From: Nocardia brasiliensis
GTDB lineage: Bacteria > Actinomycetota > Actinomycetes > Mycobacteriales > Mycobacteriaceae
Direction of reading: 5' to 3'
NCBI RefSeq assembly: GCF_011801125.1
Contig: NZ_CP046171.1
Span: 4,402,001-4,466,000, forward strand
Length of the DNA stretch: 64,000 nt
The position numbers and the translations under genes are program-made. Positions 1 through 64,000 of this stretch are shown piece by piece. Below the pieces are notes generated by a model that was given only the letters and a program-made list of their open reading frames with translations, was not told the origin of the DNA and ran no database searches. Each line of letters begins with the position of its first letter. Position 1 is the first letter of the stretch.

Positions 1-435
1 CGGGAGCAGTCCCTCCGCACAGCGCAGATGGTCGGCCACCTCGATCAGGATGTCGATCGAGTCCGGTGACAGCGTCGTGCACAGCCGGACGAGGCGGTCC
101 ATGGCCGGGTTGGTCAAGCCCTCGCCGAGCACGCCGTCCGGTGCGACCGCGATGTCCGGCAGTGCGACCGGAGCGGTCAGGTCTCCCGCCCGCACCCCGA
201 AGTAGTCGGCCAACACCGAAAGCAGCGCGTCGGACGGATTGGTCCTGATGCCGTTGCGCAGCTGCGAAAGGTACGGCACCGACACGGGGTACCCGCGTTG
301 CCGCAGCGCCTGTGCGAGCGCCCGGTTCGTCAATTGCCTGCCGTTGGCCCGGTGCCACCGGTCGAACAGCTGATTCAGCTGCACGGCAACGGGGTTGGGT
401 GCAGCGACTGCCACTTTGCCTCGGGTGTCTCCCAT
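1..435 (-). CDS. EspR-like XRE-family DNA-binding protein (3' end outside window)
   Basis: The minus strand from the ATG at 435 is open to the window edge, giving 145 codons. The N-terminal part reads LNQLFDRWHRANG, then an HTH segment with PYLSQLRNGIRTNP followed by ALLSVLADYFGV. This closely resembles the helix-turn-helix region of mycobacterial EspR, a nucleoid-associated regulator that binds many promoters and dimerises through a C-terminal helical domain; the family match is from memory. The distal part includes a segment like EspR's C-terminal dimerisation helices (IDILIEVADHLRCAEGLLP), but the stop lies beyond base 1. The gene is on the same strand as the downstream-numbered acyl-CoA ligase, 14 bases from its stop, so co-transcription is possible. 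Its targets cannot be told from sequence. Confidence 0.8.
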   Translation of the reverse strand, partial: MGDTRGKVAVAAPNPVAVQLNQLFDRWHRANGRQLTNRALAQALRQRGYPVSVPYLSQLRNGIRTNPSDALLSVLADYFGVRAGDLTAPVALPDIAVAPDGVLGEGLTNPAMDRLVRLCTTLSPDSIDILIEVADHLRCAEGLLP

Positions 436-449
436 AGCGCGTCCTTCGT

Positions 450-2048
450 CTACTGAGCCAATCCACCGAATTGGGCGCGGAGTTCGCGTTTGACGATCTT
501 TCCGCTCGGATTCTTGGGCAGCGCGTCCACGAACACGACGTACTTCGGCCGTTTGTACGGCGCCAGCACCGCCTTCGCGTGGTCGAGGACCGCGTCCACA
601 GTGACCGCACGATCGTCTCTGGCGACGATCACCGCGGTCACCGCCTCGATCCAATGCGGATGCGGGATACCGAACACCGCGACCTCGGCGACGCCGTCGA
701 CCCCGTACAGCGCCTCCTCGACCTCACGGGAAGCGACGTTCTCGCCCCCGGTCTTGATCATGTCCTTCTTGCGGTCGACGACGCTCAGGTATCCGTCCGG
801 GCTCAGCACGCCCAGATCACCCGAATGGAACCAGCCGCCCCGGAACGCCTCGGCGGTCTTGTCCGCGTCGTTGTAATAGCCCGCCGTGACGTGCGGGCTG
901 CGGTGCACGATCTCGCCGACCACGCCCGCGGGCACCGGTTCGCCGTCGTCGTCCACCACCGCGGTCTCGACATTGATCGCCGGCCTGCCCGCGCTGCCCG
1001 CATGGTCGACCTGCTCGTCCGGCCGCAGGATGGTGGCCATCGGTGCGAGTTCGGTCTGCCCGTAGAAGTTCCACAACCGCACGCCGGGCAGGCGGCGCCG
1101 CATCTCGTGCAACACCTCCACCGGCATCGGCGAGGCACCGTAATACCCTTTGCGCAGGCTCGACAGATCCGTGGTGTCGAACTCGGGACAGCGCAGCAGC
1201 GAGATCCACACCGTGGGCGGCGCGAACAACTTGGTGATGCGATGGCTCTCGATGGTCGCCAGCAACACCCGCGGGTTTGGCTGGGGCAGGATGACGCTGG
1301 TCGCCCCGAGATAGACGTCCACCGCGAAGAAGCAGTCCAGCTGCGCGCAGTGATACATCGGCAGGGCGTGCACCTCCACGTCGTCGGCGCTCATCTCACC
1401 GTCCACCGCACAGCTGACATACTGGCTGATCAGCGAGCGGCTGGTGTGAATGACGCCCTTCGGGCTCGACTCGGTGCCCGAGGTGTACATCAGCCGGATC
1501 GGATCGTCGTCGGCGATCGGGATGTCGATCGGGGCCGCGGACTCGCTCAGGCACCATCGGCCCACGTCCGACCACCCCGCGGCCGGCTCCCCGCCGATCT
1601 GGCCGAGCACGGCGATCGACAGCCCGGCCCGCGTTATCGCCTCGGCCGCGGTCGGCACCAGCGCGTCTTCGGCGACCAATCCCGAAGCTCGCGAGTCGGT
1701 CAGGATGTAGGCGACTTCCCGGCTCGTCAGCATGAAGTTGATCGGCACCAGCACCACGCCCAATCGGGCCGTCGCGAAGGTGAGCACCGCGAATTCCCAC
1801 CGGTTGTGGCTCAGCAGGGCCAGCCGATCACCCTTCGCGATGCCGCGTTCGTCGAGCGCGTGCGCCGCCCGGTTCACCGCCGCGTCGAACTCGGCATAGG
1901 TGAAGCGCCGGTCCCCGTCGACGACGGCGAGCTTGCCCGGATACCGGCGCGCGGTGCGATGCAACAGGTCGCCGACGCCGTGCCGCCGCGCACGGGCGAG
2001 GTCGGTCGCTGTCGTGTCCGCCGCTGCGGCCGATGCTTCAGAGCGCAA
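450..2048 (-). CDS. AMP-dependent acyl-CoA synthetase (FadD-like)
   Basis: A 532-residue ANL-superfamily adenylating enzyme that would activate a carboxylic acid to its acyl-CoA via an acyl-AMP. Visible motifs are the P-loop-like A3 motif MYTSGTESSPKG near residue 190, a YGQTE motif (A5), HSGDLG (A7), the hinge VDRKKDMIKTGGEN (A8) and the C-terminal lysine motif PKNPSGKIVKREL (A10). All catalytic motifs are intact and the length is normal. The start overlaps the 3' end of the upstream aldehyde dehydrogenase by 11 bases, so the two are probably one operon: aldehyde oxidation to an acid followed by CoA activation. The substrate (medium-chain or aromatic acid) cannot be read from the sequence. 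The regulator is probably the AcoR-like protein upstream, but that is inference. Confidence 0.88.
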   Translation of the reverse strand: MRSEASAAAADTTATDLARARRHGVGDLLHRTARRYPGKLAVVDGDRRFTYAEFDAAVNRAAHALDERGIAKGDRLALLSHNRWEFAVLTFATARLGVVLVPINFMLTSREVAYILTDSRASGLVAEDALVPTAAEAITRAGLSIAVLGQIGGEPAAGWSDVGRWCLSESAAPIDIPIADDDPIRLMYTSGTESSPKGVIHTSRSLISQYVSCAVDGEMSADDVEVHALPMYHCAQLDCFFAVDVYLGATSVILPQPNPRVLLATIESHRITKLFAPPTVWISLLRCPEFDTTDLSSLRKGYYGASPMPVEVLHEMRRRLPGVRLWNFYGQTELAPMATILRPDEQVDHAGSAGRPAINVETAVVDDDGEPVPAGVVGEIVHRSPHVTAGYYNDADKTAEAFRGGWFHSGDLGVLSPDGYLSVVDRKKDMIKTGGENVASREVEEALYGVDGVAEVAVFGIPHPHWIEAVTAVIVARDDRAVTVDAVLDHAKAVLAPYKRPKYVVFVDALPKNPSGKIVKRELRAQFGGLAQ

Positions 2049-3534
2049 CGTTCACCGCTTTGGTCTGCAGGTAGAGATCGAGCGCGCCGCCGAGTTCGCG
2101 TCCCCACCCCGACTGTTTGAACCCGCCGAACGGTAACGCGCTGTCGAAGGCGTTGTACTGGTTGACCCAGACCGAACCCGCCTTCAACGCTTTGGCGGTG
2201 CGGTGCGCCTTGGACAGGTCACGGGTGAAGACGCCGGCGGCCAGCCCGTAGATCGAATCGTTGGCCGCGGCGATCGGGCCGTCCTCGGCACTGAATCGCT
2301 GGGCCACCACGACCGGGCCGAAGATCTCCTCACGCACGATGCTCTGCTGCGGGTGCACGTCCACGAAGACCGTGGGTTCGACGTAGTAACCCGTGTCGCC
2401 CCAGCGCTTTCCGCCGGTCAACGCCCGCGCACCGTCGGCGTGGCCCTGCGCCATGTACCCGACGACCCGATCGAGCTGCTCCTGCGAAACCAACGGACCG
2501 AGCTGAGTGGCGGGATCGAGACCGGGTCCGATCTTCACCGCCGCGACGGCGTCGGACACCGCGCGGGTGAACTCGTCGAAGATCGAGTCCTGCACGAAGA
2601 GCCTGGTTCCGGCCACACACGACTGACCGTGGTTGAACAGCAGTCCGTTGACCGCGCCGGGCACCGCCACCTCGGGGTCCGCGTCGGCGAACACGATGAC
2701 GGGGCTCTTGCCGCCGAGCTCGAGCGAGACCTTCTTGAGGTTGCCGCCTGCCGCGGCGAGCACCCGCTTGCCGACCTCCGTCGATCCGGTGAACGCGATC
2801 TTGTCCACGTCGTGGTGGGCGGCCAGCGCGGCGCCGGCATCGCCGAAGCCGGGCACCACGTTCACCACGCCCGGCGGAAAGCCTGCCTCCTCGAACAGGC
2901 TGCCCAGCAGCAGCGAGGTCAGCGGGGTCTGCTCGGCGGGCTTGAGCACCACCGTGTTTCCGGCCGCCAGTGCGGGCGCGATCTTCATGGTGGCCATCAG
3001 CAGCGGAAAGTTCCACGGGGTGATCTGCCCGCATACGCCCAGCGGCTCGCGCAGGGTGTAGGCGTGGAACTCACCGCCCGGCGCGAACGGCATCGACACC
3101 GAGACCGTCGCACCCTGGATCTTGCTGGCCCAGCCCGCACAGTAGCGGAAGATGTCCCCGGACCAGCCCGCGTCCACCACCTGCGCGATGCCCGCCGACT
3201 TGCCGTTGTCGAGTGACTCCAGCTGTCCGAAGATCTCGGCCCGCTCGGTGAGCAGATCGCCGACGCGCCAGATCAGGCGTTCGCGCTCGTTCGGCTTCAT
3301 CCGCGCCCACGGACCGTCCTCGAACGCCGCTCGCGCCGCCCTGACCGCGCGGTCGATGTCCTCGCGCTCACCGTGAGCGACGGTGGTCAGGATCTCGCCG
3401 GTAGCCGGATCGTGGGTCGCGAACACCTTGCCCGACGCCGCGGGCACCCACTCGCCCCCGATCAGCATGTTCCGGGAGGTACGCACAAACTCGCTGACCG
3501 CGGGCAGCACCGGGAATTCAACGGCGATGGTCAC
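2038..3534 (-). CDS. NAD(P)-dependent aldehyde dehydrogenase
   Basis: A 498-residue member of the classical aldehyde dehydrogenase superfamily, oxidising an aldehyde to an acid. Visible are the cofactor-binding region TPWNFPLL and KPAEQTP, the nucleotide-fold FTGSTEVG, the general-base glutamate in LELGGKSP, and the catalytic cysteine in FNHGQSCVAGTR. The later EEIFGPV and FGGFKQSGWGRE motifs are intact. It resembles betaine- and phenylacetaldehyde-dehydrogenase-type enzymes; the true substrate is unknown. It precedes the acyl-CoA ligase in the same transcription unit with an 11-base overlap. It is divergent from the EthD gene across a 186-base gap at 3535-3720, which must hold both promoters. 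Confidence 0.9.
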   Translation of the reverse strand: MTIAVEFPVLPAVSEFVRTSRNMLIGGEWVPAASGKVFATHDPATGEILTTVAHGEREDIDRAVRAARAAFEDGPWARMKPNERERLIWRVGDLLTERAEIFGQLESLDNGKSAGIAQVVDAGWSGDIFRYCAGWASKIQGATVSVSMPFAPGGEFHAYTLREPLGVCGQITPWNFPLLMATMKIAPALAAGNTVVLKPAEQTPLTSLLLGSLFEEAGFPPGVVNVVPGFGDAGAALAAHHDVDKIAFTGSTEVGKRVLAAAGGNLKKVSLELGGKSPVIVFADADPEVAVPGAVNGLLFNHGQSCVAGTRLFVQDSIFDEFTRAVSDAVAAVKIGPGLDPATQLGPLVSQEQLDRVVGYMAQGHADGARALTGGKRWGDTGYYVEPTVFVDVHPQQSIVREEIFGPVVVAQRFSAEDGPIAAANDSIYGLAAGVFTRDLSKAHRTAKALKAGSVWVNQYNAFDSALPFGGFKQSGWGRELGGALDLYLQTKAVNVAL

Positions 3535-3720
3535 ATTCGTCTCCTCGACAGTCGGGGCGAGCTTGCGCTCGCTCGATCGCTCCGAGTGCAGAATGCGACT
3601 TCGACAGGGGTGCGCGGTGACCCAATTCTGGACACGTCCCGCCGATGTTCACATCTGCGACACCGCATCCCGCGAGTTCGGACCAAGCTTCGAACTGGAC
3701 CACATCAGCGAGGAGGCCTC

Positions 3721-4047
3721 ATGTACCGATTGACCGTGCTCTATCCGCCCCCAGCCGACACCGACCACTTCCGCAGCTACTACCTGTCCACGCATCTGCC
3801 GCTGACCGCGAAACTGCCGGGCCTGCAATCAATGCGGTACAGCCTCGACGTAGCGGCGGTGGACGGCGCGAGCCCGTACTTCGCGATCTGGGAGGCGGAG
3901 TTCGATTCGGTGGAGGCGATGGGCGCGGCGATCGCCTCGCCGCAGGGGCAGGCCGTGGTCGCCGACGTGGCGAACTACGCCACCGGCGGCGCGCAGATCA
4001 TCCACTATCCGGTGACCGCGGCCGAACCCGCGCGTCCCGTCGCCTGA
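3721..4047 (+). CDS. EthD-domain protein
   Basis: A 108-residue protein with the EthD fold (dimeric alpha/beta barrel). It starts MYRLTVLYPPPADTDHFRSY and has the typical HLPLTAKLPGL segment after the first strand. The start is set by AGGAGG at 3712-3717, directly upstream of the ATG. EthD was named for a protein needed for P450-dependent ether degradation, and homologues are often found beside aldehyde dehydrogenases and AcoR-type regulators in actinomycetes; some related proteins are enzymes, many have no known role. Here it is divergent from the dehydrogenase/ligase pair and convergent with the AcoR-like regulator, so it probably belongs to the same aldehyde or alcohol catabolic module. 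Exact function is unknown. Confidence 0.82.
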   Translation: MYRLTVLYPPPADTDHFRSYYLSTHLPLTAKLPGLQSMRYSLDVAAVDGASPYFAIWEAEFDSVEAMGAAIASPQGQAVVADVANYATGGAQIIHYPVTAAEPARPVA

Positions 4048-4049
4048 CC

Positions 4050-4090
4050 GGCGCGGTGGGCGGGATCCGGGCGGGCCCGCTCACCGCGCC
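4050..4090. terminator. Stem-loop between convergent genes
   Basis: GGCGCGGTG at 4050-4058 is exactly complementary to CACCGCGCC at 4082-4090, and the interval is itself GC-rich with further pairing. It lies between the stop of the EthD gene (4047) and the stop of the regulator (4081) and partly enters the latter. No T-run follows, which is usual for actinomycete hairpins. A bidirectional terminator is inferred. Confidence 0.5.
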
Positions 4091-5685
4091 GCGGCGGGCG
4101 GCGCGATGCCGTAGCGACGGATGGCGCGATACAGCGTGGTGCGGCTGATGCCCAACTGCCTGGCGGCGACCAGCTTGTTGCCCTCCGCGGCGCGCAGTGC
4201 GTCGACGATGGCATCGTGTTCGGCGCGTTCGATCGGCGTCAGCTTCCGGATCGGGGCTCGACCGCGATAGCGCTCCGGCAGGTCGTGCACGGTCACATCG
4301 CCGACCCGCCTGGTGGTCACCACATGCCGCACGACCGCGTGCAATTCGGTGAGGTTCCCCGGCCAGTCCTGCGCTGCGAGCGACTCCAATGCCCCGGTCG
4401 TCCACCGCAATTCCCGCGGCGCGCCGAGCTCGGCCGTCATCGACAACACCAGGCCGGGGACATCGCTCGATCGGGCGCGCAAGGGCAGCAGGTCGATCTG
4501 GTGCACACAGTGGGCCCGCATGACGCGGTGATGCGCGTCGAGTCCGTTCTCGGCCCCGCTGGTCAGCACCACCCGCGCCCGGCTGCCGACCAGTGCGCGC
4601 GCGAGATAGCGCGCCACCGACTCGGGCAGCAGCTCGGTCGCCTCGATCACCACGACGTCGGTGTTCGACAGGGCATCGGATACCTGACCGAGCCACGGGG
4701 CATGGCCGAGCGCGACGGTGTCGCTCGCGTCGAACCAGGTCGTCGCCGCGGGGCCGGCGATCTCCCGTGCGGTGCGGGTGCGTCCGGTCCCCGGCTCGCC
4801 GCAGATGGCGACGTGCCCGTCCTGCAGCGGATCCGAGGCCGGCGGCTCGGCCGCACCGCGTTCGAAGACGAACAGCACACCGTCGCCGACCGGACGCACC
4901 GCGACGCGCACCGTGCGCCCGGAGCTGAGGTTCAGCATCATCCGTGTCTGGGCGCGCGGCGCATCGCCCGCGATCCCGCGCAGCACCGCGTGGTCGGCCG
5001 GGCCGAGGGTTTCGATCGCGATCTTGTTGGCCACGAACACGTCGCCGCGCACCGCGGCGACCGCGACCGTGCGATCCCGCAGCACCGCCGACTGGAAGGT
5101 GCCGAAAAGTTGTTGCTCGGCGGCCTTGGTGTCGGAGGTCAGGCGCTCCTCGATCCGCCGCACCGCCGACAGCACGAACGGCGCGAGCAGCTGATTGGAT
5201 TCGTTCGCCGCACAGGTGATGTCGAGGACACCCTCGAGTCTGCGGGTCACCGGATGGATGATCGGGTGGCCGTAACAGTTGAACTGCTTGAGTTCCTCGA
5301 TGTAGTGCTCACTACCCTGCACCGCAACGCCGACACCGGCCTCGGCGGCGGTGGCCAGCGAATTGGTCCCGATAGCCGCCTCGTCCAGGCGGCGGCCACG
5401 GATGAGCCCCATCCGTTCGAGCCGGGTCCGGGCGTTGGCGTCGCCGCTGGCCAGCTCGACCAGCCGCAGATCCCGATCGGCCAGTACGACGGCGACCTCG
5501 GTGCCGCGCAGCACCACGCCGAGATCCTCCAGGACCGGCGCGGCGGCGCGAACCAGCCGGCTCTGCGGATCCAACTCGTCGACCCCGGCGCTGCGCACGG
5601 GGACCGCTGGGTCGAGGCCCGCCAGCTCGGCACGCCGCCATGATGCGGCGATCACCGGCCGCAATAGGGATTGCTGGCTACTCAT
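4081..5685 (-). CDS. AcoR-like regulator with degenerate AAA+ domain and Fis HTH
   Basis: A 534-residue protein. The N-terminal half starts with an RPVIAASWRRAELAGLDP segment followed by a GAF-like sensor region, as in AcoR (acetoin catabolism activator). The centre has a Walker-A-like loop GEPGTGRTRT, in which the usual lysine is arginine. The Walker-B position reads VVVIEATE, without the normal DE pair, and no GAFTGA loop for sigma-54 contact can be found. The C terminus (EGNKLVAARQLGISRTTLYR) is a good Fis-type helix-turn-helix. Actinobacteria lack sigma-54, so this is probably a sigma-70-type regulator derived from an enhancer-binding protein. It is divergent from the resorcylate decarboxylase gene and close to the dehydrogenase/ligase/EthD module; either may be its target. 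Confidence 0.85.
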   Translation of the reverse strand: MSSQQSLLRPVIAASWRRAELAGLDPAVPVRSAGVDELDPQSRLVRAAAPVLEDLGVVLRGTEVAVVLADRDLRLVELASGDANARTRLERMGLIRGRRLDEAAIGTNSLATAAEAGVGVAVQGSEHYIEELKQFNCYGHPIIHPVTRRLEGVLDITCAANESNQLLAPFVLSAVRRIEERLTSDTKAAEQQLFGTFQSAVLRDRTVAVAAVRGDVFVANKIAIETLGPADHAVLRGIAGDAPRAQTRMMLNLSSGRTVRVAVRPVGDGVLFVFERGAAEPPASDPLQDGHVAICGEPGTGRTRTAREIAGPAATTWFDASDTVALGHAPWLGQVSDALSNTDVVVIEATELLPESVARYLARALVGSRARVVLTSGAENGLDAHHRVMRAHCVHQIDLLPLRARSSDVPGLVLSMTAELGAPRELRWTTGALESLAAQDWPGNLTELHAVVRHVVTTRRVGDVTVHDLPERYRGRAPIRKLTPIERAEHDAIVDALRAAEGNKLVAARQLGISRTTLYRAIRRYGIAPPAAAR

Positions 5686-5811
5686 CAGACCTCCTCTGAC
5701 ACCTCACGAGCCCACCGCGATCGGTCGACCGGAATCCGAGTGAGACATAGTGTATCGGTAACATATTCCGAAAGCGCGTGACTTCAGAATGACGATCAGG
5801 GAGAAACGGCT

Positions 5812-6801
5812 ATGGTCACCAAGATCGCCCTCGAAGAACATTTCGGCGCTACCGATCCCGACATCGTCGAACAATCCGCCGAACATTTCGACGCCGACGC
5901 CTGGCCCGCACACCGCGCCATGCTGCTCGATATCCAGGAGCGCAGGCTGCGGCACATGGACGAAACCGGCATCGAAAAGGCGGTGCTCTCTTTGCTTTCG
6001 CCGGGGATCCAGTCGATTCACGAACCGGACAAAGCGGTGAATTGGGCGCGCAGGCTGAATGACTACGCCGCCGATCAGGCCGCTGTTCGTCCGGACCGGT
6101 TCGCCGCGTTCGCCGCGGTGCCGATGCAGGATCCCGCGGCGGCCGAGGTGGAGCTGCGCCGGGCCGTCACCGAATTGGGCCTGGTCGGCGCGCTCATCAA
6201 TGGTTTCTCGCAGGTCGGCGACGAATCCACGGTGGTATACCTCGACGACATCCGTTATGCCGGGTTCTGGCGCACGGTCGCCGAACTGCGCGTACCCGTC
6301 TATTTGCATCCGCGCGATCCACTGCCGAGCATGAGCACGCAATACGACGGCCATCCGTGGCTGTACGGCTCCGCGTGGGCCTTCTCGGTGGAGACCGCGA
6401 CCCACGCGTTGCGGCTGATGGGCAGCGGACTCTTCGATCGTCATCCCGGCCTCACCATCATTCTCGGGCACCTCGGCGAACTGCTGCCCTTCAACATCTG
6501 GCGCACCGATCACCGCACGGCGGTGGCACCGCGCGGGCTCGCCGTCGAGAAGTCGTTCGGCTATTACCTGCGAAACAATTTCTACCTCACCACCAGTGGA
6601 AACTTCCGTACGCCCGCGCTGCTCGACACCATTCAGGAGGTGGGTGCGGACCGCCTGCTCTTCTCGGTCGACTACCCGTTCGAGGACATGCACGAGGCCG
6701 CGGCCTGGTTCGATCGACTCGAGCTCAACGAGCGCGACCATCACAAGATCGCCTACGGCAACGCCGCCGAGTTGTTCGGCTTCGCCGGCAAACAGGCGTG
6801 A
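5812..6801 (+). CDS. Amidohydrolase-family decarboxylase, gamma-resorcylate decarboxylase type
   Basis: A 329-residue metal-dependent decarboxylase of the ACMSD/amidohydrolase group. It opens with KIALEEHF, the hallmark of gamma-resorcylate (2,6-dihydroxybenzoate) decarboxylases. Expected metal and catalytic residues are all in place: E8 and H10, H166 in YLHPRDP, H220 in LGHLGE and D287 in SVDYPFED. The family removes CO2 from 2,6-dihydroxybenzoate to give resorcinol, and homologues act on other hydroxybenzoates. No resorcinol hydroxylase or hydroxyquinol dioxygenase is in the window, so the downstream pathway is not shown here. The gene is divergent from the AcoR-like regulator, with 126 bases between the two starts. 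The exact substrate is inferred. Confidence 0.85.
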   Translation: MVTKIALEEHFGATDPDIVEQSAEHFDADAWPAHRAMLLDIQERRLRHMDETGIEKAVLSLLSPGIQSIHEPDKAVNWARRLNDYAADQAAVRPDRFAAFAAVPMQDPAAAEVELRRAVTELGLVGALINGFSQVGDESTVVYLDDIRYAGFWRTVAELRVPVYLHPRDPLPSMSTQYDGHPWLYGSAWAFSVETATHALRLMGSGLFDRHPGLTIILGHLGELLPFNIWRTDHRTAVAPRGLAVEKSFGYYLRNNFYLTTSGNFRTPALLDTIQEVGADRLLFSVDYPFEDMHEAAAWFDRLELNERDHHKIAYGNAAELFGFAGKQA

Positions 6802-6831
6802 GTGTGGTGCCGATGCCGGCACCACACTCAC
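6798..6831. terminator. Perfect 15-bp hairpin terminator
   Basis: The arm at 6798-6812 (GTGAGTGTGGTGCCG) is fully complementary to 6817-6831 with a 4-base loop. It overlaps the last codon and stop of the decarboxylase and precedes the stop of the convergent gene at 6847, so it can serve both strands. Confidence 0.75.
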
Positions 6832-6846
6832 CTCCCTCGCGGCGGA

Positions 6847-8106
6847 CTAATTGCCCTGTGGCCGCATCTTGTAGTACGCCCACCGGAAGTGCTCATAGGT
6901 GCCGAAGGAACCCGGCACGGTGTGCACCGGCATTTCCGTGCCGTCGAGCCAGCCGGCCGAGACGTAATCCGTCGAGTCGGTGTAGAACGTCTTCTCCATC
7001 TGAACCTCCTGTCCGGGTGCGCATTTCACCTTTATCCACCCCGGAATGGTGTGCAGTGTGAACGGCGGGGTCAGCTGGCCGACCATCGGCCGTCCCGGTT
7101 TGTAATCACCGAATTCCAGCGTTGTCTTCGAGCAGATTCGCGTCCCGGACGGCCGCGCGTCGATCAGCGGGCCCGAGTAGCGTCCGTCGTTGCGCATGAT
7201 GCCGTAGAACTCGCTCGCACCGCCGTCGGGCTCCATCACCGGCGCGTACTCCCAGCCCGCCCAGGACTTGTTCGGGTCGAGAATGGAATCGACCACGCTG
7301 CCGAACATGCGCATGCGCCAATAGCCCGCGCGCCAGCCGGTGATGTCGATCTGGCGGCCCGCGATGGTGACCGAGCCGGTCGCCCTGCTGTTGAGCACGA
7401 TCTCGTCCATCAGCGAATCGGTGCCGGGGTCGCCGCCGACCTTGATCAGTCCGTGCGGTCCGGCCACCGGTTCGGTGGCGGTGAAGTCGGCGGCGGCCAG
7501 CGGCGAGAATCCCTTCACCTGCCAGCTGTTGGTGTCGGCCGCGTAGTTGATGCTGTAGTTGGAACCGCGCATTCCCGGCTTGCCGTCGGCGGTCGCCCAA
7601 TCCGCCCAACCACCGGCGGGCAGCCCGTCCTTGAACGACAGGATCCCGTTCATGAAGGGCAGCTGTGGCGCCTTCTCATAGGACAGCTGCCCGACCGCCC
7701 ACATGAACGGACCGCCCTTGCCGATCGCCCGTTGCCCCCAGAACGGCTCGGCCTCGACCACGACGATCATCCGTTGCGGGTTCTGCGGATCCTTGAGCCA
7801 CCACCAGGAGATGCCGACGTCGCCGAACTCGTTGCGCTCGAGCTGCGAATCCTCCGGGGTCGCGACCCGGACGGGATAGTCGTTCGGATCGAGGTCGTAG
7901 GAGGTGGGCTCCCACTCCGGCGGCACCGCGACCGCGGTGCCTGGCGAGCCGACGATCGCGCCGGTGACGGCGAACAGGACGATCGACGATCGCGCCAGGC
8001 TCGCCAACCAGCCACGACGCCGCCGTGACCCGGCCGCGGGTCGAGAAGCTCTTTCGTTGCCGGGCAACAGGTTACGATCTCGAGCAGATCTGATGACACC
8101 GAACAT
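6847..8106 (-). CDS. Secreted protein of unknown function
   Basis: From the ATG at 8106 this encodes 419 residues; the frame is open to an ATG at 8187, but the longer form has no clear ribosome site and pushes the signal peptide far inward. A basic stretch (SRRRRGWLASL) followed by a hydrophobic run and AVAVPPEWE looks like a signal peptide with cleavage near AVA. The mature part is rich in W, G, D and P, with segments such as NEFGDVGISWWWLKDP and a C-terminal domain containing TRICSKTT. I do not recognise the family. A lipocalin-like fold of the AttH/CrtC type would be a guess. It lies 108 bases downstream of the exported flavoprotein on the same strand, so the two probably act together outside the membrane. 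Confidence 0.72.
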   Translation of the reverse strand: MFGVIRSARDRNLLPGNERASRPAAGSRRRRGWLASLARSSIVLFAVTGAIVGSPGTAVAVPPEWEPTSYDLDPNDYPVRVATPEDSQLERNEFGDVGISWWWLKDPQNPQRMIVVVEAEPFWGQRAIGKGGPFMWAVGQLSYEKAPQLPFMNGILSFKDGLPAGGWADWATADGKPGMRGSNYSINYAADTNSWQVKGFSPLAAADFTATEPVAGPHGLIKVGGDPGTDSLMDEIVLNSRATGSVTIAGRQIDITGWRAGYWRMRMFGSVVDSILDPNKSWAGWEYAPVMEPDGGASEFYGIMRNDGRYSGPLIDARPSGTRICSKTTLEFGDYKPGRPMVGQLTPPFTLHTIPGWIKVKCAPGQEVQMEKTFYTDSTDYVSAGWLDGTEMPVHTVPGSFGTYEHFRWAYYKMRPQGN

Positions 8107-8214
8107 ATCCGACCACTTTCTCTCCGGAAGCCTCGACTTCCAGGACTGGTTGAGCGGGTCAGACCGCGCGCTTCGGCTGACCCGCATGGTGAACGATTTC
8201 GCGCCCGATGCCGG

Positions 8215-10116
8215 CTAACCGCCGTTCGGCATCGGTGCGGGGGCGATGACGTCGAAGACATTGGGCAGGCCTGCGGCATAGCGCCGGTCATCCTCGGCGC
8301 GGATGCCCTCGAGCAGCTTCGGCGGCGAGTAATCCGGCAACCAGCAGCGCCCCTCGCTGGCGCCCGCCTGGTCGAGAATGCCGTTGACCGCGATGCGGGC
8401 GGTCTCCATCGCGCTCTCCTGCGAGTCGACCGCGGTGGAATTACGGACCGCGCCACCGGCGAGGAACAGGTTGGGAATCGCGCTGATCGGGGCGGGCCGC
8501 GGACTGCGTCCCGCGTTCCCGAGCGCGTCGCCGGCCCGGGTATCGGTCACCTGCCAGCCCGAATCCGCCCACCGCAGTGTGGTGTGCGGGGTCCAGCCCA
8601 CGAAATTGCCCGGCCGGAACGCATCCGCCATGCCCGCGTACCTGATCAGGAACTCCCGGAGTTCGACCAGGGTCTCCTCCTGCGTCAGTTCCAGCATCGG
8701 CTTGCCGTACACGAGGCCTGGCACCGAGAACAGCGAGGTGGAGAAGATCTCGATATCGAGCGCGGCCGCGGCCTCGCCGTTTCCGTACCGGCGCAGATCC
8801 CGCTGCCAGATGGCGTTGACACCGCCGAGGAACATGTACCACTGGTCCTGCGGCGCGATGAAGCCGAGCGTGACGTCGAGTTCGCGAAAGAACAGCTGGA
8901 AGCCGGTCTCGTAGGCGGGCACCACATTCCACGCGTCCCGGAGTCCGTTGTCGGCGGCCAGCAGGTCGGGGGTGAATACACTCTGCATCCGGTCGCCCGG
9001 TATCGCGACGACGAAAAAGTCCGCCTGCACCTCGATCGCCCGGCCCGCCGGATCCCGTACCGTGGCACCGACGATCCGCCCGTTGTCGATGGCGAGCTTG
9101 GTCAGCGTGTGCCGCAGGTTGAACGAGGCGCCGTGCGATTCCAGGTACCGGGCCCACGGGTCGAACCACACCTCGGTCTCCGGCCCGTCGAAGCAGATGC
9201 CGGCCGGAAGGGCCGACGAGGCAGCGGGATTCAGGCCCCAGTAGTAACCCGGCCGTCCCTCCGCGGTGCGGAATATCGGATCGATGAAGAAGTCCTTCAG
9301 CGCATTCGCCGATCCGCCTTGGTCTTTCGCGTCGCTGCCGAGGGAATGTTCTATGCCCCACGGGATCCACGCGGCATTCGGCGACATCTGGTCGGTCCGG
9401 AAGAATTCGCGCAAGGTCATGCTGTCGAGCTGGCCGCGACACCTGGCCGGTCCCGAGGTGATCCAGGCGGCGGTCTTACTGGCCAGCAATGCCACGTCGG
9501 CCGGGGTGTAGCCACCGAGCTGCGCGAAAGCCTCCAGGAAGTACTGCGGATATTTCTCGACCGGCATGCTGCGGATCGCCGCCGCCGTCAGCGGAAGCGG
9601 GACGTTCAGCCTGGTCTGGCCGATGGCGACCGGAACACGCTGTCCCTGACTGCCCGCCGGAACTCCGGGATTGTCCGGAATGAACGCGGCGCGATCGAAC
9701 ACGCTGCCGCCCCGGCCGTCGGGAATGCGCTTGAGCGTTTCGGGCAGGATCGCGTAACTCGGCAGGATGAAATGCTGGGCACTCATCTCGAACGGATACG
9801 GAGAGGTGCCGGGCGGGTTGGTGTAAGCCCGGACCATTCCGCCGAGTCGCTCATTCTTGTCGTACAGCGTGACCTGGAAACCGCGCTCGGCCAATTCGTG
9901 TGCCGCCGCCATTCCGCCCGGCCCGCCGCCAAAGACCGCGACGCGCCGCCCGCGCGCCGGGTCCGCGCCCGAGCGACCTGGTCCGAGCAACGTCGAGACC
10001 GGGCCGAGCAGCGCCGCGGCCGCGATCCCGGTCAACACCTGCCGTCGCGGCACCACCGCGGGCCGCGAGGCACCGGCGACCGCCGTGCTTGCTGGCAGCT
10101 CACCATGTTCTTCCAT
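8215..10116 (-). CDS. Exported FAD-dependent oxidoreductase (amine oxidase / phytoene-desaturase-like)
   Basis: A 633-residue flavoprotein. The N terminus has a twin-arginine motif (VVPRRQVLTG) and a hydrophobic AAAALLGPVSTLL stretch, so Tat export is likely. A Rossmann FAD-binding motif follows at VAVFGGGPGGMAAAHELAERG, with YDKNERLGGMVR completing the dinucleotide site. A C-terminal FAD segment with PNLFLAGGAVRNSTAVDSQESAM is intact. Overall it resembles phytoene desaturase and hydroxysqualene dehydroxylase relatives; such enzymes dehydrogenate or isomerise lipophilic isoprenoids, but the substrate here is unknown. It follows nbaD on the same strand after a 205-base gap holding a palindrome, so it may have its own promoter. 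The secreted protein downstream is its likely operon partner. Confidence 0.83.
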   Translation of the reverse strand: MEEHGELPASTAVAGASRPAVVPRRQVLTGIAAAALLGPVSTLLGPGRSGADPARGRRVAVFGGGPGGMAAAHELAERGFQVTLYDKNERLGGMVRAYTNPPGTSPYPFEMSAQHFILPSYAILPETLKRIPDGRGGSVFDRAAFIPDNPGVPAGSQGQRVPVAIGQTRLNVPLPLTAAAIRSMPVEKYPQYFLEAFAQLGGYTPADVALLASKTAAWITSGPARCRGQLDSMTLREFFRTDQMSPNAAWIPWGIEHSLGSDAKDQGGSANALKDFFIDPIFRTAEGRPGYYWGLNPAASSALPAGICFDGPETEVWFDPWARYLESHGASFNLRHTLTKLAIDNGRIVGATVRDPAGRAIEVQADFFVVAIPGDRMQSVFTPDLLAADNGLRDAWNVVPAYETGFQLFFRELDVTLGFIAPQDQWYMFLGGVNAIWQRDLRRYGNGEAAAALDIEIFSTSLFSVPGLVYGKPMLELTQEETLVELREFLIRYAGMADAFRPGNFVGWTPHTTLRWADSGWQVTDTRAGDALGNAGRSPRPAPISAIPNLFLAGGAVRNSTAVDSQESAMETARIAVNGILDQAGASEGRCWLPDYSPPKLLEGIRAEDDRRYAAGLPNVFDVIAPAPMPNGG

Positions 10117-10213
10117 GCAGTGCTGGCCTTTCCTGTGCAGCCGTCATGTTCTGACCGAAGCCGTCCCGTCCCGGGCACCGCCCGCCGCACAAGCAATCGG
10201 CGCTGGCCCGGTA

Positions 10214-10229
10214 TGTGTCCGGTGACACA
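10214..10229. promoter_or_regulatory. Palindrome TGTGTC-CGGT-GACACA, candidate operator
   Basis: A 6-bp perfect inverted repeat with a 4-base centre sits 98 bases upstream of the flavoprotein start, in the gap after nbaD. Its size and place suit a repressor binding site. No regulator can be assigned. Confidence 0.4.
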
Positions 10230-10321
10230 ATTCGACCACCGGACGTTCGACGCTTTGTGTTCAGAATCAGGACACTTCAATTCGGCGCAAAGATCGGTTT
10301 CGCACTGATCGTGACCAGGGG

Positions 10322-11320
10322 CTATTGCAGGCCGAGGAACCGCTCGGCATTACCGCCGCAGATAAGCGCCCGCTGGGCGGGAGTGAGAAAGTCGCTCTTT
10401 CCGACGACCGCACCGGCCGGGCGCTCCCCCAATGGATACGGATAGTCGCTGCCCAGCATCACCCGCTCGGGCCCGACGGTATCGACGAGCATGCGCAGTG
10501 CGCGCTCGTCGAAGACGACCGAGTCCACGTGGAATCGCCCCAGGTAATGCGAGGGTGGATAGCGGGAATTGCTGCCGACCACGTCATGACGCTGATGCCA
10601 GGCGTTTTCGACACGGCCGAGCCAAAAGGCGAAAGAACCGCCGCCGTGAGCGAAACAGATCTTCAGCCGGTCATCGATCTGATCGAAGACGCCGCCGAGC
10701 ACGAGCGCGAGCAGGGACAAATGGGTCTCCGCCGGCATGCCGGTCAGCCATTGGGCCATCCAGCGGTCCAGCCGTGGCGCGTGCGGCATGTCCCACGGGT
10801 GCACGAAGACGGGAACGTCCAGCGCCCGGCAATGCTGCAGGAAGGTCACCACACCGGCGTGGTCGAGATCGCGGTCACCGATGTGGTTGCCGATCTCGAC
10901 GCCCCGATGTCCTTGCGCGACACAGCGTTCCAGCTCCCGGCAGGCCGCGTCGGTGTCCTGTAGCGGTACCTGGCAGAAGGGGATGAGCCGATCCGGCGCG
11001 GGCGCCACGATCGAGAGCGCGAGATCGTTGAAGATCCGGCTGATCCGGGCGGCCTCGGCGCCGTTTCTGCCGTAGTGGAAGAACACCGGGGTCGGCGAGA
11101 CGACCTGGATGTCGATCCCGTCCGCGTCCATGTCGCGCAGGCGCGCCTCACTGTTCCAGCAGGTGTCATCGATCCGGCGGAACTCGGTGGACCCGAGCAT
11201 GATCATCGCCTCGGATTCGGACTCGACCCGCAGCCACAGCTTATCCGCGTCCGCGTCGCCGCCGAGATCCGGCCAGGAACGCGGCACGTAGTGGGTATGA
11301 ATATCGATGGCCCGCACCAT
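10322..11320 (-). CDS. nbaD: 2-amino-3-carboxymuconate-6-semialdehyde decarboxylase
   Basis: A 332-residue zinc-dependent decarboxylase that removes CO2 from 2-amino-3-carboxymuconate semialdehyde to give 2-aminomuconate semialdehyde, diverting the ring-cleavage product away from spontaneous quinolinate formation. Ligands match the ACMSD pattern: H8 and H10 (DIHTHYVP), H174 (VHPWDM), H225 (CFAHGGG) and D292 (GSDYPYPLGE). Length is typical. The start lies only 3 bases after the deaminase stop, making it the last gene of the coupled nba operon. In Pseudomonas fluorescens KU-7 nbaD also lies at the 3' end of the corresponding cluster. Confidence is high because the residues, length and neighbours agree. 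Confidence 0.93.
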   Translation of the reverse strand: MVRAIDIHTHYVPRSWPDLGGDADADKLWLRVESESEAMIMLGSTEFRRIDDTCWNSEARLRDMDADGIDIQVVSPTPVFFHYGRNGAEAARISRIFNDLALSIVAPAPDRLIPFCQVPLQDTDAACRELERCVAQGHRGVEIGNHIGDRDLDHAGVVTFLQHCRALDVPVFVHPWDMPHAPRLDRWMAQWLTGMPAETHLSLLALVLGGVFDQIDDRLKICFAHGGGSFAFWLGRVENAWHQRHDVVGSNSRYPPSHYLGRFHVDSVVFDERALRMLVDTVGPERVMLGSDYPYPLGERPAGAVVGKSDFLTPAQRALICGGNAERFLGLQ

Positions 11321-11323
11321 TTT

Positions 11324-11764
11324 TCAGCCCTCGTTCCGCGACGATTCCGCACGCCGGGGTAGCCGCGCGATCGCCTGTATCTCGATGAGCAGGTGCGGAT
11401 GCGGCAGCTGGTGCACCGCGACGGTCGTGCGCGCGGGACCGTCCTCGTCGAAGTATTCGGCGTAGACCTCGTTGTAGCCGCCGAAGTCGTTCATCGACAC
11501 CAGGAAGGTGGTGACCTGCGCCAGGTCACTCAGGTCGGCACCGACGTCGGCGAGGATGGCCCGGATGTTCTCCAGCACGGCGCGGGTCTGCGCCCTGATG
11601 TCGAGATTCGTCACGCCCAGTTCGTCGACCTGCACACCGGCGAAGCTGTTGTCGGCGCGCCGGGAACTGGTACCCGAGACGAAGGCGAACTCCCCCACCA
11701 CCTTGAGGTGGGGAAACCGGCCGCGTGGGCGCGCGAGGCCCGAGACCGTCCGCGCGCCGCTCAC
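11324..11764 (-). CDS. nbaF: 2-aminomuconate deaminase (RidA/YjgF family)
   Basis: A 146-residue RidA-fold protein that would hydrolyse 2-aminomuconate to 4-oxalocrotonate plus ammonia. The start is the GTG at 11764, which overlaps the stop of the preceding gene as GTGA; the same frame is open further upstream, but that stretch lies inside the neighbour. Family features are FAFVSGTSSRRADNS, the central TRAVLENIRAILADVGADLSDLAQVT region (split here for length) and VAVHQLPHPHLLIEIQA near the C terminus. RidA proteins can also act as general enamine/imine deaminases, but the position between the oxalocrotonate decarboxylase and ACMSD genes, as in the KU-7 order, makes the specific role likely. 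Confidence 0.9.
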   Translation of the reverse strand: MSGARTVSGLARPRGRFPHLKVVGEFAFVSGTSSRRADNSFAGVQVDELGVTNLDIRAQTRAVLENIRAILADVGADLSDLAQVTTFLVSMNDFGGYNEVYAEYFDEDGPARTTVAVHQLPHPHLLIEIQAIARLPRRAESSRNEG

Positions 11765-12534
11765 CGCGCACGCCCCGTGAACGACACCGAGCCGAGCCCT
11801 TCCACGCTGCCGACGACCCGACCGGGCACCAGCGGCACCGCCGCGGTGGCGGCGCCGGCGAGCACAACGTATCCCGCGCGCAACGCGATGCCGCGGCGCG
11901 TGACGACGGTACGCAACGCCGACAGCGCGCGAACCGGGTCGCCGAGAATGGCCGAGGTGGAGCCCACGGTTTCGGAGCCGTCCACCGTCAAGCGCACGGC
12001 CCGGTCCCGAATGCTCTGCATCGGTTGCCACGGACCGACCACATAGCCAGCCGCGGAAGTGTTGTCCGCCACCACATCCTGCACCGTGAACCGGAAGTCC
12101 CGGTACCGGGAGTCGATGATCTCGAGCGCCGGAGCCACCGCGTCGACGCACGCTTCGAACTCGGCGAGATCAGCGTCAGCTGTCACATCACGCGCCAGCC
12201 GATAGGCGATCTCGGGCTCGACTTTGGGATGAATGTAGCCGCTCAGATCCACCACCCCGCCGTCGGCGATCCGCGTGGCCGCGGTGAGCCGGCCGACGAT
12301 CACCTCCGACACACCCATCTGCTCCATCTTCGCGACGCTGGTGAAGCCGAGTTTCACCCCGGAGACCAGATCACCGCGTTGCTGTCGTAAGTCGATGAGC
12401 GCCGCTTGAATGGCGTAGGCGTCGTCGAGGTCGAACCGGTAGGAGTCCGCGAGGCTGGCGATATCCGCGCCGTCGACCTGTGCGTCGTCCAGACGCAGGG
12501 CCAGCTCCGCGATCTCGGTCTGCGCGAGAGTCAT
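11761..12534 (-). CDS. nbaG: 4-oxalocrotonate decarboxylase
   Basis: A 257-residue member of the 2-keto-4-pentenoate hydratase/oxalocrotonate decarboxylase family. [17 protein letters not shown] and [12 protein letters not shown] are closer to the decarboxylase (DmpH-type) than to the hydratase branch; the second paralogue in this operon carries the hydratase-type sequence. The metal-binding HPKVEPE and EIIDSRY segments are present. It would decarboxylate 2-oxohex-3-enedioate to 2-oxopent-4-enoate, usually in a complex with the hydratase. Both ends overlap neighbours by 4 bases (ATGA with the aldolase stop, GTGA with the deaminase start), so translation is coupled. Confidence 0.88.
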
Positions 12535-13544
12535 TGTGTGAGTTCCTGTCTGGTGATATCGAGGGCGATGTCGGTGAGCATGTCCTCCTGCCCGCCGACC
12601 AGTCCGCGCCGCCCCGCCTCGGCCAGGAGGCGCCTGGTGTCGAGGCCGTGGCTCGCGGCGACGCGCTCGGCGTGCAGCAGGAAGCTGCTGTAGACCCCGG
12701 CGTAGCCCAGGGTCAGCGTTTCCCGGTCGACCTGGACCGGGCGCGTCCGCAAGGGCCGCACGAGGTCGTCCGCCGCGTCCTGCAGCGCGTAGAGGTCGCA
12801 GCCGGTTTCCCAGCCCTGCAGTGCGGCGACCGCCACGAACGCCTCGGCCGGGCAGTTGCCTGCCCCGGCCCCCTGGCCGGCCAGCGCGACATCCACCCGA
12901 TAGGCGCCGTGTTCGACGGCGGTCACACTGTTCGCGACCGACAGCGAGAGGTTCTCGTGCGCGTGGATACCGATCTGCGTTGCCGGGTCCAGGATTTCGC
13001 GATACGCGTCGATGCGCTCGGCGACGTCACGCATGGTCAGCCGGCCGCCGGAGTCGGTGACGTAAACGCAGTGCGCGCCATAGGATTCCATCGACTTCGC
13101 CTGCCGGGCCAGCTCGTCGGGGGCGGCGAGATGGCTCATCATCAGGAAGCCGGACACATCCATCTCGTGCTCGCGCGCCCACTCGATATGCTGTGCGCTG
13201 ATGTCGGCCTCGGTGCTGTGCGTGGCGATGCGCACGCTGCGCACGCCGAGATCCCTTGCGCGCCGCAGATGTTCGACGGTGCCGATGCCGGGCAGCAGCA
13301 GCGTGGTCAGCACGGCGTGCTCGAGCACCTCGGCGGCGGCCGCGATCCACTCCTCGTCGGTGTGCGCGCCGAACCCGTAGGTCAGGCACGAGCCGCCGAG
13401 CCCGTCGCCGTGCGCCACCTCGATGGCGTCAACGCCCGCCCGATCGAGAGCGGCCGCGATGGCACGCACATCGTCGAGCGAGTAGCCGTGTGCCACGGCG
13501 TGCATGCCGTCGCGCAAGGTCACGTCCTGCACGTAGATCCTCAT
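12531..13544 (-). CDS. nbaI: 4-hydroxy-2-oxovalerate aldolase
   Basis: A 337-residue DmpG-type class II aldolase that splits 4-hydroxy-2-oxopentanoate into pyruvate and acetaldehyde. The start ATG at 13544 overlaps the stop of the dehydrogenase (ATGA); a longer frame begins 12 bases upstream but is less likely. Motifs are [10 protein letters not shown] (metal and catalytic Arg-Asp), [10 protein letters not shown], and [15 protein letters not shown] with the two metal histidines. The C-terminal domain that channels acetaldehyde to the partner dehydrogenase is full length. In this family the aldolase and dehydrogenase form a heterotetramer, which fits their overlap here. Confidence 0.93.
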
Positions 13545-14491
13545 GTGCGCACCCACCCCCGCAGTTCGGCGACGCGCTCTGCGGTGCGCAGCGCGGCCGA
13601 GGTCATGATGTCCAGATTTCCCGCATAGGTCGGCAGGTAGTGGCCGGCGCCGCTGACCTCGAGAAACACCGATACCTTGACCCCGCTGACCCGACGCCCC
13701 AGCGTGGGCACTAAGACATCGGTGACCGTGTCGAACTGGACCTCCCGTTTGACGCGATACCCGGGCGCGTACGCCGCGACGGCCCGCGCCATCCGCGCGA
13801 CCGCGGCGGTGATCGCGTCGCGATCGATCCCGGTATCGGCGATCAGACAGAACACGGTGTCGCGCATGACAATCGGCGGCTCGGCCGGATTGATCACGAT
13901 GATCGCCTTACCCGCCTCGGCCCCGCCGACGCGGCGCAGCGCCGCGGCGGTGGTCTCGGTGAACTCGTCGATATTGGCGCGCGTGCCTGGGCCCGCGGAG
14001 CGCGCCGAGATCGAGGCGACGATCTCGGCGTAGGCCACCGGTGCCACCCGGGAGACCGCGGCGACGATCGGGACGGTCGCCTGGCCGCCACAGGTGACCA
14101 TGTTGAGGTTCGGTTGCGCGAGATGCTCGTGCACGTCGAGGGCGGGCACGACGAACGGCCCGAGCGCGGCCGGAGTCAGGTCGATCATCAATTTGCCCTG
14201 TGCGGCCGCCAGTTTCGCGTGCCGGGCATGCGCGTGGGCGGAGGTCGCGTCGAAGATGATCCGCACGTCTTCGAAACCGGGCATGGCGAGCAACCCGTCG
14301 ATGCCCGCGGCGGTGACCGCGACATTCATCCGAGCCGCACGCGCCAGTCCCGGCGAGGCGGGGTCGATGCCCGCCATCGCCGCCACGCGCAGGGTCGGCG
14401 ACAGGCGCTTGATCTTGATCATGAGATCGGTGGCGATATTGCCGGAGCCGAGAATCGCGACCCCGACACCGCCGGACTGATCCGCCGTCAT
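13541..14491 (-). CDS. nbaJ: Acetaldehyde dehydrogenase (acylating)
   Basis: A 316-residue DmpF/MhpF-type enzyme that oxidises acetaldehyde with CoA and NAD to acetyl-CoA. The Rossmann motif [14 protein letters not shown] is near the N terminus; the catalytic cysteine lies in [27 protein letters not shown] is the conserved central segment. It overlaps the hydratase stop and the aldolase start by 4 bases each. It is the partner subunit of the aldolase and takes the acetaldehyde through a tunnel, which is known for the DmpFG family. Confidence 0.93.
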
Positions 14492-15294
14492 GCGTCCGCC
14501 TCCTCGAGCACGGCATCGACCTCGGCCATGCCATCGATCCGCAGCCGGAACGTGCCGGGGCCAGTGATCGGCACCATCGGGCCGAGCGCTCCCGACATCA
14601 CGATCTCCCCGGCGCGCAGGGCACGCCCGCGCCGCACCAGTTCACGCGCGAGCCAGGCGACCGCGACGACCGGCGAGCCGAGACAGGCTTTGCCGATACC
14701 GGTGGAAAGCTGAGTCCCGTTGTAGTCCAGGCCCATTCCTAGGGCGGACAGATCCAGCCCGCACGGCGAGTACGGTGTCGTGCCGAGGACCACCGCGCCG
14801 CTGGACGCGTTGTCGGCCACGGTGTCGGCGATGCTCAGATCCCACCCCGCGATCCGGGAGTCCACGATCTCGATGGCGGGCAGCACGAAGTCCGTCGAGC
14901 GCAGCACATCGGCCACGGAGGCGCCCGGGTAATCGATGTCGCGGTCGAGCACGAACGCCAACTCCCCCTCGGCCCTCGGCTGCAACAGCGAGTTCAGCGG
15001 GATCGGCTGGCAGTGCGCAAAGACCATGTCGTCTAGCAGAATCCCGAAATCCGGTTCATAGACGCCGAACTGGTGCTGGACCACGGGTGCGGTCAAGCCG
15101 ATCTTCGCGCCGACGACCCGTGCACCGCCCGCGATCCGCTCGTCGACCAGCAGTTGCTGTGTCGCATAGGCGGCGTCGATACCGTTCGCGCCCAACAGCT
15201 CTCGCACCGGCGCACAGGGGACAGCGGACGCTCGCGCCGTGCGCAGGCGCGCGGCGGCGGTCTCGATCGCGGTACTCGTCTCGACCGAACTCAT
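14488..15294 (-). CDS. nbaH: 2-oxopent-4-enoate hydratase
   Basis: A 268-residue hydratase adding water to 2-oxopent-4-enoate to give 4-hydroxy-2-oxopentanoate. The start is the ATG at 15294, overlapping the stop of nbaE as ATGA; the open frame extends some 600 bases further but only as antisense of nbaE. Family motifs are [34 protein letters not shown] (metal-binding acids) and [20 protein letters not shown]. It is paralogous to nbaG, from which it differs in the Q-F-G-V loop. Position and overlaps fit the KU-7 nbaE-X-H-J order, with nbaX missing here. Confidence 0.92.
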
Positions 15295-16769
15295 AGCTGC
15301 ACACAGACGTTCGTCGGTTCGGTGTAGAAGTGCAGCGACGCGGCGCCGCCTTCGCGGCCGATGCCGGACAACCCCATCCCGCCGAACGGCGAGCGCAGAT
15401 CGCGCAGGAACCAGGTATTCAGCCACGCCATGCCGACGTGCATGGCCTGGGCCACGCGATGCCCGCGGCGCAGGTCGTTGGTCCACACCGCGGCCGCAAG
15501 GCCGTAGTCGGAGTCGTTGGCCAAGGCGATCACCTCCTCCTCGGTATCGAACGGAATCAGCGCGGCGACGGGTCCGAAGATCTCCTCGCGCACCGCGCGA
15601 TCGCTGTTGGTCAGCCCGGTCCACAGGGTCGGCTCCAGCCACGCGCCGCCGTCCAGATCCGCACCGAGCGTGGGTATTCCGCCACCGACGACCGCCCTCG
15701 CGCCCTCCTGCTCGGCCAGCGCGAGATAGTCGAGCACCTTCTGCCGATGCGTGCGCGAGATCAGCGGACCGGTCGTGGTCGCCTCGTCGGTGGGGCTGCC
15801 GAGCCGCAACGCGCGGGCACTGTCGGCCAAACCCGCCACCACGTCGGCGAATATCCGACGGTGCACGTAGACGCGCTCGGTGCACAGACAAACCTGTCCG
15901 GTGTTGGTGAACACCGACCGGCTCAGCCCGGCCACCGCCTCCGCGAGATCCACGTCGTCGAAAACGATCGCCGCGTTCTTGCCGCCCAGTTCGAACGACA
16001 CCGGGCGCACCCGCGGCGCGACATTCGCCATCACCTTCGTGCCGGTCGCCGAGGAACCGGTGAAGGTCACGCCGTCGATCCCGGGGTGGGCGGTGAGCCG
16101 GTCCCCGGTCGCGCCCGCACCGTGGATCACGTTGTACACGCCCGCGGGTAGGCCGACCTCGGCGAGCACCTCGGCGAGCAGCACCGCGGTCGACGGCGTC
16201 AGCTCACTGGGTTTCACCACCACCGCGTTGCCGCAGCCGAGGGCAGGAGCCACCTTCCAGGTCAGCAACAGCAGCGGCAGATTCCACGGCACGATCACCG
16301 CGACGACACCCAACGGCTTGCGCACGGTGTAGTTCAACGCGCGCCGCCCACCGGGCAGGTCGGTGAAGAACGCGTCTTCGCCCGTCGCGACGACGAGATC
16401 GGCGAAGGCACGGAAGTTCGCGATGGCCCGCGGCACATCCAGTTCCCGAGCCAGCCGGATCGGCTTTCCGGTATCGGCGACCTCCGCCGCGACGAACTCC
16501 TCGAACCGTTCCTCGATCCGGCGCGCCGTACGGCGCAGTAGCTCGGCCCGCTCCCCCGGCGGCGTATGTGACCAGCCGCCAACAGCTTCGGCGGCCGACT
16601 CGACCGCGCGGTCCACCAGATCGGCACCGGCGACATCGACCCGCGCCAGCACCGCGCCCGTCGCCGGATCCCGTTTTTCCAGCCCGTCGTCGCCGATCGG
16701 CTCGACGAATTTCCCGTCGACAAAATTGCGAATCCAGCTGTCGTTCCCAGTCACAGGACCAGCCTGCAC
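15291..16769 (-). CDS. nbaE: 2-aminomuconate-6-semialdehyde dehydrogenase
   Basis: A 492-residue aldehyde dehydrogenase of the 2-hydroxymuconic/2-aminomuconic semialdehyde group, first gene of the operon. The catalytic cysteine motif FTNTGQVCLCTERVYV is characteristic of this group, and SFELGGKNAAIVF holds the general base. VPWNLPLLLLTWK and PSELTPSTA form the NAD site. It converts 2-aminomuconate semialdehyde to 2-aminomuconate. The start is a GTG (16769 or 16754); neither has a strong ribosome site, so the first residues are uncertain. The 202-base gap to divergent nbaC holds the repeat array described separately. Confidence 0.91.
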   Translation of the reverse strand: MQAGPVTGNDSWIRNFVDGKFVEPIGDDGLEKRDPATGAVLARVDVAGADLVDRAVESAAEAVGGWSHTPPGERAELLRRTARRIEERFEEFVAAEVADTGKPIRLARELDVPRAIANFRAFADLVVATGEDAFFTDLPGGRRALNYTVRKPLGVVAVIVPWNLPLLLLTWKVAPALGCGNAVVVKPSELTPSTAVLLAEVLAEVGLPAGVYNVIHGAGATGDRLTAHPGIDGVTFTGSSATGTKVMANVAPRVRPVSFELGGKNAAIVFDDVDLAEAVAGLSRSVFTNTGQVCLCTERVYVHRRIFADVVAGLADSARALRLGSPTDEATTTGPLISRTHRQKVLDYLALAEQEGARAVVGGGIPTLGADLDGGAWLEPTLWTGLTNSDRAVREEIFGPVAALIPFDTEEEVIALANDSDYGLAAAVWTNDLRRGHRVAQAMHVGMAWLNTWFLRDLRSPFGGMGLSGIGREGGAASLHFYTEPTNVCVQL

Positions 16770-16807
16770 CGCATTGCCGACCCCAACAAATACCTTGATT
16801 CGGTCCT

Positions 16808-17538
<731 letters not shown>

Positions 17539-17553
17539 CGCCCGCCGGTCCGG

Positions 17554-18537
17554 TCAGTTGCCGATCAGCGGCAACACCGGCACGCACGGCACCGCGGGCG
17601 CGCGGTCCGGATCGAGCGCCGCCAGCGCGTGTCCCGCGGTCACCGGGTCGACCACCAGGGCGAGGTGGTCGGCCAGGTCTTGTTCGCACCCGTCCTGTAC
17701 CACGATGTTCCGCACGTTCGGTGCGTCGACGATGCTGCTGGTGAACGGCACCACCACCTCGTCGTAGCGACTGATGAGATTGGTGTAGGCCACCCCGGGC
17801 ACGGTGGGGCCCCCGTCCGAACGCATCCGGCTCATGAACGCCGAACTGGTCAGCACCTGCGGCAACGGACCACTCATGTCACCGAGCGCCGCTTCGGCCG
17901 CCGTCCGCAGGCTCGTGCCGGGCGCACCGAGCAACTGCATGCCGCTGCTCATGGCGAAATGATCCGAGCCGTTCCACGGCGCGGCGATGGCCACGAATCT
18001 GGCCACCCGGTCGGCCCCGCCCAGGAACTTCACGTAATAGCCGCCGACCAGCCCGCCCATCGAGTGGGTGAGAAAGTCGACCCGGTCGGCACCGGTGGCT
18101 GCGCGGACCCGCTCGACGAAGTCCGCGACCTCCGCGGCGCCGTGCTCGATCGGCAGCCGTCCCTTGACCGCGACAGCCGGCCACGTGTCGGAGCTGCGCT
18201 CGCCCCAATTCATCGAGAAGACGCAGTAGCCCGCGTGGTGCAGCATCGGCGCCATGGCCTGCCAAGCGATCGTCTGGTTCTCGAACTGCCCGTGCAGCAA
18301 CACCACTGGATTCGGATGCTCGGCCGACGGCCGGCAGGACCAGTCGTTCGCACCGGGCGGTGGCGCGTCGCCACGGGGGCTCGCCGCCATCGCGGCCATG
18401 CCGGCCGCCAGCCGGAAGTCGGCGGGCGGGACGTCCGGGACGGCGGCCGCGCGCTGCGCGCCGCACAGCAGCACGACGGGCATGCCGATCCCGACAATCA
18501 ACGATCGAAGACATCTCGCCTTACGCGGACTTCCCAT
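17554..18537 (-). CDS. Secreted lipase/esterase (class 2 triacylglycerol lipase family)
   Basis: From the ATG at 18537, 327 residues with a signal peptide (basic start, VGIGMPVVLLCGAQRAAA, then VPDVPP). The mature enzyme has the oxyanion motif VVLLHGQFEN, the nucleophile elbow THSMGG, and an IAAPWNGSDHF segment. A pattern of conserved cysteines (WSC near the N terminus, GYC, DGC) suggests a disulfide, usual for secreted lipases. Acid and histidine are likely in the SRYDEVV and ADHLALV segments. It hydrolyses carboxylic esters, perhaps triacylglycerol; the natural substrate is unknown. It is convergent with nbaC, 15 bases between stops, with no clear hairpin. Confidence 0.82.
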   Translation of the reverse strand: MGSPRKARCLRSLIVGIGMPVVLLCGAQRAAAVPDVPPADFRLAAGMAAMAASPRGDAPPPGANDWSCRPSAEHPNPVVLLHGQFENQTIAWQAMAPMLHHAGYCVFSMNWGERSSDTWPAVAVKGRLPIEHGAAEVADFVERVRAATGADRVDFLTHSMGGLVGGYYVKFLGGADRVARFVAIAAPWNGSDHFAMSSGMQLLGAPGTSLRTAAEAALGDMSGPLPQVLTSSAFMSRMRSDGGPTVPGVAYTNLISRYDEVVVPFTSSIVDAPNVRNIVVQDGCEQDLADHLALVVDPVTAGHALAALDPDRAPAVPCVPVLPLIGN

Positions 18538-18723
18538 GTGCCGATACCTTTCATCGCTCCGGGCGAGCATTCGGCCCGCAGGCAATCAGATTAACGGCGG
18601 GTTCCGCGGCGGCGGGAATATACATCTCGTTGTGCCGCATAGCCGTTTGGGTATGCCTCGACGACTACCACGAGCGCCACATCGAATAAATGGTATCCAG
18701 TAAAAAGCGTGTTACACCCTGCG

Positions 18724-19656
18724 TTACTTCTCGCGAATGTCGGCCATCTCCGCCGCGGTCTCGGTCAGGCATTCGAGCAACGCGTTGGCGGCCGGACTCA
18801 GCGTGCGGGCCGACAATGTGACCCCCACGCTGTGACCGATCGGCTCGAGCGATACCGCGAGGCAGGCGAGACCGGGGTCGTCGCGCACCAGCAGATTCGG
18901 CAGCGCGGCGATGACATCGTCACTCAGCAACAGTTGCCGCACCGTGAGAAAGGAGGTCGCCTCGACCAGGTTGGTAGGCAACGGAATCGAGTTGCGCGCG
19001 AAGAATTCCTCCAGCTCACGCCGGAGCGCGGTTTCCTGACCCGGCAATATCCAGGGGAACTCGGCGAGGTCGGCGAGGTCGATATCGGTGGTCGCGGCCA
19101 GCGGGTGATCGGTGCGGACCACCAACTCGATGAATTCGTCATACAGCTTGCGCCGCTCGACCTGACCGTCCGACGGTGCGGTGATCCGCCCGACGATCAT
19201 GTCGACCCGCCCCGCGGCCAACTCGACCAGCAGCGGCTGGGGCGCCGCCTCCCGGACCACCACCGTCACCTGCGGGCGCTGCCGCTTGAGTGCCGCTATC
19301 GCGCGCGGCAGCAGCACGTTCGATCCGGCGAGATGGGTACCCACAAGCACGGTTCCGCGCTCGGCCGCGGCGAGTTCGACCATGTGCCTGCCCGCTTCGG
19401 TCAGCTGCGCCAGCACCGCGCGACCGTGCTCGGCGAACGCGGAACCGTACACGGTGGGACTGATACCGCGCGGCCCGCGGTCGAACAGCGGCACCCCGAC
19501 GATGTCTTCCAACTCCTGCAGCCCGCGCGTCGCGACCGGTTGCGCCACATGTAACTCCGCCGCCGCGCCGATCACGCTGCCCTGCCGGATGAGCGCGTCG
19601 AGCAGCACCAGATGGCGGAGTTTCAACCGCCCGTCGAGCAACCGCGGAGTCTTCAT
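18724..19656 (-). CDS. LysR-family regulator (PcaQ/GbpR-like)
   Basis: A 310-residue LTTR. The N terminus has the HTH region with LRHLVLLDALIRQGSVIGAA and VAQPVATRGLQELEDIVGV, with the phrase PLFDRGPRGISPTVYG typical of the PcaQ/GbpR/CynR-like branch. The effector domain starts around residue 95 (VLVGTHLAGSNVLLP) and is complete. PcaQ-type regulators control aromatic acid catabolism, and this gene lies 1.75 kb from the divergent nba promoter with only the lipase between. It is the best candidate regulator for the nba genes, by inference only. The 68-186 base gaps on either side hold no other gene. Confidence 0.87.
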   Translation of the reverse strand: MKTPRLLDGRLKLRHLVLLDALIRQGSVIGAAAELHVAQPVATRGLQELEDIVGVPLFDRGPRGISPTVYGSAFAEHGRAVLAQLTEAGRHMVELAAAERGTVLVGTHLAGSNVLLPRAIAALKRQRPQVTVVVREAAPQPLLVELAAGRVDMIVGRITAPSDGQVERRKLYDEFIELVVRTDHPLAATTDIDLADLAEFPWILPGQETALRRELEEFFARNSIPLPTNLVEATSFLTVRQLLLSDDVIAALPNLLVRDDPGLACLAVSLEPIGHSVGVTLSARTLSPAANALLECLTETAAEMADIREK

Positions 19657-19866
19657 ATTGCGACTCTAACCATGGCGGAGGCTAACCAGCGGCAACTATC
19701 CGGCATCGGCAAGCAGGGGCGGGGTGGTGCCGAGTCACCAGGGGGTCTGCGGGAAACCGTCACATTCTCAACCATCTCGGCGAGATCTACGACGCGCTGT
19801 AGCCGGCACTTCCCGCCGCGGGCCCGAGCGCCGAGATCCCGGTTTCGTTGACCTACCCCTGAAAGA

Positions 19867-19895
19867 ATGAGACGATCGCCATATAATCATCTCAT
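19867..19895. promoter_or_regulatory. Imperfect inverted repeat around a TATAAT box
   Basis: ATGAGACGAT (19867-19876) and ATCATCTCAT (19886-19895) are complementary at 9 of 10 positions, with a 9-base spacer containing part of TATAAT (19882-19887). This lies 36 bases upstream of the carotenoid oxygenase start. An operator overlapping the -10 box is inferred. A TTGACC at 19848 is too far away (28 bases) to be the -35 element. Confidence 0.5.
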
Positions 19896-19930
19896 CACGG
19901 GCGGGTTCACGCGCCCGAGAAGGAGTACTC

Positions 19931-21364
19931 ATGTCTTCGGTCATCGACGCCCGAACGGCGGACACCCAGCGCGTGTTCGAGCCCGCCCAGGAAACTCCCG
20001 CCGAGATCACGCTGCCCGTCACCGGCACGATCCCGCAGGAACTTCGCGGCACCCTCTACCGCAACGGACCGGCGCGCTGGGAAGCCGGCGGATTCCGTGC
20101 CGGGCACCCCTTCGACGGCGACGGACTGGTGTCGAAGTTCGTCATCGATGCCGGTCAGATCCGATTCCGCTCCCGTTACGTCCGCACCCCGAAATACCTT
20201 GCCGCACAAGATGGTCGCGGCGCACGCGTGCGCGGGCTCTACAGTCAGGCCAGAGGCCTGACCAACCCAGGACGCCCGCCCGCCGACAGCGCCAACACCC
20301 ACGCCGTACCGCACGGGCAGCGCCTGCTCGCCCTCAGCGACGCGGGCCGGCCCTGGGAACTCGACCCCGAGGACCTGCGCACCCACGGCCCCTGCGACTT
20401 CGACGGACAACTACCCCGGCTGAGCCGCTTCTCGCCGCACCCCAAGATCGACCCGGTCACCGGTGAACTGTTCAACTTCGGCCTCGACATCGCCCTCGGC
20501 CACAAGGTCCCCGCCGGGCTACGCTGCTACCGCGTCGATCCCCAGGGCCGCATGCACCGCGCCGGACTCGTCCGCCTCGACGCCGCGCTCATCCAGCACG
20601 ACTTCGCCATCACCGAACGCTATCTCGTCTTCGCCCTCGCCCCGATCACCGTCGACCCCGCCCGAGCCGCACTGGCCGCCCTCGGCATCGGCACCTACGG
20701 CGACTCCGCCGACTACCGTCCCGAACGCGGCATGCGTATCGTCCTGGTCCCCCGCGACGGCAGCGAACAGCGCGTCATCGAATGCGACCCCTTCGTCTAC
20801 ATCCACGTCGACAACGCCTACGACGACGGCACCGACGTCGTACTCGACGTCGTCCGCTACGACGCCTTCGACTTCATCAGCACCGGACTCAAGAACTTCC
20901 GTTCCGGCCTTCCCGGTTTCGGCGTCCCCACCCGAGTACGAATCACGCGGTCCGGTCGCGTAACCCGCGAGGACATCGGCGAGCTCGCATCGCTCGAGTT
21001 CCCCATGCACGACGACCGCCGCACCGGCCGCACCCACCGCTTCAGCTACTACGCCGCCCACCACCCCGACCGCGACGCCGCCCTCGTCAAGTACGACCAC
21101 CAGACCGGCACCGAACGCCGGCACACCTTCACCGACGGCGAATTCCCCGGCGAACCCGTCTTCGTCCCCCGCGCCACCAAAGCCGCCGAAGACGAAGGCT
21201 GGATCCTCTCGGTCACCTACCTCGCCGCCGAACACCGAACCGCCCTCATCATTCTCGACGCCCGAAACCTCGAAGCCCCACCCCTGGCCACCGCCCGCCT
21301 CGACCACCACATCTTCCCCGGCTTCCACGGCAGCTTCACTCCCGAAGTGACCACCCGTAAATAG
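19931..21364 (+). CDS. Carotenoid cleavage oxygenase family protein
   Basis: A 477-residue non-heme iron enzyme of the carotenoid/stilbene oxygenase family, which cleaves conjugated double bonds in apocarotenoids or stilbenoids with O2. The first blade has LRGTLYRNGPARWE and HPFDGDGLVSKF. Four iron-binding histidines can be placed in NTHAVPHG, RFSPHPKID, IQHDFAITE and, near the C terminus, FPGFHGSFTPE. The start follows a GAAGGAG ribosome site. Its own hairpin terminator is downstream. No carotenoid biosynthesis gene is near, so the substrate is unknown; host or environmental phenylpropanoids are an alternative. Confidence 0.9.
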   Translation: MSSVIDARTADTQRVFEPAQETPAEITLPVTGTIPQELRGTLYRNGPARWEAGGFRAGHPFDGDGLVSKFVIDAGQIRFRSRYVRTPKYLAAQDGRGARVRGLYSQARGLTNPGRPPADSANTHAVPHGQRLLALSDAGRPWELDPEDLRTHGPCDFDGQLPRLSRFSPHPKIDPVTGELFNFGLDIALGHKVPAGLRCYRVDPQGRMHRAGLVRLDAALIQHDFAITERYLVFALAPITVDPARAALAALGIGTYGDSADYRPERGMRIVLVPRDGSEQRVIECDPFVYIHVDNAYDDGTDVVLDVVRYDAFDFISTGLKNFRSGLPGFGVPTRVRITRSGRVTREDIGELASLEFPMHDDRRTGRTHRFSYYAAHHPDRDAALVKYDHQTGTERRHTFTDGEFPGEPVFVPRATKAAEDEGWILSVTYLAAEHRTALIILDARNLEAPPLATARLDHHIFPGFHGSFTPEVTTRK

Positions 21365-21447
21365 CCGAGCCCGCCCAACCGCAGCCGCCAGCGTAAACCC
21401 GGTAGACCATCACACGTCGCGCAACCAGCTGCGCTGACACCAACACA

Positions 21448-21484
21448 GTTGCCCCGCACGCACTCTTCTGGCGTGCGGGGCAAC
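21448..21484 (+). terminator. Perfect 14-bp hairpin terminator
   Basis: GTTGCCCCGCACGC (21448-21461) is fully complementary to 21471-21484 with a 9-base loop, 84 bases after the carotenoid oxygenase stop. No T-tract follows. The rest of 21365-21656 shows nothing else. Confidence 0.7.
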
Positions 21485-21656
21485 GCGCGCATGGGGCGAT
21501 CGCATCGAGACGAAACACCTTCGGCGCAACCGCTGTTCAGTTGCCGGTACCTGGAAAACACTTAATTGCAACTGATTTCGAACACAATGCGCCAGCGGGC
21601 GCCCCCTGCCGTCGAGAAACGTACCGAAGTATTGAACGGGGCACTAGCATCGCGCA

Positions 21657-22018
21657 GTGACGAAAGAACGCCGCAGCCGACTGCTTACCGTGGGTGAGTT
21701 GCAGTACCGATGGAAGACCTACCACCATCATGTGGATGGCTGCGAAGAAGTCCTGCGACTGCGGCAGATCGGTTCGGCAGCAGGGCTGACACTGGTTTTC
21801 GCCCCGATGGAGAGCGCCGAGTCCCGGACGGCGGATTCTCCGCGGCCGGCGACATCCGAATCGGCGACCGCTCACTGAATCTCAACCTGCCCAGCGTGGT
21901 CCGCGCCTTTGTCGACGCGGCTACCGAAGCGGGCTGGACGACCGAGACGCGCACCATCACCCGCCGCAACGGCTGGGACCTGTTCGATGACGCCTACACC
22001 CGAATCGCCAACCACTGA
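21657..22018 (+). pseudogene. Small actinobacterial protein gene broken by a 1-base frameshift
   Basis: Two overlapping frames each carry half of what reads as one protein. The first starts at the ATG at 21657 (MTKERRSRLLTVGELQYRWKT begins it) and gives sensible sequence to GLTLVF near 21803; the second, starting upstream out of phase, takes over with RPDGERRVPDGGFSAAGD and continues through SLNLNLPSVVRAFVDAA to a stop at 22018. One extra T in the GTTTTC run near 21798 would join them into one protein of about 120 residues. I do not know its function. It could be a true inactivating deletion, an assembly error, or (less likely) a programmed shift. Confidence 0.6.
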
Positions 22019-22064
22019 CCCCCTCGGCACACCGAACCAGACCTGCCCCGCCGAGACCGCACAA

Positions 22065-22101
22065 AGCGTCCATATGTTTCGGTGTGAAACATATGGACGC
22101 T
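22065..22101. terminator. Perfect 16-bp hairpin between convergent genes
   Basis: AGCGTCCATATGTTTC at 22065-22080 pairs exactly with 22086-22101 around a GGTGT loop. It lies between the frameshifted gene (ends 22018) and the DUF2236 gene stop (22128). The stem is AT-richer than other local hairpins. A bidirectional terminator is most likely; a regulator binding site is possible. Confidence 0.65.
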
Positions 22102-22127
22102 CTGGGGAACTCGTTTCGAGGGGGCGC

Positions 22128-22997
22128 TCAGACCAGGGGCTTGCCCTGTTGGATGCGGCGGCGCAGGTCCCACATGTAGTAGTTGATCGGGAAGGAGCGC
22201 AGGACGGTGGGCAAGCGGCGGTAGATCAGGCCGAGGGTGCGCATGATGATCGTGAGGGTGCGCTCTTGGCGCGGTGTCCAGCTCATGCGCATCTGCGCGC
22301 GCAGGGGCGGCGGGAGCGTGCCGGTGACGAAGAACCGGTGCACGGGCGCGGCGAGCACCCGCACCGGCCACGGCATCATCGTCAAATCGATCAGACCGTC
22401 GAAGTACTCGCGGATCGTGTCGTCGATGACGCGCGTGGCGAGCTCGGTCTGTATGTAGTCCTCGAACGCCTCGCCGTCGGCCGGCCAGAGAGACTCAGGC
22501 ATCTGCAAGGTAGTGCCCAGGCGCGCGGTTTCGGCGTACACCTTCGCCCCCAACTCCGCATCGATCGGCCCGTGCATCCGCCGGTGCAGATCGAGACCAC
22601 CCCAGGCGATACACGCCGCCACCCACAACTGCAGCCGAGGATCGAAGGCGTTGTACTTCACCGGACTGTCCGGCGACGAGCGCACCTGCCGATGCGAGCC
22701 GTTGACGGCCTGCCGGTACGCCGCCCGCTCTTCCTCGGTACCCAGCAGTGCCACACCGATGTAGGTCAACGTGGTGCGCAACCGTTTCACCGGATGCTTG
22801 TCGATCCGACCCGACTCCACCGGGCTCTCGTACACCCCATAACCCACGGCCGGATGACTCAATTGCATGATCACATTGGCCATCCCGCCGAGAAACAGTG
22901 GCGCGCCCTCGAGAAACGGCGTCAGATCAACCTCCTCCACGGCATCGGCGGACATGTTTGCCGTGACGGTGTGCGGCGCATCCTCGATCGCGGTCAT
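22128..22997 (-). CDS. DUF2236 / MpaB-family oxygenase-like protein
   Basis: 289 residues from the ATG at 22997, which follows AAAGGAG; a longer frame to 23036 lacks such a site. Family signs are the PLFLGGMANVIMQLSHPAVGYGV segment (split), the YIGVALLGTEEERAAYR region and the mid-protein WVAACIAWGGLDLHRR histidine helix. DUF2236 includes heme-binding latex-clearing relatives and the fungal MpaB oxygenase, so a heme-dependent oxygenase role is plausible, but most bacterial members are uncharacterised. It is divergent from the sensor kinase with 86 bases between starts. A second DUF2236 gene is at 38.7 kb. Confidence 0.8.
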   Translation of the reverse strand: MTAIEDAPHTVTANMSADAVEEVDLTPFLEGAPLFLGGMANVIMQLSHPAVGYGVYESPVESGRIDKHPVKRLRTTLTYIGVALLGTEEERAAYRQAVNGSHRQVRSSPDSPVKYNAFDPRLQLWVAACIAWGGLDLHRRMHGPIDAELGAKVYAETARLGTTLQMPESLWPADGEAFEDYIQTELATRVIDDTIREYFDGLIDLTMMPWPVRVLAAPVHRFFVTGTLPPPLRAQMRMSWTPRQERTLTIIMRTLGLIYRRLPTVLRSFPINYYMWDLRRRIQQGKPLV

Positions 22998-23083
22998 CAC
23001 CACTCCTTTGAGACGATGTTGCACAAACCTTCTCACTATTTCAGCCCGCGGTCAAGGAGTCCCCCTCCCTATTGTGGACAGTG

Positions 23084-24646
23084 ATGACCGAGTCAGAACC
23101 ACGTCGCGGATGGCTGTCAAGGGCTACGCGCGCAGCCGGGAGCACAGGCCCGATCACGTCGATCCGCGAATCGATAGCCAGGGGCGAGGACTCGGAGGTC
23201 GGCGCAGAGCGGCGCGCACGGCGCCACTGGCCCACCGAGATTCGCAGCGTGCGCGGACGGGTGGTGCTGGCTTTCGCCCTCAGCGCGAGCCTCGTCTCGC
23301 TCTTCCTGGTGCTGTCGGTGTTCACCATCGGCCGCGGTTATATGCAGGCCCAACGCGAGCGCACGGTCGAGCGGATCGCGGGCGCGCACGCCCAACTGCT
23401 GCATGCCCGGCTGGCAGTCCCAGGAACCTCTGCGCCACAGGCATTGTCGACGCTCACGCCGACACCCGACACCGTGCTGGCGCTGCGCTGGAACTCCGAA
23501 TGGCACGTCACCGATTCCGGCGCCGAGCCGGAGCTGCTCCCCCTCGTTCAGACCTCGGGCACCGAACCGCTTCCGGCGGAACGGATTCGGCTGCACGGCA
23601 ACCCGTACCTGCGGGCAGGCGCGCAACTCGACGAGTCGGGCGGCATCCTCTACGAATTCGCGCCGCTCACCGAACTGGAGGCGACCTTGCGCGCACTGCG
23701 CACGCTGCTCATCCTCTGCGCCATCGCCGCCACCGCCATCGGCGCGGCACTCGGCGTGTGGGCCAGCCGGCGCGCGTTGAAACCGCTACACCAGGTGGCG
23801 GGCGCGGCGGCCAGAATCTCCTCCGGCGAACTCGGCCTGCGGCTGCCACGTACGCACGATCGCGACTTGGCCACAACCGTCGACGCTTTCAACGGCATGC
23901 TCGATTCGTTGCAGCAGCGGATCGATCGTGAGCGTCGGCTGGTCGCCGATATCGGCCACGAACTACGGACCCCGCTGACCACCTTGACCACCAGCGTCGG
24001 CGTCATGGCTCGGCACCGCGACGAGCTACCGGAGCGACCGCGCATGGCGTTCGGTCTGATCAGTGCCGAGCTCGAGCACCTGCGTCGACTGCTCGACGAC
24101 CTCTTGGCCCTCGCCAGGGCCGAGGCGGGGATCCATCGTTCGCAACCCGAACCGCTTTCGCTACGCGAACTGGTGACCTACACCCTCGCCGGACGCAAGT
24201 TCGCGCCCGAGCTGCTCACCGTCGCCGAGGATGTCTCGATCGACGGACGCAAGATCGAACTCGAACGCGCCATCGCCAATCTGCTCGACAACGCCGATCG
24301 GCACGGCGGCGGCCTCACCGAGGTGACCGTCGCCCGCGACGGCCGGGACGCGCTGATCCACATCGACGACGCGGGACCGGGAGTGCCCGAGGGCGACCGC
24401 GAGCGGATATTCGAGCGTTTCGTCACGGCCAAGATCGGCCGTCGCACCGGTACCGGCACCGGCATCGGTCTCGCGCTCGTCGCCGAAACGGTTGCCGCAC
24501 ACCACGGTTCGGTCACCTGCACGGACCGACCCGGTGGTGGTGCCCGCTTCGTCGTTCGGCTGCCCGTCACCGGCACCCACCCGTCACACGACGACAAAGC
24601 AGCCGACGAAGCGCCGCGAAATCATCGAGCGGAACAGGCTCGGTGA
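23084..24646 (+). CDS. Sensor histidine kinase (orphan)
   Basis: 520 residues from the ATG at 23084 (an upstream TTG at 23072 is an alternative). A first membrane helix is at about 60-85 (VVLAFALSASLVSLFLVLSV), then a roughly 110-residue extracytoplasmic domain, a second helix (LRTLLILCAIAATAIGAAL) and a HAMP region (RALKPLHQVAGAAARISSG). The phosphoacceptor motif is DIGHELRTPLTTL; the ATPase boxes are NLLDNADRHG, DDAGPGVP and GTGTGIGLALV. It resembles MtrB/CseC-type kinases. No response regulator is adjacent, so its partner is elsewhere. It is convergent with lsr2. Confidence 0.9.
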   Translation: MTESEPRRGWLSRATRAAGSTGPITSIRESIARGEDSEVGAERRARRHWPTEIRSVRGRVVLAFALSASLVSLFLVLSVFTIGRGYMQAQRERTVERIAGAHAQLLHARLAVPGTSAPQALSTLTPTPDTVLALRWNSEWHVTDSGAEPELLPLVQTSGTEPLPAERIRLHGNPYLRAGAQLDESGGILYEFAPLTELEATLRALRTLLILCAIAATAIGAALGVWASRRALKPLHQVAGAAARISSGELGLRLPRTHDRDLATTVDAFNGMLDSLQQRIDRERRLVADIGHELRTPLTTLTTSVGVMARHRDELPERPRMAFGLISAELEHLRRLLDDLLALARAEAGIHRSQPEPLSLRELVTYTLAGRKFAPELLTVAEDVSIDGRKIELERAIANLLDNADRHGGGLTEVTVARDGRDALIHIDDAGPGVPEGDRERIFERFVTAKIGRRTGTGTGIGLALVAETVAAHHGSVTCTDRPGGGARFVVRLPVTGTHPSHDDKAADEAPRNHRAEQAR

Positions 24647-24663
24647 CCGGGACTCGATTCCGT

Positions 24664-24688
24664 GGCGGGGCCCGAAGGCCGGGCCGCC
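24664..24688. terminator. Imperfect GC-rich hairpin
   Basis: GCCCG (70-74 of 24,6xx) pairs with CGGGC at 24680-24684, and GGCG (24664-24667) with CGCC (24685-24688), leaving a two-base bulge. It lies between the convergent sensor kinase and lsr2 stops. A weak terminator is inferred. Confidence 0.4.
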
Positions 24689-24725
24689 GCAGCACGTACC
24701 GCTCCCACCGAACGGAAGTCGGATT

Positions 24726-25061
24726 CTAGGCGATGGCCTTTTCGTAGGCTTCTACGACGTCGGCGGCGATCCGGCCGCGGCTGGACACCGAGATCCCCTT
24801 CTTGCGCGCCCACTCGCGGATCGCGGCGGTCTGCTCACGATCGCGCACCGACCGCCCCTTGGCGCCTTTGGTCCGCGGCGCCTTGCCGATCCGGCGCGCG
24901 GACTCGGTCCATGGCTCGAGCGCCGCACGCAGTTTGCCCGCGTTCTTCCGCGACAGGTCGATCTCGTACTCGACCCCGTCGATGCCGAACCGGACGGTTT
25001 CTTCGGCTTTCGATTCGCCGTCGAAGTCGTCCACAAGTTCGACAGTGACCTTGCGCGCCAC
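24726..25061 (-). CDS. lsr2: Lsr2 nucleoid-associated protein
   Basis: 111 residues, the usual Lsr2 length, starting at a GTG preceded by AGGAG (25068-25072). The N-terminal dimerisation part reads [13 protein letters not shown] and [15 protein letters not shown]; the C-terminal DNA-binding domain has [19 protein letters not shown] and the RGR motif that inserts in the minor groove of AT-rich DNA. Lsr2 is the actinobacterial functional counterpart of H-NS and silences horizontally acquired genes. This copy is convergent with the sensor kinase and single in its unit. Whether it is the main chromosomal copy or an extra paralogue cannot be told. Confidence 0.94.
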
Positions 25062-25349
25062 AACAACTCCTTCTGATCAATCGGAAACTGGGAGATGCCA
25101 GCGTAATCCGATTTCGAACGGAATCCAGTTTCGCCGCGCGACGAGCGCGTTGACCATATGCCGGCCGGCGTCGCCGTCCTCGGGTTCGAGTTCGCGGGAT
25201 ATCCGGCGCACCAAGCGACCAGAACTGTCGATCACCTGGTAAACGCACTATGAGGCCGGGCAGCCGGACGGCGCGCACCGACCTGGCCGTCCGCCGAGAA
25301 GGGGCGTCCGCTCGCGGCGACGAAACCGGCAGCACCGGTGCTCAGGCCG

Positions 25350-26270
25350 CTATTGCGCCGACGGCGACGACCGACCCCAGGCGCGGGTCAATCCGAAGAA
25401 CTCCGAAATCACCTCGGCCGCGACCAACCCGCCGCCGACCGCGTCGTCTCGGCGCAGCCGACGCCGGCGCGGGCCAGGGATCTCGTGCCCGCCCCCGAGC
25501 ACGGTGTACCCGGTCACCGGCGGACGGCCGGGCTGCGCGTAATCGGTGCGGGCGACCCAACCGGTACCGGTGTCGATCCAGCGCGTCGACGGCGCCCGAT
25601 CGATCCCGTTGCGCGCGGCGAACCACGCGAGCGTGTCCGGGAAGGATTCATGCGCCCCTTTGCCGAATAGTGGACGCCGCTGCCGGGGTGTGCGACGCAA
25701 CCCCACCGCGCCGCCGCCCCACGGCGCGAGCGTGTCGGCGGTGCCGTGCAATGCCACGACCGGCAACGGCCGCGCCGCCAGGTCGGCGCACGTTCGATTG
25801 TCCGGTGCGGGCAGGGTACTCGAAATCAACGCCGCGCCCGCGAGCAGCTCGGGCGCGTCGCAGAGCAACCGAATTGCCATTTGCCCGCCGAGGGAGAATC
25901 CGACGACGAATGGTTGTGGGTCCAATGTCCAAGTAGTGCTGAGATGTTCCGACAGCGCCCGCAGAAATCCGACATCGTCGACATCCTTGACCCGCCGGGA
26001 CAACATCACCGCTTTGCGCGCGGAATTCCATTCCCGATCGACACCGTCGGGATATGCCACCACCGCACCGTCACGTGCCGCGAACACATCGAACGATCCC
26101 CCGGTATACCGCCGCATCGACTCGTAGGTATCGCGCAGCCCATGCAACACGATGATCAGCGGCGCACCCGCCCGCACCGCCTCGGGCCGCACGATCCGAT
26201 AAGTCCGGTGCCGCTCGTGCACCAGGACTTCCTCGGTGACGACGACGTTCGGCGAGCCCCCATGCATCAT
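25350..26270 (-). CDS. LpqC-like esterase / polyhydroxybutyrate depolymerase family
   Basis: A 306-residue alpha/beta hydrolase. The oxyanion-hole strand is LIIVLHGLRDT, the nucleophile elbow FVVGFSLGGQMA, the acid in ALHGTADTLAPWGG and the catalytic histidine in VLGGGHEIPGP. This is the arrangement of PHB depolymerase/feruloyl esterase-like proteins (mycobacterial LpqC). No lipobox or signal peptide is seen, so unlike LpqC it is probably cytosolic. The C terminus past residue 270 is arginine-rich and then FFGL. Substrate unknown. The 288-base gap to lsr2 holds no gene. Confidence 0.82.
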   Translation of the reverse strand: MMHGGSPNVVVTEEVLVHERHRTYRIVRPEAVRAGAPLIIVLHGLRDTYESMRRYTGGSFDVFAARDGAVVAYPDGVDREWNSARKAVMLSRRVKDVDDVGFLRALSEHLSTTWTLDPQPFVVGFSLGGQMAIRLLCDAPELLAGAALISSTLPAPDNRTCADLAARPLPVVALHGTADTLAPWGGGAVGLRRTPRQRRPLFGKGAHESFPDTLAWFAARNGIDRAPSTRWIDTGTGWVARTDYAQPGRPPVTGYTVLGGGHEIPGPRRRRLRRDDAVGGGLVAAEVISEFFGLTRAWGRSSPSAQ

Positions 26271-26798
26271 CCCAAGATAGCGAAAAAGCCCGCCTCGTCA
26301 CCTACCGGCAGACCGGTCCGTACTCGACCCGACCGCACCGACAGGCCGATGACCGGGGGTTCCTCCGCTATTTCGGAGCGAACCGCGGGCCAGGTCCGCG
26401 CACAACGGCACCGGCGTTCCCCTGTGCCGACTAACTGTGACCGGCGGTTAGGGCTGCGGACGCTGCCCGAGATCAGTATGCTCGAACGCGCTTCATCGAA
26501 ACATGCTGTAGTCGAACCTATTTGGATGTACCGGTCGGTTTGTCTAGCGGGCCGGGCGGCCACGGGCGCACGAGCAGGGAGGCACAACGTGTCACGGTCT
26601 CGCCGACCACGCGAATCGGATCGAGCGCTACCCCCGCTGCGACTGCGCCTACTATCCGTGCGCTGACCCTGTCCCCGCTACCATGCCGGTCCGGCGTCGG
26701 GTAGTCGCTCCGGTCTCGTTCACGAACGACTTTCCGACTCGAAAGACCCTGCTGTCGCGTGGATCTCGTCAACTGATACTTTCCAAGGAGTAATCGTC
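26271..26798. other. Gene-free interval
   Basis: About 530 bases between the esterase start and the leader peptide of the P450 gene. Short frames on both strands have no family signal or ribosome site. Promoters for both flanking genes must lie here; I could not identify convincing -35/-10 pairs. AAGGAG at 26785-26790 belongs to the next feature. Confidence 0.4.
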
Positions 26799-26894
26799 AT
26801 GGCCATGTTATCTGCTCCGGCACGACCGACGTCCGAGCGCGATCGCCCGCTAGGCGATCCCTCGGCGCCGCCCTCCGACGGCCATCGCGAGTGA
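26799..26894 (+). CDS. 31-codon leader or detached N terminus coupled to the P450
   Basis: ATG at 26799 follows AAGGAG by 8 bases and opens 31 codons (begins MAMLSAPARPTSERDRPLG). Its TGA at 26892-26894 overlaps the GTG start of the P450 at 26891 (GTGA). The P450 GTG has no good ribosome site of its own, so it is probably translated by coupling. Alternatively, one extra G before position 26891 would fuse the two into a single P450 with a normal proline-rich N-terminal tail; then this is a one-base frameshift. Both readings fit the sequence. Confidence 0.55.
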   Translation: MAMLSAPARPTSERDRPLGDPSAPPSDGHRE

Positions 26895-28075
26895 CGCTCC
26901 ATACGCCGGAGTTCGCGGCGGATCCACACAGTGCCTATCAAGTCATGCGTGACCAGCACGGATCGGTGGTACCGCTGGAACTGGCTCCGGGGGTACCCGC
27001 GACGCTGATCATCGGCTACCGGGAAGCGTTGCAAATCCTGAGCGATCCCCTGCACTTTCCCGCCGATCCCCGGGCATGGCAATCGGGTCACATCTCGGGT
27101 TGTCCGGTCCTGCCCACGATGGGGTGGCGCCCCGGCGCACCACGCAGCTCCGAGCTGGAATACGCGCGATTCCGCAGTGCCACCACGGCCTGCCTGAATC
27201 AGCTCGATCTGTACGCGTTGCGCACCGCGGTCGAACGCGTCGCCTCGCGGCTGATCAACAGCTTCTGCGAGGCCGGATCGGCCGATCTGCTCAGCCAGTA
27301 CGCCATTCCACTGACCGTCGAGGTGCTCCACGACGTACTGGGATTCGGGCCGGACAGCGGCCGCAAGGCGTTCTCGGCGCTGGTCGCCCTGCGCAACGCC
27401 GCCGACGCGGTGTCGGCGGAATCGGGCGACGAGTTGCTGACCGCGGCGATCGCGGAGACGGTGGCCGCGAAACAGGTCGATCCGGGTCCGGACGTCATCT
27501 CGTGGCTGCTGCAGCGCTGCGCGGGTGCCGATGAGAAGGATCTGATCGATCAGGTGGCCACGCTGTATGTCACCGGCACCGAACCGACCTGGAATCTGAT
27601 CGCGAACACGGTGCTGCTGCTGTCGACCGATGACCGGTTCGGCGGCGAGCTACTGGGCGGGGCACTGTCCATCCGCGACGCGATCGACGAGGTGCTCTTC
27701 ACCGACCCGCCGGTGGCGAACTCGTGCTTCAGCTATCCGCGGCAACCGCAGATCGTGGGGAACACCTGGCTGCCGGTGGATCAACCGGTGCTGGTCAGCC
27801 TGGCCGCCTGTAACGCCGATCCGGCCGCGGCCGACGGTGACCGCACGGGCAACCGTTCGCATCTGTCCTGGGGCGCTGGCGCGCATTCCTGCCCGGCCCA
27901 ATCGGTGGCGATGGTCATCGTCCAGGAGGCGCTCGACCAGTTGCTCGACGCGCTACCCGACGTCGAGCTCGCCGTGCCGGAAACTCAATTACAGTGGCGG
28001 ACAGGCGGTTTCCACCGCGCGCTGGCCGCACTTCCGGTGCGGTTCCCGGCGTCGCCGCCGCTGAATCTCGGCTGA
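26891..28075 (+). CDS. Cytochrome P450, CYP157-like, lacking the ExxR arginine
   Basis: A 394-residue P450. The heme loop is HLSWGAGAHSCPAQ with the thiolate cysteine present. The I-helix reads LYVTGTEPTWN, and the usual K-helix ExxR is IDEVLFTDPP, with phenylalanine where arginine is expected. The CYP157 family of Streptomyces is known to lack this motif, and such P450s accompany conservon signalling operons. Here no roadblock, DUF742 or small GTPase gene is adjacent. It starts at a GTG coupled to the leader frame. It faces a close relative (28167-29420) tail to tail. Function unknown; a catalytic or a redox-sensing role are both possible. Confidence 0.87.
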   Translation: MTLHTPEFAADPHSAYQVMRDQHGSVVPLELAPGVPATLIIGYREALQILSDPLHFPADPRAWQSGHISGCPVLPTMGWRPGAPRSSELEYARFRSATTACLNQLDLYALRTAVERVASRLINSFCEAGSADLLSQYAIPLTVEVLHDVLGFGPDSGRKAFSALVALRNAADAVSAESGDELLTAAIAETVAAKQVDPGPDVISWLLQRCAGADEKDLIDQVATLYVTGTEPTWNLIANTVLLLSTDDRFGGELLGGALSIRDAIDEVLFTDPPVANSCFSYPRQPQIVGNTWLPVDQPVLVSLAACNADPAAADGDRTGNRSHLSWGAGAHSCPAQSVAMVIVQEALDQLLDALPDVELAVPETQLQWRTGGFHRALAALPVRFPASPPLNLG

Positions 28076-28094
28076 GACACCCCGACGCAAGCGC

Positions 28095-28127
28095 CTCGCT
28101 GAGCCGGACTTCGACCGGCTCAGCGAG
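28095..28127. terminator. Perfect 13-bp hairpin between convergent P450 genes
   Basis: CTCGCTGAGCCGG (28095-28107) pairs with 28115-28127 around a 7-base loop. It lies 20 bases after the first P450 stop and 40 bases before the second P450 stop, so it can stop transcription from both sides. Confidence 0.75.
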
Positions 28128-28166
28128 CTTTCATCCAGCACCCCAACGGTTTCCCCGTGGCGAGCA

Positions 28167-29420
28167 TCAGCCCACCGGCAGCGGCGCGGTCGGCGGAAAC
28201 ACCACCGGCAGGGTGGTCAGGGCCCGGTGGAACGGGCCGGGGCGCCACACGAGTTCCTCCTTCGGGACCGCCAGCTTCAACTCCGGCAGTACGTCCAGGA
28301 GTTGATCGATGACCTCCTGGGCGAGCAGCAGGCCGTACGGCCTGGCGTGCGCGGGGCAGGCATGCGGTCCGGTGCTGAACGCCAGATTCCAGCCGTTGTC
28401 GAGGAATTCCCCGGTGTTCATCTCCGGGTCGGTGTTGCACGCGGCCATGCTCACGATGACCGGCTGATTCGCGGGCAGCCACACCCCTTCGATGATGATC
28501 GGCTGACGCGGATAGGTGATGCAGTAGTTCGCCATCGGCGGGTCGGTGGCCAGCCGTTCGTCGAGCGCGGTCTTGGTCGAGAGCGGGCAGCCGTTGTCCA
28601 CCGTGGTGAACCGGGGATCGGTCAGCATCAGCAACAGCGTGTTGGCGACGAGGTTCAGCGGCGGTTCGACGCCCGCCGCGAACAGCAGGACCAACTGGTG
28701 CACCATCTCCTCGTCGGTCAGTCCGGCGGGATGCTGGACCAGCCGCGTGGTGACATCGTCGGCGGGGTGCGTGCGCTTCAACGTGGTGAGGTCGAGCAAC
28801 GCGCCGCCCATGATCGCGTTCACCGTGTCGGTGTCCACGCCGTCGAACATCGCCGCGCTGGCCTTCGCGACGCGCTCACCGATTTCGGGCGGGCAGCCCA
28901 GAACCTGGCAGAAGACCGAAAAGACCAGCGGGAGAACATACTGGCTCAGCACGTCGGCGTTCCCGTCACGACAGAACGTGTTGATGATCGGCGCCGCGGA
29001 TCGCTCGACTATGGATCGCAGGAAGTTCAGATCCATTCCGGCCAACGCGTCGTTCAGCGCGGCACGGTAACGCGCGTGCTCGGCGCCGCTGGTCCGGATC
29101 GCGTTGGGACGGTACTCGATCATCGGCATGATCGGGATATCGGCGGGCACGGTCTTCTGCCAGATGCTCGGATCGGCGGGAAAATGCTCGGAGTCGTTGA
29201 GGATTCGGACGGCGGTGCGATATTTGATGACCAGGGTCGCTGGCACCCCGGGCCACATCTCGACCGGGACCAAGGGTCCGTAGTCCTTACGCATCCGACG
29301 GTAGAACTTGTGCGGATCGGCGGCAAACTCTTCGCTGCAAATCGCGATTCGAGGACCTGCGAACTCGATCGACGGGGTCGAGGCGGTGGTGGAGCCCTGA
29401 TGCGTGTGCTGCGGATGCAC
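28167..29420 (-). CDS. Cytochrome P450, CYP157-like, lacking the ExxR arginine
   Basis: 417 residues from the GTG at 29420, chosen because AAGGAGA (29426-29432) precedes it; the frame is open another 228 bases upstream without such a site. The heme loop is AFSTGPHACPAH. The K-helix position reads ALDERLATDPP, so the ExxR arginine is alanine. The following ANYCITYPRQPI and WLPANQPVIVSMAACNTDP match the partner P450 closely, showing the two are paralogues. As for the partner, the missing ExxR is a known trait of CYP157-type proteins. No ferredoxin or reductase gene is near. Function unknown. Confidence 0.87.
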   Translation of the reverse strand: MHPQHTHQGSTTASTPSIEFAGPRIAICSEEFAADPHKFYRRMRKDYGPLVPVEMWPGVPATLVIKYRTAVRILNDSEHFPADPSIWQKTVPADIPIMPMIEYRPNAIRTSGAEHARYRAALNDALAGMDLNFLRSIVERSAAPIINTFCRDGNADVLSQYVLPLVFSVFCQVLGCPPEIGERVAKASAAMFDGVDTDTVNAIMGGALLDLTTLKRTHPADDVTTRLVQHPAGLTDEEMVHQLVLLFAAGVEPPLNLVANTLLLMLTDPRFTTVDNGCPLSTKTALDERLATDPPMANYCITYPRQPIIIEGVWLPANQPVIVSMAACNTDPEMNTGEFLDNGWNLAFSTGPHACPAHARPYGLLLAQEVIDQLLDVLPELKLAVPKEELVWRPGPFHRALTTLPVVFPPTAPLPVG

Positions 29421-29553
29421 TGACGTCTCCTTGGTGTCGGTTTCGCCAGCATCGTACCCGCGACGCGCCAGGAAAATCACCGCTATCTTGTTCCCTGTCA
29501 ACAAGATTGCGGGCATCGCGGCGGATCCGGACATACCTCGCCGGATAGACGCA

Positions 29554-29582
29554 GCTACGGCGCCCCTGCCGGGCGCCGTAGC
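29554..29582. terminator. Perfect 12-bp hairpin terminator
   Basis: GCTACGGCGCCC (29554-29565) pairs with 29571-29582 around CTGCC. It lies 30 bases downstream of the stop of the minus-strand acyl-CoA dehydrogenase gene and upstream of the P450 start, so it isolates the two. Confidence 0.72.
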
Positions 29583-29611
29583 CGTTTCCGATGTTGCTGA
29601 TGGACGCTTGA

Positions 29612-31381
29612 TCAGTGCCGTCGGGTGCTCGCGCAGCGCGAGTCCCACGCGGCGGGCAGATCCTGGGACAACACCGGAGCGCCGAGCGTCTCGTCGTCGA
29701 GCTCGAACGCGTCCAGCACCGCGGGTAGCCGCTCGGCCAGTTCATCGATGGCCCGAGCGAGCCGCCGCTTCGTGGCGTCGATCGCGGTGATGTCGATCAG
29801 TCCGTGCACCAGATACCAGGTGGCATGTTCCATCACGTGATGCAGCGCGAAAACATCACGGATGGCGGCTATTTCGGGAAGATCGGCCTGCTCGTCGAGC
29901 AACCGCAGCGCCGCCTCGGTGCAGTACGCCTCGGCGAGATCGAGCGCCTCGGGGATGACCGCCAGCCGATCCGCGAGCGCCGGTGTCGCCAGATGCCGTT
30001 GCGCCTCCTGCGCGATCGTGAGCGTCCGCGCGCCGACCAACCGCATGAGGTCGTCGGAATCGGCGGTATCGTGCGCACGAACCTTCGGCGGCAACGTACC
30101 GGCTAGTTGCTTGGCAAGCACCCGTCCGGCGACCGAACCCAGGACGTGGCAGTCACCTTCGCCGGTGATGGCGGCATGGCAGACACCGAGGTAGTCGGCG
30201 ACCCGGTTGGCGCTGAACATGCCCTGCGCGCCCATCTTGATCCGGCAGTGCGTGACCGTTTCCAGCGCGTGCAACTGGATGAAGTGCTTGGCCAGCATCA
30301 CCGACACCACTGTGTCCCGATCGGTGAGATCGCTTCCGGCAAGGGCGGTTTTGATCGAGTTGCCGTACACGGTTCGAGCCACGGTGCCCGCCAGATCGGT
30401 GAGCAAGGTGTCGCGCACGTGCGGGATGTCGACCATCAGCGGGGTGTCGACCGCGGTCAAGGGGACTACCCGCTTTCCCGCGTACCGCAGCGCGATGTAC
30501 AGCGCCGCGCGTGCCGAGGCATTCAAGCACGACGAGAGCGCCAGCCGCCCGACCGTCAACTGACTGATCGCCGAGGCGAACGCCCGCCGCCTGCTGGTCG
30601 CGTCGCGCCACGTCAGCACACCCCGGTCATCGATCGTCGCCAGGTCATTGCTCAACCAGGCGCTGCGCTCGACCCGCAGATTGTCGAAACTGATCACCGA
30701 GTTGTCCATGATGACCAGCGGCTGATGGTCGAGCTGGGTGATCCGCACGCCGGCACACGGTTCACCGTTGGCGTCGCGCAGCCGCGCGGTGAACAGGTGC
30801 ACGCCCTGATCGACGCCCGCCGCGTCGATGAACCGCGCGCCGATGACACAAACCCGGGCGACCGGTATGCCCACGCTGGGCATGAACTTTCGCGCCCGCG
30901 GGTGCGGGGTGTTGAGCACGAACCCGTCACCATCCCACGTCGCGGTGGTCTGCATGAAACCGATGTTCGAACCGCACCCGTACTCGGTCAGCAGCATCAC
31001 GCCGATGCTGGACGCGTCATCCAGATCGTGCAGATACGGTGCGGCGGAATCGGAATCGGTCAGGGTGGCCAGGCTGCCGGAGGCCAGATTGTAGTGACCG
31101 GAGATCAGCGGGATCAGGTCCGTCGCCAGCACCGCGGACCAGTCGAACACCGCGAAAAGCTCGGGCAGGTCCGTGGCGACAGCACGGGTGCTGCCGATCC
31201 GCTTGACCAGATCCCGCAGCTGATCGTATGCGTTCTGGCGCCGCTGTTCCTGACTCTGCCGCTCCGTGACGGCGAAGTCCGGGTTGCGCAGCACCCGCTG
31301 CAGTCGTAAATGGAACTCTCGGTCGCCGTGCCGAAGCAGCCCAGCTAGCGAGGTATTCTCCCGGAGCATTTGTGTGACCAC
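29612..31381 (-). CDS. Acyl-CoA dehydrogenase/oxidase family protein
   Basis: A 589-residue flavoprotein of the long acyl-CoA oxidase-like group. LLTEYGCGSNIGFMQTTATWD is the FAD-contacting segment (normally LTE.gaGSD), followed by the beta domain with KFMPSVGIPVARVCVIGARF. C-terminal helices include SCLNASARAALYIALRYAGKR and CRIKMGAQGMFSANRVADY. The loop CHAAITGEGDCHVL corresponds to the active-site region of the oxidases. It would introduce a double bond in an acyl-CoA; whether electrons go to O2 or ETF is not clear. No other beta-oxidation gene is adjacent. It has its own terminator. Confidence 0.82.
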   Translation of the reverse strand: MVTQMLRENTSLAGLLRHGDREFHLRLQRVLRNPDFAVTERQSQEQRRQNAYDQLRDLVKRIGSTRAVATDLPELFAVFDWSAVLATDLIPLISGHYNLASGSLATLTDSDSAAPYLHDLDDASSIGVMLLTEYGCGSNIGFMQTTATWDGDGFVLNTPHPRARKFMPSVGIPVARVCVIGARFIDAAGVDQGVHLFTARLRDANGEPCAGVRITQLDHQPLVIMDNSVISFDNLRVERSAWLSNDLATIDDRGVLTWRDATSRRRAFASAISQLTVGRLALSSCLNASARAALYIALRYAGKRVVPLTAVDTPLMVDIPHVRDTLLTDLAGTVARTVYGNSIKTALAGSDLTDRDTVVSVMLAKHFIQLHALETVTHCRIKMGAQGMFSANRVADYLGVCHAAITGEGDCHVLGSVAGRVLAKQLAGTLPPKVRAHDTADSDDLMRLVGARTLTIAQEAQRHLATPALADRLAVIPEALDLAEAYCTEAALRLLDEQADLPEIAAIRDVFALHHVMEHATWYLVHGLIDITAIDATKRRLARAIDELAERLPAVLDAFELDDETLGAPVLSQDLPAAWDSRCASTRRH

Positions 31382-32197
31382 TACCGCCTCCTACTTCGTT
31401 CGATCCCAGCGGTTGCTCGTCCACCGTCGGGCATACCCGGGCCATCGCCGCCGAGCTACACCGCTCCGGTACGGTCGCTACCGCGCAGCTACGCGAAACC
31501 ACCGAGGACCGGGTCAGCCGCAACGATCACCTGTCAAAGTTCAATGCGCCACATACCTTCTCGTAAGGTTTTGTTCACTTGACCACCGAATTCACTTGCA
31601 GCAACGCGAACTCGACGTACCGATCCGACTCCCGTCGACAGATGCGGGGCCACCGGAAATGGTCGCGACCGGATCGGGATTGACATGACTACAAGTGTAG
31701 AGTGCTGGTGCGTGAGTTATCAATGGGGAGAACGCATTTCGGCGTTTCAGTGAAAACCCGGTCGCAGGGTCGGCGAAATAGCCCCACTCAGTTGTACCGG
31801 GCGGTCACACCTGAAAACATTGAGATGCCATAGGTTGTGATCATCACCGGCGCAGAACTCGGTGCGGAAGAACGTATTCAGCCGAGCGTGCTCGCCTCGG
31901 CTCCGGATGCAGCCCACCTGCGGCTGGCAGAATTTGGTCGGTGTCGTACAGGCATCACCCACCTCTCACAACAGATCCAGGGTACGGTCGCTCGCCCGAG
32001 AAATGGTGTTGTTCAGCCGGAGTTTTCCCACACCGTCGCAAGAACCGACTCACGTCCGGCCTGTCACCACCGATCGTGATCGATCGTCACGCACGATCAC
32101 AGTGGTCCCCACGCGCCTATTACGCCCCCCGACATCCATGCGTTGCAGTGTAATCCGCGGGGCGCGGAATCGCGCGGCACGAGCGGCCGCGGGCGGA
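31382..32197. other. Gene-free interval with a TACA-AG-TGTA palindrome
   Basis: About 815 bases with no supported gene; frames on both strands are short or antisense-like in composition. CTACA-AG-TGTAG at 31689-31700 lies just after TTGACA (31680-31685). The core TACAnnTGTA is the kind of dyad bound by BlaI/MecI-family repressors, but no such regulator or beta-lactamase gene is here. The interval may be remnant DNA. Confidence 0.35.
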
Positions 32198-32578
32198 TCA
32201 GCCGCGGCCGTGGCGCCGTTCGTAGGCCTCGCGCTCGGCCGCGCTTCGTTCGCGGTCTCGCGCGTCGGCCAGCGCGGGGTCGAGGCCGTGCTTGGCCAGC
32301 CGGGCCCGGCGGAAGACATACATCAGCGCCGCGGTGAAGTAGATCAGCGGCAGATACAGCAGGGCCATCATGGCCAGACTCATCCACAGCGGGCCGGGGA
32401 TGAGCAGGAACAGACACAGCGGCGCGATGATCGGCACCAGTATCCGCAGCAGGTAGCGGCGGGTGGCGCCGGGGCCGGTGAGATCGTTGATCACCCACTC
32501 CGACATCGACTCCGGCAGCACCCCGCCGCAGATGTAGCGCAGCCGCTGCAGCGGGTTCGGTGTCGTGGCGGTGCTCAT
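32198..32578 (-). CDS. DUF5313 membrane protein
   Basis: A 126-residue protein with two hydrophobic helices (ILVPIIAPLCLFLLIPG and LAMMALLYLPLIYFTAALMYVF) and a charged C-terminal tail. The start PLQRLRYICGGVLPESMSEWV matches DUF5313 proteins of mycobacteria and nocardiae, whose function is unknown. Its ATG overlaps the SulP stop by 4 bases, making it the third gene of a pckG-SulP-DUF5313 unit. It may assist the transporter, by position only. Confidence 0.82.
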   Translation of the reverse strand: MSTATTPNPLQRLRYICGGVLPESMSEWVINDLTGPGATRRYLLRILVPIIAPLCLFLLIPGPLWMSLAMMALLYLPLIYFTAALMYVFRRARLAKHGLDPALADARDRERSAAEREAYERRHGRG

Positions 32579-34224
32579 CGGCCCTTCTCTCCTGCCAGGT
32601 CGGGCATGTACGTGCGTGCGTAGGCGATCGCGTCGGGGGTGTGTTCGAAGATCTGCTCGTCACCTCCGGCAGGCAATGCGCCGATCGCCGCGAGCCTGCG
32701 ACGGTGGTCCGCACGCAGGCCGGACATGAGTACGGTGATGTGGCGGTGTTCGAGTTTACCGATCGCGTCCCGGAGCACGAGCGCGCCGGTGGTGTCGAGC
32801 GCGGTGATGTGCGACATCCGCAGGATGACCACCCGGACGTCGGCGACCTCGGTGAGCTCGAGCAGGAACCGGTGTGCGGCGCCGAAGAACAGCGCGCCGT
32901 CGAGCCGGTACGCGACGATGTGCTCGTGCAGCAGCTCGTGCTCTTCGGCTAGGTGATCGGTATCGTCGAGCGGGATCTGTTGCAGCCGTGCCTCTTTCGC
33001 CACGGCACGGACCGCGAGCAGCACCGCGACGCCGACGCCGACGGCGACCGCGGCCACCAGGTCCAGCGCGACGGTCACCGCGAAGGTGACGACCATGATC
33101 AGCGCGTCACCGCGCGAGGCGCGCGCGAGCGCGGCCAGCGAGGCGGCCTCGACCATTCGCACGGTGGTGGCCAGCAGCACCCCGGCGAGTGCGGCCACGG
33201 GAATGTCGGCGACCAGCGGCGCGGCCAAGTAGATGATCGCGGCGAGCACCAGCGCGTGGGTGAGCGCGGCCAGCCGGGTGCGCGCGCCCGAGCGCACGTT
33301 CACCGCGGTGCGCGCGATCGCACCGGTCGCGGGGACGCCGCCGAATAACGGCGCGGCGATATTGGCCAGGCCCTGACCGAACAGCTCCCGATCCGGGTCG
33401 TGCCGGGTGCCGACGGCCATGGCGTCGGCCGCGCTCGCCGAAAGCAGCGATTCCAGAGCCGCGAGCGCGGCCACCGCGAGCGCAGGCGCAAGCAGCGTGC
33501 CGAGCTGGTCGAGGTGCACGAATTCCAATGTGGGGCTTTGTAATCCGGATGGAATGGCACCGATACTGGCAAGCTCCATACCGAACAGGCGAGCCACGAC
33601 CGTCGCGGCGGCGACCGCGAACAGCGCGGCGGGCAGCTTCGGCAGATACCGCCCGCTGGCGAGCACGACCGCGGCCACCGCCAGGGCCGTGCCGAGCGCC
33701 GGGAGATGCGGGTGCCCCGCGAACTGGCGCACCGAGTCGAACGCGGACTGCCAGACCTTCTCCCCGCTCGGGTGCGCGACGCCGAGCGCGGCCGGGAACT
33801 GTTGCAGCGCAATCACGACCGCGATCCCCGCGGTGAACCCCTCGATCACCGGGGCGGGCATGTAGCGCACCGCGCGCCCGACCCCGGCAACGGCGAGCAC
33901 CACCAGCACGATGCCGGCCAGCAGTCCGACGGCCAGCACGCCGCCCGCCCCGAACTCGTGCACTATGGGCACGAGCACCACGGTCATCGCGCCGGTCGGA
34001 CCGGACACCTGGAAGCGGGAACCGCCGAACACCGCGGCCACCGCACCGGCGACGACCGCGGTCGCCAGGCCCGCCTCGGCGCCGAGCCCGGAGGAGATCC
34101 CGAAACCCAGCGCCAGCGGCAACGCCACCAGGGCGACGATCAGACCCGAGAGCAGATCCGCACCGGGCGCGCGGACCGCGGGCTTCCAGTCCGACCAGGC
34201 CGGTAACAGCGCCCGCACACTCAC
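32575..34224 (-). CDS. SulP-family anion transporter with STAS domain
   Basis: 549 residues from the GTG at 34224, which overlaps the pckG stop (GTGA); the longer open frame is antisense to pckG. About a dozen hydrophobic segments start at [33 protein letters not shown] is the conserved SulP signature region; the cytosolic STAS domain occupies the last 120 residues ([30 protein letters not shown]). SulP proteins carry sulfate, bicarbonate or C4-dicarboxylates. No sulfate assimilation gene is near, and coupling to pckG suggests bicarbonate or a dicarboxylate; this is inference. Confidence 0.9.
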
Positions 34225-36077
34225 CTTGACGTCGTGGCGTCGGCGTCGCGCCGCGCTTCGGCCAGTCGCACCTTCAGCGCGGCAAGCTGCTGACGCAGCG
34301 GCTCGGGCAGCCGGTTGCCGCCGATGGTGGCGTACCACTCGTCGATGCCGGCGGTTTCGGTGATCCATTCGTCGATGTCGACGGCGAGGGCGGCGGGCAC
34401 CAGGGCGCGGTACCGCTCGGCCAGCCCGGACAGGTCCAGCGCGTCGGCGGTCGGTACGTATCCGATCGGCGTCGCCACGGCGTCCGCGGTTCCGTCGAGC
34501 CGGTCGAGCGCCCACTTCAGCACGCGCACATTGTCACCGAAGCCGGGCCACAGGAACCTGCCGTCCGCGCCGCGGCGGAACCAGTTGACCTGGAAGATCT
34601 TCGGCAGTCGCGCGCCGTCGCGTTCGGCCATCGACAGCCAGTGCGCGAAGTAGTCCCCGACGTGGTAGCCCAGGAACGGCAGCATCGCCATCGGATCGCG
34701 GCGCACCACACCGACCTTGCCCGCCGCGGCGGCGGTGGTCTCCGAGGACAGCACCGAGGCGGTGAACACCCCGTGCGCCCAGTCGAAGGACTCGGCGACC
34801 AGCGGGATGGTGCTCGCGCGCCGGCCGCCGAAGAAGATCGCCGAGATCGGCACGCCGGTCGGGTCGTCCCATTCGGGTGCGACCGAAGGGCACTGCGCGA
34901 TGGGCGTGCAGTAGCGTGAGTTCGGGTGCGCGGCAGGCGTTCCCGACTCGGGCGTCCAGTCCTTGCCGTGCCAGTCGATCAGATGGGCCGGGGCCTTGTC
35001 GGTGAGCCCCTCCCACCACACGTCACCGTCGTCGGTGCGGGCGGTGTTGGTGAAGATCGAGTTGCCGACCTCGATGGTGGCGATCGCGTTCGGGTTGGTC
35101 TCGGCGCCGGTTCCCGGTGCGACACCGAAGAATCCGGCCTCCGGATTCACCGCGTAGAGCCGCCCGTCCGCGCCGAACCGCATCCAGGCGATGTCGTCGC
35201 CGACCGTTTCGGCCTGCCAGCCGGGCAGCGCGGGTTCGAGCATGGCCAGGTTGGTCTTGCCGCACGAGGACGGGAACGCCGCGGCGATGTAGTGCCGCTT
35301 GCCCTGCGGGGAAGTCAGTTTCAGGATGAGCATGTGCTCGGCCAGCCAGCCCTCGTCGCGTCCGAGCACCGAGGCAATGCGCAGCGCGAAGCACTTCTTG
35401 CCGAGCAGGGCGTTGCCGCCGTAGCCCGAGCCGTAGCTCCAAATGGTGCGGTCCTGCGGGAAGTGGGCGATGTATTTGGTGTGATCGCACGGCCACGGCA
35501 CATCCTGCTGACCCGGGCTCAGCGGCGCGCCGACCGAGTGCAGGCACCGCACGAAATCCTTTCCGGCGCTGAGCGCTTCCCACACCGGAGTACCGGATCG
35601 GGTCATGATCTGCATGGACACCGCCACGTACTCCGAATCGGTGATCTGCACACCGTATTTCGGGTCGGCCGCGTCCAACGGCCCCATGCAGAACGCGATC
35701 ACGTACATGGTCCGCCCCGCCATGGCGCCGCGGTAGTGCTCGGTCATGACGGTGCGCATGTCGACGGGGTCGACCCAGTTGTTGGTGGGTCCGGCATCGG
35801 CTTGCTCGTCCGAGCAGATGAAGGTGCGGTCCTCCACCCGTGCCACGTCGTCCGGATCCGATACGCACCAGAACGAGTTCGGCTTCGCCGCCAGCGGGAC
35901 GAAGGTGCCCTTGGCCACGAGCACCTCGGTGAGCCGGTCCCACTCCGCGCGGGAACCGTCGCAGAACACGATCCGCTCCGGGGCGGTCAGCTCGGCGACC
36001 TCGGCCACCCAGGCCAGGACGGCTTCGTGGTCGGTGGGCGCCTGCACGGTCGCGGCGGCGGTGGGGCGGTCGGTCAC
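34221..36077 (-). CDS. pckG: GTP-dependent phosphoenolpyruvate carboxykinase
   Basis: A 618-residue GTP-type PEPCK, interconverting oxaloacetate plus GTP with phosphoenolpyruvate, CO2 and GDP. The kinase P-loop is [14 protein letters not shown] with the reactive cysteine of the GTP class. The start is a GTG behind AAGGAG (36085-36090). The gap to the ArsR gene holds AGTTT-AG-AAACT (36111-36122), a small palindrome that may be an operator. Overlap with the SulP gene means the transporter is made from the same message. Intact and typical. Confidence 0.96.
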
Positions 36078-36172
36078 GGCGATTCTCCTTCTAGACTTCG
36101 CTAGGTATGTAGTTTAGAAACTCTGCAATCAAAGCGTGCCGGCGGGGCCTCGACGATTACTTCCGACAGGGC

Positions 36173-36502
36173 CTAGGCGGGCTCTTCGAGTGCTTCGACC
36201 TGGCCGGCGACCACGCCGGTGAGAATAGCGCGCGCGGTCGCCAACAGCGCCGCGACCTGGGGAGACGTCAGTTCGTAGGTCACCGACAAGCCCTCGCGGC
36301 GAGCGACGACGAGACCGGCCCTGCGCAGAATGGCCAGCTGCTGGGACAGGTTCGCGGCTTCCACGCCGATCTCGGTGAGCATCTCGGAGACCGCGTGTTC
36401 CCGGACGCTGAGCAGTTCCAGGACGCGAATGCGCACGGGATGACCGAGGGTCTTGAAGAACTCCGCCTTCATTTGGTAGAGCGGTCGCTGCAGTCCCGGC
36501 AT
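36173..36502 (-). CDS. ArsR/SmtB-family repressor
   Basis: 109 residues from the ATG at 36502, with AAGGAG upstream; the open frame continues 156 bases further but has no start signal. The winged helix contains FFKTLGHPVRIRVLELL, VEAANLSQQLAILRRAGLV and the wing RREGLSVTYELTS. The usual metal-binding ELCVC motif in helix 3 is absent, so it is probably not a metal sensor. It is divergent from the hydrolase gene with a matching palindrome between, pointing to autoregulation and control of the hydrolase. pckG lies 96 bases downstream and could be co-transcribed. Confidence 0.88.
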   Translation of the reverse strand: MPGLQRPLYQMKAEFFKTLGHPVRIRVLELLSVREHAVSEMLTEIGVEAANLSQQLAILRRAGLVVARREGLSVTYELTSPQVAALLATARAILTGVVAGQVEALEEPA

Positions 36503-36551
36503 CTCCGAGCCGCTCCTTCCGTGCGTGCTTACCGCGAGGCTACTTGATGTC

Positions 36552-36567
36552 TTGCCAATGTTCGCAA
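36552..36567. promoter_or_regulatory. Candidate ArsR operator TTGCnAAnnTTnGCAA
   Basis: TTGCCAATGTTCGCAA is symmetric at 12 of 16 positions and lies in the 121-base gap between the divergent ArsR and hydrolase genes. TACAGT at 36573-36578 could be the hydrolase -10 box with TTGCCA as -35 (15-base spacer). Binding would block both genes. Confidence 0.55.
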
Positions 36568-36623
36568 TCAGATACAGTACTCCCGCTTCGGCACCGAGGA
36601 CACCACCGTTGGAAAGAAGGACC

Positions 36624-37424
36624 ATGCCCGTCGTCACCCGCAATGGGATCCGGATCAATTACGACGTCACCGGCGCGGGACCGCTCGTGGTGCTGGTCAT
36701 GGGCACCGGCAGCCCGGGCCGGGTGTGGCGCACCTACCAGGTGCCCGCACTGGTCAAGGCCGGCTTTCGGGTCGCGACCATCGACAACCGCGGCATCGCG
36801 CCCTCGGACGAATGCGCGGGCGGCATGCGGATCGAGGACCTGGTCGCCGACACCGCCGCCGTGATCGAGCAGCTCGGCGGCCCGGCCCACGTGGTCGGCA
36901 CCTCGATGGGCGCCAGAGTCGTTGCCGAACTAGCCCTTTCGCGCCCCGAACTGCTCACCAAGGCGGTCATGATGGCCGCGACCGGACGCCCGCATCCGCT
37001 CTCGGCCACCCTCAACCGAGGCGAACAGGCGTTGTACGACAAGGGAATCTCACTGCCCCCGGAGTACGCGGCCGCGATCAAGGCGATGCTGAACCTGTCC
37101 CCGAGCACCCTCGAAGACCCGGCCAAGGCCCAGGAATGGCTCGACATCTTCGAATACACCGCGAGCACTCCCTCCCCCGGCGTCCGCGCCCAACTCGGGA
37201 TGGACCGCTCGCACGACCGTCTCGCCGCCTACGCGCGGATCACCGTGCCCAGCCTCGTGATCGGCTTCGCCGACGACCAGATGGTCCCGGCCCGCTTCGG
37301 CAAAGAGGTGGCCGCCGCCGTCCCCGGCGCGCGCTACGTAGAAATCGAACGCTGTGGCCACTACGGCTATCTCGAACGCCCCGACGAGGTGAACCGGGCC
37401 CTCGTCGACTTCCTCACCCGCTGA
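36624..37424 (+). CDS. Alpha/beta-fold hydrolase
   Basis: 266 residues from the ATG at 36624, which follows GAAAGAAGG; the frame is open further upstream over the operator. The nucleophile elbow is VVGTSMGARV, the acid lies in IGFADDQMVPA and the histidine in ERCGHYGYLERP, a complete triad. An early VVLVMGTGSPGRVW forms the oxyanion hole. It resembles small ester or peroxide-forming hydrolases, but the substrate is unknown. It is probably controlled by the divergent ArsR protein. A gene for a zinc-ribbon protein follows after 31 bases. Confidence 0.86.
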   Translation: MPVVTRNGIRINYDVTGAGPLVVLVMGTGSPGRVWRTYQVPALVKAGFRVATIDNRGIAPSDECAGGMRIEDLVADTAAVIEQLGGPAHVVGTSMGARVVAELALSRPELLTKAVMMAATGRPHPLSATLNRGEQALYDKGISLPPEYAAAIKAMLNLSPSTLEDPAKAQEWLDIFEYTASTPSPGVRAQLGMDRSHDRLAAYARITVPSLVIGFADDQMVPARFGKEVAAAVPGARYVEIERCGHYGYLERPDEVNRALVDFLTR

Positions 37425-37455
37425 CCGATCACGAACGCACAGATAGGGAATCCCC

Positions 37456-37797
37456 GTGCACGACACGCTGCCCCCGTGCCCCGAATGCACCAGCGAATAC
37501 ACCTATGAAGTCGGTGGACTGCTCACCTGCCCCGAATGCGCCCACGAATGGACGGCGGCCACCGAGACCACCGATGACGACGTCATCAGGGACGCGGTAG
37601 GAAACGTGCTCGCCGACGGCGACACCGTCACCGTCATCAAAACCCTGAAGGTCAAAGGCAGCCCCACCGGCATCAAAGCAGGCACCAAGGTCCGAAACAT
37701 CCGCCTGGTCAACGGAATCGGCGACCACGACATCGACTGCAAGGTAGACGGCATCGGCCCCGTGCAACTCAAGTCCAGCGTCGTGAAGAAGGTGTAG
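37456..37797 (+). CDS. yjdM: YjdM/PhnA-type zinc-ribbon protein
   Basis: A 113-residue protein starting at a GTG. A zinc ribbon is formed by CPECTSEY and CPECAHEW, followed by the PhnA-type SH3-like domain ([23 protein letters not shown], split; then [21 protein letters not shown]). Despite the old name PhnA, the family is not the phosphonoacetate hydrolase; its role in bacteria is unclear. The 31-base spacing suggests co-transcription with the hydrolase. Confidence 0.88.
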
Positions 37798-37941
37798 ACG
37801 ACCTGGCGGTTCCGCACCGCCTTCGAATGGCCCGAAACGGCAGCAGATCACGTCGCCGTCTGCCCTGCAGTAGGCGAACTGTTTTACGGAATAGCCTGGG
37901 GCCATGGCAGTTACGGTCGCCCCCGCACCCGCAAGCCCGGA

Positions 37942-38052
37942 CTAGGTGGTGGTGGCCACGCAGGACATCAGGGAGGTCAGGACCGCGACCACCATGGTGA
38001 CCTCGGCGCTGCGAGCAGCTGGAATCAGCATTGCGATCGCGACGATCCGCAC
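37942..38052 (-). CDS. Possible 36-residue hydrophobic peptide
   Basis: A GTG-started frame downstream of the TetR gene reads RIVAIAMLIPAARSAEVTMV and then a hydrophobic VAVLTSLMSCVATTT end. It could be a small membrane peptide or the C-terminal remnant of a lost gene. There is no ribosome site, so support is weak. Confidence 0.2.
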   Translation of the reverse strand: MRIVAIAMLIPAARSAEVTMVVAVLTSLMSCVATTT

Positions 38053-38060
38053 GGAAGGGG

Positions 38061-38708
38061 TCAGCTCATCGGAGTGGTGACGAGGGGCGCGATCACGCGG
38101 CGGGCGAGGTCGCGGGCCGCGGTGTCGTCGTCGAGATCGAGCCCGGCGGGCGGCAGCAGCAGATAGCCCATGGTGATCCGAATGATGGCGTCGGCCTGCA
38201 GATCCGGGTCACCGGGCGGCAGGGCGCCCTCGGACTGACCAGCCCGGATGCGGGCGGCGATGAAGCGGTGGCCGATGGTCAAGGGCGTGGGATCGCCGAC
38301 GGTGAGCATCGCGAGCAGTTCGGCGCTATGCGGCGCGGAGGTGTTGTCGGACAACAGTTGTCGACGCAGGCGCAGGCAGGCGACGAAGGCTTCGGCGATC
38401 CGCTCGGTCGGGTCCGTGACGGTGAGATACCGCGAGGTGATCTCGGCGAGAAAGCCGCGCAACGTGTGCGCGACGGCCGCTTCGAAGAGGGCGTCGCGTC
38501 CACCGAAGCGCCGGAACAGCGTGGCGCGGCTCATTCCGGCACCGGCCGCGACATCGTCCATGGTCGCCGCGTCGGCGCCGCGTTCGGCGAGCACCCGAAT
38601 CGCCGTCTCGTACACCCGTACCAGCTCTGGCCCGGCGGGGGTGAAGGTGACGACCTTGCTGACGGCCCGGCCGAACAGGTTCACCAGCGGAACGGAAGTA
38701 CGAGGCAT
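38061..38708 (-). CDS. TetR-family repressor
   Basis: A 215-residue protein with the TetR helix-turn-helix at about 35-80: YETAIRVLAERGADAATMDD, then VAAGAGMSRATLFRRFGGRDALF (split here). The C-terminal ligand domain is rich in L, A and R without a clear subfamily signal. It is divergent from the DUF2236 gene at 38753; the 44-base gap contains a 9-bp perfect inverted repeat, so it very likely represses both genes. The ligand is unknown. Confidence 0.9.
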   Translation of the reverse strand: MPRTSVPLVNLFGRAVSKVVTFTPAGPELVRVYETAIRVLAERGADAATMDDVAAGAGMSRATLFRRFGGRDALFEAAVAHTLRGFLAEITSRYLTVTDPTERIAEAFVACLRLRRQLLSDNTSAPHSAELLAMLTVGDPTPLTIGHRFIAARIRAGQSEGALPPGDPDLQADAIIRITMGYLLLPPAGLDLDDDTAARDLARRVIAPLVTTPMS

Positions 38709-38725
38709 GCACCCATTGTCGCAGC

Positions 38726-38753
38726 TGAGACTTTTATGCTAGACAAAGTCTCA
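38726..38753. promoter_or_regulatory. TetR operator TGAGACTTT-N10-AAAGTCTCA
   Basis: A perfect 9-bp inverted repeat at 38726-38734 and 38745-38753 flanks TATGCT (38735-38740), a likely -10 box for the DUF2236 gene. Promoter and operator coincide, so bound TetR would block RNA polymerase directly. The right arm touches the first possible start codon, so the transcript would have almost no leader. Confidence 0.7.
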
Positions 38754-39649
38754 TGCATGAGGCGATGACCGCTCCGGAGCAACACCTGATCGCGGCCGAC
38801 GAGCCCGCGCCGCTCGGCCCGGATTCGGTGGCCTGGTCGGTCTTCGGGGAGCTGACGTTCGTCCTCGGCGCCTCGCGCCGGCTGCTCATCGATGTGGCGC
38901 ACCCGGTGGTCGCCACCGGTGTCCGGGAATTCTCGGTGTTCGAGTCGGACCCGTACGGACGCGCCGAACGCACCCTGGACATGATCATGGGCGTGGTCTA
39001 CGGGCAGGACGAGGCCATGGCCACCGCACGCAGACTCCGCGACCTGCACCGAAACATCAAGGGGCGCAATTCCGATGGCTCCCGTTGGAGCGCACTCAGC
39101 CCGGAGGCGTTCCACTGGGTGCACGCCAGTTTGGTGCACGGCGTGTACACACAGCAGGCCGTGCTCGGGCGGGGCTGGCGGCCCGGTGAGGTCGAGCGGT
39201 TCTATCTGGAGATGCGCCGAGTGGGTCGCCTCTACGGCGTGCGCGAACAGGACATGCCGCCGGACTGGGCGACGTTCACCACCTGGTTCGACCAGATGAC
39301 GACCACTCGACTGGAACGCTCCGACATCACCGACCGGGTACTGGCTGTGGTCGGCAGCCCGAAGCCACCGCCGATGATCCCGCTGCTGCGCCACCCGGTC
39401 GTCTGGAACCACACCGTGCGCCCGATCGCGGGCCGGGCACTGACCCTGGTCACGGCCGGGCTGCTGACACCGGAGCTGCGCGAGTTACTCGGGGTGCGGT
39501 GGCACGGCCGCGATCGTCTGCTGTTCGGCATGCTGGCCGCGTTCTCGCGCACCGTCGTGCCGCGGCTGCCACGGACCGTCCGGCAGGTTCCGCAGGCGCG
39601 ACGCGCCGTGCGGCGGGTAGCGCGGGTGAAGCATGCGGCCGCCGCGTAA
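38753..39649 (+). CDS. DUF2236 / MpaB-family oxygenase-like protein
   Basis: A 298-residue protein (or 294 from the ATG at 38765). LTFVLGASRRLLIDVAHPVVA and the FHWVHASLVHGVYTQQAVLG histidine segment mark DUF2236. The RRVGRLYGV and LPRTVRQVPQARRAVRRVAR segments resemble many actinobacterial relatives. Possible heme-binding oxygenase; no member with this context has a role I know. It is controlled by the divergent TetR gene, and its end overlaps the start of the IS-interrupted hydrolase, suggesting a two-gene unit. Confidence 0.85.
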   Translation: MHEAMTAPEQHLIAADEPAPLGPDSVAWSVFGELTFVLGASRRLLIDVAHPVVATGVREFSVFESDPYGRAERTLDMIMGVVYGQDEAMATARRLRDLHRNIKGRNSDGSRWSALSPEAFHWVHASLVHGVYTQQAVLGRGWRPGEVERFYLEMRRVGRLYGVREQDMPPDWATFTTWFDQMTTTRLERSDITDRVLAVVGSPKPPPMIPLLRHPVVWNHTVRPIAGRALTLVTAGLLTPELRELLGVRWHGRDRLLFGMLAAFSRTVVPRLPRTVRQVPQARRAVRRVARVKHAAAA

Positions 39650-40549
39650 CCGGCGCGGGCTCGTCCAGCGGCAGCCCGTACCCGCCGACCGCTCGACCGT
39701 GCGCGAGCACGTGATCCGCAGCGCGGACGGCACCGGCCTGCATGTGGAGATCCACGGGCCCGCGGACGCGCCGACGATCGTGCTGGTGCACGGCGTGCTG
39801 TGCGCACTCGGCTTCTGGCACAACCAGATCGCGGCCCTGTCCGGCGAATACCGGGTGGTGGCCTTCGACCATCGCGGCCACGGCCGCAGCGATGCGCCGC
39901 GACGCGGCAGCTACACCCTCGACCACCTCGCCGACGACCTACACGCCGTGCTCGCCGCGACGGTGCCCGAGGGCCAGCCCGCGATCGTCGCCGGGCACTC
40001 GCTGGGCGGAATCGCGGTGCAGGCGTGGGCAAATCGGTATCCCGGGGAGATCGCCGTCCGCGCCCGCGCGGTTGCGCTGGTGAACACCACGCCGGGCCAG
40101 ATCCTCGACCACGTTCGGTTCCTGCGCGGCCCGCGCCGACTACTCGCCGCCAGGGGACGGCTGGCCCGCGCGGTGGTGCCGCTCGCCGGTCTTCCGCTGC
40201 CACGGCGGCTGCCGGTGCGGCGCCTGCTGCTGTCGCATGTCGCGCTCGGGCCGGTCGCCGACCGGTTGCTCGGCGTCGAACTGGACCGGATCGCCGCCGC
40301 GACCTCCGCCCGTGGGCGCGGGGGTTACGGGGGCATGCTGGTGCGCATGGTCGATACGCTCGACCCGGCCGCGATCACGGTCCCCACCCTGGTGATCGCG
40401 GGCCGCACCGACAAGATCGCCCCGCTGGCACGCGCGGAGCTGATCGCCGCCGCCCTCCCTCAATTGCTCGAACTACGCGTGCTCGACAGCGGTGGAGCGT
40501 TCCCGGTTCGGTGGACACGGAGGAGATAGCCGCCTGGTAGCACGGGAGT

Positions 40550-40852
40550 TTGGTGTTGGGTTCGACGCGGCGTAGTTTCACCGAGGAGTACAAGGCCCAG
40601 GCGGTAGGTTTCGTCCTGGATCAGGGTCGGCCGGTGGCCGAGGTGGCGCGCAATATCGGCGTGCACGAGATGACGTTGAGGAAATGGGTGAAGAGGGCGA
40701 AGGAATCCGGGGTTTCCGGTGACCGGGAGAAGGGACTGACCGACTCGGAACAGGCCGAGTTGGAACGGTTGCGTGCGGAGAACGCGGAGTTGAAGATGCA
40801 GGTCGCGTTCGCAAAAAAAGTTGCGACCTGGTTCGCGAAAGACCAGCGGTGA
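40550..40852 (+). CDS. IS3-family transposase OrfA
   Basis: A 100-residue protein starting at TTG 40550 or GTG 40553. A helix-turn-helix lies in RRSFTEEYKAQAVGFVLDQG and VAEVARNIGVHEMTLRKWVK, followed by a leucine-zipper-like ELERLRAENAELKMQVAF. It binds the element ends and, joined to OrfB by frameshifting, forms the active transposase. Confidence 0.94.
   Translation: MVLGSTRRSFTEEYKAQAVGFVLDQGRPVAEVARNIGVHEMTLRKWVKRAKESGVSGDREKGLTDSEQAELERLRAENAELKMQVAFAKKVATWFAKDQR
40813..40819 (+). other. Programmed -1 frameshift site A_AAA_AAA
   Basis: In the orfA frame the codons are GCA AAA AAA GTT. Seven A residues allow a -1 shift onto the orfB frame, which is open from here through the orfB start (SCDLVRERPAVKFAAIADW across the junction). 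This is the standard way IS3 elements make OrfAB. Confidence 0.8.
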
Positions 40853-41733
40853 AATTCGCCGCGATCGCGGACTGGGCTGCGTCGGGGGAATTCGACATCG
40901 AGTTCATGTGCCGGGAACTGGACGTGTCTCGGTCGGGCTACTACAAGTGGAAAGGCCGCGGTCGCAGCGACCGGGAGCGCGACGATCGCATGCTGACGCT
41001 GCTGATCGAGGCGATCCACGCGAAACTGCGTGGCAATCCGGGTGTTCGGCGTGTGCACGCGGCGCTGGCGGCGGCCGGGCGGCGGGTCTCGCGTAAGCGG
41101 GTGTGGCGGTTGATGCGGGCGGCCGGTCTGCAAGGCCGGTTTCCGAAACCGTTCCGGCGCACCACGATCCGGGGATCCAAGCCGGTGGACGCCGCGGATC
41201 GGATCGGGCGTGATTTCACTGCCGCGCAGCCGAACCAACGCTGGTGCGGTGACATCACCTACGTCAAGACCTGGACCGGGTGGGCGTATCTGGCCACCGT
41301 GATCGATCTGCACGATCGGGCCGTGGTCGGCTGGGCGATCGCTGATCACATGCGCACGTCGCTGGTCACCGACGCCCTCGATATGGCCATCGCGCGCCGA
41401 CGCCCGGCGAAAGGTGTTGTTTTCCATAGCGATCGCGGAACCCAGTACACCTCGAAGGAATTCGCGAAATATTGTGCAAAGAATGGTGTCCTACGGTCCC
41501 TCGGCCGGACGGGATCGTGCTTCGACAACGCGGTCGCGGAATCGTTCTTCGCGACCTACAAAAAGGAGCTGGTACACGCTCGTCCGTGGCCGACGGTGAA
41601 GTCGCTGCAGAAGGAGACGTTCGACTGGATTGAGTTCTACTACAACACCGTTCGTCCGCATTCGGCGCTCGGCTATTTGACACCACGGCAATACGAGTTA
41701 GGGTACAGAGAAATCAGTCAGATCGCGGCTTGA
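40849..41733 (+). CDS. IS3-family transposase OrfB (DDE integrase core)
   Basis: A 294-residue integrase-core protein, start GTG overlapping the orfA stop. The catalytic triad is D135 (CGDITYVKT), D195 (FHSDRGTQY) and E231 (NAVAESFFA), with the 35-residue D-E spacing typical of IS3. An N-terminal HTH-like region and the RPHSALGYLTP motif are intact. The element looks capable of transposition. Confidence 0.95.
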   Translation: MKFAAIADWAASGEFDIEFMCRELDVSRSGYYKWKGRGRSDRERDDRMLTLLIEAIHAKLRGNPGVRRVHAALAAAGRRVSRKRVWRLMRAAGLQGRFPKPFRRTTIRGSKPVDAADRIGRDFTAAQPNQRWCGDITYVKTWTGWAYLATVIDLHDRAVVGWAIADHMRTSLVTDALDMAIARRRPAKGVVFHSDRGTQYTSKEFAKYCAKNGVLRSLGRTGSCFDNAVAESFFATYKKELVHARPWPTVKSLQKETFDWIEFYYNTVRPHSALGYLTPRQYELGYREISQIAA

Positions 41734-42005
41734 TCCCGAGTCCACAAAACCGGGAACACTCCACGGCCACTGCGGCCCGCTCGAGCGCGCCGACGAGATC
41801 ACCGCCGCGCTCCGCGAACTGGCCACTCGCTCATCGAACACTCTTGCGGGGTAAGGAAATCGCCCCATTCCACGCCGCGCGTGCGAGGAGTCGGTGTCGA
41901 GTTCGATCTCCCCCGGCCAGCCGAGGCGGTGGACCGGCACGTAGTCACGGGCGCCTTCAGTGCCGGTGAGCGGTGGACGGTCGATCTACCGTGTCAACCG
42001 ACGGC

Positions 42006-42890
42006 TCACAACGCCGCGGCGGCGGCGATCATCAGCTCCCGCGAACGTTCCGGTGTCTCCGCCTGTACGGCCACGCGGTCCATGACGCCGCGATAGACGC
42101 GGACGTCCTCCTGGCGGTCCAGGTACATCGCGGTGGTCAGCTGCTCCAGGTAGACGATGTCGGGCAGGTCCTCTTCGGCGAAGCGCAGCATCGTGAACGA
42201 ACTCCCCGCGGCCGCGCTGCCGCCGGAGCTGGAGGGCAGCACCTGGATCGTGACGCTGGGCTCGGCCGACATATTCACGAGATGCTCGATCTGTTCACGC
42301 TGGACCGCCGTGCCGCCGACCGGCCGGTGCAGGACCGCCTCGTCGAGAATCGCCCACAGCGTCGGCCCACCCGGGGCGTCCAGGATCCGTTGCCGGTCGG
42401 TACGCAACGCCACCCGCCGCGCCGCCTCGCTGATCTCCTCCCCCATCTCGACGACCGCGGCGGCATAGTCCCCGGTCTGCAGGAGACCCGGAACCAGTTG
42501 TCCCTCATAGGTTCTGATCATCCGTGCCGCACCCTCGAGCCCGACATAGGTCTCGAACCACTGTGGGAGCAGGTCGCTGTACCGATGCCACCAGCCCGGC
42601 TCGTTGGCCTTGCGTGCCAGATCGAGGAACATCTCCCGCTGCTCGGCGTCCACCACCCCGTACAGATCCAGCAGATCCGCGACGTCACGCTCTTTGAACC
42701 CGGTGCGCCCGAGCTCGAGCCGGCTGATCTTGGCATACGAGCCACGGATATGGTCACCCGCCATTTGCGGTGTGATGCCACATTGTTCGCGCAGCTTGCG
42801 CAGTTGACCACCGACCGCGATCCGCAGCGCCGTCGGGCCTCGTTCTGCGACACCGGGATCGATGACGATCCGGGCAGGTTCTGCGGTCAT
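42006..42890 (-). CDS. XRE-family regulator with DUF5753 domain
   Basis: 294 residues from the ATG at 42890 (GGAGAA upstream; a GTG at 42914 is possible). The Cro/CI-type HTH reads LRKLREQCGITPQMAGDHIRG and YAKISRLELGRTGF. DUF5753 follows with WFETYVGLEGAARMIRTYEGQLVPGLLQT and the FTMLRFAEEDLPDIVYLEQLT end (segments split). Such regulators usually sit beside a small DUF397 gene in actinomycetes; none is recognisable here. Between this gene and the broken hydrolase (41855-42005) there is no supported gene. Confidence 0.87.
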   Translation of the reverse strand: MTAEPARIVIDPGVAERGPTALRIAVGGQLRKLREQCGITPQMAGDHIRGSYAKISRLELGRTGFKERDVADLLDLYGVVDAEQREMFLDLARKANEPGWWHRYSDLLPQWFETYVGLEGAARMIRTYEGQLVPGLLQTGDYAAAVVEMGEEISEAARRVALRTDRQRILDAPGGPTLWAILDEAVLHRPVGGTAVQREQIEHLVNMSAEPSVTIQVLPSSSGGSAAAGSSFTMLRFAEEDLPDIVYLEQLTTAMYLDRQEDVRVYRGVMDRVAVQAETPERSRELMIAAAAAL

Positions 42891-42900
42891 GGGTTCTCCG

Positions 42901-43167
42901 ATGTTGGAATCCACCAGCAGTCACGCCACCGCCCGCACCCGCACGAGCCGCACGCGCAGCGCTGATGATATCCCCCGCCGAGCCAACCCCGACGCACCCG
43001 CCCGCCTTGCGCCCGGACACACCGACAAAATCTCGCCGTCGACCGGAGTGGCGTATGGCGCCACGGTGTTCGACTACTCCGCCGAGGCGTTCACAGCGGC
43101 TCGTCGGGCATGGAGTCGAGGTGGCGATCCAACGCGTCGAACCTGCCCGCCCACTCGTGGCGGTTAG
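42901..43167 (+). CDS. Possible small protein, divergent from XRE gene
   Basis: An 88-codon frame with protein-like segments (PARLAPGHTDKISPSTG, then YGATVFDYSAEAFTAARRAW) but no clear ribosome site, leaving only 10 bases to the XRE start. It could be a genuine partner of the regulator. From 43168 to 43374 I see only a possible C-terminal remnant on the minus strand (MNLVDEVTVVAGGMIEDRWK, ending at 43242). Confidence 0.3.
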   Translation: MLESTSSHATARTRTSRTRSADDIPRRANPDAPARLAPGHTDKISPSTGVAYGATVFDYSAEAFTAARRAWSRGGDPTRRTCPPTRGG

Positions 43168-43374
43168 AGGCCTGAGAACCGGCGCGGCCGCCCTGGTAGT
43201 GCATCGGTTCAGCACGGAAGCCGTAAGCTGCCTTGCGCCGTTCAGTTGTTCCTGCCGCGTGCCACGACCTTCCAACGGTCCTCTATCATGCCGCCCGCGA
43301 CGACCGTGACCTCGTCGACGAGGTTCATGGTCAACAGACGCGGTTGGGGATCACGCGTAAGCGGGTTCCTACTT

Positions 43375-44592
43375 TCAACCCTGCGCTCGAGTCCATGCGC
43401 CGAAGCCGCGGACCAACTCCGCGTAGAACTGTTCATTCGGCACTGCGCCTGGATTCTTGCCGGTGTTGTAGAAGGCGACGTTGCGGAATGTGGCGGAGGT
43501 CGAGGTGTTGAGATTCTTGTAGAACACCATCTTTCCGCGGCCGAACCCGATGAAGATCCAGAACATCCCTAGCGTCGCGGAGTTCTGCAGCAGCGTTCGC
43601 ACGGCCGCTTTCTCATCGGGCTCGTCTCCCACCTGGACTATGACCAACGCGGGATCAGCTGCCCCCGACTCCTGGTAGTGATTGATCACGCAACGCATCG
43701 CGTCATCGACTTGCTGCCAGCCCCAGTCGACCTGGGTATGCAATTGACCGATCCTGCCCCGGTAGTTCCGCAGACTCAGGTCTTCGACGAACGGTTCGTG
43801 CTGACCCGAGAAGACCACAGGGACGGTGCCGTCGTCGTCGAGGTTCGCCGCCAACGCCAGAATTCGCTCAGCGAACGCTTGAACCGTGAAGGACTCGTAG
43901 AGTTCTCGCATATCGTAGCTGTGGTCGAGAACCAGGTATACCGCAGCGCGTCGGCTGCCCATTCCCGCGTCCGCCAGAGCCCGGTTCGCTTCGGTCGCCA
44001 CCGGCAACAACCCGGGCGCGATGTCGGTGACCTTCGCGAGCCGTGTCGGTGTCGTCGAACCCGCCGATGGACTCGTATGCACCTGGGCGGGTGTCTCGTC
44101 GCTCTCGATATCGACCCCGTAGTCCGTGGCCAAGCCACCCAGACCCGAATCATAGCCCTGGCCCACTGCCCGTACCTTCCAGGCATCGTTGCGCCGGTAG
44201 GCCTCGGCGATGACGACGACCGTCTCCCGGTTGGTGAAGTTCGGGGCGGTGTATTCGACTGTCGGTCCGGCGTTTTGGGTGACGACCAGCCGCGGGGCGC
44301 GACTGAAGACCGCCCCCGGACTCAATGGATCGATGCTCGCTACGATCACCACGGCGGCAACGTCCCGGGGCACACGCGTGAAGTCGACTCTCACCGTCGT
44401 GCCATCCACCTCGACTCCGTGGCGCGTCGGGTTGTTGTAGAACACGAGGTCACTGTCGTCCCGCACCTTGCTGTCGGGGCCGAGCAGCAACGCCGAAACA
44501 TCGATGGGCGTCTGATCCGATGTGAGGGAGAAGGACACACGCCCTCCGTTGAGGGCAGTATTCTCGCCCTTGCGCAACGCGGTGCTCGACAT
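43375..44592 (-). CDS. TerD-domain protein with von Willebrand A domain
   Basis: A 405-residue protein. The N-terminal 170 residues match TerD/CABP1: KGENTALNGGRVSFSLTSDQ, IDVSALLLGPDSKVRDDSDLVFYN (split) and GTTVRVDFTRVP, with acidic Ca2+-binding loops. The C-terminal half is a vWA domain starting RRAAVYLVLDHSYDMRELYE (a MIDAS-like DHSYD in place of DxSxS) and containing VFSGQHEPFVEDL and VQVGDEPDEKAA. TerD/TerF proteins act in tellurite and stress response systems, probably at the inner membrane face. No other ter gene is adjacent. The 287-base gap downstream (44593-44879) holds no gene I can support. Confidence 0.88.
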   Translation of the reverse strand: MSSTALRKGENTALNGGRVSFSLTSDQTPIDVSALLLGPDSKVRDDSDLVFYNNPTRHGVEVDGTTVRVDFTRVPRDVAAVVIVASIDPLSPGAVFSRAPRLVVTQNAGPTVEYTAPNFTNRETVVVIAEAYRRNDAWKVRAVGQGYDSGLGGLATDYGVDIESDETPAQVHTSPSAGSTTPTRLAKVTDIAPGLLPVATEANRALADAGMGSRRAAVYLVLDHSYDMRELYESFTVQAFAERILALAANLDDDGTVPVVFSGQHEPFVEDLSLRNYRGRIGQLHTQVDWGWQQVDDAMRCVINHYQESGAADPALVIVQVGDEPDEKAAVRTLLQNSATLGMFWIFIGFGRGKMVFYKNLNTSTSATFRNVAFYNTGKNPGAVPNEQFYAELVRGFGAWTRAQG

Positions 44593-44879
44593 TCGCTTCC
44601 TAAGCTGTCGTGGTTGAGCTCACGGCTCTCCGAGAGCTACACCGCGACAGGCAATTTCGGCACAGGGCTCCCGTAAACCGGGGCGAGCCCGGAGACCGGC
44701 AGCTACGGAGGTCACCCACTCTGTAGTGCGACCAATTTCGCTGTGGCCGACGCTGATCCGGTAGTCTGCCGATTCGCGGTCATCACATTCCATCAACCGC
44801 GAGGAGCAGCGTCAATGCGACGAACGTACGTCAGTCGTTCGACCGACATCGCCATACAGACGGGATGACACCGCCGCCA

Positions 44880-45740
44880 TCATGACCCCGTGGCAGCGAG
44901 GAACTCGCCGATGAGCTCGGTGAGCCGCTCCGGCTGATCCTCGGCCAGCAGCGTATAGCTGTCCTCGATCTCCACCAACCTGGCGTCGGGATAGAGTTCG
45001 GCGAGACGACGAGCGTGCGCGATCGGCATCATCTTGTCCTCGACCGCCCAGGCGATCAGCACCGGCCCGGTGAAGGCCGCGTTGCGCTGCGCGATCTCGC
45101 GCAGCGTCGCGCGCGGCGGCACCGATTTCAGGTACTTGGCCAGATCTCGCCGAATATCGCGATCGACCGTCGCCGGGCGGAACCAGCTGTCGATCACCTC
45201 TTTCGGCACCGGACGCTTGCACATCCACCCCCAGGTAGCGGGGCCGCGCCGCCCCAGCGGACTATTGAGCAGTGCCATCGCGGTGCGCAACCCGCCGGGC
45301 ACCTTCGCGGCCGCGACGATGAGGCGCGCGGGCTTGGGCGGATAGTTGTCGAATGCCTCGCACGAGGTCAGCACGAGCCGGCCGACGCGATCGCTGCCCC
45401 GTGTCCCGAGCAGCACCTGCGCACCGCCCCAATCGTTTTGGATCAACGTGACATTCCGCAGATCGAGTGCGTCGAGGAAGTCCCCGACCATGCCTGCCAT
45501 ACCGAGGAGGGACAAATCCCCGTCTTCGTTCATGGGTTTGCGATGTCCGCCGAGCGGCCAAGTCGGGACGATACAGCGGTACTCGGTGCGCAGCTTGCCC
45601 ACCACATGCCGCCAACCCGAACCGTCCATCAGCAGACCGTGAATGAACACCAGCACCGGTCCGTCGCCACCGGTGTCCTCGTACTCGACGGTGCCCGCTG
45701 GAAGTTGCACTTCGAACATTTCGTTGCCTCCTGTGTTCAT
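44880..45740 (-). CDS. Alpha/beta hydrolase with Asp nucleophile and no catalytic His
   Basis: A 286-residue protein. The nucleophile position reads LIQNDWGGAQ, an aspartate as in haloalkane dehalogenases, and the acid lies in AWAVEDKMMPIAH. At the position of the base histidine the sequence is EDSYTLLAEDQPERL, with tyrosine instead. Dehalogenase activity is therefore doubtful, although related actinobacterial hydrolases share this pattern. It is the last gene of the PadR-sulfatase unit, its start overlapping the FGE gene stop by 4 bases. Confidence 0.83.
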   Translation of the reverse strand: MNTGGNEMFEVQLPAGTVEYEDTGGDGPVLVFIHGLLMDGSGWRHVVGKLRTEYRCIVPTWPLGGHRKPMNEDGDLSLLGMAGMVGDFLDALDLRNVTLIQNDWGGAQVLLGTRGSDRVGRLVLTSCEAFDNYPPKPARLIVAAAKVPGGLRTAMALLNSPLGRRGPATWGWMCKRPVPKEVIDSWFRPATVDRDIRRDLAKYLKSVPPRATLREIAQRNAAFTGPVLIAWAVEDKMMPIAHARRLAELYPDARLVEIEDSYTLLAEDQPERLTELIGEFLAATGS

Positions 45741-46858
45741 TCCTCAGGCGGACCGAAATCGGCCCGCCGCGGCCCGCCACCACTCGTGCGGTTGAATCGT
45801 CTACGCACCCCGCACACCCCCGTCTCTACGTCCGCCGCCAGAGTCGCGCAATGATCGGCAGCCACGGCGGCGATTTCCTCGGTGATCTTCCCAAGTGCCG
45901 CCCCGTGCCGTCTCCGTTCCGTAGGTGTAGTCACCGAAAGCTGTTGGGTGGATGAGCGTTTCGGTTCGCGGGCGGATAGTGCCGAGACGGTGCGGAAGCC
46001 GGCGTTGCCCATGGTCGCATCGGGGATGTTCGAGGATCGAGCGGCAGTGCGGTATCTGGAGCAGTAGCTGTCGTGGCACAGATACGAGCCGCCGCGCAGC
46101 ACCCGCGACGCCCCGGCCACGGCGCCTTGTGGATCACGCACGTGCCCTGATCGAGCGTCGTGACTGTAGGTGTGCGGAGAGAATCGGTCGTAGCACCACT
46201 CCCAGACATTGCCTACGGTCTGCCAGAGTCCGTACCCGTTGGGCCGGTAGGAGCGCACCGGTGCGGTGGTCAGAAATCCGTCCTCCCGGGTGTTCACTTT
46301 CGGGAAGCTGCCCTGCCAGATGTTGGCCCGCCACTGGCCGCCGGCATTTGGTGCGTCGTCACCCCAGGGGTAGCGGGTTCCGGAAAGGCCTCCGCGCGCG
46401 GCGAATTCCCACTGCGCTTCGGTCGGAAGCCGACGGCCTGCCCAGTCGCAGTAGGCGGTGGCGTCGTGCCAGGACACCTGCACGACCGGGTGGTCGGCGC
46501 GGTCGTCGATGCTGGAATGCCGTCCTTCGGGGTGCCGCCAGCTCGCTCCCTTGACCTCTACCCACCAGGGACTCGGGGAAGGCCGTCCGATGAGATCGTG
46601 CTCTTCGGCGGCCAGCACGAGGTGGAATACGGCGGAGAAGCCGAGCTTTTCGGCCTCGGTTTCGTATCCGGTCTGCGCGACGAACATCGCGAAGGCGGCG
46701 TTGGTGACGGTCGTCGTGTCGATGGAGAAGGGCGAGAGTTCCACGGTGTGCACCGGCGTCTCGCCGTCGGCGTGAAACCCGTCGCGGTGCGGATCCCCCA
46801 TCGCGAAGGTCCCGCCGGGCAGGTGTGCCTGTTCGATCGGGTGGCGGTCGCAGTTCAT
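45737..46858 (-). CDS. Formylglycine-generating enzyme for the linked sulfatase
   Basis: A 373-residue SUMF1/FGE-family protein. LPGGTFAMGDPHRDGFHADGE opens the domain (split), with PVVQVSWHDATAYCDWAGRRLPTEAQWEFAARGG (quoted in parts) in the centre and GNVWEWCYDRF, LRGGSYLCHDSYCSRYR near the end. The copper-binding redox cysteines are C261 and C266. FGE converts the sulfatase motif cysteine to formylglycine; a CMPAR motif is present in the sulfatase two genes upstream. The FGE domain ends near residue 293; about 80 extra basic residues follow and are unusual. Overlaps the MFS stop (ATGA). Confidence 0.92.
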   Translation of the reverse strand: MNCDRHPIEQAHLPGGTFAMGDPHRDGFHADGETPVHTVELSPFSIDTTTVTNAAFAMFVAQTGYETEAEKLGFSAVFHLVLAAEEHDLIGRPSPSPWWVEVKGASWRHPEGRHSSIDDRADHPVVQVSWHDATAYCDWAGRRLPTEAQWEFAARGGLSGTRYPWGDDAPNAGGQWRANIWQGSFPKVNTREDGFLTTAPVRSYRPNGYGLWQTVGNVWEWCYDRFSPHTYSHDARSGHVRDPQGAVAGASRVLRGGSYLCHDSYCSRYRTAARSSNIPDATMGNAGFRTVSALSAREPKRSSTQQLSVTTPTERRRHGAALGKITEEIAAVAADHCATLAADVETGVCGVRRRFNRTSGGGPRRADFGPPEE

Positions 46859-48171
46859 CGAGTTGCCTTGGCCAGACGGATGCGTTGCCGTTCGACGTCA
46901 CGGGGATAGGTGCGATAAAGAATGGTGCAGAACGCGGCGTTGACGAGCATGAGAATGCCTGGGATCCAGAGCATTACGCCGCGTAGGCCGATCACGTCGG
47001 CCAGTAGCCCGGCGGCGAGATTGAACAGGGCGTACGCGAGGGCTTCGAATACCGAGAGCAGGAGAGCGAAGGCGGCGCCGCGCATTTCGGGTGGTACGAC
47101 GGCCGCGACAATGGGCCGGTTGACGCCAGGGTTGAGGCCTTGCATGAACCCGAGCACCGCCCAGAATCCGGCGAAGACCTCGATGCCGCCCCAATCGTGT
47201 TGAGTGCCGGCTATTGCGACGACACCGAAGCCGAGTTGGGCGAACTGCAGGATGATGATGCGTCCGGTCTCGGGGAGCCGGGTCAGCAGGAAGTCGGTGG
47301 CCAAACTGCCGCCGAAGGTGCCGAACAGGTAGCCGATGCCGAAGGGCAGGGTGACGATCGACGCGACGGCGGTGGTGAAGCCATAGGTGTGGACGAGGAA
47401 GATGACGCCGAAGCTCATGATCAGCAGGTGGCCGGAAATGAGCCGCTGGATCAGCATGAGGACGAACGTGGGGATTCGGAGCATCTGTTGCACTGCGGCC
47501 CAGGTGATCCGGTCGTTCTGAGCATGCCGCTGCCGGGTGGTTTCGCTGGCTCCGACGCCGGGGTCGGTGAAGAACACGGCCAGCAGCACGGCGGTGAGCA
47601 CGGTGATGGCGCCCCACACGAAGAATCCGTACCGCCAGCCGTCTGGCACGCGGGACAACTGCCCGATGAGCGGTCCGAGTACCGAGCCGAGCAGTGAGAT
47701 CGCGCCCCAGGTGTAGCCGTTGGCGCGGCCGCGGGCTGTGTCGTCGAACAGGTCGGCAGTAATTTGGCTGGCGATCGGTAGTGCCGAGGCGATGAACACG
47801 GCCGAGATCCCGTACAGGACGATCAGCTGGACGTAGTTCTGCGCGCATCCTGTTGCGGCGGTGGTAATTCCGGTGCATCCGGTGGCGATGGCGAAGGTGA
47901 TCTTGCGGTTTGTCTTGTGCGCCACCCATGCCCACAGCGGTCCGAAGACGATGCTGATGAACTTCGCGAGGGAGGTCAGGTAGCCGACCGCAGCCGCGGG
48001 TGCCGCCACGGCTTGGACGATGACCGGGGCGAGGGTGCTGAGCACGCTGGATTCGTTGTTGTCGGCCCACAGCGGAGCGACGACGAGGGCGAGTTTGCGC
48101 CAGCGGCCGGGGACGATCACCGGCGCGGCGTCGGTGGGTGGCGAGAATACCGGTGTTGCAGTGTCTTTCAC
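46855..48171 (-). CDS. MFS transporter
   Basis: A 438-residue integral membrane protein with about 12 hydrophobic helices; the loop motif WVAHKTNRKITF after helix 2 corresponds to the MFS signature region and RGRANGYTWGAISLLGSVLGP lies at helix 5. It is the third gene of the sulfatase unit (9-base gap before it, 4-base overlap after). It probably imports the sulfate ester or its organic part, or exports a product; direction is not known. Confidence 0.88.
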   Translation of the reverse strand: MKDTATPVFSPPTDAAPVIVPGRWRKLALVVAPLWADNNESSVLSTLAPVIVQAVAAPAAAVGYLTSLAKFISIVFGPLWAWVAHKTNRKITFAIATGCTGITTAATGCAQNYVQLIVLYGISAVFIASALPIASQITADLFDDTARGRANGYTWGAISLLGSVLGPLIGQLSRVPDGWRYGFFVWGAITVLTAVLLAVFFTDPGVGASETTRQRHAQNDRITWAAVQQMLRIPTFVLMLIQRLISGHLLIMSFGVIFLVHTYGFTTAVASIVTLPFGIGYLFGTFGGSLATDFLLTRLPETGRIIILQFAQLGFGVVAIAGTQHDWGGIEVFAGFWAVLGFMQGLNPGVNRPIVAAVVPPEMRGAAFALLLSVFEALAYALFNLAAGLLADVIGLRGVMLWIPGILMLVNAAFCTILYRTYPRDVERQRIRLAKATR

Positions 48172-48180
48172 GGGAATGCC

Positions 48181-49977
48181 TCACTGAGGGTGGCGGGAGA
48201 TCGGACGGCTCTCGGCCAGTGCCCGATCGAGGCGGTGCAGGGTTCGCCCGGTCAGGGCGGGGCTGAAGGCGGCCAGGTCGAGGAGGGTGGCCGACGCGGT
48301 CTGCTCGGCTATCCGGGCGACCGCGGGCCCGAGTGCCGCCTCTACGATCGCGCGGGTGTCGGCCGTGGCGAGCAGATCGGTGATCGCCATGCGCACGCCA
48401 GGACGCCCGGTCGGAAAGTCTTCCGGAATCGGGAGCGGCTCGACAGCTTCCCGGTAGGTCGCAAGCTGGGTCCTGGCCAGCAGGTGCCGGGAATCGGCCT
48501 TCCCCACTGGCGGCAGGCCGAGGCGGCGGAACTGGGAATCCGGCGCGTCGTTGGCGCGCATGAGGTCGAGCAGCAGGTCGATCATTCGCAGTTCGAGGTC
48601 ATCGTCGACGATCGGATTCTCCTGGTGGGGATCGCTGTCCAGGTCGAAAAGCACTGTGCCGAAAGCGAACGGGTCCCCGACGGCGAAGCCGGGTATGCGT
48701 AGCACCGGGACGTTCTTGGTGAACGACAGCGGGCCGACCAACTGCGCGTCCTCCAGTTCGCCCGGGGTGAAGCGGGTGGCCATGTGCGTGGGCATCAACG
48801 TGTGTTCGAACAACGGGGCATTTCCCGGCGCGGCGGGGGCGCGCAGATACACGTACCGCCCGTCGGTGACATTCACGTGCCCGCCGAAGACTCCGAACAG
48901 CGCGCCCGCCCGCAGCGGGTTCGGTGCTGGATCGCGCAGCAGCGGCAGCAGAGACCGCCCCTGCATATCCGCGGTGGGCTGGAGGCCGAAGAAATCCAGC
49001 AGGGTAGGGCCGAAGTCGATGGTCTGCACCAACTCTCGGCAGGTGTCCGCTCGCGTCCCCGCTATCGGATCCCACAGGAACAGCGGCGTGTGGATGTTTT
49101 CGTCGTACCAGGGCTGCACGTTCTTGCCCCACCAGCCGTGCTCGCCGAGCAGGAACCCGTGGTCGGTGCACACGATCAACAACGTGTCGTCCCACAGGCT
49201 CAGCTCGTCGAAGACATCGAGGACGCGACCGAGCGACGCGTCGCACATCGTCAGCAGCGCGGCGTACTCGGCCCGCATGCGTCGCACGGTGTCGGAATCT
49301 TCTTCCACCCGTTTGTAATCGGGCCACGCCATGGACTCGCTCGGCGCGTCCAGCGCGGAATAGTGGCGTTGGTGGTCGCGGTGGGAGAAGTACGGTTCGT
49401 GTGGGTCGAAGCACTCGATCTGCACGAACCACGCGTCCTCGGCGTGATTGGTCCTGATGAACTCGAGACCGGCGTTCACCGTTCGAACCTGCGGGTGATC
49501 AGCCGGTTCGGTCAGGTACTTCCGGTTGATCAGGTCCTGCCGCCACAGGTGGTGGCGCACCCGGCGCCCGCTCTGCGGCTGCGGCGGATCGGCGACCTGC
49601 CCCTTCCACGCGTCGCCCTCCTGGCCACGGAAGAACTCGAAGGTACGGAATCGATTGTGGTACGTCGCGCCGCCGTCCTCCCAATAGTGCGGATGGTCGG
49701 TGACCAGATGCGGATAAATTCCCGCCGCGGACAGCATCTCTGGCACAGAATCGTCGAAAGGCTCCAAGGGACCCCAGGAACGGTGCAGAAAATTGTGGCG
49801 GCCGGTGTGCATTTCCCGGCGGGCGGGCATGCATGGCATCGAGCCGCCGTAGCAATTGTCGAACCGCACGGTGTGCGCGGCGAGCCGGATGAAGTTCGGC
49901 GCGTGCACCCACTCGGCGCCGTACGGCGGCAGTAACCGGCGGTTGAGACTGTCGAACAACATCAGGACCGCGCGCAT
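48181..49977 (-). CDS. Type I (formylglycine) sulfatase
   Basis: 598 residues from the ATG at 49977, which shares one base with the PadR stop (TGATG); the longer frame is antisense to PadR. The formylglycine motif is C49-M-P-A-R within GGSMPCMPARREMHTGR, the cysteine type that needs FGE. Metal ligands can be placed at D9 and in LLIVCTDHGFLLGEHG. It hydrolyses sulfate esters in the alkaline-phosphatase superfamily. No signal peptide, so it is cytosolic and needs the linked transporter. The C-terminal 150 residues after the fold are long and unassigned. Phosphonate hydrolases are a family alternative. Confidence 0.92.
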   Translation of the reverse strand: MRAVLMLFDSLNRRLLPPYGAEWVHAPNFIRLAAHTVRFDNCYGGSMPCMPARREMHTGRHNFLHRSWGPLEPFDDSVPEMLSAAGIYPHLVTDHPHYWEDGGATYHNRFRTFEFFRGQEGDAWKGQVADPPQPQSGRRVRHHLWRQDLINRKYLTEPADHPQVRTVNAGLEFIRTNHAEDAWFVQIECFDPHEPYFSHRDHQRHYSALDAPSESMAWPDYKRVEEDSDTVRRMRAEYAALLTMCDASLGRVLDVFDELSLWDDTLLIVCTDHGFLLGEHGWWGKNVQPWYDENIHTPLFLWDPIAGTRADTCRELVQTIDFGPTLLDFFGLQPTADMQGRSLLPLLRDPAPNPLRAGALFGVFGGHVNVTDGRYVYLRAPAAPGNAPLFEHTLMPTHMATRFTPGELEDAQLVGPLSFTKNVPVLRIPGFAVGDPFAFGTVLFDLDSDPHQENPIVDDDLELRMIDLLLDLMRANDAPDSQFRRLGLPPVGKADSRHLLARTQLATYREAVEPLPIPEDFPTGRPGVRMAITDLLATADTRAIVEAALGPAVARIAEQTASATLLDLAAFSPALTGRTLHRLDRALAESRPISRHPQ

Positions 49978-50582
49978 CAGTTGCCCGCCTTGCGAATCCC
50001 GGCCTGCCCTGCCTCGGCGATGTCCGCGCGGGCCGCCAATTTCTCCAGCAACTCCTCGAGCCACGCGATCCAGCCGTCGATCTGCCGCTCGCCATGACGG
50101 CGGATCTGTCGTGCGATGAAATCCAAGGCCTCGGCATCGATTTCGGCCCGATCGTCGTCGGTCTCGGTGTCGTACGGTCGGTTTCGGTTGAGTCGCACCT
50201 GCTCGCGCCGGGCCGCCAGCTCTGCCTGCACGAGATCGAGCGTGCCCGGCTCGCCGAGCATCATGCTGACGCGCAGCCGGAAGGCGAACTCCGGATCCTG
50301 GAACCGCCGCGGCGGCAGGTACGCCGAGCGCACCCAGCGCCGTAGCCGCGCCATCCCGGCCTCGGTGACGGAGTAGATCTTCGCGTCCGGTCCGCCGTCG
50401 CGGGGATCGGTCCGCCACACCACGGAACCCTCGACCTGCATGCGGTTCAGCTCGCGGTAGATCTGGCTGGCATGGCGGTCCAGGCCGACGAACTTGCCCT
50501 CGATCTGGCACCACCGCTTGATGTCGTAACCGCTCATCGCCCGGGCAGCCAGGAGGCCGAGCAGCGGATATTCGAGCTTCAT
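49977..50582 (-). CDS. PadR-family regulator
   Basis: 201 residues from the ATG at 50582, preceded by GGAAGGG; the track of open codons upstream is not used. KLEYPLLGLLAARAMSGYDI and HASQIYRELNRMQVEGSVVW form the winged helix, followed by a C-terminal dimerisation helix with EELLEKLAARADIAEAG. First gene of the sulfatase operon and most likely its repressor; a palindrome sits just upstream. The inducer is unknown, perhaps the sulfated substrate. Confidence 0.9.
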   Translation of the reverse strand: MKLEYPLLGLLAARAMSGYDIKRWCQIEGKFVGLDRHASQIYRELNRMQVEGSVVWRTDPRDGGPDAKIYSVTEAGMARLRRWVRSAYLPPRRFQDPEFAFRLRVSMMLGEPGTLDLVQAELAARREQVRLNRNRPYDTETDDDRAEIDAEALDFIARQIRRHGERQIDGWIAWLEELLEKLAARADIAEAGQAGIRKAGN

Positions 50583-50610
50583 CGAGCCCTTCCTGATAGG
50601 TGCAAAAACA

Positions 50611-50630
50611 CTAGATGCAAAAGCATATAG
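50611..50630. promoter_or_regulatory. Candidate PadR operator around ATGC-AAAA-GCAT
   Basis: CTAGATGCAAAAGCATATAG at 50611-50630 is symmetric except at the centre and one pair. Its core ATGC-N4-GCAT resembles PadR dyads (ATGT-N8-ACAT type). It lies 29 bases upstream of the PadR start and contains TATGCT on the minus strand, a possible -10 box. TGCAAAA occurs again at 50601-50607. Confidence 0.6.
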
Positions 50631-50710
50631 CTCAGGTGCCGGCTTCGCCCGCAGTTCGGTGCGAAATCCCTTACTGCCCAATCCATCAGCCAAACCCGAG
50701 CGCTGGTTTG

Positions 50711-51300
50711 TCACCATGCCGCGAAGGCGGTGTCGGGAGTCCAGGACAGTGCGTCGTCCATCGCACTGAGGTACAGCGAACGCGGAGTCAGCCAGACGAG
50801 GTTGTTGCGGAACGCGACCTTCACCAGATTGCGCCACTGCGCAACCTGTTCCGACGAGGCCGCGACCCGAGCCAGTTCCTGGGTCCGCGGGCGCCGCGCC
50901 AGGTCGCAGTCAGCTGCCAGGGATTCCACGGTCGACGCTTTCGCGTCGAGCCAACTGAATGTCGCGGCGCCCTCCAGTATCTGTGCCGCGGCCTGCCGAG
51001 ATCGGGTGTGCTCACGTTCGCGGCGCACCGAGCAGGACCCACCCTGCCGCGGGCATAGATGGGTAACTCCGTCTGCACCGAATAGATGTCGTGGCGTAGT
51101 AAGGATCTCGGCGGGGTGGCGGCGAGCAGCCGCGCGATAGGGTCGTGCCAGCCGCGGAAACGGTCGATCATCTCGTCGATGAGTACGCGGCCGTCGCGCT
51201 GAACCGCGACTCCGGGTTGTCCGTTTCGAGTGGTCGTTGACAGATCGGCTGTGTCTTGAACGCGCTGAGCAGGCCCTCGCATTTGCCGCTGCGGCATCGG
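50711..51300 (-). pseudogene. Remnant of a flavin-dependent monooxygenase
   Basis: Two minus-strand frames carry successive parts of the C-terminal half of an aromatic hydroxylase-type flavoprotein. One reads VAVQRDGRVLIDEMIDRFRG and then LPIYARGRVGPARCAANVSTPDLGR, a decayed form of the GD-box GR.xLLGDAAHxxTPDLG. The other takes over with AAAQILEGAATFSWLDAKAST, ending VWLTPRSLYLSAMDDALSW. The N-terminal Rossmann domain is missing. At least one frameshift and a 5' deletion are needed. It may once have been a tailoring enzyme of the neighbouring terpene cluster; that is inference. Confidence 0.75.
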
Positions 51301-51387
51301 CGGACTGCACGACCTGACCCGACCCGATGGTCTCCGGCTCCGTCCAGGCGCGAGGCTAGAGCGGCCGTCGCCCAGAGCGCGCTGTGA

Positions 51388-52743
51388 TCACTTACCCGAT
51401 GCGCGAGATCGGGGCGTTGCGTACATCCGCAGGTTCTGTGGCCGCAGTGTCGCGCTGAGGCCAGCGCGTACTTTCTGGTTGGGTTCGTGCTCTAGGCGCC
51501 AACGGGTGGCGATGGATGCCAGGGCCAGAATGGCTTCGGTCATGCCGAATGTGTCGCCTATACATTTTCTGGCGCCTGCGGAAAAGGGAAGTAGTGCGTG
51601 TCCGGGCGGTTGGGGACGTTGCGGTTCCCAACGGCCGGGATCGAAGGTTTCCGGATCGGTGTAGAGGTCGGGTCTGTGGTGAATGAGGTAGGGGCTGTAG
51701 GCGATTGTTGTTCCGGCGGGTAGTAGGTGGCCACCGAGGTTGGTGTCGGTGGTGACTATTCGGGTGAGAAACCATGCGGGAGAGTAGAGCCGGAGCGTTT
51801 CCGTGATGATTCGCGCGGTCAGTGAGAGTTGTGGAAGATCCGCGTGGGTCGCTGTTCTGCCGCCGAGGACGGTGTCCGCCTCGGCATGCAGCTGCTGTTC
51901 GATCTCGGGGTGCCGGGCGAGCAGGTGCAGCGCCCAGGCAAGCGTGGCGGCGGTGGTCTCCGTGCCGCCGAGCAGGAAGGCTATGAGGGTCCCGCATATC
52001 TCGGACGCGTCCATACTCTGACCTAGGTGAGCCGCGGCATGGGTCGAGAGCAGCGCGGAGAGTAGATCGCCGTGGTCGGCGTCGTCGGCGCGGCGCCGGG
52101 CGATGATCTGACCGCAGGTCTGGAAGAGCCGGGAGCGGGCGCGCTCCCAGGAACGGGCTTTCGGTATAGGGAGCGGGTCCAGGAACGCGGCCATCAGTGT
52201 TCGCCGATAGACCCAGTCGAAGAAGGTTTTTACGTCCTCGATGATCTGTTCGTGTTCAGGTGGGGTCAGTGCGTCCGAGAACAGGGCAGTCACACTGACT
52301 GTCGCAGTAATCTTCATCATTTCGGTCGGCACATCAAGCTTTTGTCCGGCGTGCCAGGAGTTGACAATCGAGTCGATGCAGCTACTCATGTTCAGGGCAT
52401 AGCCGGGCAGTCGGGACGGATGGAACGCAGGTTGGGCGAGGTGGCGTAGTCGGCGGTGCCTGTCGTGGGGGGCGTTGAGGATTGAGTTTCCACCCATGAA
52501 CTCCCGTGTCCGCTCCCAGATAGGCCCGCCCTTGTCGAATATCTTGTCTCTGACGATCGCTTGTCTGGTCATCTCCGGGGTGCAGATGACAACCATGGGG
52601 TGCGAGCCGAGTCGGATACGTACGAGATCTCCGTGCGTGGGCAGTGAGTTCATGAATTTCAGGGGATCGACACATAGCGGAACCAGATGGCCGATCAATG
52701 GTAGTGCTCCGGGGGCAGACGGAATCGAGACCGAGTTCTTCAC
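51388..52743 (-). CDS. Cytochrome P450, terpene-oxidising type
   Basis: 451 residues from the GTG at 52743 (GGAG five bases upstream), 13 bases after the terpene synthase stop; a longer frame would overlap that gene by 140 bases. The N terminus PSAPGALPLIGHLVPLC is proline-rich, as in pentalenene oxygenase-like enzymes. The I-helix FLLGGTETT, ExxR in ITETLRLYSP and heme loop LPFSAGARKCIGDTFG are all canonical, unlike the CYP157-like pair at 27-29 kb. As last intact gene of the encapsulin/terpene run it probably oxidises the cyclised product. No ferredoxin gene is adjacent. Confidence 0.92.
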   Translation of the reverse strand: MKNSVSIPSAPGALPLIGHLVPLCVDPLKFMNSLPTHGDLVRIRLGSHPMVVICTPEMTRQAIVRDKIFDKGGPIWERTREFMGGNSILNAPHDRHRRLRHLAQPAFHPSRLPGYALNMSSCIDSIVNSWHAGQKLDVPTEMMKITATVSVTALFSDALTPPEHEQIIEDVKTFFDWVYRRTLMAAFLDPLPIPKARSWERARSRLFQTCGQIIARRRADDADHGDLLSALLSTHAAAHLGQSMDASEICGTLIAFLLGGTETTAATLAWALHLLARHPEIEQQLHAEADTVLGGRTATHADLPQLSLTARIITETLRLYSPAWFLTRIVTTDTNLGGHLLPAGTTIAYSPYLIHHRPDLYTDPETFDPGRWEPQRPQPPGHALLPFSAGARKCIGDTFGMTEAILALASIATRWRLEHEPNQKVRAGLSATLRPQNLRMYATPRSRASGK

Positions 52744-52756
52744 GGCGTCTCCGAAC

Positions 52757-54331
52757 CTAAATATAATTCCACCACCAGCGGATGGATTCAGGTGGTGCGA
52801 TATGCGGAAAGAGGCGCGTAGGTGAGACATCGTGTATGGCGTTATCGGATAGCCGGCCGGTAGAGATGGGCTGACCGGCGCCATCGAGCGATGCATAGTA
52901 TCGGGGAAGTCGCCGCTGCCACTCCAAGGTTCCCCTGATCATATTGGACAGGTGCTCGAGGTAATCACGGAGTGCGGGGGTGCCGTCTTTGGCCAGTTTA
53001 TGTTTGAGTGTGACGAATAGTTCCGTGATTTCCTCGACGAGAGCACAGGCCCGGTAGATCGCTTCTTGCCGAGAGCATCGATTCTCGGTTGCTATTATCC
53101 CGACTACATTGGATTCGAGGCTGTGTTCGTCACATTCGCGCGCGTAGGACGGGATGTCTGTGGAAAGGGCGAACAGCAACCCGGTAGCGGCGGTCATCGC
53201 CCGTACCTCAGGTGTGTTCCTCGTGACGAAGTCCAAGCAGGTTCTGTCAAGAGTTTCGACAAGGAGGACCAAAGGTGGCCCCCCGCCATCGGGGCCACGG
53301 GCGATCATGTGCTCGTCCAAGCTGCGCATATAGTTGCCGGAACGGTCGGAGACACCACAGCTGGCGCCCAGTGCCCACCGGAAATGAGCCATCGAGATCA
53401 TCGCGGCATGTTCGGCCGGTGTGCGGGCACGCACTCTGGCCATGATATCCGCCAAAGCGGCGGCAAGACCGTCGAAGACATGATCGCCGATCGGTCCGCG
53501 CTCCGGATCGATCGCGTACTGCATGAGATTCAATGCCGCGTGGTTATACGCGGTAGGGTCCCTCGTATAGGGGCCGGAATCGCAGTAATAGTCGTCGAAC
53601 AATAGCGCCCACATCAACCAGTCCGACATGAGCTGCACACCCTCGTCATCGCTCTTGGACCCGTACATGCACGCCAGATCCCCCGTACACATACTCCGAG
53701 CCGATTTCAGCAGATCGTCACCGAGTCCCATCTTGCGGAAGAACTCCTCTGAACCGAGCTGAAAAATCAGTCCATCCCCATAAGAAAACAACTCTAACGG
53801 ACACCAAATAGGCGGGATATCCAGCGCACCTCCTGCGCCACTACCGGTCAGCCGTTCGCGAGTAAACACCTCCTCCAAGAACTCGACCAAATCAGATGAA
53901 CGAGGAAGGGCAGGCGCATGGGACGAGCTCGCGAGACCACCACGGCGGCCGTTCGACAGGGACGCCGCGCGGCGCATCCGATCGCTGAAGTCATCGGCCG
54001 TCCCGCCGCTGGGCCCGCTCGGATAGCTTCCCGCCTGCGAGTCGGGTACAGCAGAACGGTCAGACGACCTCGGTGCAGCGGAGCGAAGCAGACGGCGGCG
54101 TGACTGATCGAGGTGGACACTCTCACTCGCGGCGACTTGGTCACCGGCGCCGTCCATTCGCTCGACAGCAGCCGTGGCGTCGATGCCGTCCGACACGGCC
54201 GCGAAGTCTTCTGCTCCGGACTCACCCATCTTCGACACTGCTGGGTCGATTCCGAGTAGCCGCCGCACATCCGCGGCGGCAGTGCCGATCCCGGTGAAAC
54301 CATGGACAACCGGAAGCAACGGTGTAGACAT
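52757..54331 (-). CDS. Terpene synthase 1, encapsulin-cargo type, with long disordered N terminus
   Basis: A 524-residue class I terpene synthase related to 2-methylisoborneol synthases. The first ~145 residues are S/A/G/D-rich and look unstructured (e.g. SDRSAVPDSQAGSYPSGPSG); in related systems such a tail loads the enzyme into a family 2B encapsulin. The catalytic domain starts near 150. The first metal motif is D246-D-Y-Y-C-D. At the NSE site the sequence is N408-VVG-I412-IAT-E416, with isoleucine in place of serine, which is unusual. TAGGAGAACAC precedes the start; it lies 8 bases after shell 1. No geranyl-diphosphate methyltransferase is present, so the product is unlikely to be 2-MIB. 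Confidence 0.88.
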   Translation of the reverse strand: MSTPLLPVVHGFTGIGTAAADVRRLLGIDPAVSKMGESGAEDFAAVSDGIDATAAVERMDGAGDQVAASESVHLDQSRRRLLRSAAPRSSDRSAVPDSQAGSYPSGPSGGTADDFSDRMRRAASLSNGRRGGLASSSHAPALPRSSDLVEFLEEVFTRERLTGSGAGGALDIPPIWCPLELFSYGDGLIFQLGSEEFFRKMGLGDDLLKSARSMCTGDLACMYGSKSDDEGVQLMSDWLMWALLFDDYYCDSGPYTRDPTAYNHAALNLMQYAIDPERGPIGDHVFDGLAAALADIMARVRARTPAEHAAMISMAHFRWALGASCGVSDRSGNYMRSLDEHMIARGPDGGGPPLVLLVETLDRTCLDFVTRNTPEVRAMTAATGLLFALSTDIPSYARECDEHSLESNVVGIIATENRCSRQEAIYRACALVEEITELFVTLKHKLAKDGTPALRDYLEHLSNMIRGTLEWQRRLPRYYASLDGAGQPISTGRLSDNAIHDVSPTRLFPHIAPPESIRWWWNYI

Positions 54332-54339
54332 GTGTTCTC

Positions 54340-55752
54340 CTAAACGATTCCTACGTCGACGTGTTCGAGCATCGCGATAGCGTCGGGCACGAGTACCGCG
54401 ACAGAGAAGTAGCCGGTCACCAAATAGCTCGCTATAGCGTGGTCATCGACACCCATGAATCGCACTGCGATGCCGTCATCGTATTCGTCGGGCATACCCG
54501 TCTGATGGAGCCCGACGACGCCCTGGTCATCGGCACCGGCACGGAATGCGATGATCGAAGTACTTTGGGAGTCTGTAATCGGCATATGCGGGCACGGGAA
54601 AAACGGGATGCCAGCCCAAGCCGTTACCGGGCGATCGTGTACGCGGATAACGTCTGGCACGAGCCCACAGCGATTGCACTCGCGACGGAACGCGGAGATG
54701 GCTTTCGGATGGCCGAACATATGGCTGGCGTCTCGGCAGATTTCCAGAATCGAATCGATGTCACCGGGAGTCGGCGGCCCAGACCCTGTCGAGATGCGTT
54801 GATTATGCTCCACGTTGTGCAGCAAACCGAAATCCCGATTATTGATCAACTCCCACTCGCCACGCTCCCGTATTTCCTCCACGACCAGCCTCAGTTGCTC
54901 ATCGAATTGGTTCATCGGATCGTTGTACAGGTCCTGAACCCGGGTGTGAACACGCAGAACAGATTGCGCCAAAGACAGTTCGTATTCACGTGGAGCCACT
55001 TCGTATTCGACATATGTCTGCGAAATCAGCGGTTCACCTTCGTGCCCGGAGGTGACATCTATGACAGCTTCGCCCTTGGCATTGACACGTAGCGAAGAGT
55101 TGGTCATGAACGTAGTTATATGTTGACGGAGGTCCGCATGGTCCTGAAATACGTCCAGGAATTCATCCCACGGGATGACGACGACCGTGGACTCGGTAGT
55201 GGCACGGACCGTGGCCGACCAGATCGGCTCATCTTGAAGTAGTGCCTCGTCGCCGAGATGGTCGCCGTCGGTAAGGATCCCCACCAATTGAGGGATGCCG
55301 TAGGAATCGGTGACGGTCCGTTCGAGACGGCCATGAACAACCGCAAGAGCAAACCGCACCTCTTGACCCTGTTCTACGATCACTTCACCGCTTGGCACAG
55401 CGCGAGGGCGGCACCGGCCCGCGAGCATCCGGAGTACATCGAGATCGCCGTATCCATGCAGTACCGGTATTTCGGTCAAAGACTCCGGTACGACCTGAAT
55501 ATCTCCAGCGGGGGCCTCGACGAAGGCGACGCGGCCGCGGCTACGACGGAGAGTTCGCCGCCGGTTGACCCGGTAGACTCCGCCGACAGCCTCCACCCAC
55601 GGCAACTGGTCGAGTAGCCATCGGTCGGTGATGCCGGCCATCTGCGGCGCTGTTTTAGTGGTATCGGCCAGAGCGCGTGCCCCGAGAGTACTCAAGGCCT
55701 GGGCGTCAGTTCGGGGAATGTAGACCCGATCGCTATCGCGCACCGTTGTCAT
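54340..55752 (-). CDS. Family 2B encapsulin shell protein 1 (with cNMP-binding-like insertion)
   Basis: A 470-residue protein. The N arm and start of the HK97-like fold read LADTTKTAPQMAGITDRWLL and LPWVEAVGGVYRVNRR; a cyclic-nucleotide-binding-like domain is inserted at about 100-220 ([30 protein letters not shown]); the shell fold resumes ([51 protein letters not shown]). This is the architecture of EshA-like family 2B encapsulins, which form T=1 protein compartments. The phosphate-binding arginine of the CNB domain appears to be tryptophan (PIWSATVRA). No DNA-binding domain is present, so it is not a Crp regulator. ATGA overlap with terpene synthase 2. Confidence 0.92.
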   Translation of the reverse strand: MTTVRDSDRVYIPRTDAQALSTLGARALADTTKTAPQMAGITDRWLLDQLPWVEAVGGVYRVNRRRTLRRSRGRVAFVEAPAGDIQVVPESLTEIPVLHGYGDLDVLRMLAGRCRPRAVPSGEVIVEQGQEVRFALAVVHGRLERTVTDSYGIPQLVGILTDGDHLGDEALLQDEPIWSATVRATTESTVVVIPWDEFLDVFQDHADLRQHITTFMTNSSLRVNAKGEAVIDVTSGHEGEPLISQTYVEYEVAPREYELSLAQSVLRVHTRVQDLYNDPMNQFDEQLRLVVEEIRERGEWELINNRDFGLLHNVEHNQRISTGSGPPTPGDIDSILEICRDASHMFGHPKAISAFRRECNRCGLVPDVIRVHDRPVTAWAGIPFFPCPHMPITDSQSTSIIAFRAGADDQGVVGLHQTGMPDEYDDGIAVRFMGVDDHAIASYLVTGYFSVAVLVPDAIAMLEHVDVGIV

Positions 55753-56798
55753 GGCAGCCTCGCTGTTCTGAGTGTGGATTCATAGCCAGAACCCGGTATA
55801 TCGGCGGCTTTCGGACCAGGGCGGTCCGGATCGATGGTCAAGATTCCGCTTCGCAGGCCGTTCCATCCGAACCCTGGGCCGTGGTACCGCGTGGTCTCCA
55901 GAGACCACCGGAGATTGCCTGAACACAGCGATTCGAGAGCGCTCACATAGATTTGAATCTGAGGAATGTGACAGTAGCGACGACGCAGGACCCCATAGAT
56001 CCTCGAAAGTTCGGCGTCGACGTCCCGGATCAGCGTGCCGGTGATATCCAAGGCCTCCTGTAGTGGACAGTGGTGCACGTATGCCAAGATGGCTACGACG
56101 TTGAACAGGTCGCCGTGGTCGAATTCTTTCCGGAAGGAGAGAAGGTCATTCACCAAAAGGGCATGCATGCACACGGCACGCTGCGCTCGCATTATATCGG
56201 GATCGACGTCTACAACCTCGGACAGGTCGATTCCGTGGACATATTCCGCGCACACCACCAGGGGCTGAAATCCAAAACTTAGTTGACGTATCGCAAGGTA
56301 TCTTTCGAAGTCCGGCAAGATGCCGCGGCCGGTGTACTCGCGCTCGGCAAGTATCCCACGGAAGCAGTTCTCCCATCCATCTCGGTAGCGTCGGAAGACC
56401 CGTTTCGACATGTGCCCTTCGACTGTCTGCCAGATGTCGGAGAAAGCGGGTCCGTAGGGATGGCCCGCGGTCCGATCCGAGACGATCTCATTGAATGCCG
56501 CATGCTGCCGCAACGCCAGGTCGTCCACCTCGAACATCAAGGAGTTCATGCAGGCAGAGTGCACGACGCGCTGAGGAAGTCCCGCAGGAAATATCAGCGC
56601 GTCGAACATAGGATAGCGTCGTTCGAAAAATTGCATCATTGCCGCCGCATCAACGAAAGGCAGTAGTCGACGAGACCAAGCGGCGTGATGTTCATATATC
56701 ATGGGATATTCCGGATTTATGCGAGATTTGGTGTGGCAAGTCGGTTCCGGAATTCGAAAGGAGCTCGTGCCGCTAGTCGTATGCGCATTTGTGGTCAT
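55749..56798 (-). CDS. Terpene synthase 2, encapsulin-cargo type
   Basis: 349 residues from the ATG at 56798; the open frame extends 114 bases upstream but without support. A short S/T-rich N-terminal tail (TTNAHTTSGTSSFRIPEPT) precedes the alpha-helical domain. The first metal motif is weak: FEVDDLALRQ, D92-D93, lacking the third acid. The second is a complete NSE triad: N217-DLL-S221-FRK-E225. A C-terminal TTRYH supplies the conserved RY pair. It differs strongly from synthase 1, so the locus may give two products. Its stop overlaps the start of shell 1 (ATGA), tying expression of cargo and shell. Confidence 0.88.
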   Translation of the reverse strand: MTTNAHTTSGTSSFRIPEPTCHTKSRINPEYPMIYEHHAAWSRRLLPFVDAAAMMQFFERRYPMFDALIFPAGLPQRVVHSACMNSLMFEVDDLALRQHAAFNEIVSDRTAGHPYGPAFSDIWQTVEGHMSKRVFRRYRDGWENCFRGILAEREYTGRGILPDFERYLAIRQLSFGFQPLVVCAEYVHGIDLSEVVDVDPDIMRAQRAVCMHALLVNDLLSFRKEFDHGDLFNVVAILAYVHHCPLQEALDITGTLIRDVDAELSRIYGVLRRRYCHIPQIQIYVSALESLCSGNLRWSLETTRYHGPGFGWNGLRSGILTIDPDRPGPKAADIPGSGYESTLRTARLP

Positions 56799-56938
56799 GG
56801 CGCGCTTCCGTTGAAGAAAGCGCCCACGACCGCATCGGCCGAACCATCGAGAGCGGTGGTACCGGTCGTCTGGTATAGACGACGACACTTCGAACAGTCG
56901 GCGCCTCGACATCTCCGTCTGGCGATCGCCTGAACCAC
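56795..56938 (-). CDS. 47-residue cysteine-containing small protein
   Basis: A GTG at 56938, six bases after AAGGAG (56945-56950), opens 47 codons whose TGA overlaps the ATG of terpene synthase 2 (ATGA). The peptide begins VQAIARRRCRGADCSKCRRL (Cx4Cx2C) and ends with TTALDGSADAVVGAFFNGSA. It fills most of the 237-base gap between shell 2 and synthase 2 and has both translation signals expected of a real gene. No family is recognised. It might be a coupling leader, a metal-binding peptide or a detached cargo tail. Confidence 0.5.
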   Translation of the reverse strand: MVQAIARRRCRGADCSKCRRLYQTTGTTALDGSADAVVGAFFNGSAP

Positions 56939-57035
56939 GACCCTCTCCTTACTCGGCCGCATCAGATTCGGAGCGTAGCTCGAAATATGTCTTCTCCGAG
57001 GCCACAGCAATCAGTGATTCGGTTTCCGGCCATAC

Positions 57036-58466
57036 TCACCCTCGCGGCGCGGCGACGCTGACATGTTCCATGATGCCGATCGCGTCTGGCACCAGGATCG
57101 CGACCGAGAAGTACGCAGTCACCAAATATGACATGATCGCGTGCGGGTCCACTCCCATGAAGCGCACGTTCAGCCCGGCCTCTACCTGGTCAGGAATTGA
57201 GTCCGGTCGCAACCCGACCACCCCCTGCCTGCTCTCGCCGATTCGCATCGCAATGATCGAAGTCAGCTGTGCGTCATTGACCGGAATCTTCGGTAGGGGG
57301 AACAATGGCACACCTCGCCATGTCGGTATCTTCCGCCTTCCGACGTCCGTTGTTTCCATGACCAGACCGCGATGGTTACATTCCCGGGCGAAGGCAGCGA
57401 TGGCCTTGGGATGGGCGAAGAGGAGATCGGTTCCACGCCGCATGGCGAGCAGCTCGTCCATATCGTCCGGAGTCGGCGGACCGGAGTGTGTGGCGCAGCG
57501 CTGATCGTAATCCGCGTTATACAGAAGGCCGAACTCGCGGTTGTTGACCATCTCCCATTCCTGCTGTTCACGTATTTCCTCGACTGTCAGCCTGAGCTGC
57601 TGCTCTACCTGATTCATCGGCGTGTTGAACAGGTCTGCCACGCGAGTATGGACTCGCAGCACGGTCTGAGCCAACGACAGCTCGTATTCTCGAGGTGACA
57701 GCTCGTATTCGACGAATGTACTCGGAATTTCCGGCTCACCCTGATGGCCGGAAGCCAGGTCGATGACGGCCTCACCTTTGGAGTTCACTCGGCGATTTGC
57801 CAGCGAGAGTGTAGTGGCGAGGTGCTCGCGCAGACTGGGCGATTGATCGCGCAATTGAAGAAATTCCTGCCATGGCAAGGACATCAACGTCCCAGAAGTG
57901 ACGGCACGGACGCTGGCAGTCCACAGCGGATCTGTTTGCATGAGCGCCTCCTCACCGAGATGGTCGCCGTCGGTCAACATTCCGAGAAGTTCGGTATCGC
58001 CGTAGCTGCCGGTCGTCGTCCGTTCGAGCCGGCCGTGAGCCAGGAGGAATACTTCCTGTACCGGCTGCCCCTCTTCGACGATGACGTCGCCGGGACGGAA
58101 TTTTCGCGTCACGAACAGCTGCGCCGCTCGATTCAGCACCTCCAAATCCTCATAGCCACGCAAGATCGGTATTTCAGTAAGCGTCTCGGGAACGACCTGG
58201 ATCTGGTTCGCGCCGGCCTGAACGAACGAGACGCGACCACGTCCGCGGCGCACCGTGAGACGACGATTGACGCGATACGTGCCGCCGGCGACAGAGACCC
58301 ATGGCAACTGTCGCAACAACCAGCGTGACGTGACCCCAGCCATTTGGGGGGGCGTTTTTGTCGTCGTCGCAAGGTTGCGTGCCGCGCTCGTGCTGAGGGA
58401 CAGTGGAACTGCCTGCGCTTCGGGGAGGTCAGGCTGCTCGAAAGAAGTGTCAGGCTGCGTGGTCAT
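57036..58466 (-). CDS. Family 2B encapsulin shell protein 2 (with cNMP-binding-like insertion)
   Basis: A 476-residue paralogue of shell 1, with GAGGAG upstream of its [23 protein letters not shown] and [16 protein letters not shown] align almost residue for residue with shell 1. The CNB-like insertion holds [12 protein letters not shown] and [18 protein letters not shown], and again has tryptophan at the phosphate-arginine position (PLWTASVRA). The shell fold resumes with [20 protein letters not shown] and ends [20 protein letters not shown], then [10 protein letters not shown]. Two shell genes in one operon allow a mixed shell or two compartments. It lies 79 bases after the prenyltransferase stop. 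Confidence 0.92.
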
Positions 58467-58545
58467 TTCGGTAGTCTCCTCGAATCATGGATAGGTGTTC
58501 TGTGGTCGATTGCCCAGTCACGGACTGCGCGATGGTAGTGACCAC

Positions 58546-59586
58546 TCAATTCTTTCGATGAGTCATGAGTTTGGATAGCGTGTCCAGTTCGGGCGATACG
58601 AAGCGCGCCGGAAGACAACTGAAAGCGTTCACTATCAGTCGGTCGACTTCCTTTTGTGCCCACTGCCTTCCGCCCGCTTCCTCGATTAGTTCAGCGGCGA
58701 GTGCCACCTCTCGAGCTGATAGCGGACCAGTTCGGCGATAAAGCATTTTCAGTTTCGCTGCGGCTTCAGTGCCCGACTGCATGGCCGCCACAACCGGTAA
58801 GGTATAACGCTGCCTGGCCAGGTCCTCAGCGGGTTTGCCAGTGACAGCCGGATCACCCCAGATGCCGATCAGATCGTCGACGATCTGGAATGCCACACCG
58901 AGTTCACGCCCGAATCGATCCATCATTGCGACGGTGGCTTCATCGGCATCTGCGCACAAGGCACCCAATGCACACGCGCAGCCCATCAAGGCGGCTGTCT
59001 TTCCTCGTGCGATAGCCTCGCAATCCTCGATTGTAGGCAGAGGTTCGGGTGCTGTCCGACAATCCTCATGCTGTGCCCTGCACAATTCGATCACTGTTGA
59101 TTCCAGTCGGCACAGTGCCGATCCCGCTATCGCGACGGGCAGTTGTGCCGCGAGTACTTGTGCCGCAAGTGCGTGCAGACCATCACCGAGCAGAATCGCG
59201 TCCGATACGCCCCACACCGACCATACCGTTGGTCGATTTCGACGCATGGCGTCACAATCCATCACATCGTCGTGAACCAATGTGAAGTTGTGGATCAGTT
59301 CCACTGCCACCGCGGCGCTCGACGCCGAGTCGCGCTCGCCCCCGCAGGCGGTGCAGCTGCATACCGCGAGTGCGGGCCGCACGAGTTTTCCCGCACCGCC
59401 CCCGCCGCTGAGCTCGCCAGGTGATTCTGACCAACCGAAGTGATACTCGGCCATCTGCTTCAACGGTGCCGGCAACGAGCTCACCGCCCTGCGTAATTTC
59501 GGCTCCACGATCGTTCGGACCTGAGTGACGACCGCAGCGGGCCGGCCCGAGGACGAATCCGAGGCAGTGCCGGTAGTCAAATTCAT
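58546..59586 (-). CDS. Polyprenyl diphosphate synthase, encapsulin-associated
   Basis: 346 residues from the ATG at 59586 (a TTG at 59607 is possible). The first aspartate-rich motif is LVHDDVMDCDAMRRNRPT, the second FQIVDDLIGIWGDP; GGGGAGKLVRPAL marks the substrate-binding N-terminal region. This is the trans-prenyltransferase group that includes GPP/FPP/GGPP synthases; chain length cannot be read safely. The N-terminal NLTTGTASDSSSGRPAA stretch may be a cargo tail, as polyprenyl transferases are known family 2 encapsulin cargo. First gene of the minus-strand terpene/encapsulin run. Confidence 0.9.
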   Translation of the reverse strand: MNLTTGTASDSSSGRPAAVVTQVRTIVEPKLRRAVSSLPAPLKQMAEYHFGWSESPGELSGGGGAGKLVRPALAVCSCTACGGERDSASSAAVAVELIHNFTLVHDDVMDCDAMRRNRPTVWSVWGVSDAILLGDGLHALAAQVLAAQLPVAIAGSALCRLESTVIELCRAQHEDCRTAPEPLPTIEDCEAIARGKTAALMGCACALGALCADADEATVAMMDRFGRELGVAFQIVDDLIGIWGDPAVTGKPAEDLARQRYTLPVVAAMQSGTEAAAKLKMLYRRTGPLSAREVALAAELIEEAGGRQWAQKEVDRLIVNAFSCLPARFVSPELDTLSKLMTHRKN

Positions 59587-60019
59587 TGAACACCCAACCT
59601 GTCGCAATAGATAACGCGGAGATAAGTCGAGAAAGTTCCAGTCGTGTATCGGTAGATCGTCCTTCCACGGGTCGACTATCTTGACGGCTCCTTACCCAAG
59701 GCTCCTCCAAACACCGCCGAGTAGCGCCGCGCCCGACGCATGACGGTTATGCGTCCACTACATTGCCGGGCATTCCGGGTTTGCAGCCGACCGCGACAGA
59801 AGCCGTCGAACCCCTCGTCCATGCAACGTACCGTCGAGTCTTATATGCGTATAGAGCATTTCCATGATGCGTGGTAGGTACTTCTGTCCCGGTGACGATG
59901 AGCGCAGAGTTGGTTGCACAGCTTTGGATCTGTGGAACGGCGGCATCGCCGGTCCACCGAGCAGTCCGACACAGCGATGTCCAGACGACGCAACATCGCC
60001 TCTGTGAATGAGAGCGTTT
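59587..60019. other. Divergent control region between terpene and mevalonate operons
   Basis: About 430 bases between the prenyltransferase and mevalonate kinase starts. No gene is supported. The stretch around 59840-59860 is AT-rich (TTATATGCGTATAGAGCATT), and TTGACG occurs at 59691-59696, but I could not fix a convincing promoter pair. Both operons must start here, so shared control is likely. Confidence 0.45.
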
Positions 60020-61015
60020 ATGGATTTGACCGAGCCCGTCCCTGGCACCTTGATCGGTGCCGGTACCGCATGCGGCAAAGCCATCTTGATCGGCGAGCAC
60101 ACCGTCGTATACGGACTGCCTGCTATCGCGATCCCGTTGGCGTCTTTACATATCAAGGCCACAGCCCATATCTCGACCGCCACCACATCCCGACTCACTA
60201 TTTCCACACGGCACGCCGACGGCGGAAGAGTTGATGGGTTTTTCACCTGCCGATCCGATGCGTTGTCAGCAGGCTCGGACGGTGCCGTCGTCGCTGTCGT
60301 GGCGGCACTGCGCAAATGGGGTCTCCACCACGAAGCGGCAGCGGTGAGACTCACCGGCGACTTACCGCCGGCGCGTGGGTTGGGGGCGAGCGCGGCCTGC
60401 GCAACTGCCGCTGTGCGCGCAGTCGCGGACGCGGTCGGCACAACTGTCGGCAGGCGAGCGCTTTACGAACTGGTACAGGTCGGTGAACAGCAAGCGCACG
60501 GCCGTGCCAGCGGGATCGACGCCGCAGCGGTGATCGCTGCACAGCCGATCCGATTTCAGGATGGAGCAGCACGTGTACTGCCCGCGCGCTCAGACGCGGT
60601 GACAGTGCTCGCCGACACCGGCATGCCGAGTGTTACCCGGCGAGCGGTGGCGGCGGTCCAGTCCATCGTGCACCGCAACCCAGCGCGCGCTCGCGGACTG
60701 CTCGACGAGGCCGATTGCCTCATCGATGATGCCCTGGCGGCCCTGGACGCCTCCGACGTCGTGACTTTGGGGGCGCGGATGAATGGCTTCCATTCTCTGC
60801 TGATGGAATTCGGCGTCAGCACCGAGGCGCTGAACAGGTTGGTGGACGCTGCTTCGAGAGCCGGGGCACTGGGCGCCAAGCTCACCGGCGGTGGGCTCGG
60901 CGGTTGCGTGCTCGCGTTGACCCAACCGCACGATGCCGCAGTGGTGCAGCAGGCGCTGATGTCGGCGGGCGCACGCCGAACATGGACGATACCGTTCGGG
61001 GGGCCGTCCTCGTGA
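60020..61015 (+). CDS. mvk: Mevalonate kinase
   Basis: 331 residues from the ATG at 60020 (another ATG at 60008). GHMP-kinase motifs: GKAILIGEHTVVYGLPAIA at the N terminus, PPARGLGASAACATAAVRA as the phosphate loop and KLTGGGLGGCVLAL as motif 3. It phosphorylates mevalonate at C5. Gene order and sequence match the Streptomyces CL190 mevalonate cluster, where mvk is first and mvaD, pmk, idi, hmgr and hmgs follow. Here its stop overlaps the next start (GTGA), but that next frame is a remnant. Confidence 0.93.
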   Translation: MDLTEPVPGTLIGAGTACGKAILIGEHTVVYGLPAIAIPLASLHIKATAHISTATTSRLTISTRHADGGRVDGFFTCRSDALSAGSDGAVVAVVAALRKWGLHHEAAAVRLTGDLPPARGLGASAACATAAVRAVADAVGTTVGRRALYELVQVGEQQAHGRASGIDAAAVIAAQPIRFQDGAARVLPARSDAVTVLADTGMPSVTRRAVAAVQSIVHRNPARARGLLDEADCLIDDALAALDASDVVTLGARMNGFHSLLMEFGVSTEALNRLVDAASRAGALGAKLTGGGLGGCVLALTQPHDAAVVQQALMSAGARRTWTIPFGGPSS

Positions 61016-61314
61016 AACCAGCGATACGTTCGGTAGCTCATGAAACAGGCTCTGGCACAGCCATTCTCGAAGGCTGCCAGCAGAATCGCCAGCACGCCGG
61101 AGTCGATTTCACGCACCGGTGGTTGACGCACTATTCGCTGAAACCTGGTGGAGACAGTGTCGCTGAACCTTCCGGCGCCAGCGGTTTGCAACTGCGGAAC
61201 AACGAGCGTCACGACCGCGTGGCCCAAGTGGTGGCGATGGCCCACCCCCGGCACAAGACCGGAATCCCATCACAGTCGCTACGGCGACTACCGAACCCCG
61301 GAGCCACCCGATGA
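61012..61314 (+). pseudogene. Remnant at the mvaD/pmk position, tail of phosphomevalonate kinase
   Basis: A 100-codon frame starting at GTG 61012 (GTGA with mvk stop) and ending at 61314 (ATGA with the idi remnant). The start KPAIRSVAHETGSGTAI could be the first residues of diphosphomevalonate decarboxylase. The later part GVDFTHRWLTHYSLKPGGD and VAEPSGASG resembles the C-terminal region of phosphomevalonate kinase (FTPKLT...GG..KPSGAGGGDCG), decayed and without the GGGDCG loop. Operon junctions at both ends are kept, so about 2 kb was probably lost between them. The assignment by eye is tentative. Confidence 0.55.
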
Positions 61315-61532
61315 CCGCGCGCGATGAGATCGGTAATCGCAAAGTCGACCACATCCGGTTGGCGATCGACCAACTGGACCACTCAGCGCCCGTCGGCAGC
61401 GACTTCGACTCGGCGCGTTTCATCCGCCACGCCCTGGGGTGTTGCTTTTCGGGCTCGCCACCGTCACCCGCCCGACATCCCCGAACGGCCGCACTCGACA
61501 TCACGAATCGCGGACAGGAGGCTCTACCGTGA
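61311..61532 (+). pseudogene. idi2: Gutted type II isopentenyl diphosphate isomerase gene
   Basis: The first ~43 codons read NRKVDHIRLAIDQLDHSAP and SDFDSARFIRHAL, matching the FMN-type isomerase N terminus (RKDDHVRLAIEQ...FDDVSFVHHAL). Then the protein sequence changes abruptly. The last codons (TAALDITNRGQEAL) could be the original C terminus (TRRLAQRSSSIEAL in Streptomyces). About 280 codons with the FMN and catalytic regions are gone. The stop still overlaps the hmgr start (GTGA). The product cannot be an isomerase. Confidence 0.75.
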
Positions 61533-62581
61533 CCACGCTCCACGCCCCAGTGCCGTTGGTTTGGCAAGGCCCGATTCGTATCACAGGCAACACCGTCCAC
61601 GACGAGATCGAGGTACCGCTGGCCACCTTCGAAACCCCGTTGTGGGCCTCGGTACGCCGCGGCGCCCGCCTGTCGATGTCGATCGACAGCGGAATACTCG
61701 CCACCGTTATCGATGACCGGATGACTCGCTCGGTCCTGCTCGAGGCCGATGACGCGAGCGCCGCACTCGCCGCGGTACGACGCATACACGACCAGTTCAC
61801 ACAGGCCCGCACGGTCGCGGCCGAGGGCAGCCGGCACACCGAGCTGATCGATGTGCACCACCAGATCACGGGAAATCTGCTGTTCCTGCGCTTCGAGTAC
61901 CGCACCGGCGACGCCGCCGGGCACAACATGACCACCGACGCAGGCGATCGACTCATCGCCTGGCTCTTGGCCACCGTCGAAGGCCTGCGCTATATCTCGG
62001 TATCCGGCAACTACTGCACGGACAAGAAGGCGAGCGCAGTCAACGGCATCCTCGGACGGGGCAAGAACGTCGTTACCGAAATCACTGTTCCCGCAAGGCT
62101 GGTCGCCCAACGCCTGCACACCACCGCTGCCCGCGTCGCCGACCTCAACGTCCGCAAGAACCTCATCGGGACCGTCCTCGCCGGCGGAATACGCACCGCC
62201 AACGCCCATTACGCCAACATGCTCCTGGCCCTCTACCTCGCCACCGGACAGGACGCCGCCAATATCGTCGAAGGCTCACAGGGAATTACTCACGCCGAGA
62301 ACCGCGGCGGAGACCTGTATTTCTCCTGCACCATGCCCAACCTCATAGTCGGCACCACGGGCAACGGCAAGCAGCTCGGGTTCGCGGAAAACAATCTGGA
62401 CCGGCTCGGCTGCCGCGACCCCCGCGCCCCGGGTGATAACGCTCGTCGCCTCGCGGTCATCGTCGCCGCGACGGTGCTGTGCGGTGAGCTCTCGCTGATG
62501 GCCGCACAAACCAACCCGGGCGAACTGATGCGCGCCCACACCCGACTCGAACGCGCTCCCCACCGAACCGAACCGAGGTAA
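61529..62581 (+). CDS. mvaA: HMG-CoA reductase
   Basis: 350 residues from the GTG at 61529, seven bases after AGGAGG (61516-61521). It matches the Streptomyces enzyme throughout: EIEVPLATFETPLWASVRRG with the catalytic glutamate, GDAAGHNMTTDAGD, SGNYCTDKKASAVNGILGRG with the catalytic lysine, VRKNLIGTVLAGGIRTANAH, and TMPNLIVGTTGNGK. It reduces HMG-CoA to mevalonate with NADPH. All active-site segments are intact. It is followed by the synthase after 4 bases. Confidence 0.95.
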   Translation: MTTLHAPVPLVWQGPIRITGNTVHDEIEVPLATFETPLWASVRRGARLSMSIDSGILATVIDDRMTRSVLLEADDASAALAAVRRIHDQFTQARTVAAEGSRHTELIDVHHQITGNLLFLRFEYRTGDAAGHNMTTDAGDRLIAWLLATVEGLRYISVSGNYCTDKKASAVNGILGRGKNVVTEITVPARLVAQRLHTTAARVADLNVRKNLIGTVLAGGIRTANAHYANMLLALYLATGQDAANIVEGSQGITHAENRGGDLYFSCTMPNLIVGTTGNGKQLGFAENNLDRLGCRDPRAPGDNARRLAVIVAATVLCGELSLMAAQTNPGELMRAHTRLERAPHRTEPR

Positions 62582-62585
62582 CCGC

Positions 62586-63773
62586 ATGTCCGCCCCATCC
62601 ATCGGAATCCACGACCTGTCGATCGCCACCACGCACTACGTCATCGACCAGGCCACCCTCGCCCGCTACCATGGCGTCCCGATCGATAAGTACCACCGCG
62701 GTCTCGGCCAAGAAGCCATGAGCGTCGCCGCCGCGGACGAGGACATCGTCACACTCGCCGCCACCGCCGCGAGGCCCATCCTCGACCGTCACGGCACCGA
62801 CAGCATACGAACGGTGTTGCTGGCCACCGAATCCTCTGTCGACCAAGCCAAAGCCGCAGGGCTGTACCTGCACTCGCTGATCGGCCTGCCACACACCTGC
62901 CGCGTCGTCGAACTCAAACAAGCCTGCTATTCCGCCACCGCCGCCCTGCAACTCGCCACCGGGCTCATCACCCACGATCCCACCGAACACGTCTTGATCA
63001 TCGCCACCGACATCGCACGCTACGACCTCGATACACCCGCGGAAGCCACCCAAGGAGCCGCGGCAACTGCCATTCTCGTCACCGCTGACCCTGCACTGGC
63101 CGAACTGCATCCCGTCACCGGCATCTACTCCACCGATATCAACGACTTCTGGCGCCCCAACTACCGCACCACCGCGATCGTCGACGGCAAGCTGTCCATC
63201 AACGCATACCTCAACGCCATCCACCACGCCTACACCGATTACCGCCACCGCGGCGGTCGCGCCCTCGACGAGTTCGCCGCCTTCTGCTACCACCAGCCAT
63301 TCACCACCATGGCCTACAAGGCTCACCGGCACCTGCTGCAGGCCCACGACTTCTCCCCCACCACAAGCGATCTCGATCACGCCCTGGCCGCCACCACCCA
63401 CTACAACCGAATGATCGGCAACAGCTACACCGCCTCGGTCTATCTCGCCCTGGCCTCGCTGCTCGACCACGGCGACGACCTCACCGGCAAACCCATCGCC
63501 ATGCTCAGCTACGGATCCGGATGCGTCGCCGAGTTCTTCACCGTCACACCGGTCGGCGGCTACCGCACAGCCCTGCGCACCGACACCAACCGCGAAACGA
63601 TCCACGCGCGCAAACCAATCGACTACCACCGCTACCGCGCGTTGCTCACCGAACCACCCCACACAAAGGGAAACCATGTGCTCCCCCGGACAACCAACGC
63701 GCCCTACCGACTCGCCGCAATCGACGACCACACCAGAGTCTACGAAACAGTCCGTCGAGCAGAGACAGCCTGA
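62586..63773 (+). CDS. mvaS: HMG-CoA synthase
   Basis: A 395-residue thiolase-superfamily enzyme condensing acetyl-CoA with acetoacetyl-CoA. The nucleophile cysteine is in ELKQACYSATAALQLATG, the catalytic glutamate in GLGQEAMSVAAADED, and the histidine in CYHQPFTTMAYKAHRHL. GNSYTASVYLALASLL and SYGSGCVAEFF are the C-terminal motifs. Length and position match the Streptomyces cluster. The ~30-residue C-terminal end after PRTTNAPYRLAAIDDH is normal. It is the last gene before the second IS copy, 27 bases away. Confidence 0.95.
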   Translation: MSAPSIGIHDLSIATTHYVIDQATLARYHGVPIDKYHRGLGQEAMSVAAADEDIVTLAATAARPILDRHGTDSIRTVLLATESSVDQAKAAGLYLHSLIGLPHTCRVVELKQACYSATAALQLATGLITHDPTEHVLIIATDIARYDLDTPAEATQGAAATAILVTADPALAELHPVTGIYSTDINDFWRPNYRTTAIVDGKLSINAYLNAIHHAYTDYRHRGGRALDEFAAFCYHQPFTTMAYKAHRHLLQAHDFSPTTSDLDHALAATTHYNRMIGNSYTASVYLALASLLDHGDDLTGKPIAMLSYGSGCVAEFFTVTPVGGYRTALRTDTNRETIHARKPIDYHRYRALLTEPPHTKGNHVLPRTTNAPYRLAAIDDHTRVYETVRRAETA

Positions 63774-63800
63774 AACCGACCGGGTAGAGACCCACCGGCC

Positions 63801-64000
63801 TGGAGTGTTCCCGGTTTTGTGGACTCGGGATCAAGCCGCGATCTGACTGATTTCTCTGTACCCTAACTCGTATTGCCGTGGTGTCAAATAGCCGAGCGCC
63901 GAATGCGGACGAACGGTGTTGTAGTAGAACTCAATCCAGTCGAACGTCTCCTTCTGCAGCGACTTCACCGTCGGCCACGGACGAGCGTGTACCAGCTCCT
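63801..64000 (-). mobile_element. IS3-family element, copy 2 (right end only, continues beyond window)
   Basis: From TGGAGTGTTCCCGG at 63801 to the window end the sequence is the reverse complement of the last 200 bp of copy 1, with no difference seen by eye. The element is inverted relative to copy 1 and lies 27 bases after the mvaS stop. Its far end and target duplication are outside the window. Confidence 0.93.
63831..64000 (-). CDS. Transposase OrfB of IS copy 2 (partial, 3' part)
   Basis: The last 56 codons of the integrase-core protein, ending at the TGA at 63831-63833 in the same place relative to the element end as in copy 1. It includes WPTVKSLQKETFDWIEFYYN and RPHSALGYLTPRQYELGYRE. 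The 5' part is outside the window. Confidence 0.92.
   Translation of the reverse strand, partial: ELVHARPWPTVKSLQKETFDWIEFYYNTVRPHSALGYLTPRQYELGYREISQIAA

Follow-up and report, generated by a model that had tools for sequence, protein, structure and literature searches.

The 2-methylisoborneol (2-MIB) encapsulin system consists of one shell, one cyclase and a methyltransferase. Operons of the TC/PT type that encode two shells are likewise a published class (PMC8346489, PMC12407261), and the plan of the operon described here is therefore not new in kind. In the available text of the second of these papers (Dutcher et al. 2025), the Enc1 and Enc2 proteins of S. lydicus co-assemble into mixed shells, Enc2 also forms shells alone, and the possibility is raised that each shell of a two-shell operon loads a different cargo. 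Since Enc2 forms shells alone, homomeric shells may form in the present system too. The family of loci analysed here provides a clean test of why some encapsulin operons encode two shell proteins: it offers a tagged and an untagged cyclase, with a second shell seen together with the untagged one, and a set of natural variants, namely a single-shell operon (G079), a swapped-cargo operon (G036b), a shell-free cluster (G086) and two paralogous operons in one genome.

Operon layout and precursor-supply genes

Within the window, by which we mean the whole stretch of 64,000 nucleotides analysed, six genes follow one another on the minus strand from 59586 to 51388 in the order IDS, shellB, TS2, shellA, TS1 and P450, and gene calls and domain profile searches recovered every gene that the earlier note had named, in both position and strand. 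The same order of all six genes is found in the N. brasiliensis comparison locus, and the six genes are under purifying selection (dN/dS 0.05-0.19, window versus N. brasiliensis); on both grounds the locus is more than a chance arrangement. The two family 2B shell genes lie less than 10 kb apart on contig C1 (4,456,349 and 4,459,051), as in two-component family 2B operons, which are defined by both shell genes falling within 10 kb. Among the matches listed, at least 12 loci in 11 genomes carry two intact family 2B shells within this distance, and seven of these 12 were examined, the set without G032, G045, G113, G021 and G110.

The first gene, IDS (58546..59586, minus strand), encodes a short-chain prenyl-diphosphate synthase of IdsB/GGPP-synthase-like type (PF00348, polyprenyl_synt, 1.5e-54), in which the aspartate-rich motifs HDDVMDCD and DDLIGIWGD are present. 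It scores 413.5 bits against GGPPsyn_IdsB (cut-off 475) and, over residues 25-352 of 353, 404.1 bits against the NCBI cargo model f2_encap_cargo4, below the cut-off of 450. Polyprenyl-transferase cargo is recognised by a disordered N-terminal domain of 50-100 residues; IDS begins with about 16 unconserved residues followed by sequence conserved among its relatives, and in the ORF of 353 aa the Pfam match begins at residue 72. The last gene encodes a pentalenene-oxygenase-like cytochrome P450 (51388..52743, minus strand; PF00067, 1.8e-80), most likely starting, 13 nt beyond the end of TS1, at the GTG at 52743, as read from the sequence and backed by the start of the N. brasiliensis gene. In a profile search none of the six operon proteins matched a methyltransferase family, which bears out the previous statement that a methyltransferase of the 2-MIB type is missing.

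Divergent from the operon, on the plus strand, lie genes for mevalonate kinase (60008..61015; TIGR00549, 208.4 bits, cut-off 163.05), which is also found beside the N. brasiliensis operon, HMG-CoA reductase (61439..62581; PF00368, 3.2e-84; N. brasiliensis 87%) and HMG-CoA synthase (62586..63773; TIGR01835, 479.1 bits, cut-off 360.35; N. brasiliensis 86%). IspH, DXS and IspG, which are MEP genes, form part of a second, paralogous operon of this genome. With mevalonate genes adjoining one operon and MEP genes inside the other, precursor supply is broader than had been claimed. The family of loci ties encapsulin operons to both kinds of supply gene and points to uncharacterised terpenoids.

Upstream of TS2, a small ORF of 47 codons (56795..56938, minus strand) has a GTG start and an AAGGAG Shine-Dalgarno sequence, and its stop overlaps the TS2 start as ATGA. 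It is recognisable in N. brasiliensis, with a score reached by 0 of 2000 shuffles. In MEP-type operons a ferredoxin gene occupies this place. We considered the ORF as a remnant of such a gene and rejected this. At the protein level, shuffles reached the score 30 times in 2000 against G079, 574 times against own2 and 164 times against G036a, and for the N. brasiliensis ORF there is no similarity (1792 of 2000 for own2, 790 for G079 and 1203 for G036a). A start-anchored DNA comparison with G036a alone gave 25/54 identities, a number that 100 of 20000 shuffles also attained. A ferredoxin origin is suggestive at most.

The two cyclases and a candidate loading motif

TS1 (52757..54331, minus strand) is a class I terpene synthase with a long N-terminal tail and the metal motifs DDYYCD and TDxxSxxxE; it matches Terpene_syn_C_2 above cut-off and is 55% identical to the guaia-1(10),11-diene synthase ArgT over 62% of its length. 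The published loading-motif consensus is GPTGLGT (PMC8346489), and cargo is recognised by a disordered extension that bears a motif of this kind. TS1 has both: residues 1-148 (53888..54331, minus strand) are predicted to form a disordered cargo tail (pLDDT <50), within which residues 10-27, HGFTGIGTAAADVRRLLG (54251..54304, minus strand), are a candidate cargo-loading motif by their likeness to the consensus, with TGIGT at residue 13. TS2 (55749..56798, minus strand), a class I terpene synthase with an above-cut-off match to PF19086 (Terpene_syn_C_2, 1.8e-33), has neither; a search for TGxGT in TS2 found none, and the N-terminal tail is also absent from the alignment. Its start is very likely 56798 and not 56912, because its relatives align only from 56798.

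The same division holds across loci. Exactly one cyclase carries TG(I/L/M)GT in each of the seven encapsulin loci of this kind examined (the window, N. brasiliensis, own2, G036a, G036b, G079 and G012), and the motif is found in 0/6 of the TS2-type cyclases of those loci and in none of seven cyclases outside shell operons (a standalone TS1 homologue of the same genome, the second N. brasiliensis homologue, two from G086, and one each from G092, L017 and L018). Compared with the G036a TS1, the G036b cyclase is identical at 17/22 tag positions and at 28% of its catalytic domain, and compared with the window TS1 at 15/22 and 24%, respectively. The tag thus appears to be a module, borne in G036b on an unrelated catalytic domain. 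Outside TGxGT it is little conserved, with 8/22 (G012) and 5/22 (G079) positions shared with the window. The TS1 alignment (A2) comprised 15 of 23 TS1 relatives and own2.

Although its first metal motif is reduced to DD (EVDDLALRQ), TS2 retains an intact NDxxSxxxE, and its predicted model has a pLDDT of 81.9. We rejected the idea of an inactive relic, as N217, D218, S221, E225 and R171 are invariant over the 29 rows of the alignment and dN/dS is 0.11; R304 and Y305 are nearly invariant over the same rows (alignment A1, 29 of 36 listed relatives, without P0010, P0013 and P0032-P0036). Its structure matches are nearly tied between AriE (Z 36.4), which we take to be a diterpene cyclase, and the sesquiterpene synthase Copu9 (Z 35.8). 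With synthases of both kinds within one Z unit, the substrate chain length of TS2 is not fixed, and we do not conclude that it is surely a diterpene cyclase. The C-terminal ends of TS2-type cyclases are alike (LRTARLP, DTVRLP, ETVRQP, ETMRAS), and we also considered this tail as a loading peptide. However, the bases that encode it double as the ribosome-binding site (GAGG) and start (ATGA) of shellA; this nucleotide constraint explains the likeness, and the conserved TxRLP-like end does not speak for a peptide signal.

At least one of the cyclases is likely packaged in the predicted nanocompartment. The earlier note had proposed that precursor synthesis and the two cyclisations could all take place inside the encapsulin compartment or compartments; for TS1 this gains from the motif on its tail, which is predicted to be disordered, whereas TS2 is motifless. 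For IDS the signs are mixed, with a match to the cargo model over almost its whole length but a score below the cut-off. The tag and tail in TS1 alone would be consistent with TS1 as the sole cargo, with TS2, IDS and P450 acting as ordinary cytosolic members of the pathway and the role of shellA limited to tuning shell stability or pores, and the shell-free cluster G086 does contain an IDS, two cyclases and mevalonate genes. What such an arrangement leaves unexplained is the association of shellA with TS2. The coupling previously read from the sequence stands: the TS2 stop and shellA start overlap as ATGA (55749-55752, minus strand; translational coupling), and this overlap recurs in all five of the loci examined in which TS2 adjoins shellA or what is left of it. 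Judging from protein lists, five of the six shellA-type proteins besides that of the window (P0062-P0066) apparently share a contig with a TS2, and for the sixth, P0061 of N. brasiliensis, the locus itself shows the pairing with TS2. It also leaves unexplained the absence of shellA from G079, a single-shell operon with a shellB-type shell and a tagged cyclase, where TS2 lies upstream of IDS and adjoins no shell gene. We consider TS1 as sole cargo a possible, though somewhat unlikely, account. TS2-like enzymes also occur with no shell in the stretch examined (G086, G092, S. pathocidini and Nonomuraea).

The two shell genes and their descent

The upstream shell gene, shellB (57036..58466, minus strand), and the downstream one, shellA (54340..55752, minus strand), score 686.5 and 600.8 bits against encap_f2b, for which the curated family 2B cut-off is 400 bits, so that the profile search supports the family assignment made earlier. 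Both contain an SrpI-like domain (PF19307) and a cNMP-binding domain (PF00027), the combination that marks family 2B shells, in which the cNMP-binding fold sits in the E-loop of the SrpI-like HK97 domain. Both can be aligned over nearly their full length with PDB 9bhu, 9bix and 9bje, of which 9bje and 9bix are S. lydicus Enc1/Enc2 by their printed motif-2 letters and 9bhu is presumably the S. griseus family 2B 2-MIB encapsulin. From their sequences, shellA and shellB are family 2B encapsulin shells, and the operon is predicted to build a protein nanocompartment, for which the family type would be a closed icosahedral shell. Control of the shell by cyclic nucleotides was considered and set aside: a CBD position that we take to be Arg in CRP-type domains is Trp in 24/24 covering rows (26 rows in total). 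According to the available part of PMC12407261, the insertion domain of family 2B shells has been demonstrated not to bind cyclic nucleotides.

The two shells are 58-60% identical. They diverge in the luminal loop and in motif 1, which lies at the pentamer interface, with AMRRG in the motif-1 region of shellB and EICRD in that of shellA, whose luminal-loop region reads DVIRVHDRPVTAWAG. In place of the published Enc1/Enc2 motif pair (upstream TVWK, downstream RRRK) the window thus has upstream AMRRG and downstream EICRD, and the Enc1 motif 1 (TVWK) with its VWK insertion is absent from both window shells; the insertion is present in one shell of each of the Nocardia G128 and G060 pairs. A shell tree was built from 33 of 120 listed shells and 24 others, with the motif columns kept in; Enc1-type shells are thinly sampled in it because the 120 listed shells are the best matches to shellA. 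The shellA and shellB clades are each well supported, and shellB falls inside the same 29-row clade as shellA. Forcing the shellA clade together with the VWK rows gave a p-AU of 1.2e-29, and with S. lydicus Enc1 9.6e-54; neither the tree nor these AU tests place a window shell as an orthologue of Enc1, and shellA is not Enc1 by descent. If the tree holds, the second shell gene would have an origin separate from that of the known two-shell pair. Operons with two shells would then have more than one origin, and the Enc1/Enc2 motifs would therefore not be defining for the kind.

The distance between the two shells, in overall identity, in motif 1 and luminal loop, and in their well-supported clades, is what might be expected if shellA and shellB assembled apart into two compartments, with TS1 as the cargo of one and TS2 as that of the other, an arrangement left open by a 2021 survey (PMC8346489). 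We nevertheless regard it as improbable: the one characterised two-shell pair co-assembles (PMC12407261, available text), the loading tag is on one cyclase only, and shellA or its remnant was not found without an intact shellB (5/5 loci). ShellB is also the more conserved shell (dN/dS against N. brasiliensis 0.051, compared with 0.086 for shellA), and in own2, where shellB remains intact, an insertion interrupts shellA, which can thus be dispensed with in that operon at least. Both observations would fit a redundant, decaying duplicate without a role of its own. Such a fate is very improbable for shellA, given its dN/dS of 0.086, the long stem of its clade (0.45 changes per column, 10 rows, support 100/100) and its retention in several Nocardia.

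Proposed packaging and relation to described systems

The reading that we favour, at an even chance, is a single mixed protein shell formed by shellA and shellB, in which shellB would hold the tagged TS1, packaged by means of the TGIGT motif in its N-terminal tail, and TS2, untagged and co-translated with shellA, would enter, if at all, by way of shellA. Points against this reading are the missing tag of TS2, the low conservation of the tag outside TGxGT in G012 and G079, the score of IDS under the cargo cut-off, the TS2-like enzymes that occur without shellA and the broken shellA of own2. The shell-forming scaffold would probably be shellB: it is better conserved than shellA, its motif 1 is of the type seen in S. 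lydicus Enc2, which self-assembles, and in G079 a shellB-type shell stands alone with a tagged cyclase. IDS, whether enclosed in the shell or not, would supply prenyl diphosphate, probably of C20 and perhaps of C15 length as well, and the neighbouring mevalonate genes would raise the supply of IPP. TS1 would then yield a sesquiterpene-type hydrocarbon and TS2 a second skeleton, and P450 might oxidise a product outside the shell. A more elaborate form of the mixed shell assigns one subunit to each cyclase: shellB would dock TS1, shellA would have arisen within the Nocardia line and, through its coupled translation with TS2, evolved into the docking subunit devoted to TS2, two skeletons would be made side by side in one compartment, and mevalonate and MEP supply would be swapped between the paralogous operons. 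This fuller scheme we think unlikely. That the second shell gene overlaps the gene of the untagged cyclase may tell why a cell makes two shells.

Among the open-licence papers listed, no description of this Nocardia operon was found. The 2-MIB encapsulin system shares with the window its shell type and the TG(L/I)GT motif of its cyclase, and a 2-MIB-type locus of the same genome (C1, 2.815 Mb) encodes a cyclase whose ORF has GPTGLGT near residues 70 and 123. AriE (PDB 9lpb), the aridacin enzyme, is the best PDB match of TS2 in sequence and fold, at only 25% identity, and is not known to be accompanied by an encapsulin. With the P450 AriF it forms a cyclase/P450 pair like that of the window (PMC12927490, available text). 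ArgT of N. argentinensis, described as a guaia-1(10),11-diene synthase in the accessible part of PMC10055836, shares 55% identity with the catalytic domain of TS1, and its database entry has no tail or tag. The available part of a 2025 mBio survey of Nocardia genomes (PMC12153302) contains no occurrence of encapsulin or mevalonate.

Among solved shells, S. lydicus Enc1/Enc2 (9bje, 9bix) are among the closest to those of the window. However, that pair sits in an XK operon, its motif 1 reads TVWK versus RRRK where the window has ICRD versus MRRG, and shellA does not group with Enc1. The closest described plan is the TC/PT two-component type as set out in the available text of Dutcher et al. 2025 (PMC12407261), with which the window shares two CBD-bearing family 2B shells of about 60% identity, a cyclase between the shells and a prenyltransferase in the operon. 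In contrast to that type, the prenyltransferase of the window lies upstream of the first shell and not directly downstream of Enc2, and a second cyclase and a P450 follow shellA.

Operon layout and isoprenoid supply genes

In the source genome, a single contig of 7.95 Mb, the operon lies on the minus strand of the window (59586-51388) and is transcribed in the order prenyl-diphosphate synthase (IDS), upstream family 2B encapsulin shell (shellB), small ORF, terpene synthase TS2, downstream shell (shellA), terpene synthase TS1 and P450, functions that we infer for its proteins. This gene order, together with the ATGA overlap joining TS2 and shellA, confirms the operon as described in the earlier note. 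The gap from shellA to TS1 is 8 nt, and, as read from the sequence, the P450 gene most likely starts 13 nt past the TS1 stop. The small ORF (56795-56938), which has a strong Shine-Dalgarno sequence and an ATGA overlap to TS2 and is recognizable in the separate N. brasiliensis comparison genome (G065), may be what is left of a ferredoxin gene, or else a leader for coupling. The G+C content of the operon (59.4% vs 67.0% in window bases 1-50000) suggests acquisition from elsewhere. Just downstream on the same strand, a 777-aa sulfatase-family protein is encoded (48181-50514), for which no match was found in the N. brasiliensis locus.

Genes for mevalonate kinase, HMG-CoA reductase and HMG-CoA synthase lie on the opposite strand, pointing away from the operon. 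Since the mevalonate diphosphate decarboxylase gene is found at 6.05 Mb, in a group that also encodes a mevalonate kinase, an HMG-CoA synthase and an HMG-CoA reductase of its own, these three genes represent an additional partial set. Just beyond HMG-CoA synthase in locus L014 (1832-4480), two successive ORF pairs of equal sizes (294 + 100 aa) look, judging by ORF size, like a duplicated insertion sequence.

Related loci in the genome and across the genus

Six PF19086 class I cyclases were found in the window's genome, five of them in encapsulin loci. Three more encapsulin loci of this genome are a 2-MIB-type locus (L009, 2.815 Mb) with a methyltransferase and a cyclase bearing two GPTGLGT motifs, a shell accompanied by a prenyltransferase ORF of 550 aa (L010, 2.917 Mb), and a short family 2 shell next to an ORF of 667 aa for a class V aminotransferase of cysteine-desulfurase-like type (L013, 3.281 Mb). 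A paralogous second operon (C1, about 3,198,300-3,212,800; L011, L012) comprises IDS (58% identity to the window gene), shellB (80%), IspH, DXS, IspG and a ferredoxin/reductase protein, followed downstream by TS2 (63%), shellA (68%), TS1 (60%) and P450 (45%). IspH, DXS and IspG thus stand between shellB and TS2, and this IspG is an extra copy, because a further one lies at 5.60 Mb. The shellA gene of this operon is split by an insertion that carries, on the opposite strand, an integrase-core gene.

Across the genus, a family 2B shell is present in 108 of 148 genomes and a TS2 match (E up to 1e-20) in 6, two of them weak (38% and 30% identity); gene content was read for the TS2-bearing loci plus comparison loci. 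In N. brasiliensis, all six operon genes recur at 70-92% identity, beside the same mevalonate genes. One Nocardia genome, G036, holds two loci: G036a contains IDS, shellB, IspH, DXS, IspG, TS2, shellA and TS1, and G036b contains IDS, shellB, TS2, shellA and a third kind of cyclase bearing the TS1 tag. In G036a, TS2 is preceded in frame by the first ~21 residues of a ferredoxin (MAYVITQPCCNDASCVGECPV; L020:11612-11674), as would result from a fusion deletion that removed a ferredoxin gene. G079 has TS2 upstream, then IDS, a single shell, IspH, DXS, IspG, ferredoxin/reductase and a tagged cyclase; a separate encapsulin locus of this genome, with a prenyltransferase, holds an IspG copy (84%; L036:2412-3536). 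The G012 operon (IDS, shell, tagged TS1 relative, shell) is surrounded by HMG-CoA reductase, HMG-CoA synthase, mevalonate kinase and two P450 genes. The G086 cluster (L026, L027) combines an IDS relative (52%), mevalonate genes and a pair of cyclases, of which one is distantly related to TS2 (37%), with neither shell nor tag within its 27.9 kb stretch; G092 has a distant relative and no shell within 20 kb.

Candidate cargo tags and a putative division of labor

PMC8346489 gives the loading consensus as GPTGLGT. A candidate motif of this type, TG(I/L/M)GT, is found on exactly one cyclase in 7/7 shell loci of this kind, counted as loci and not as independent events. It was found in none of six TS2-type cyclases and in none of seven cyclases outside shell operons, including a standalone TS1 relative (51%) from the window's genome, whose sequence begins at the catalytic domain. 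The interpretation in the earlier note, in which the shells could house both precursor synthesis and the two cyclizations, is supported in part. TS1 carries TGIGT at residue 13 in a tail (residues 1-148) predicted to be disordered, TS2 is untagged, and evidence on IDS as cargo is mixed. The tag is independent of the enzyme bearing it, because the G036a and G036b tags share 17/22 residues with catalytic domains only 28% identical. The tags of G012 (8/22) and G079 (5/22) share little with that of the window beyond TGxGT. In a Nocardia terpenica entry (P0011), a TS2 relative (51%) bears RGPTGLRTTATSA near its N-terminus; by its sequence, this TS2-type enzyme may have gained a loading tag too.

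Most simply, the tag receptor would sit on shellB, since single-shell G079 pairs a tagged cyclase with a shellB-type shell. Wherever shellA was seen with TS2, the genes overlap by ATGA (5/5 loci), and of the six shellA-type proteins listed besides that of the window, five are on a record of the same length as a TS2, the N. brasiliensis pairing being seen at locus level; these are few, related Nocardia genomes, some of the same species. This association fits a putative division of labor with one shell subunit per cyclase, in which shellB would serve tagged TS1 and shellA would serve TS2. This reading is weakened by the broken shellA of the second operon and by the occurrence of TS2-like enzymes also without shells.

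As to products, the closest sequence matches of TS2 are the diterpene cyclase AriE and the diterpene synthase VenA; fold comparison did not separate C15 from C20. The best model for IDS is the GGPP-synthase model IdsB, with a score below cut-off. TS1 is 55% identical to ArgT, whose product is guaia-1(10),11-diene (PMC10055836).

Comparison with the known two-shell type

One shell subunit per cyclase is mentioned as a possibility in PMC12407261, whose motif 1 reads TVWK in Enc1 and RRRK in Enc2 of the Streptomyces lydicus pair. Here motif 1 is MRRG in shellB and ICRD in shellA, and the Enc1 insertion is missing from both. In the two-shell pairs of the Nocardia genomes G128 and G060, by contrast, one shell has LVWKEP and the other RRRK. 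A tree of 57 rows supports both shellA (10 rows) and shellB (9 rows) at 100/100 and nests them together in a 29-row clade (100/99). All named rows of this clade are Nocardia, and it lies away from the S. lydicus, G128 and G060 pairs. Most rows of the tree came from among the proteins that match shellA best, so it gives no overall number of origins for two-shell operons. Constraining shellA with the VWK rows was rejected (p-AU 1.2e-29). From this placement and rejection, the second shell is not Enc1 by descent. As a variant of the known two-shell type, these loci offer a good natural series for testing the role of the second shell protein.
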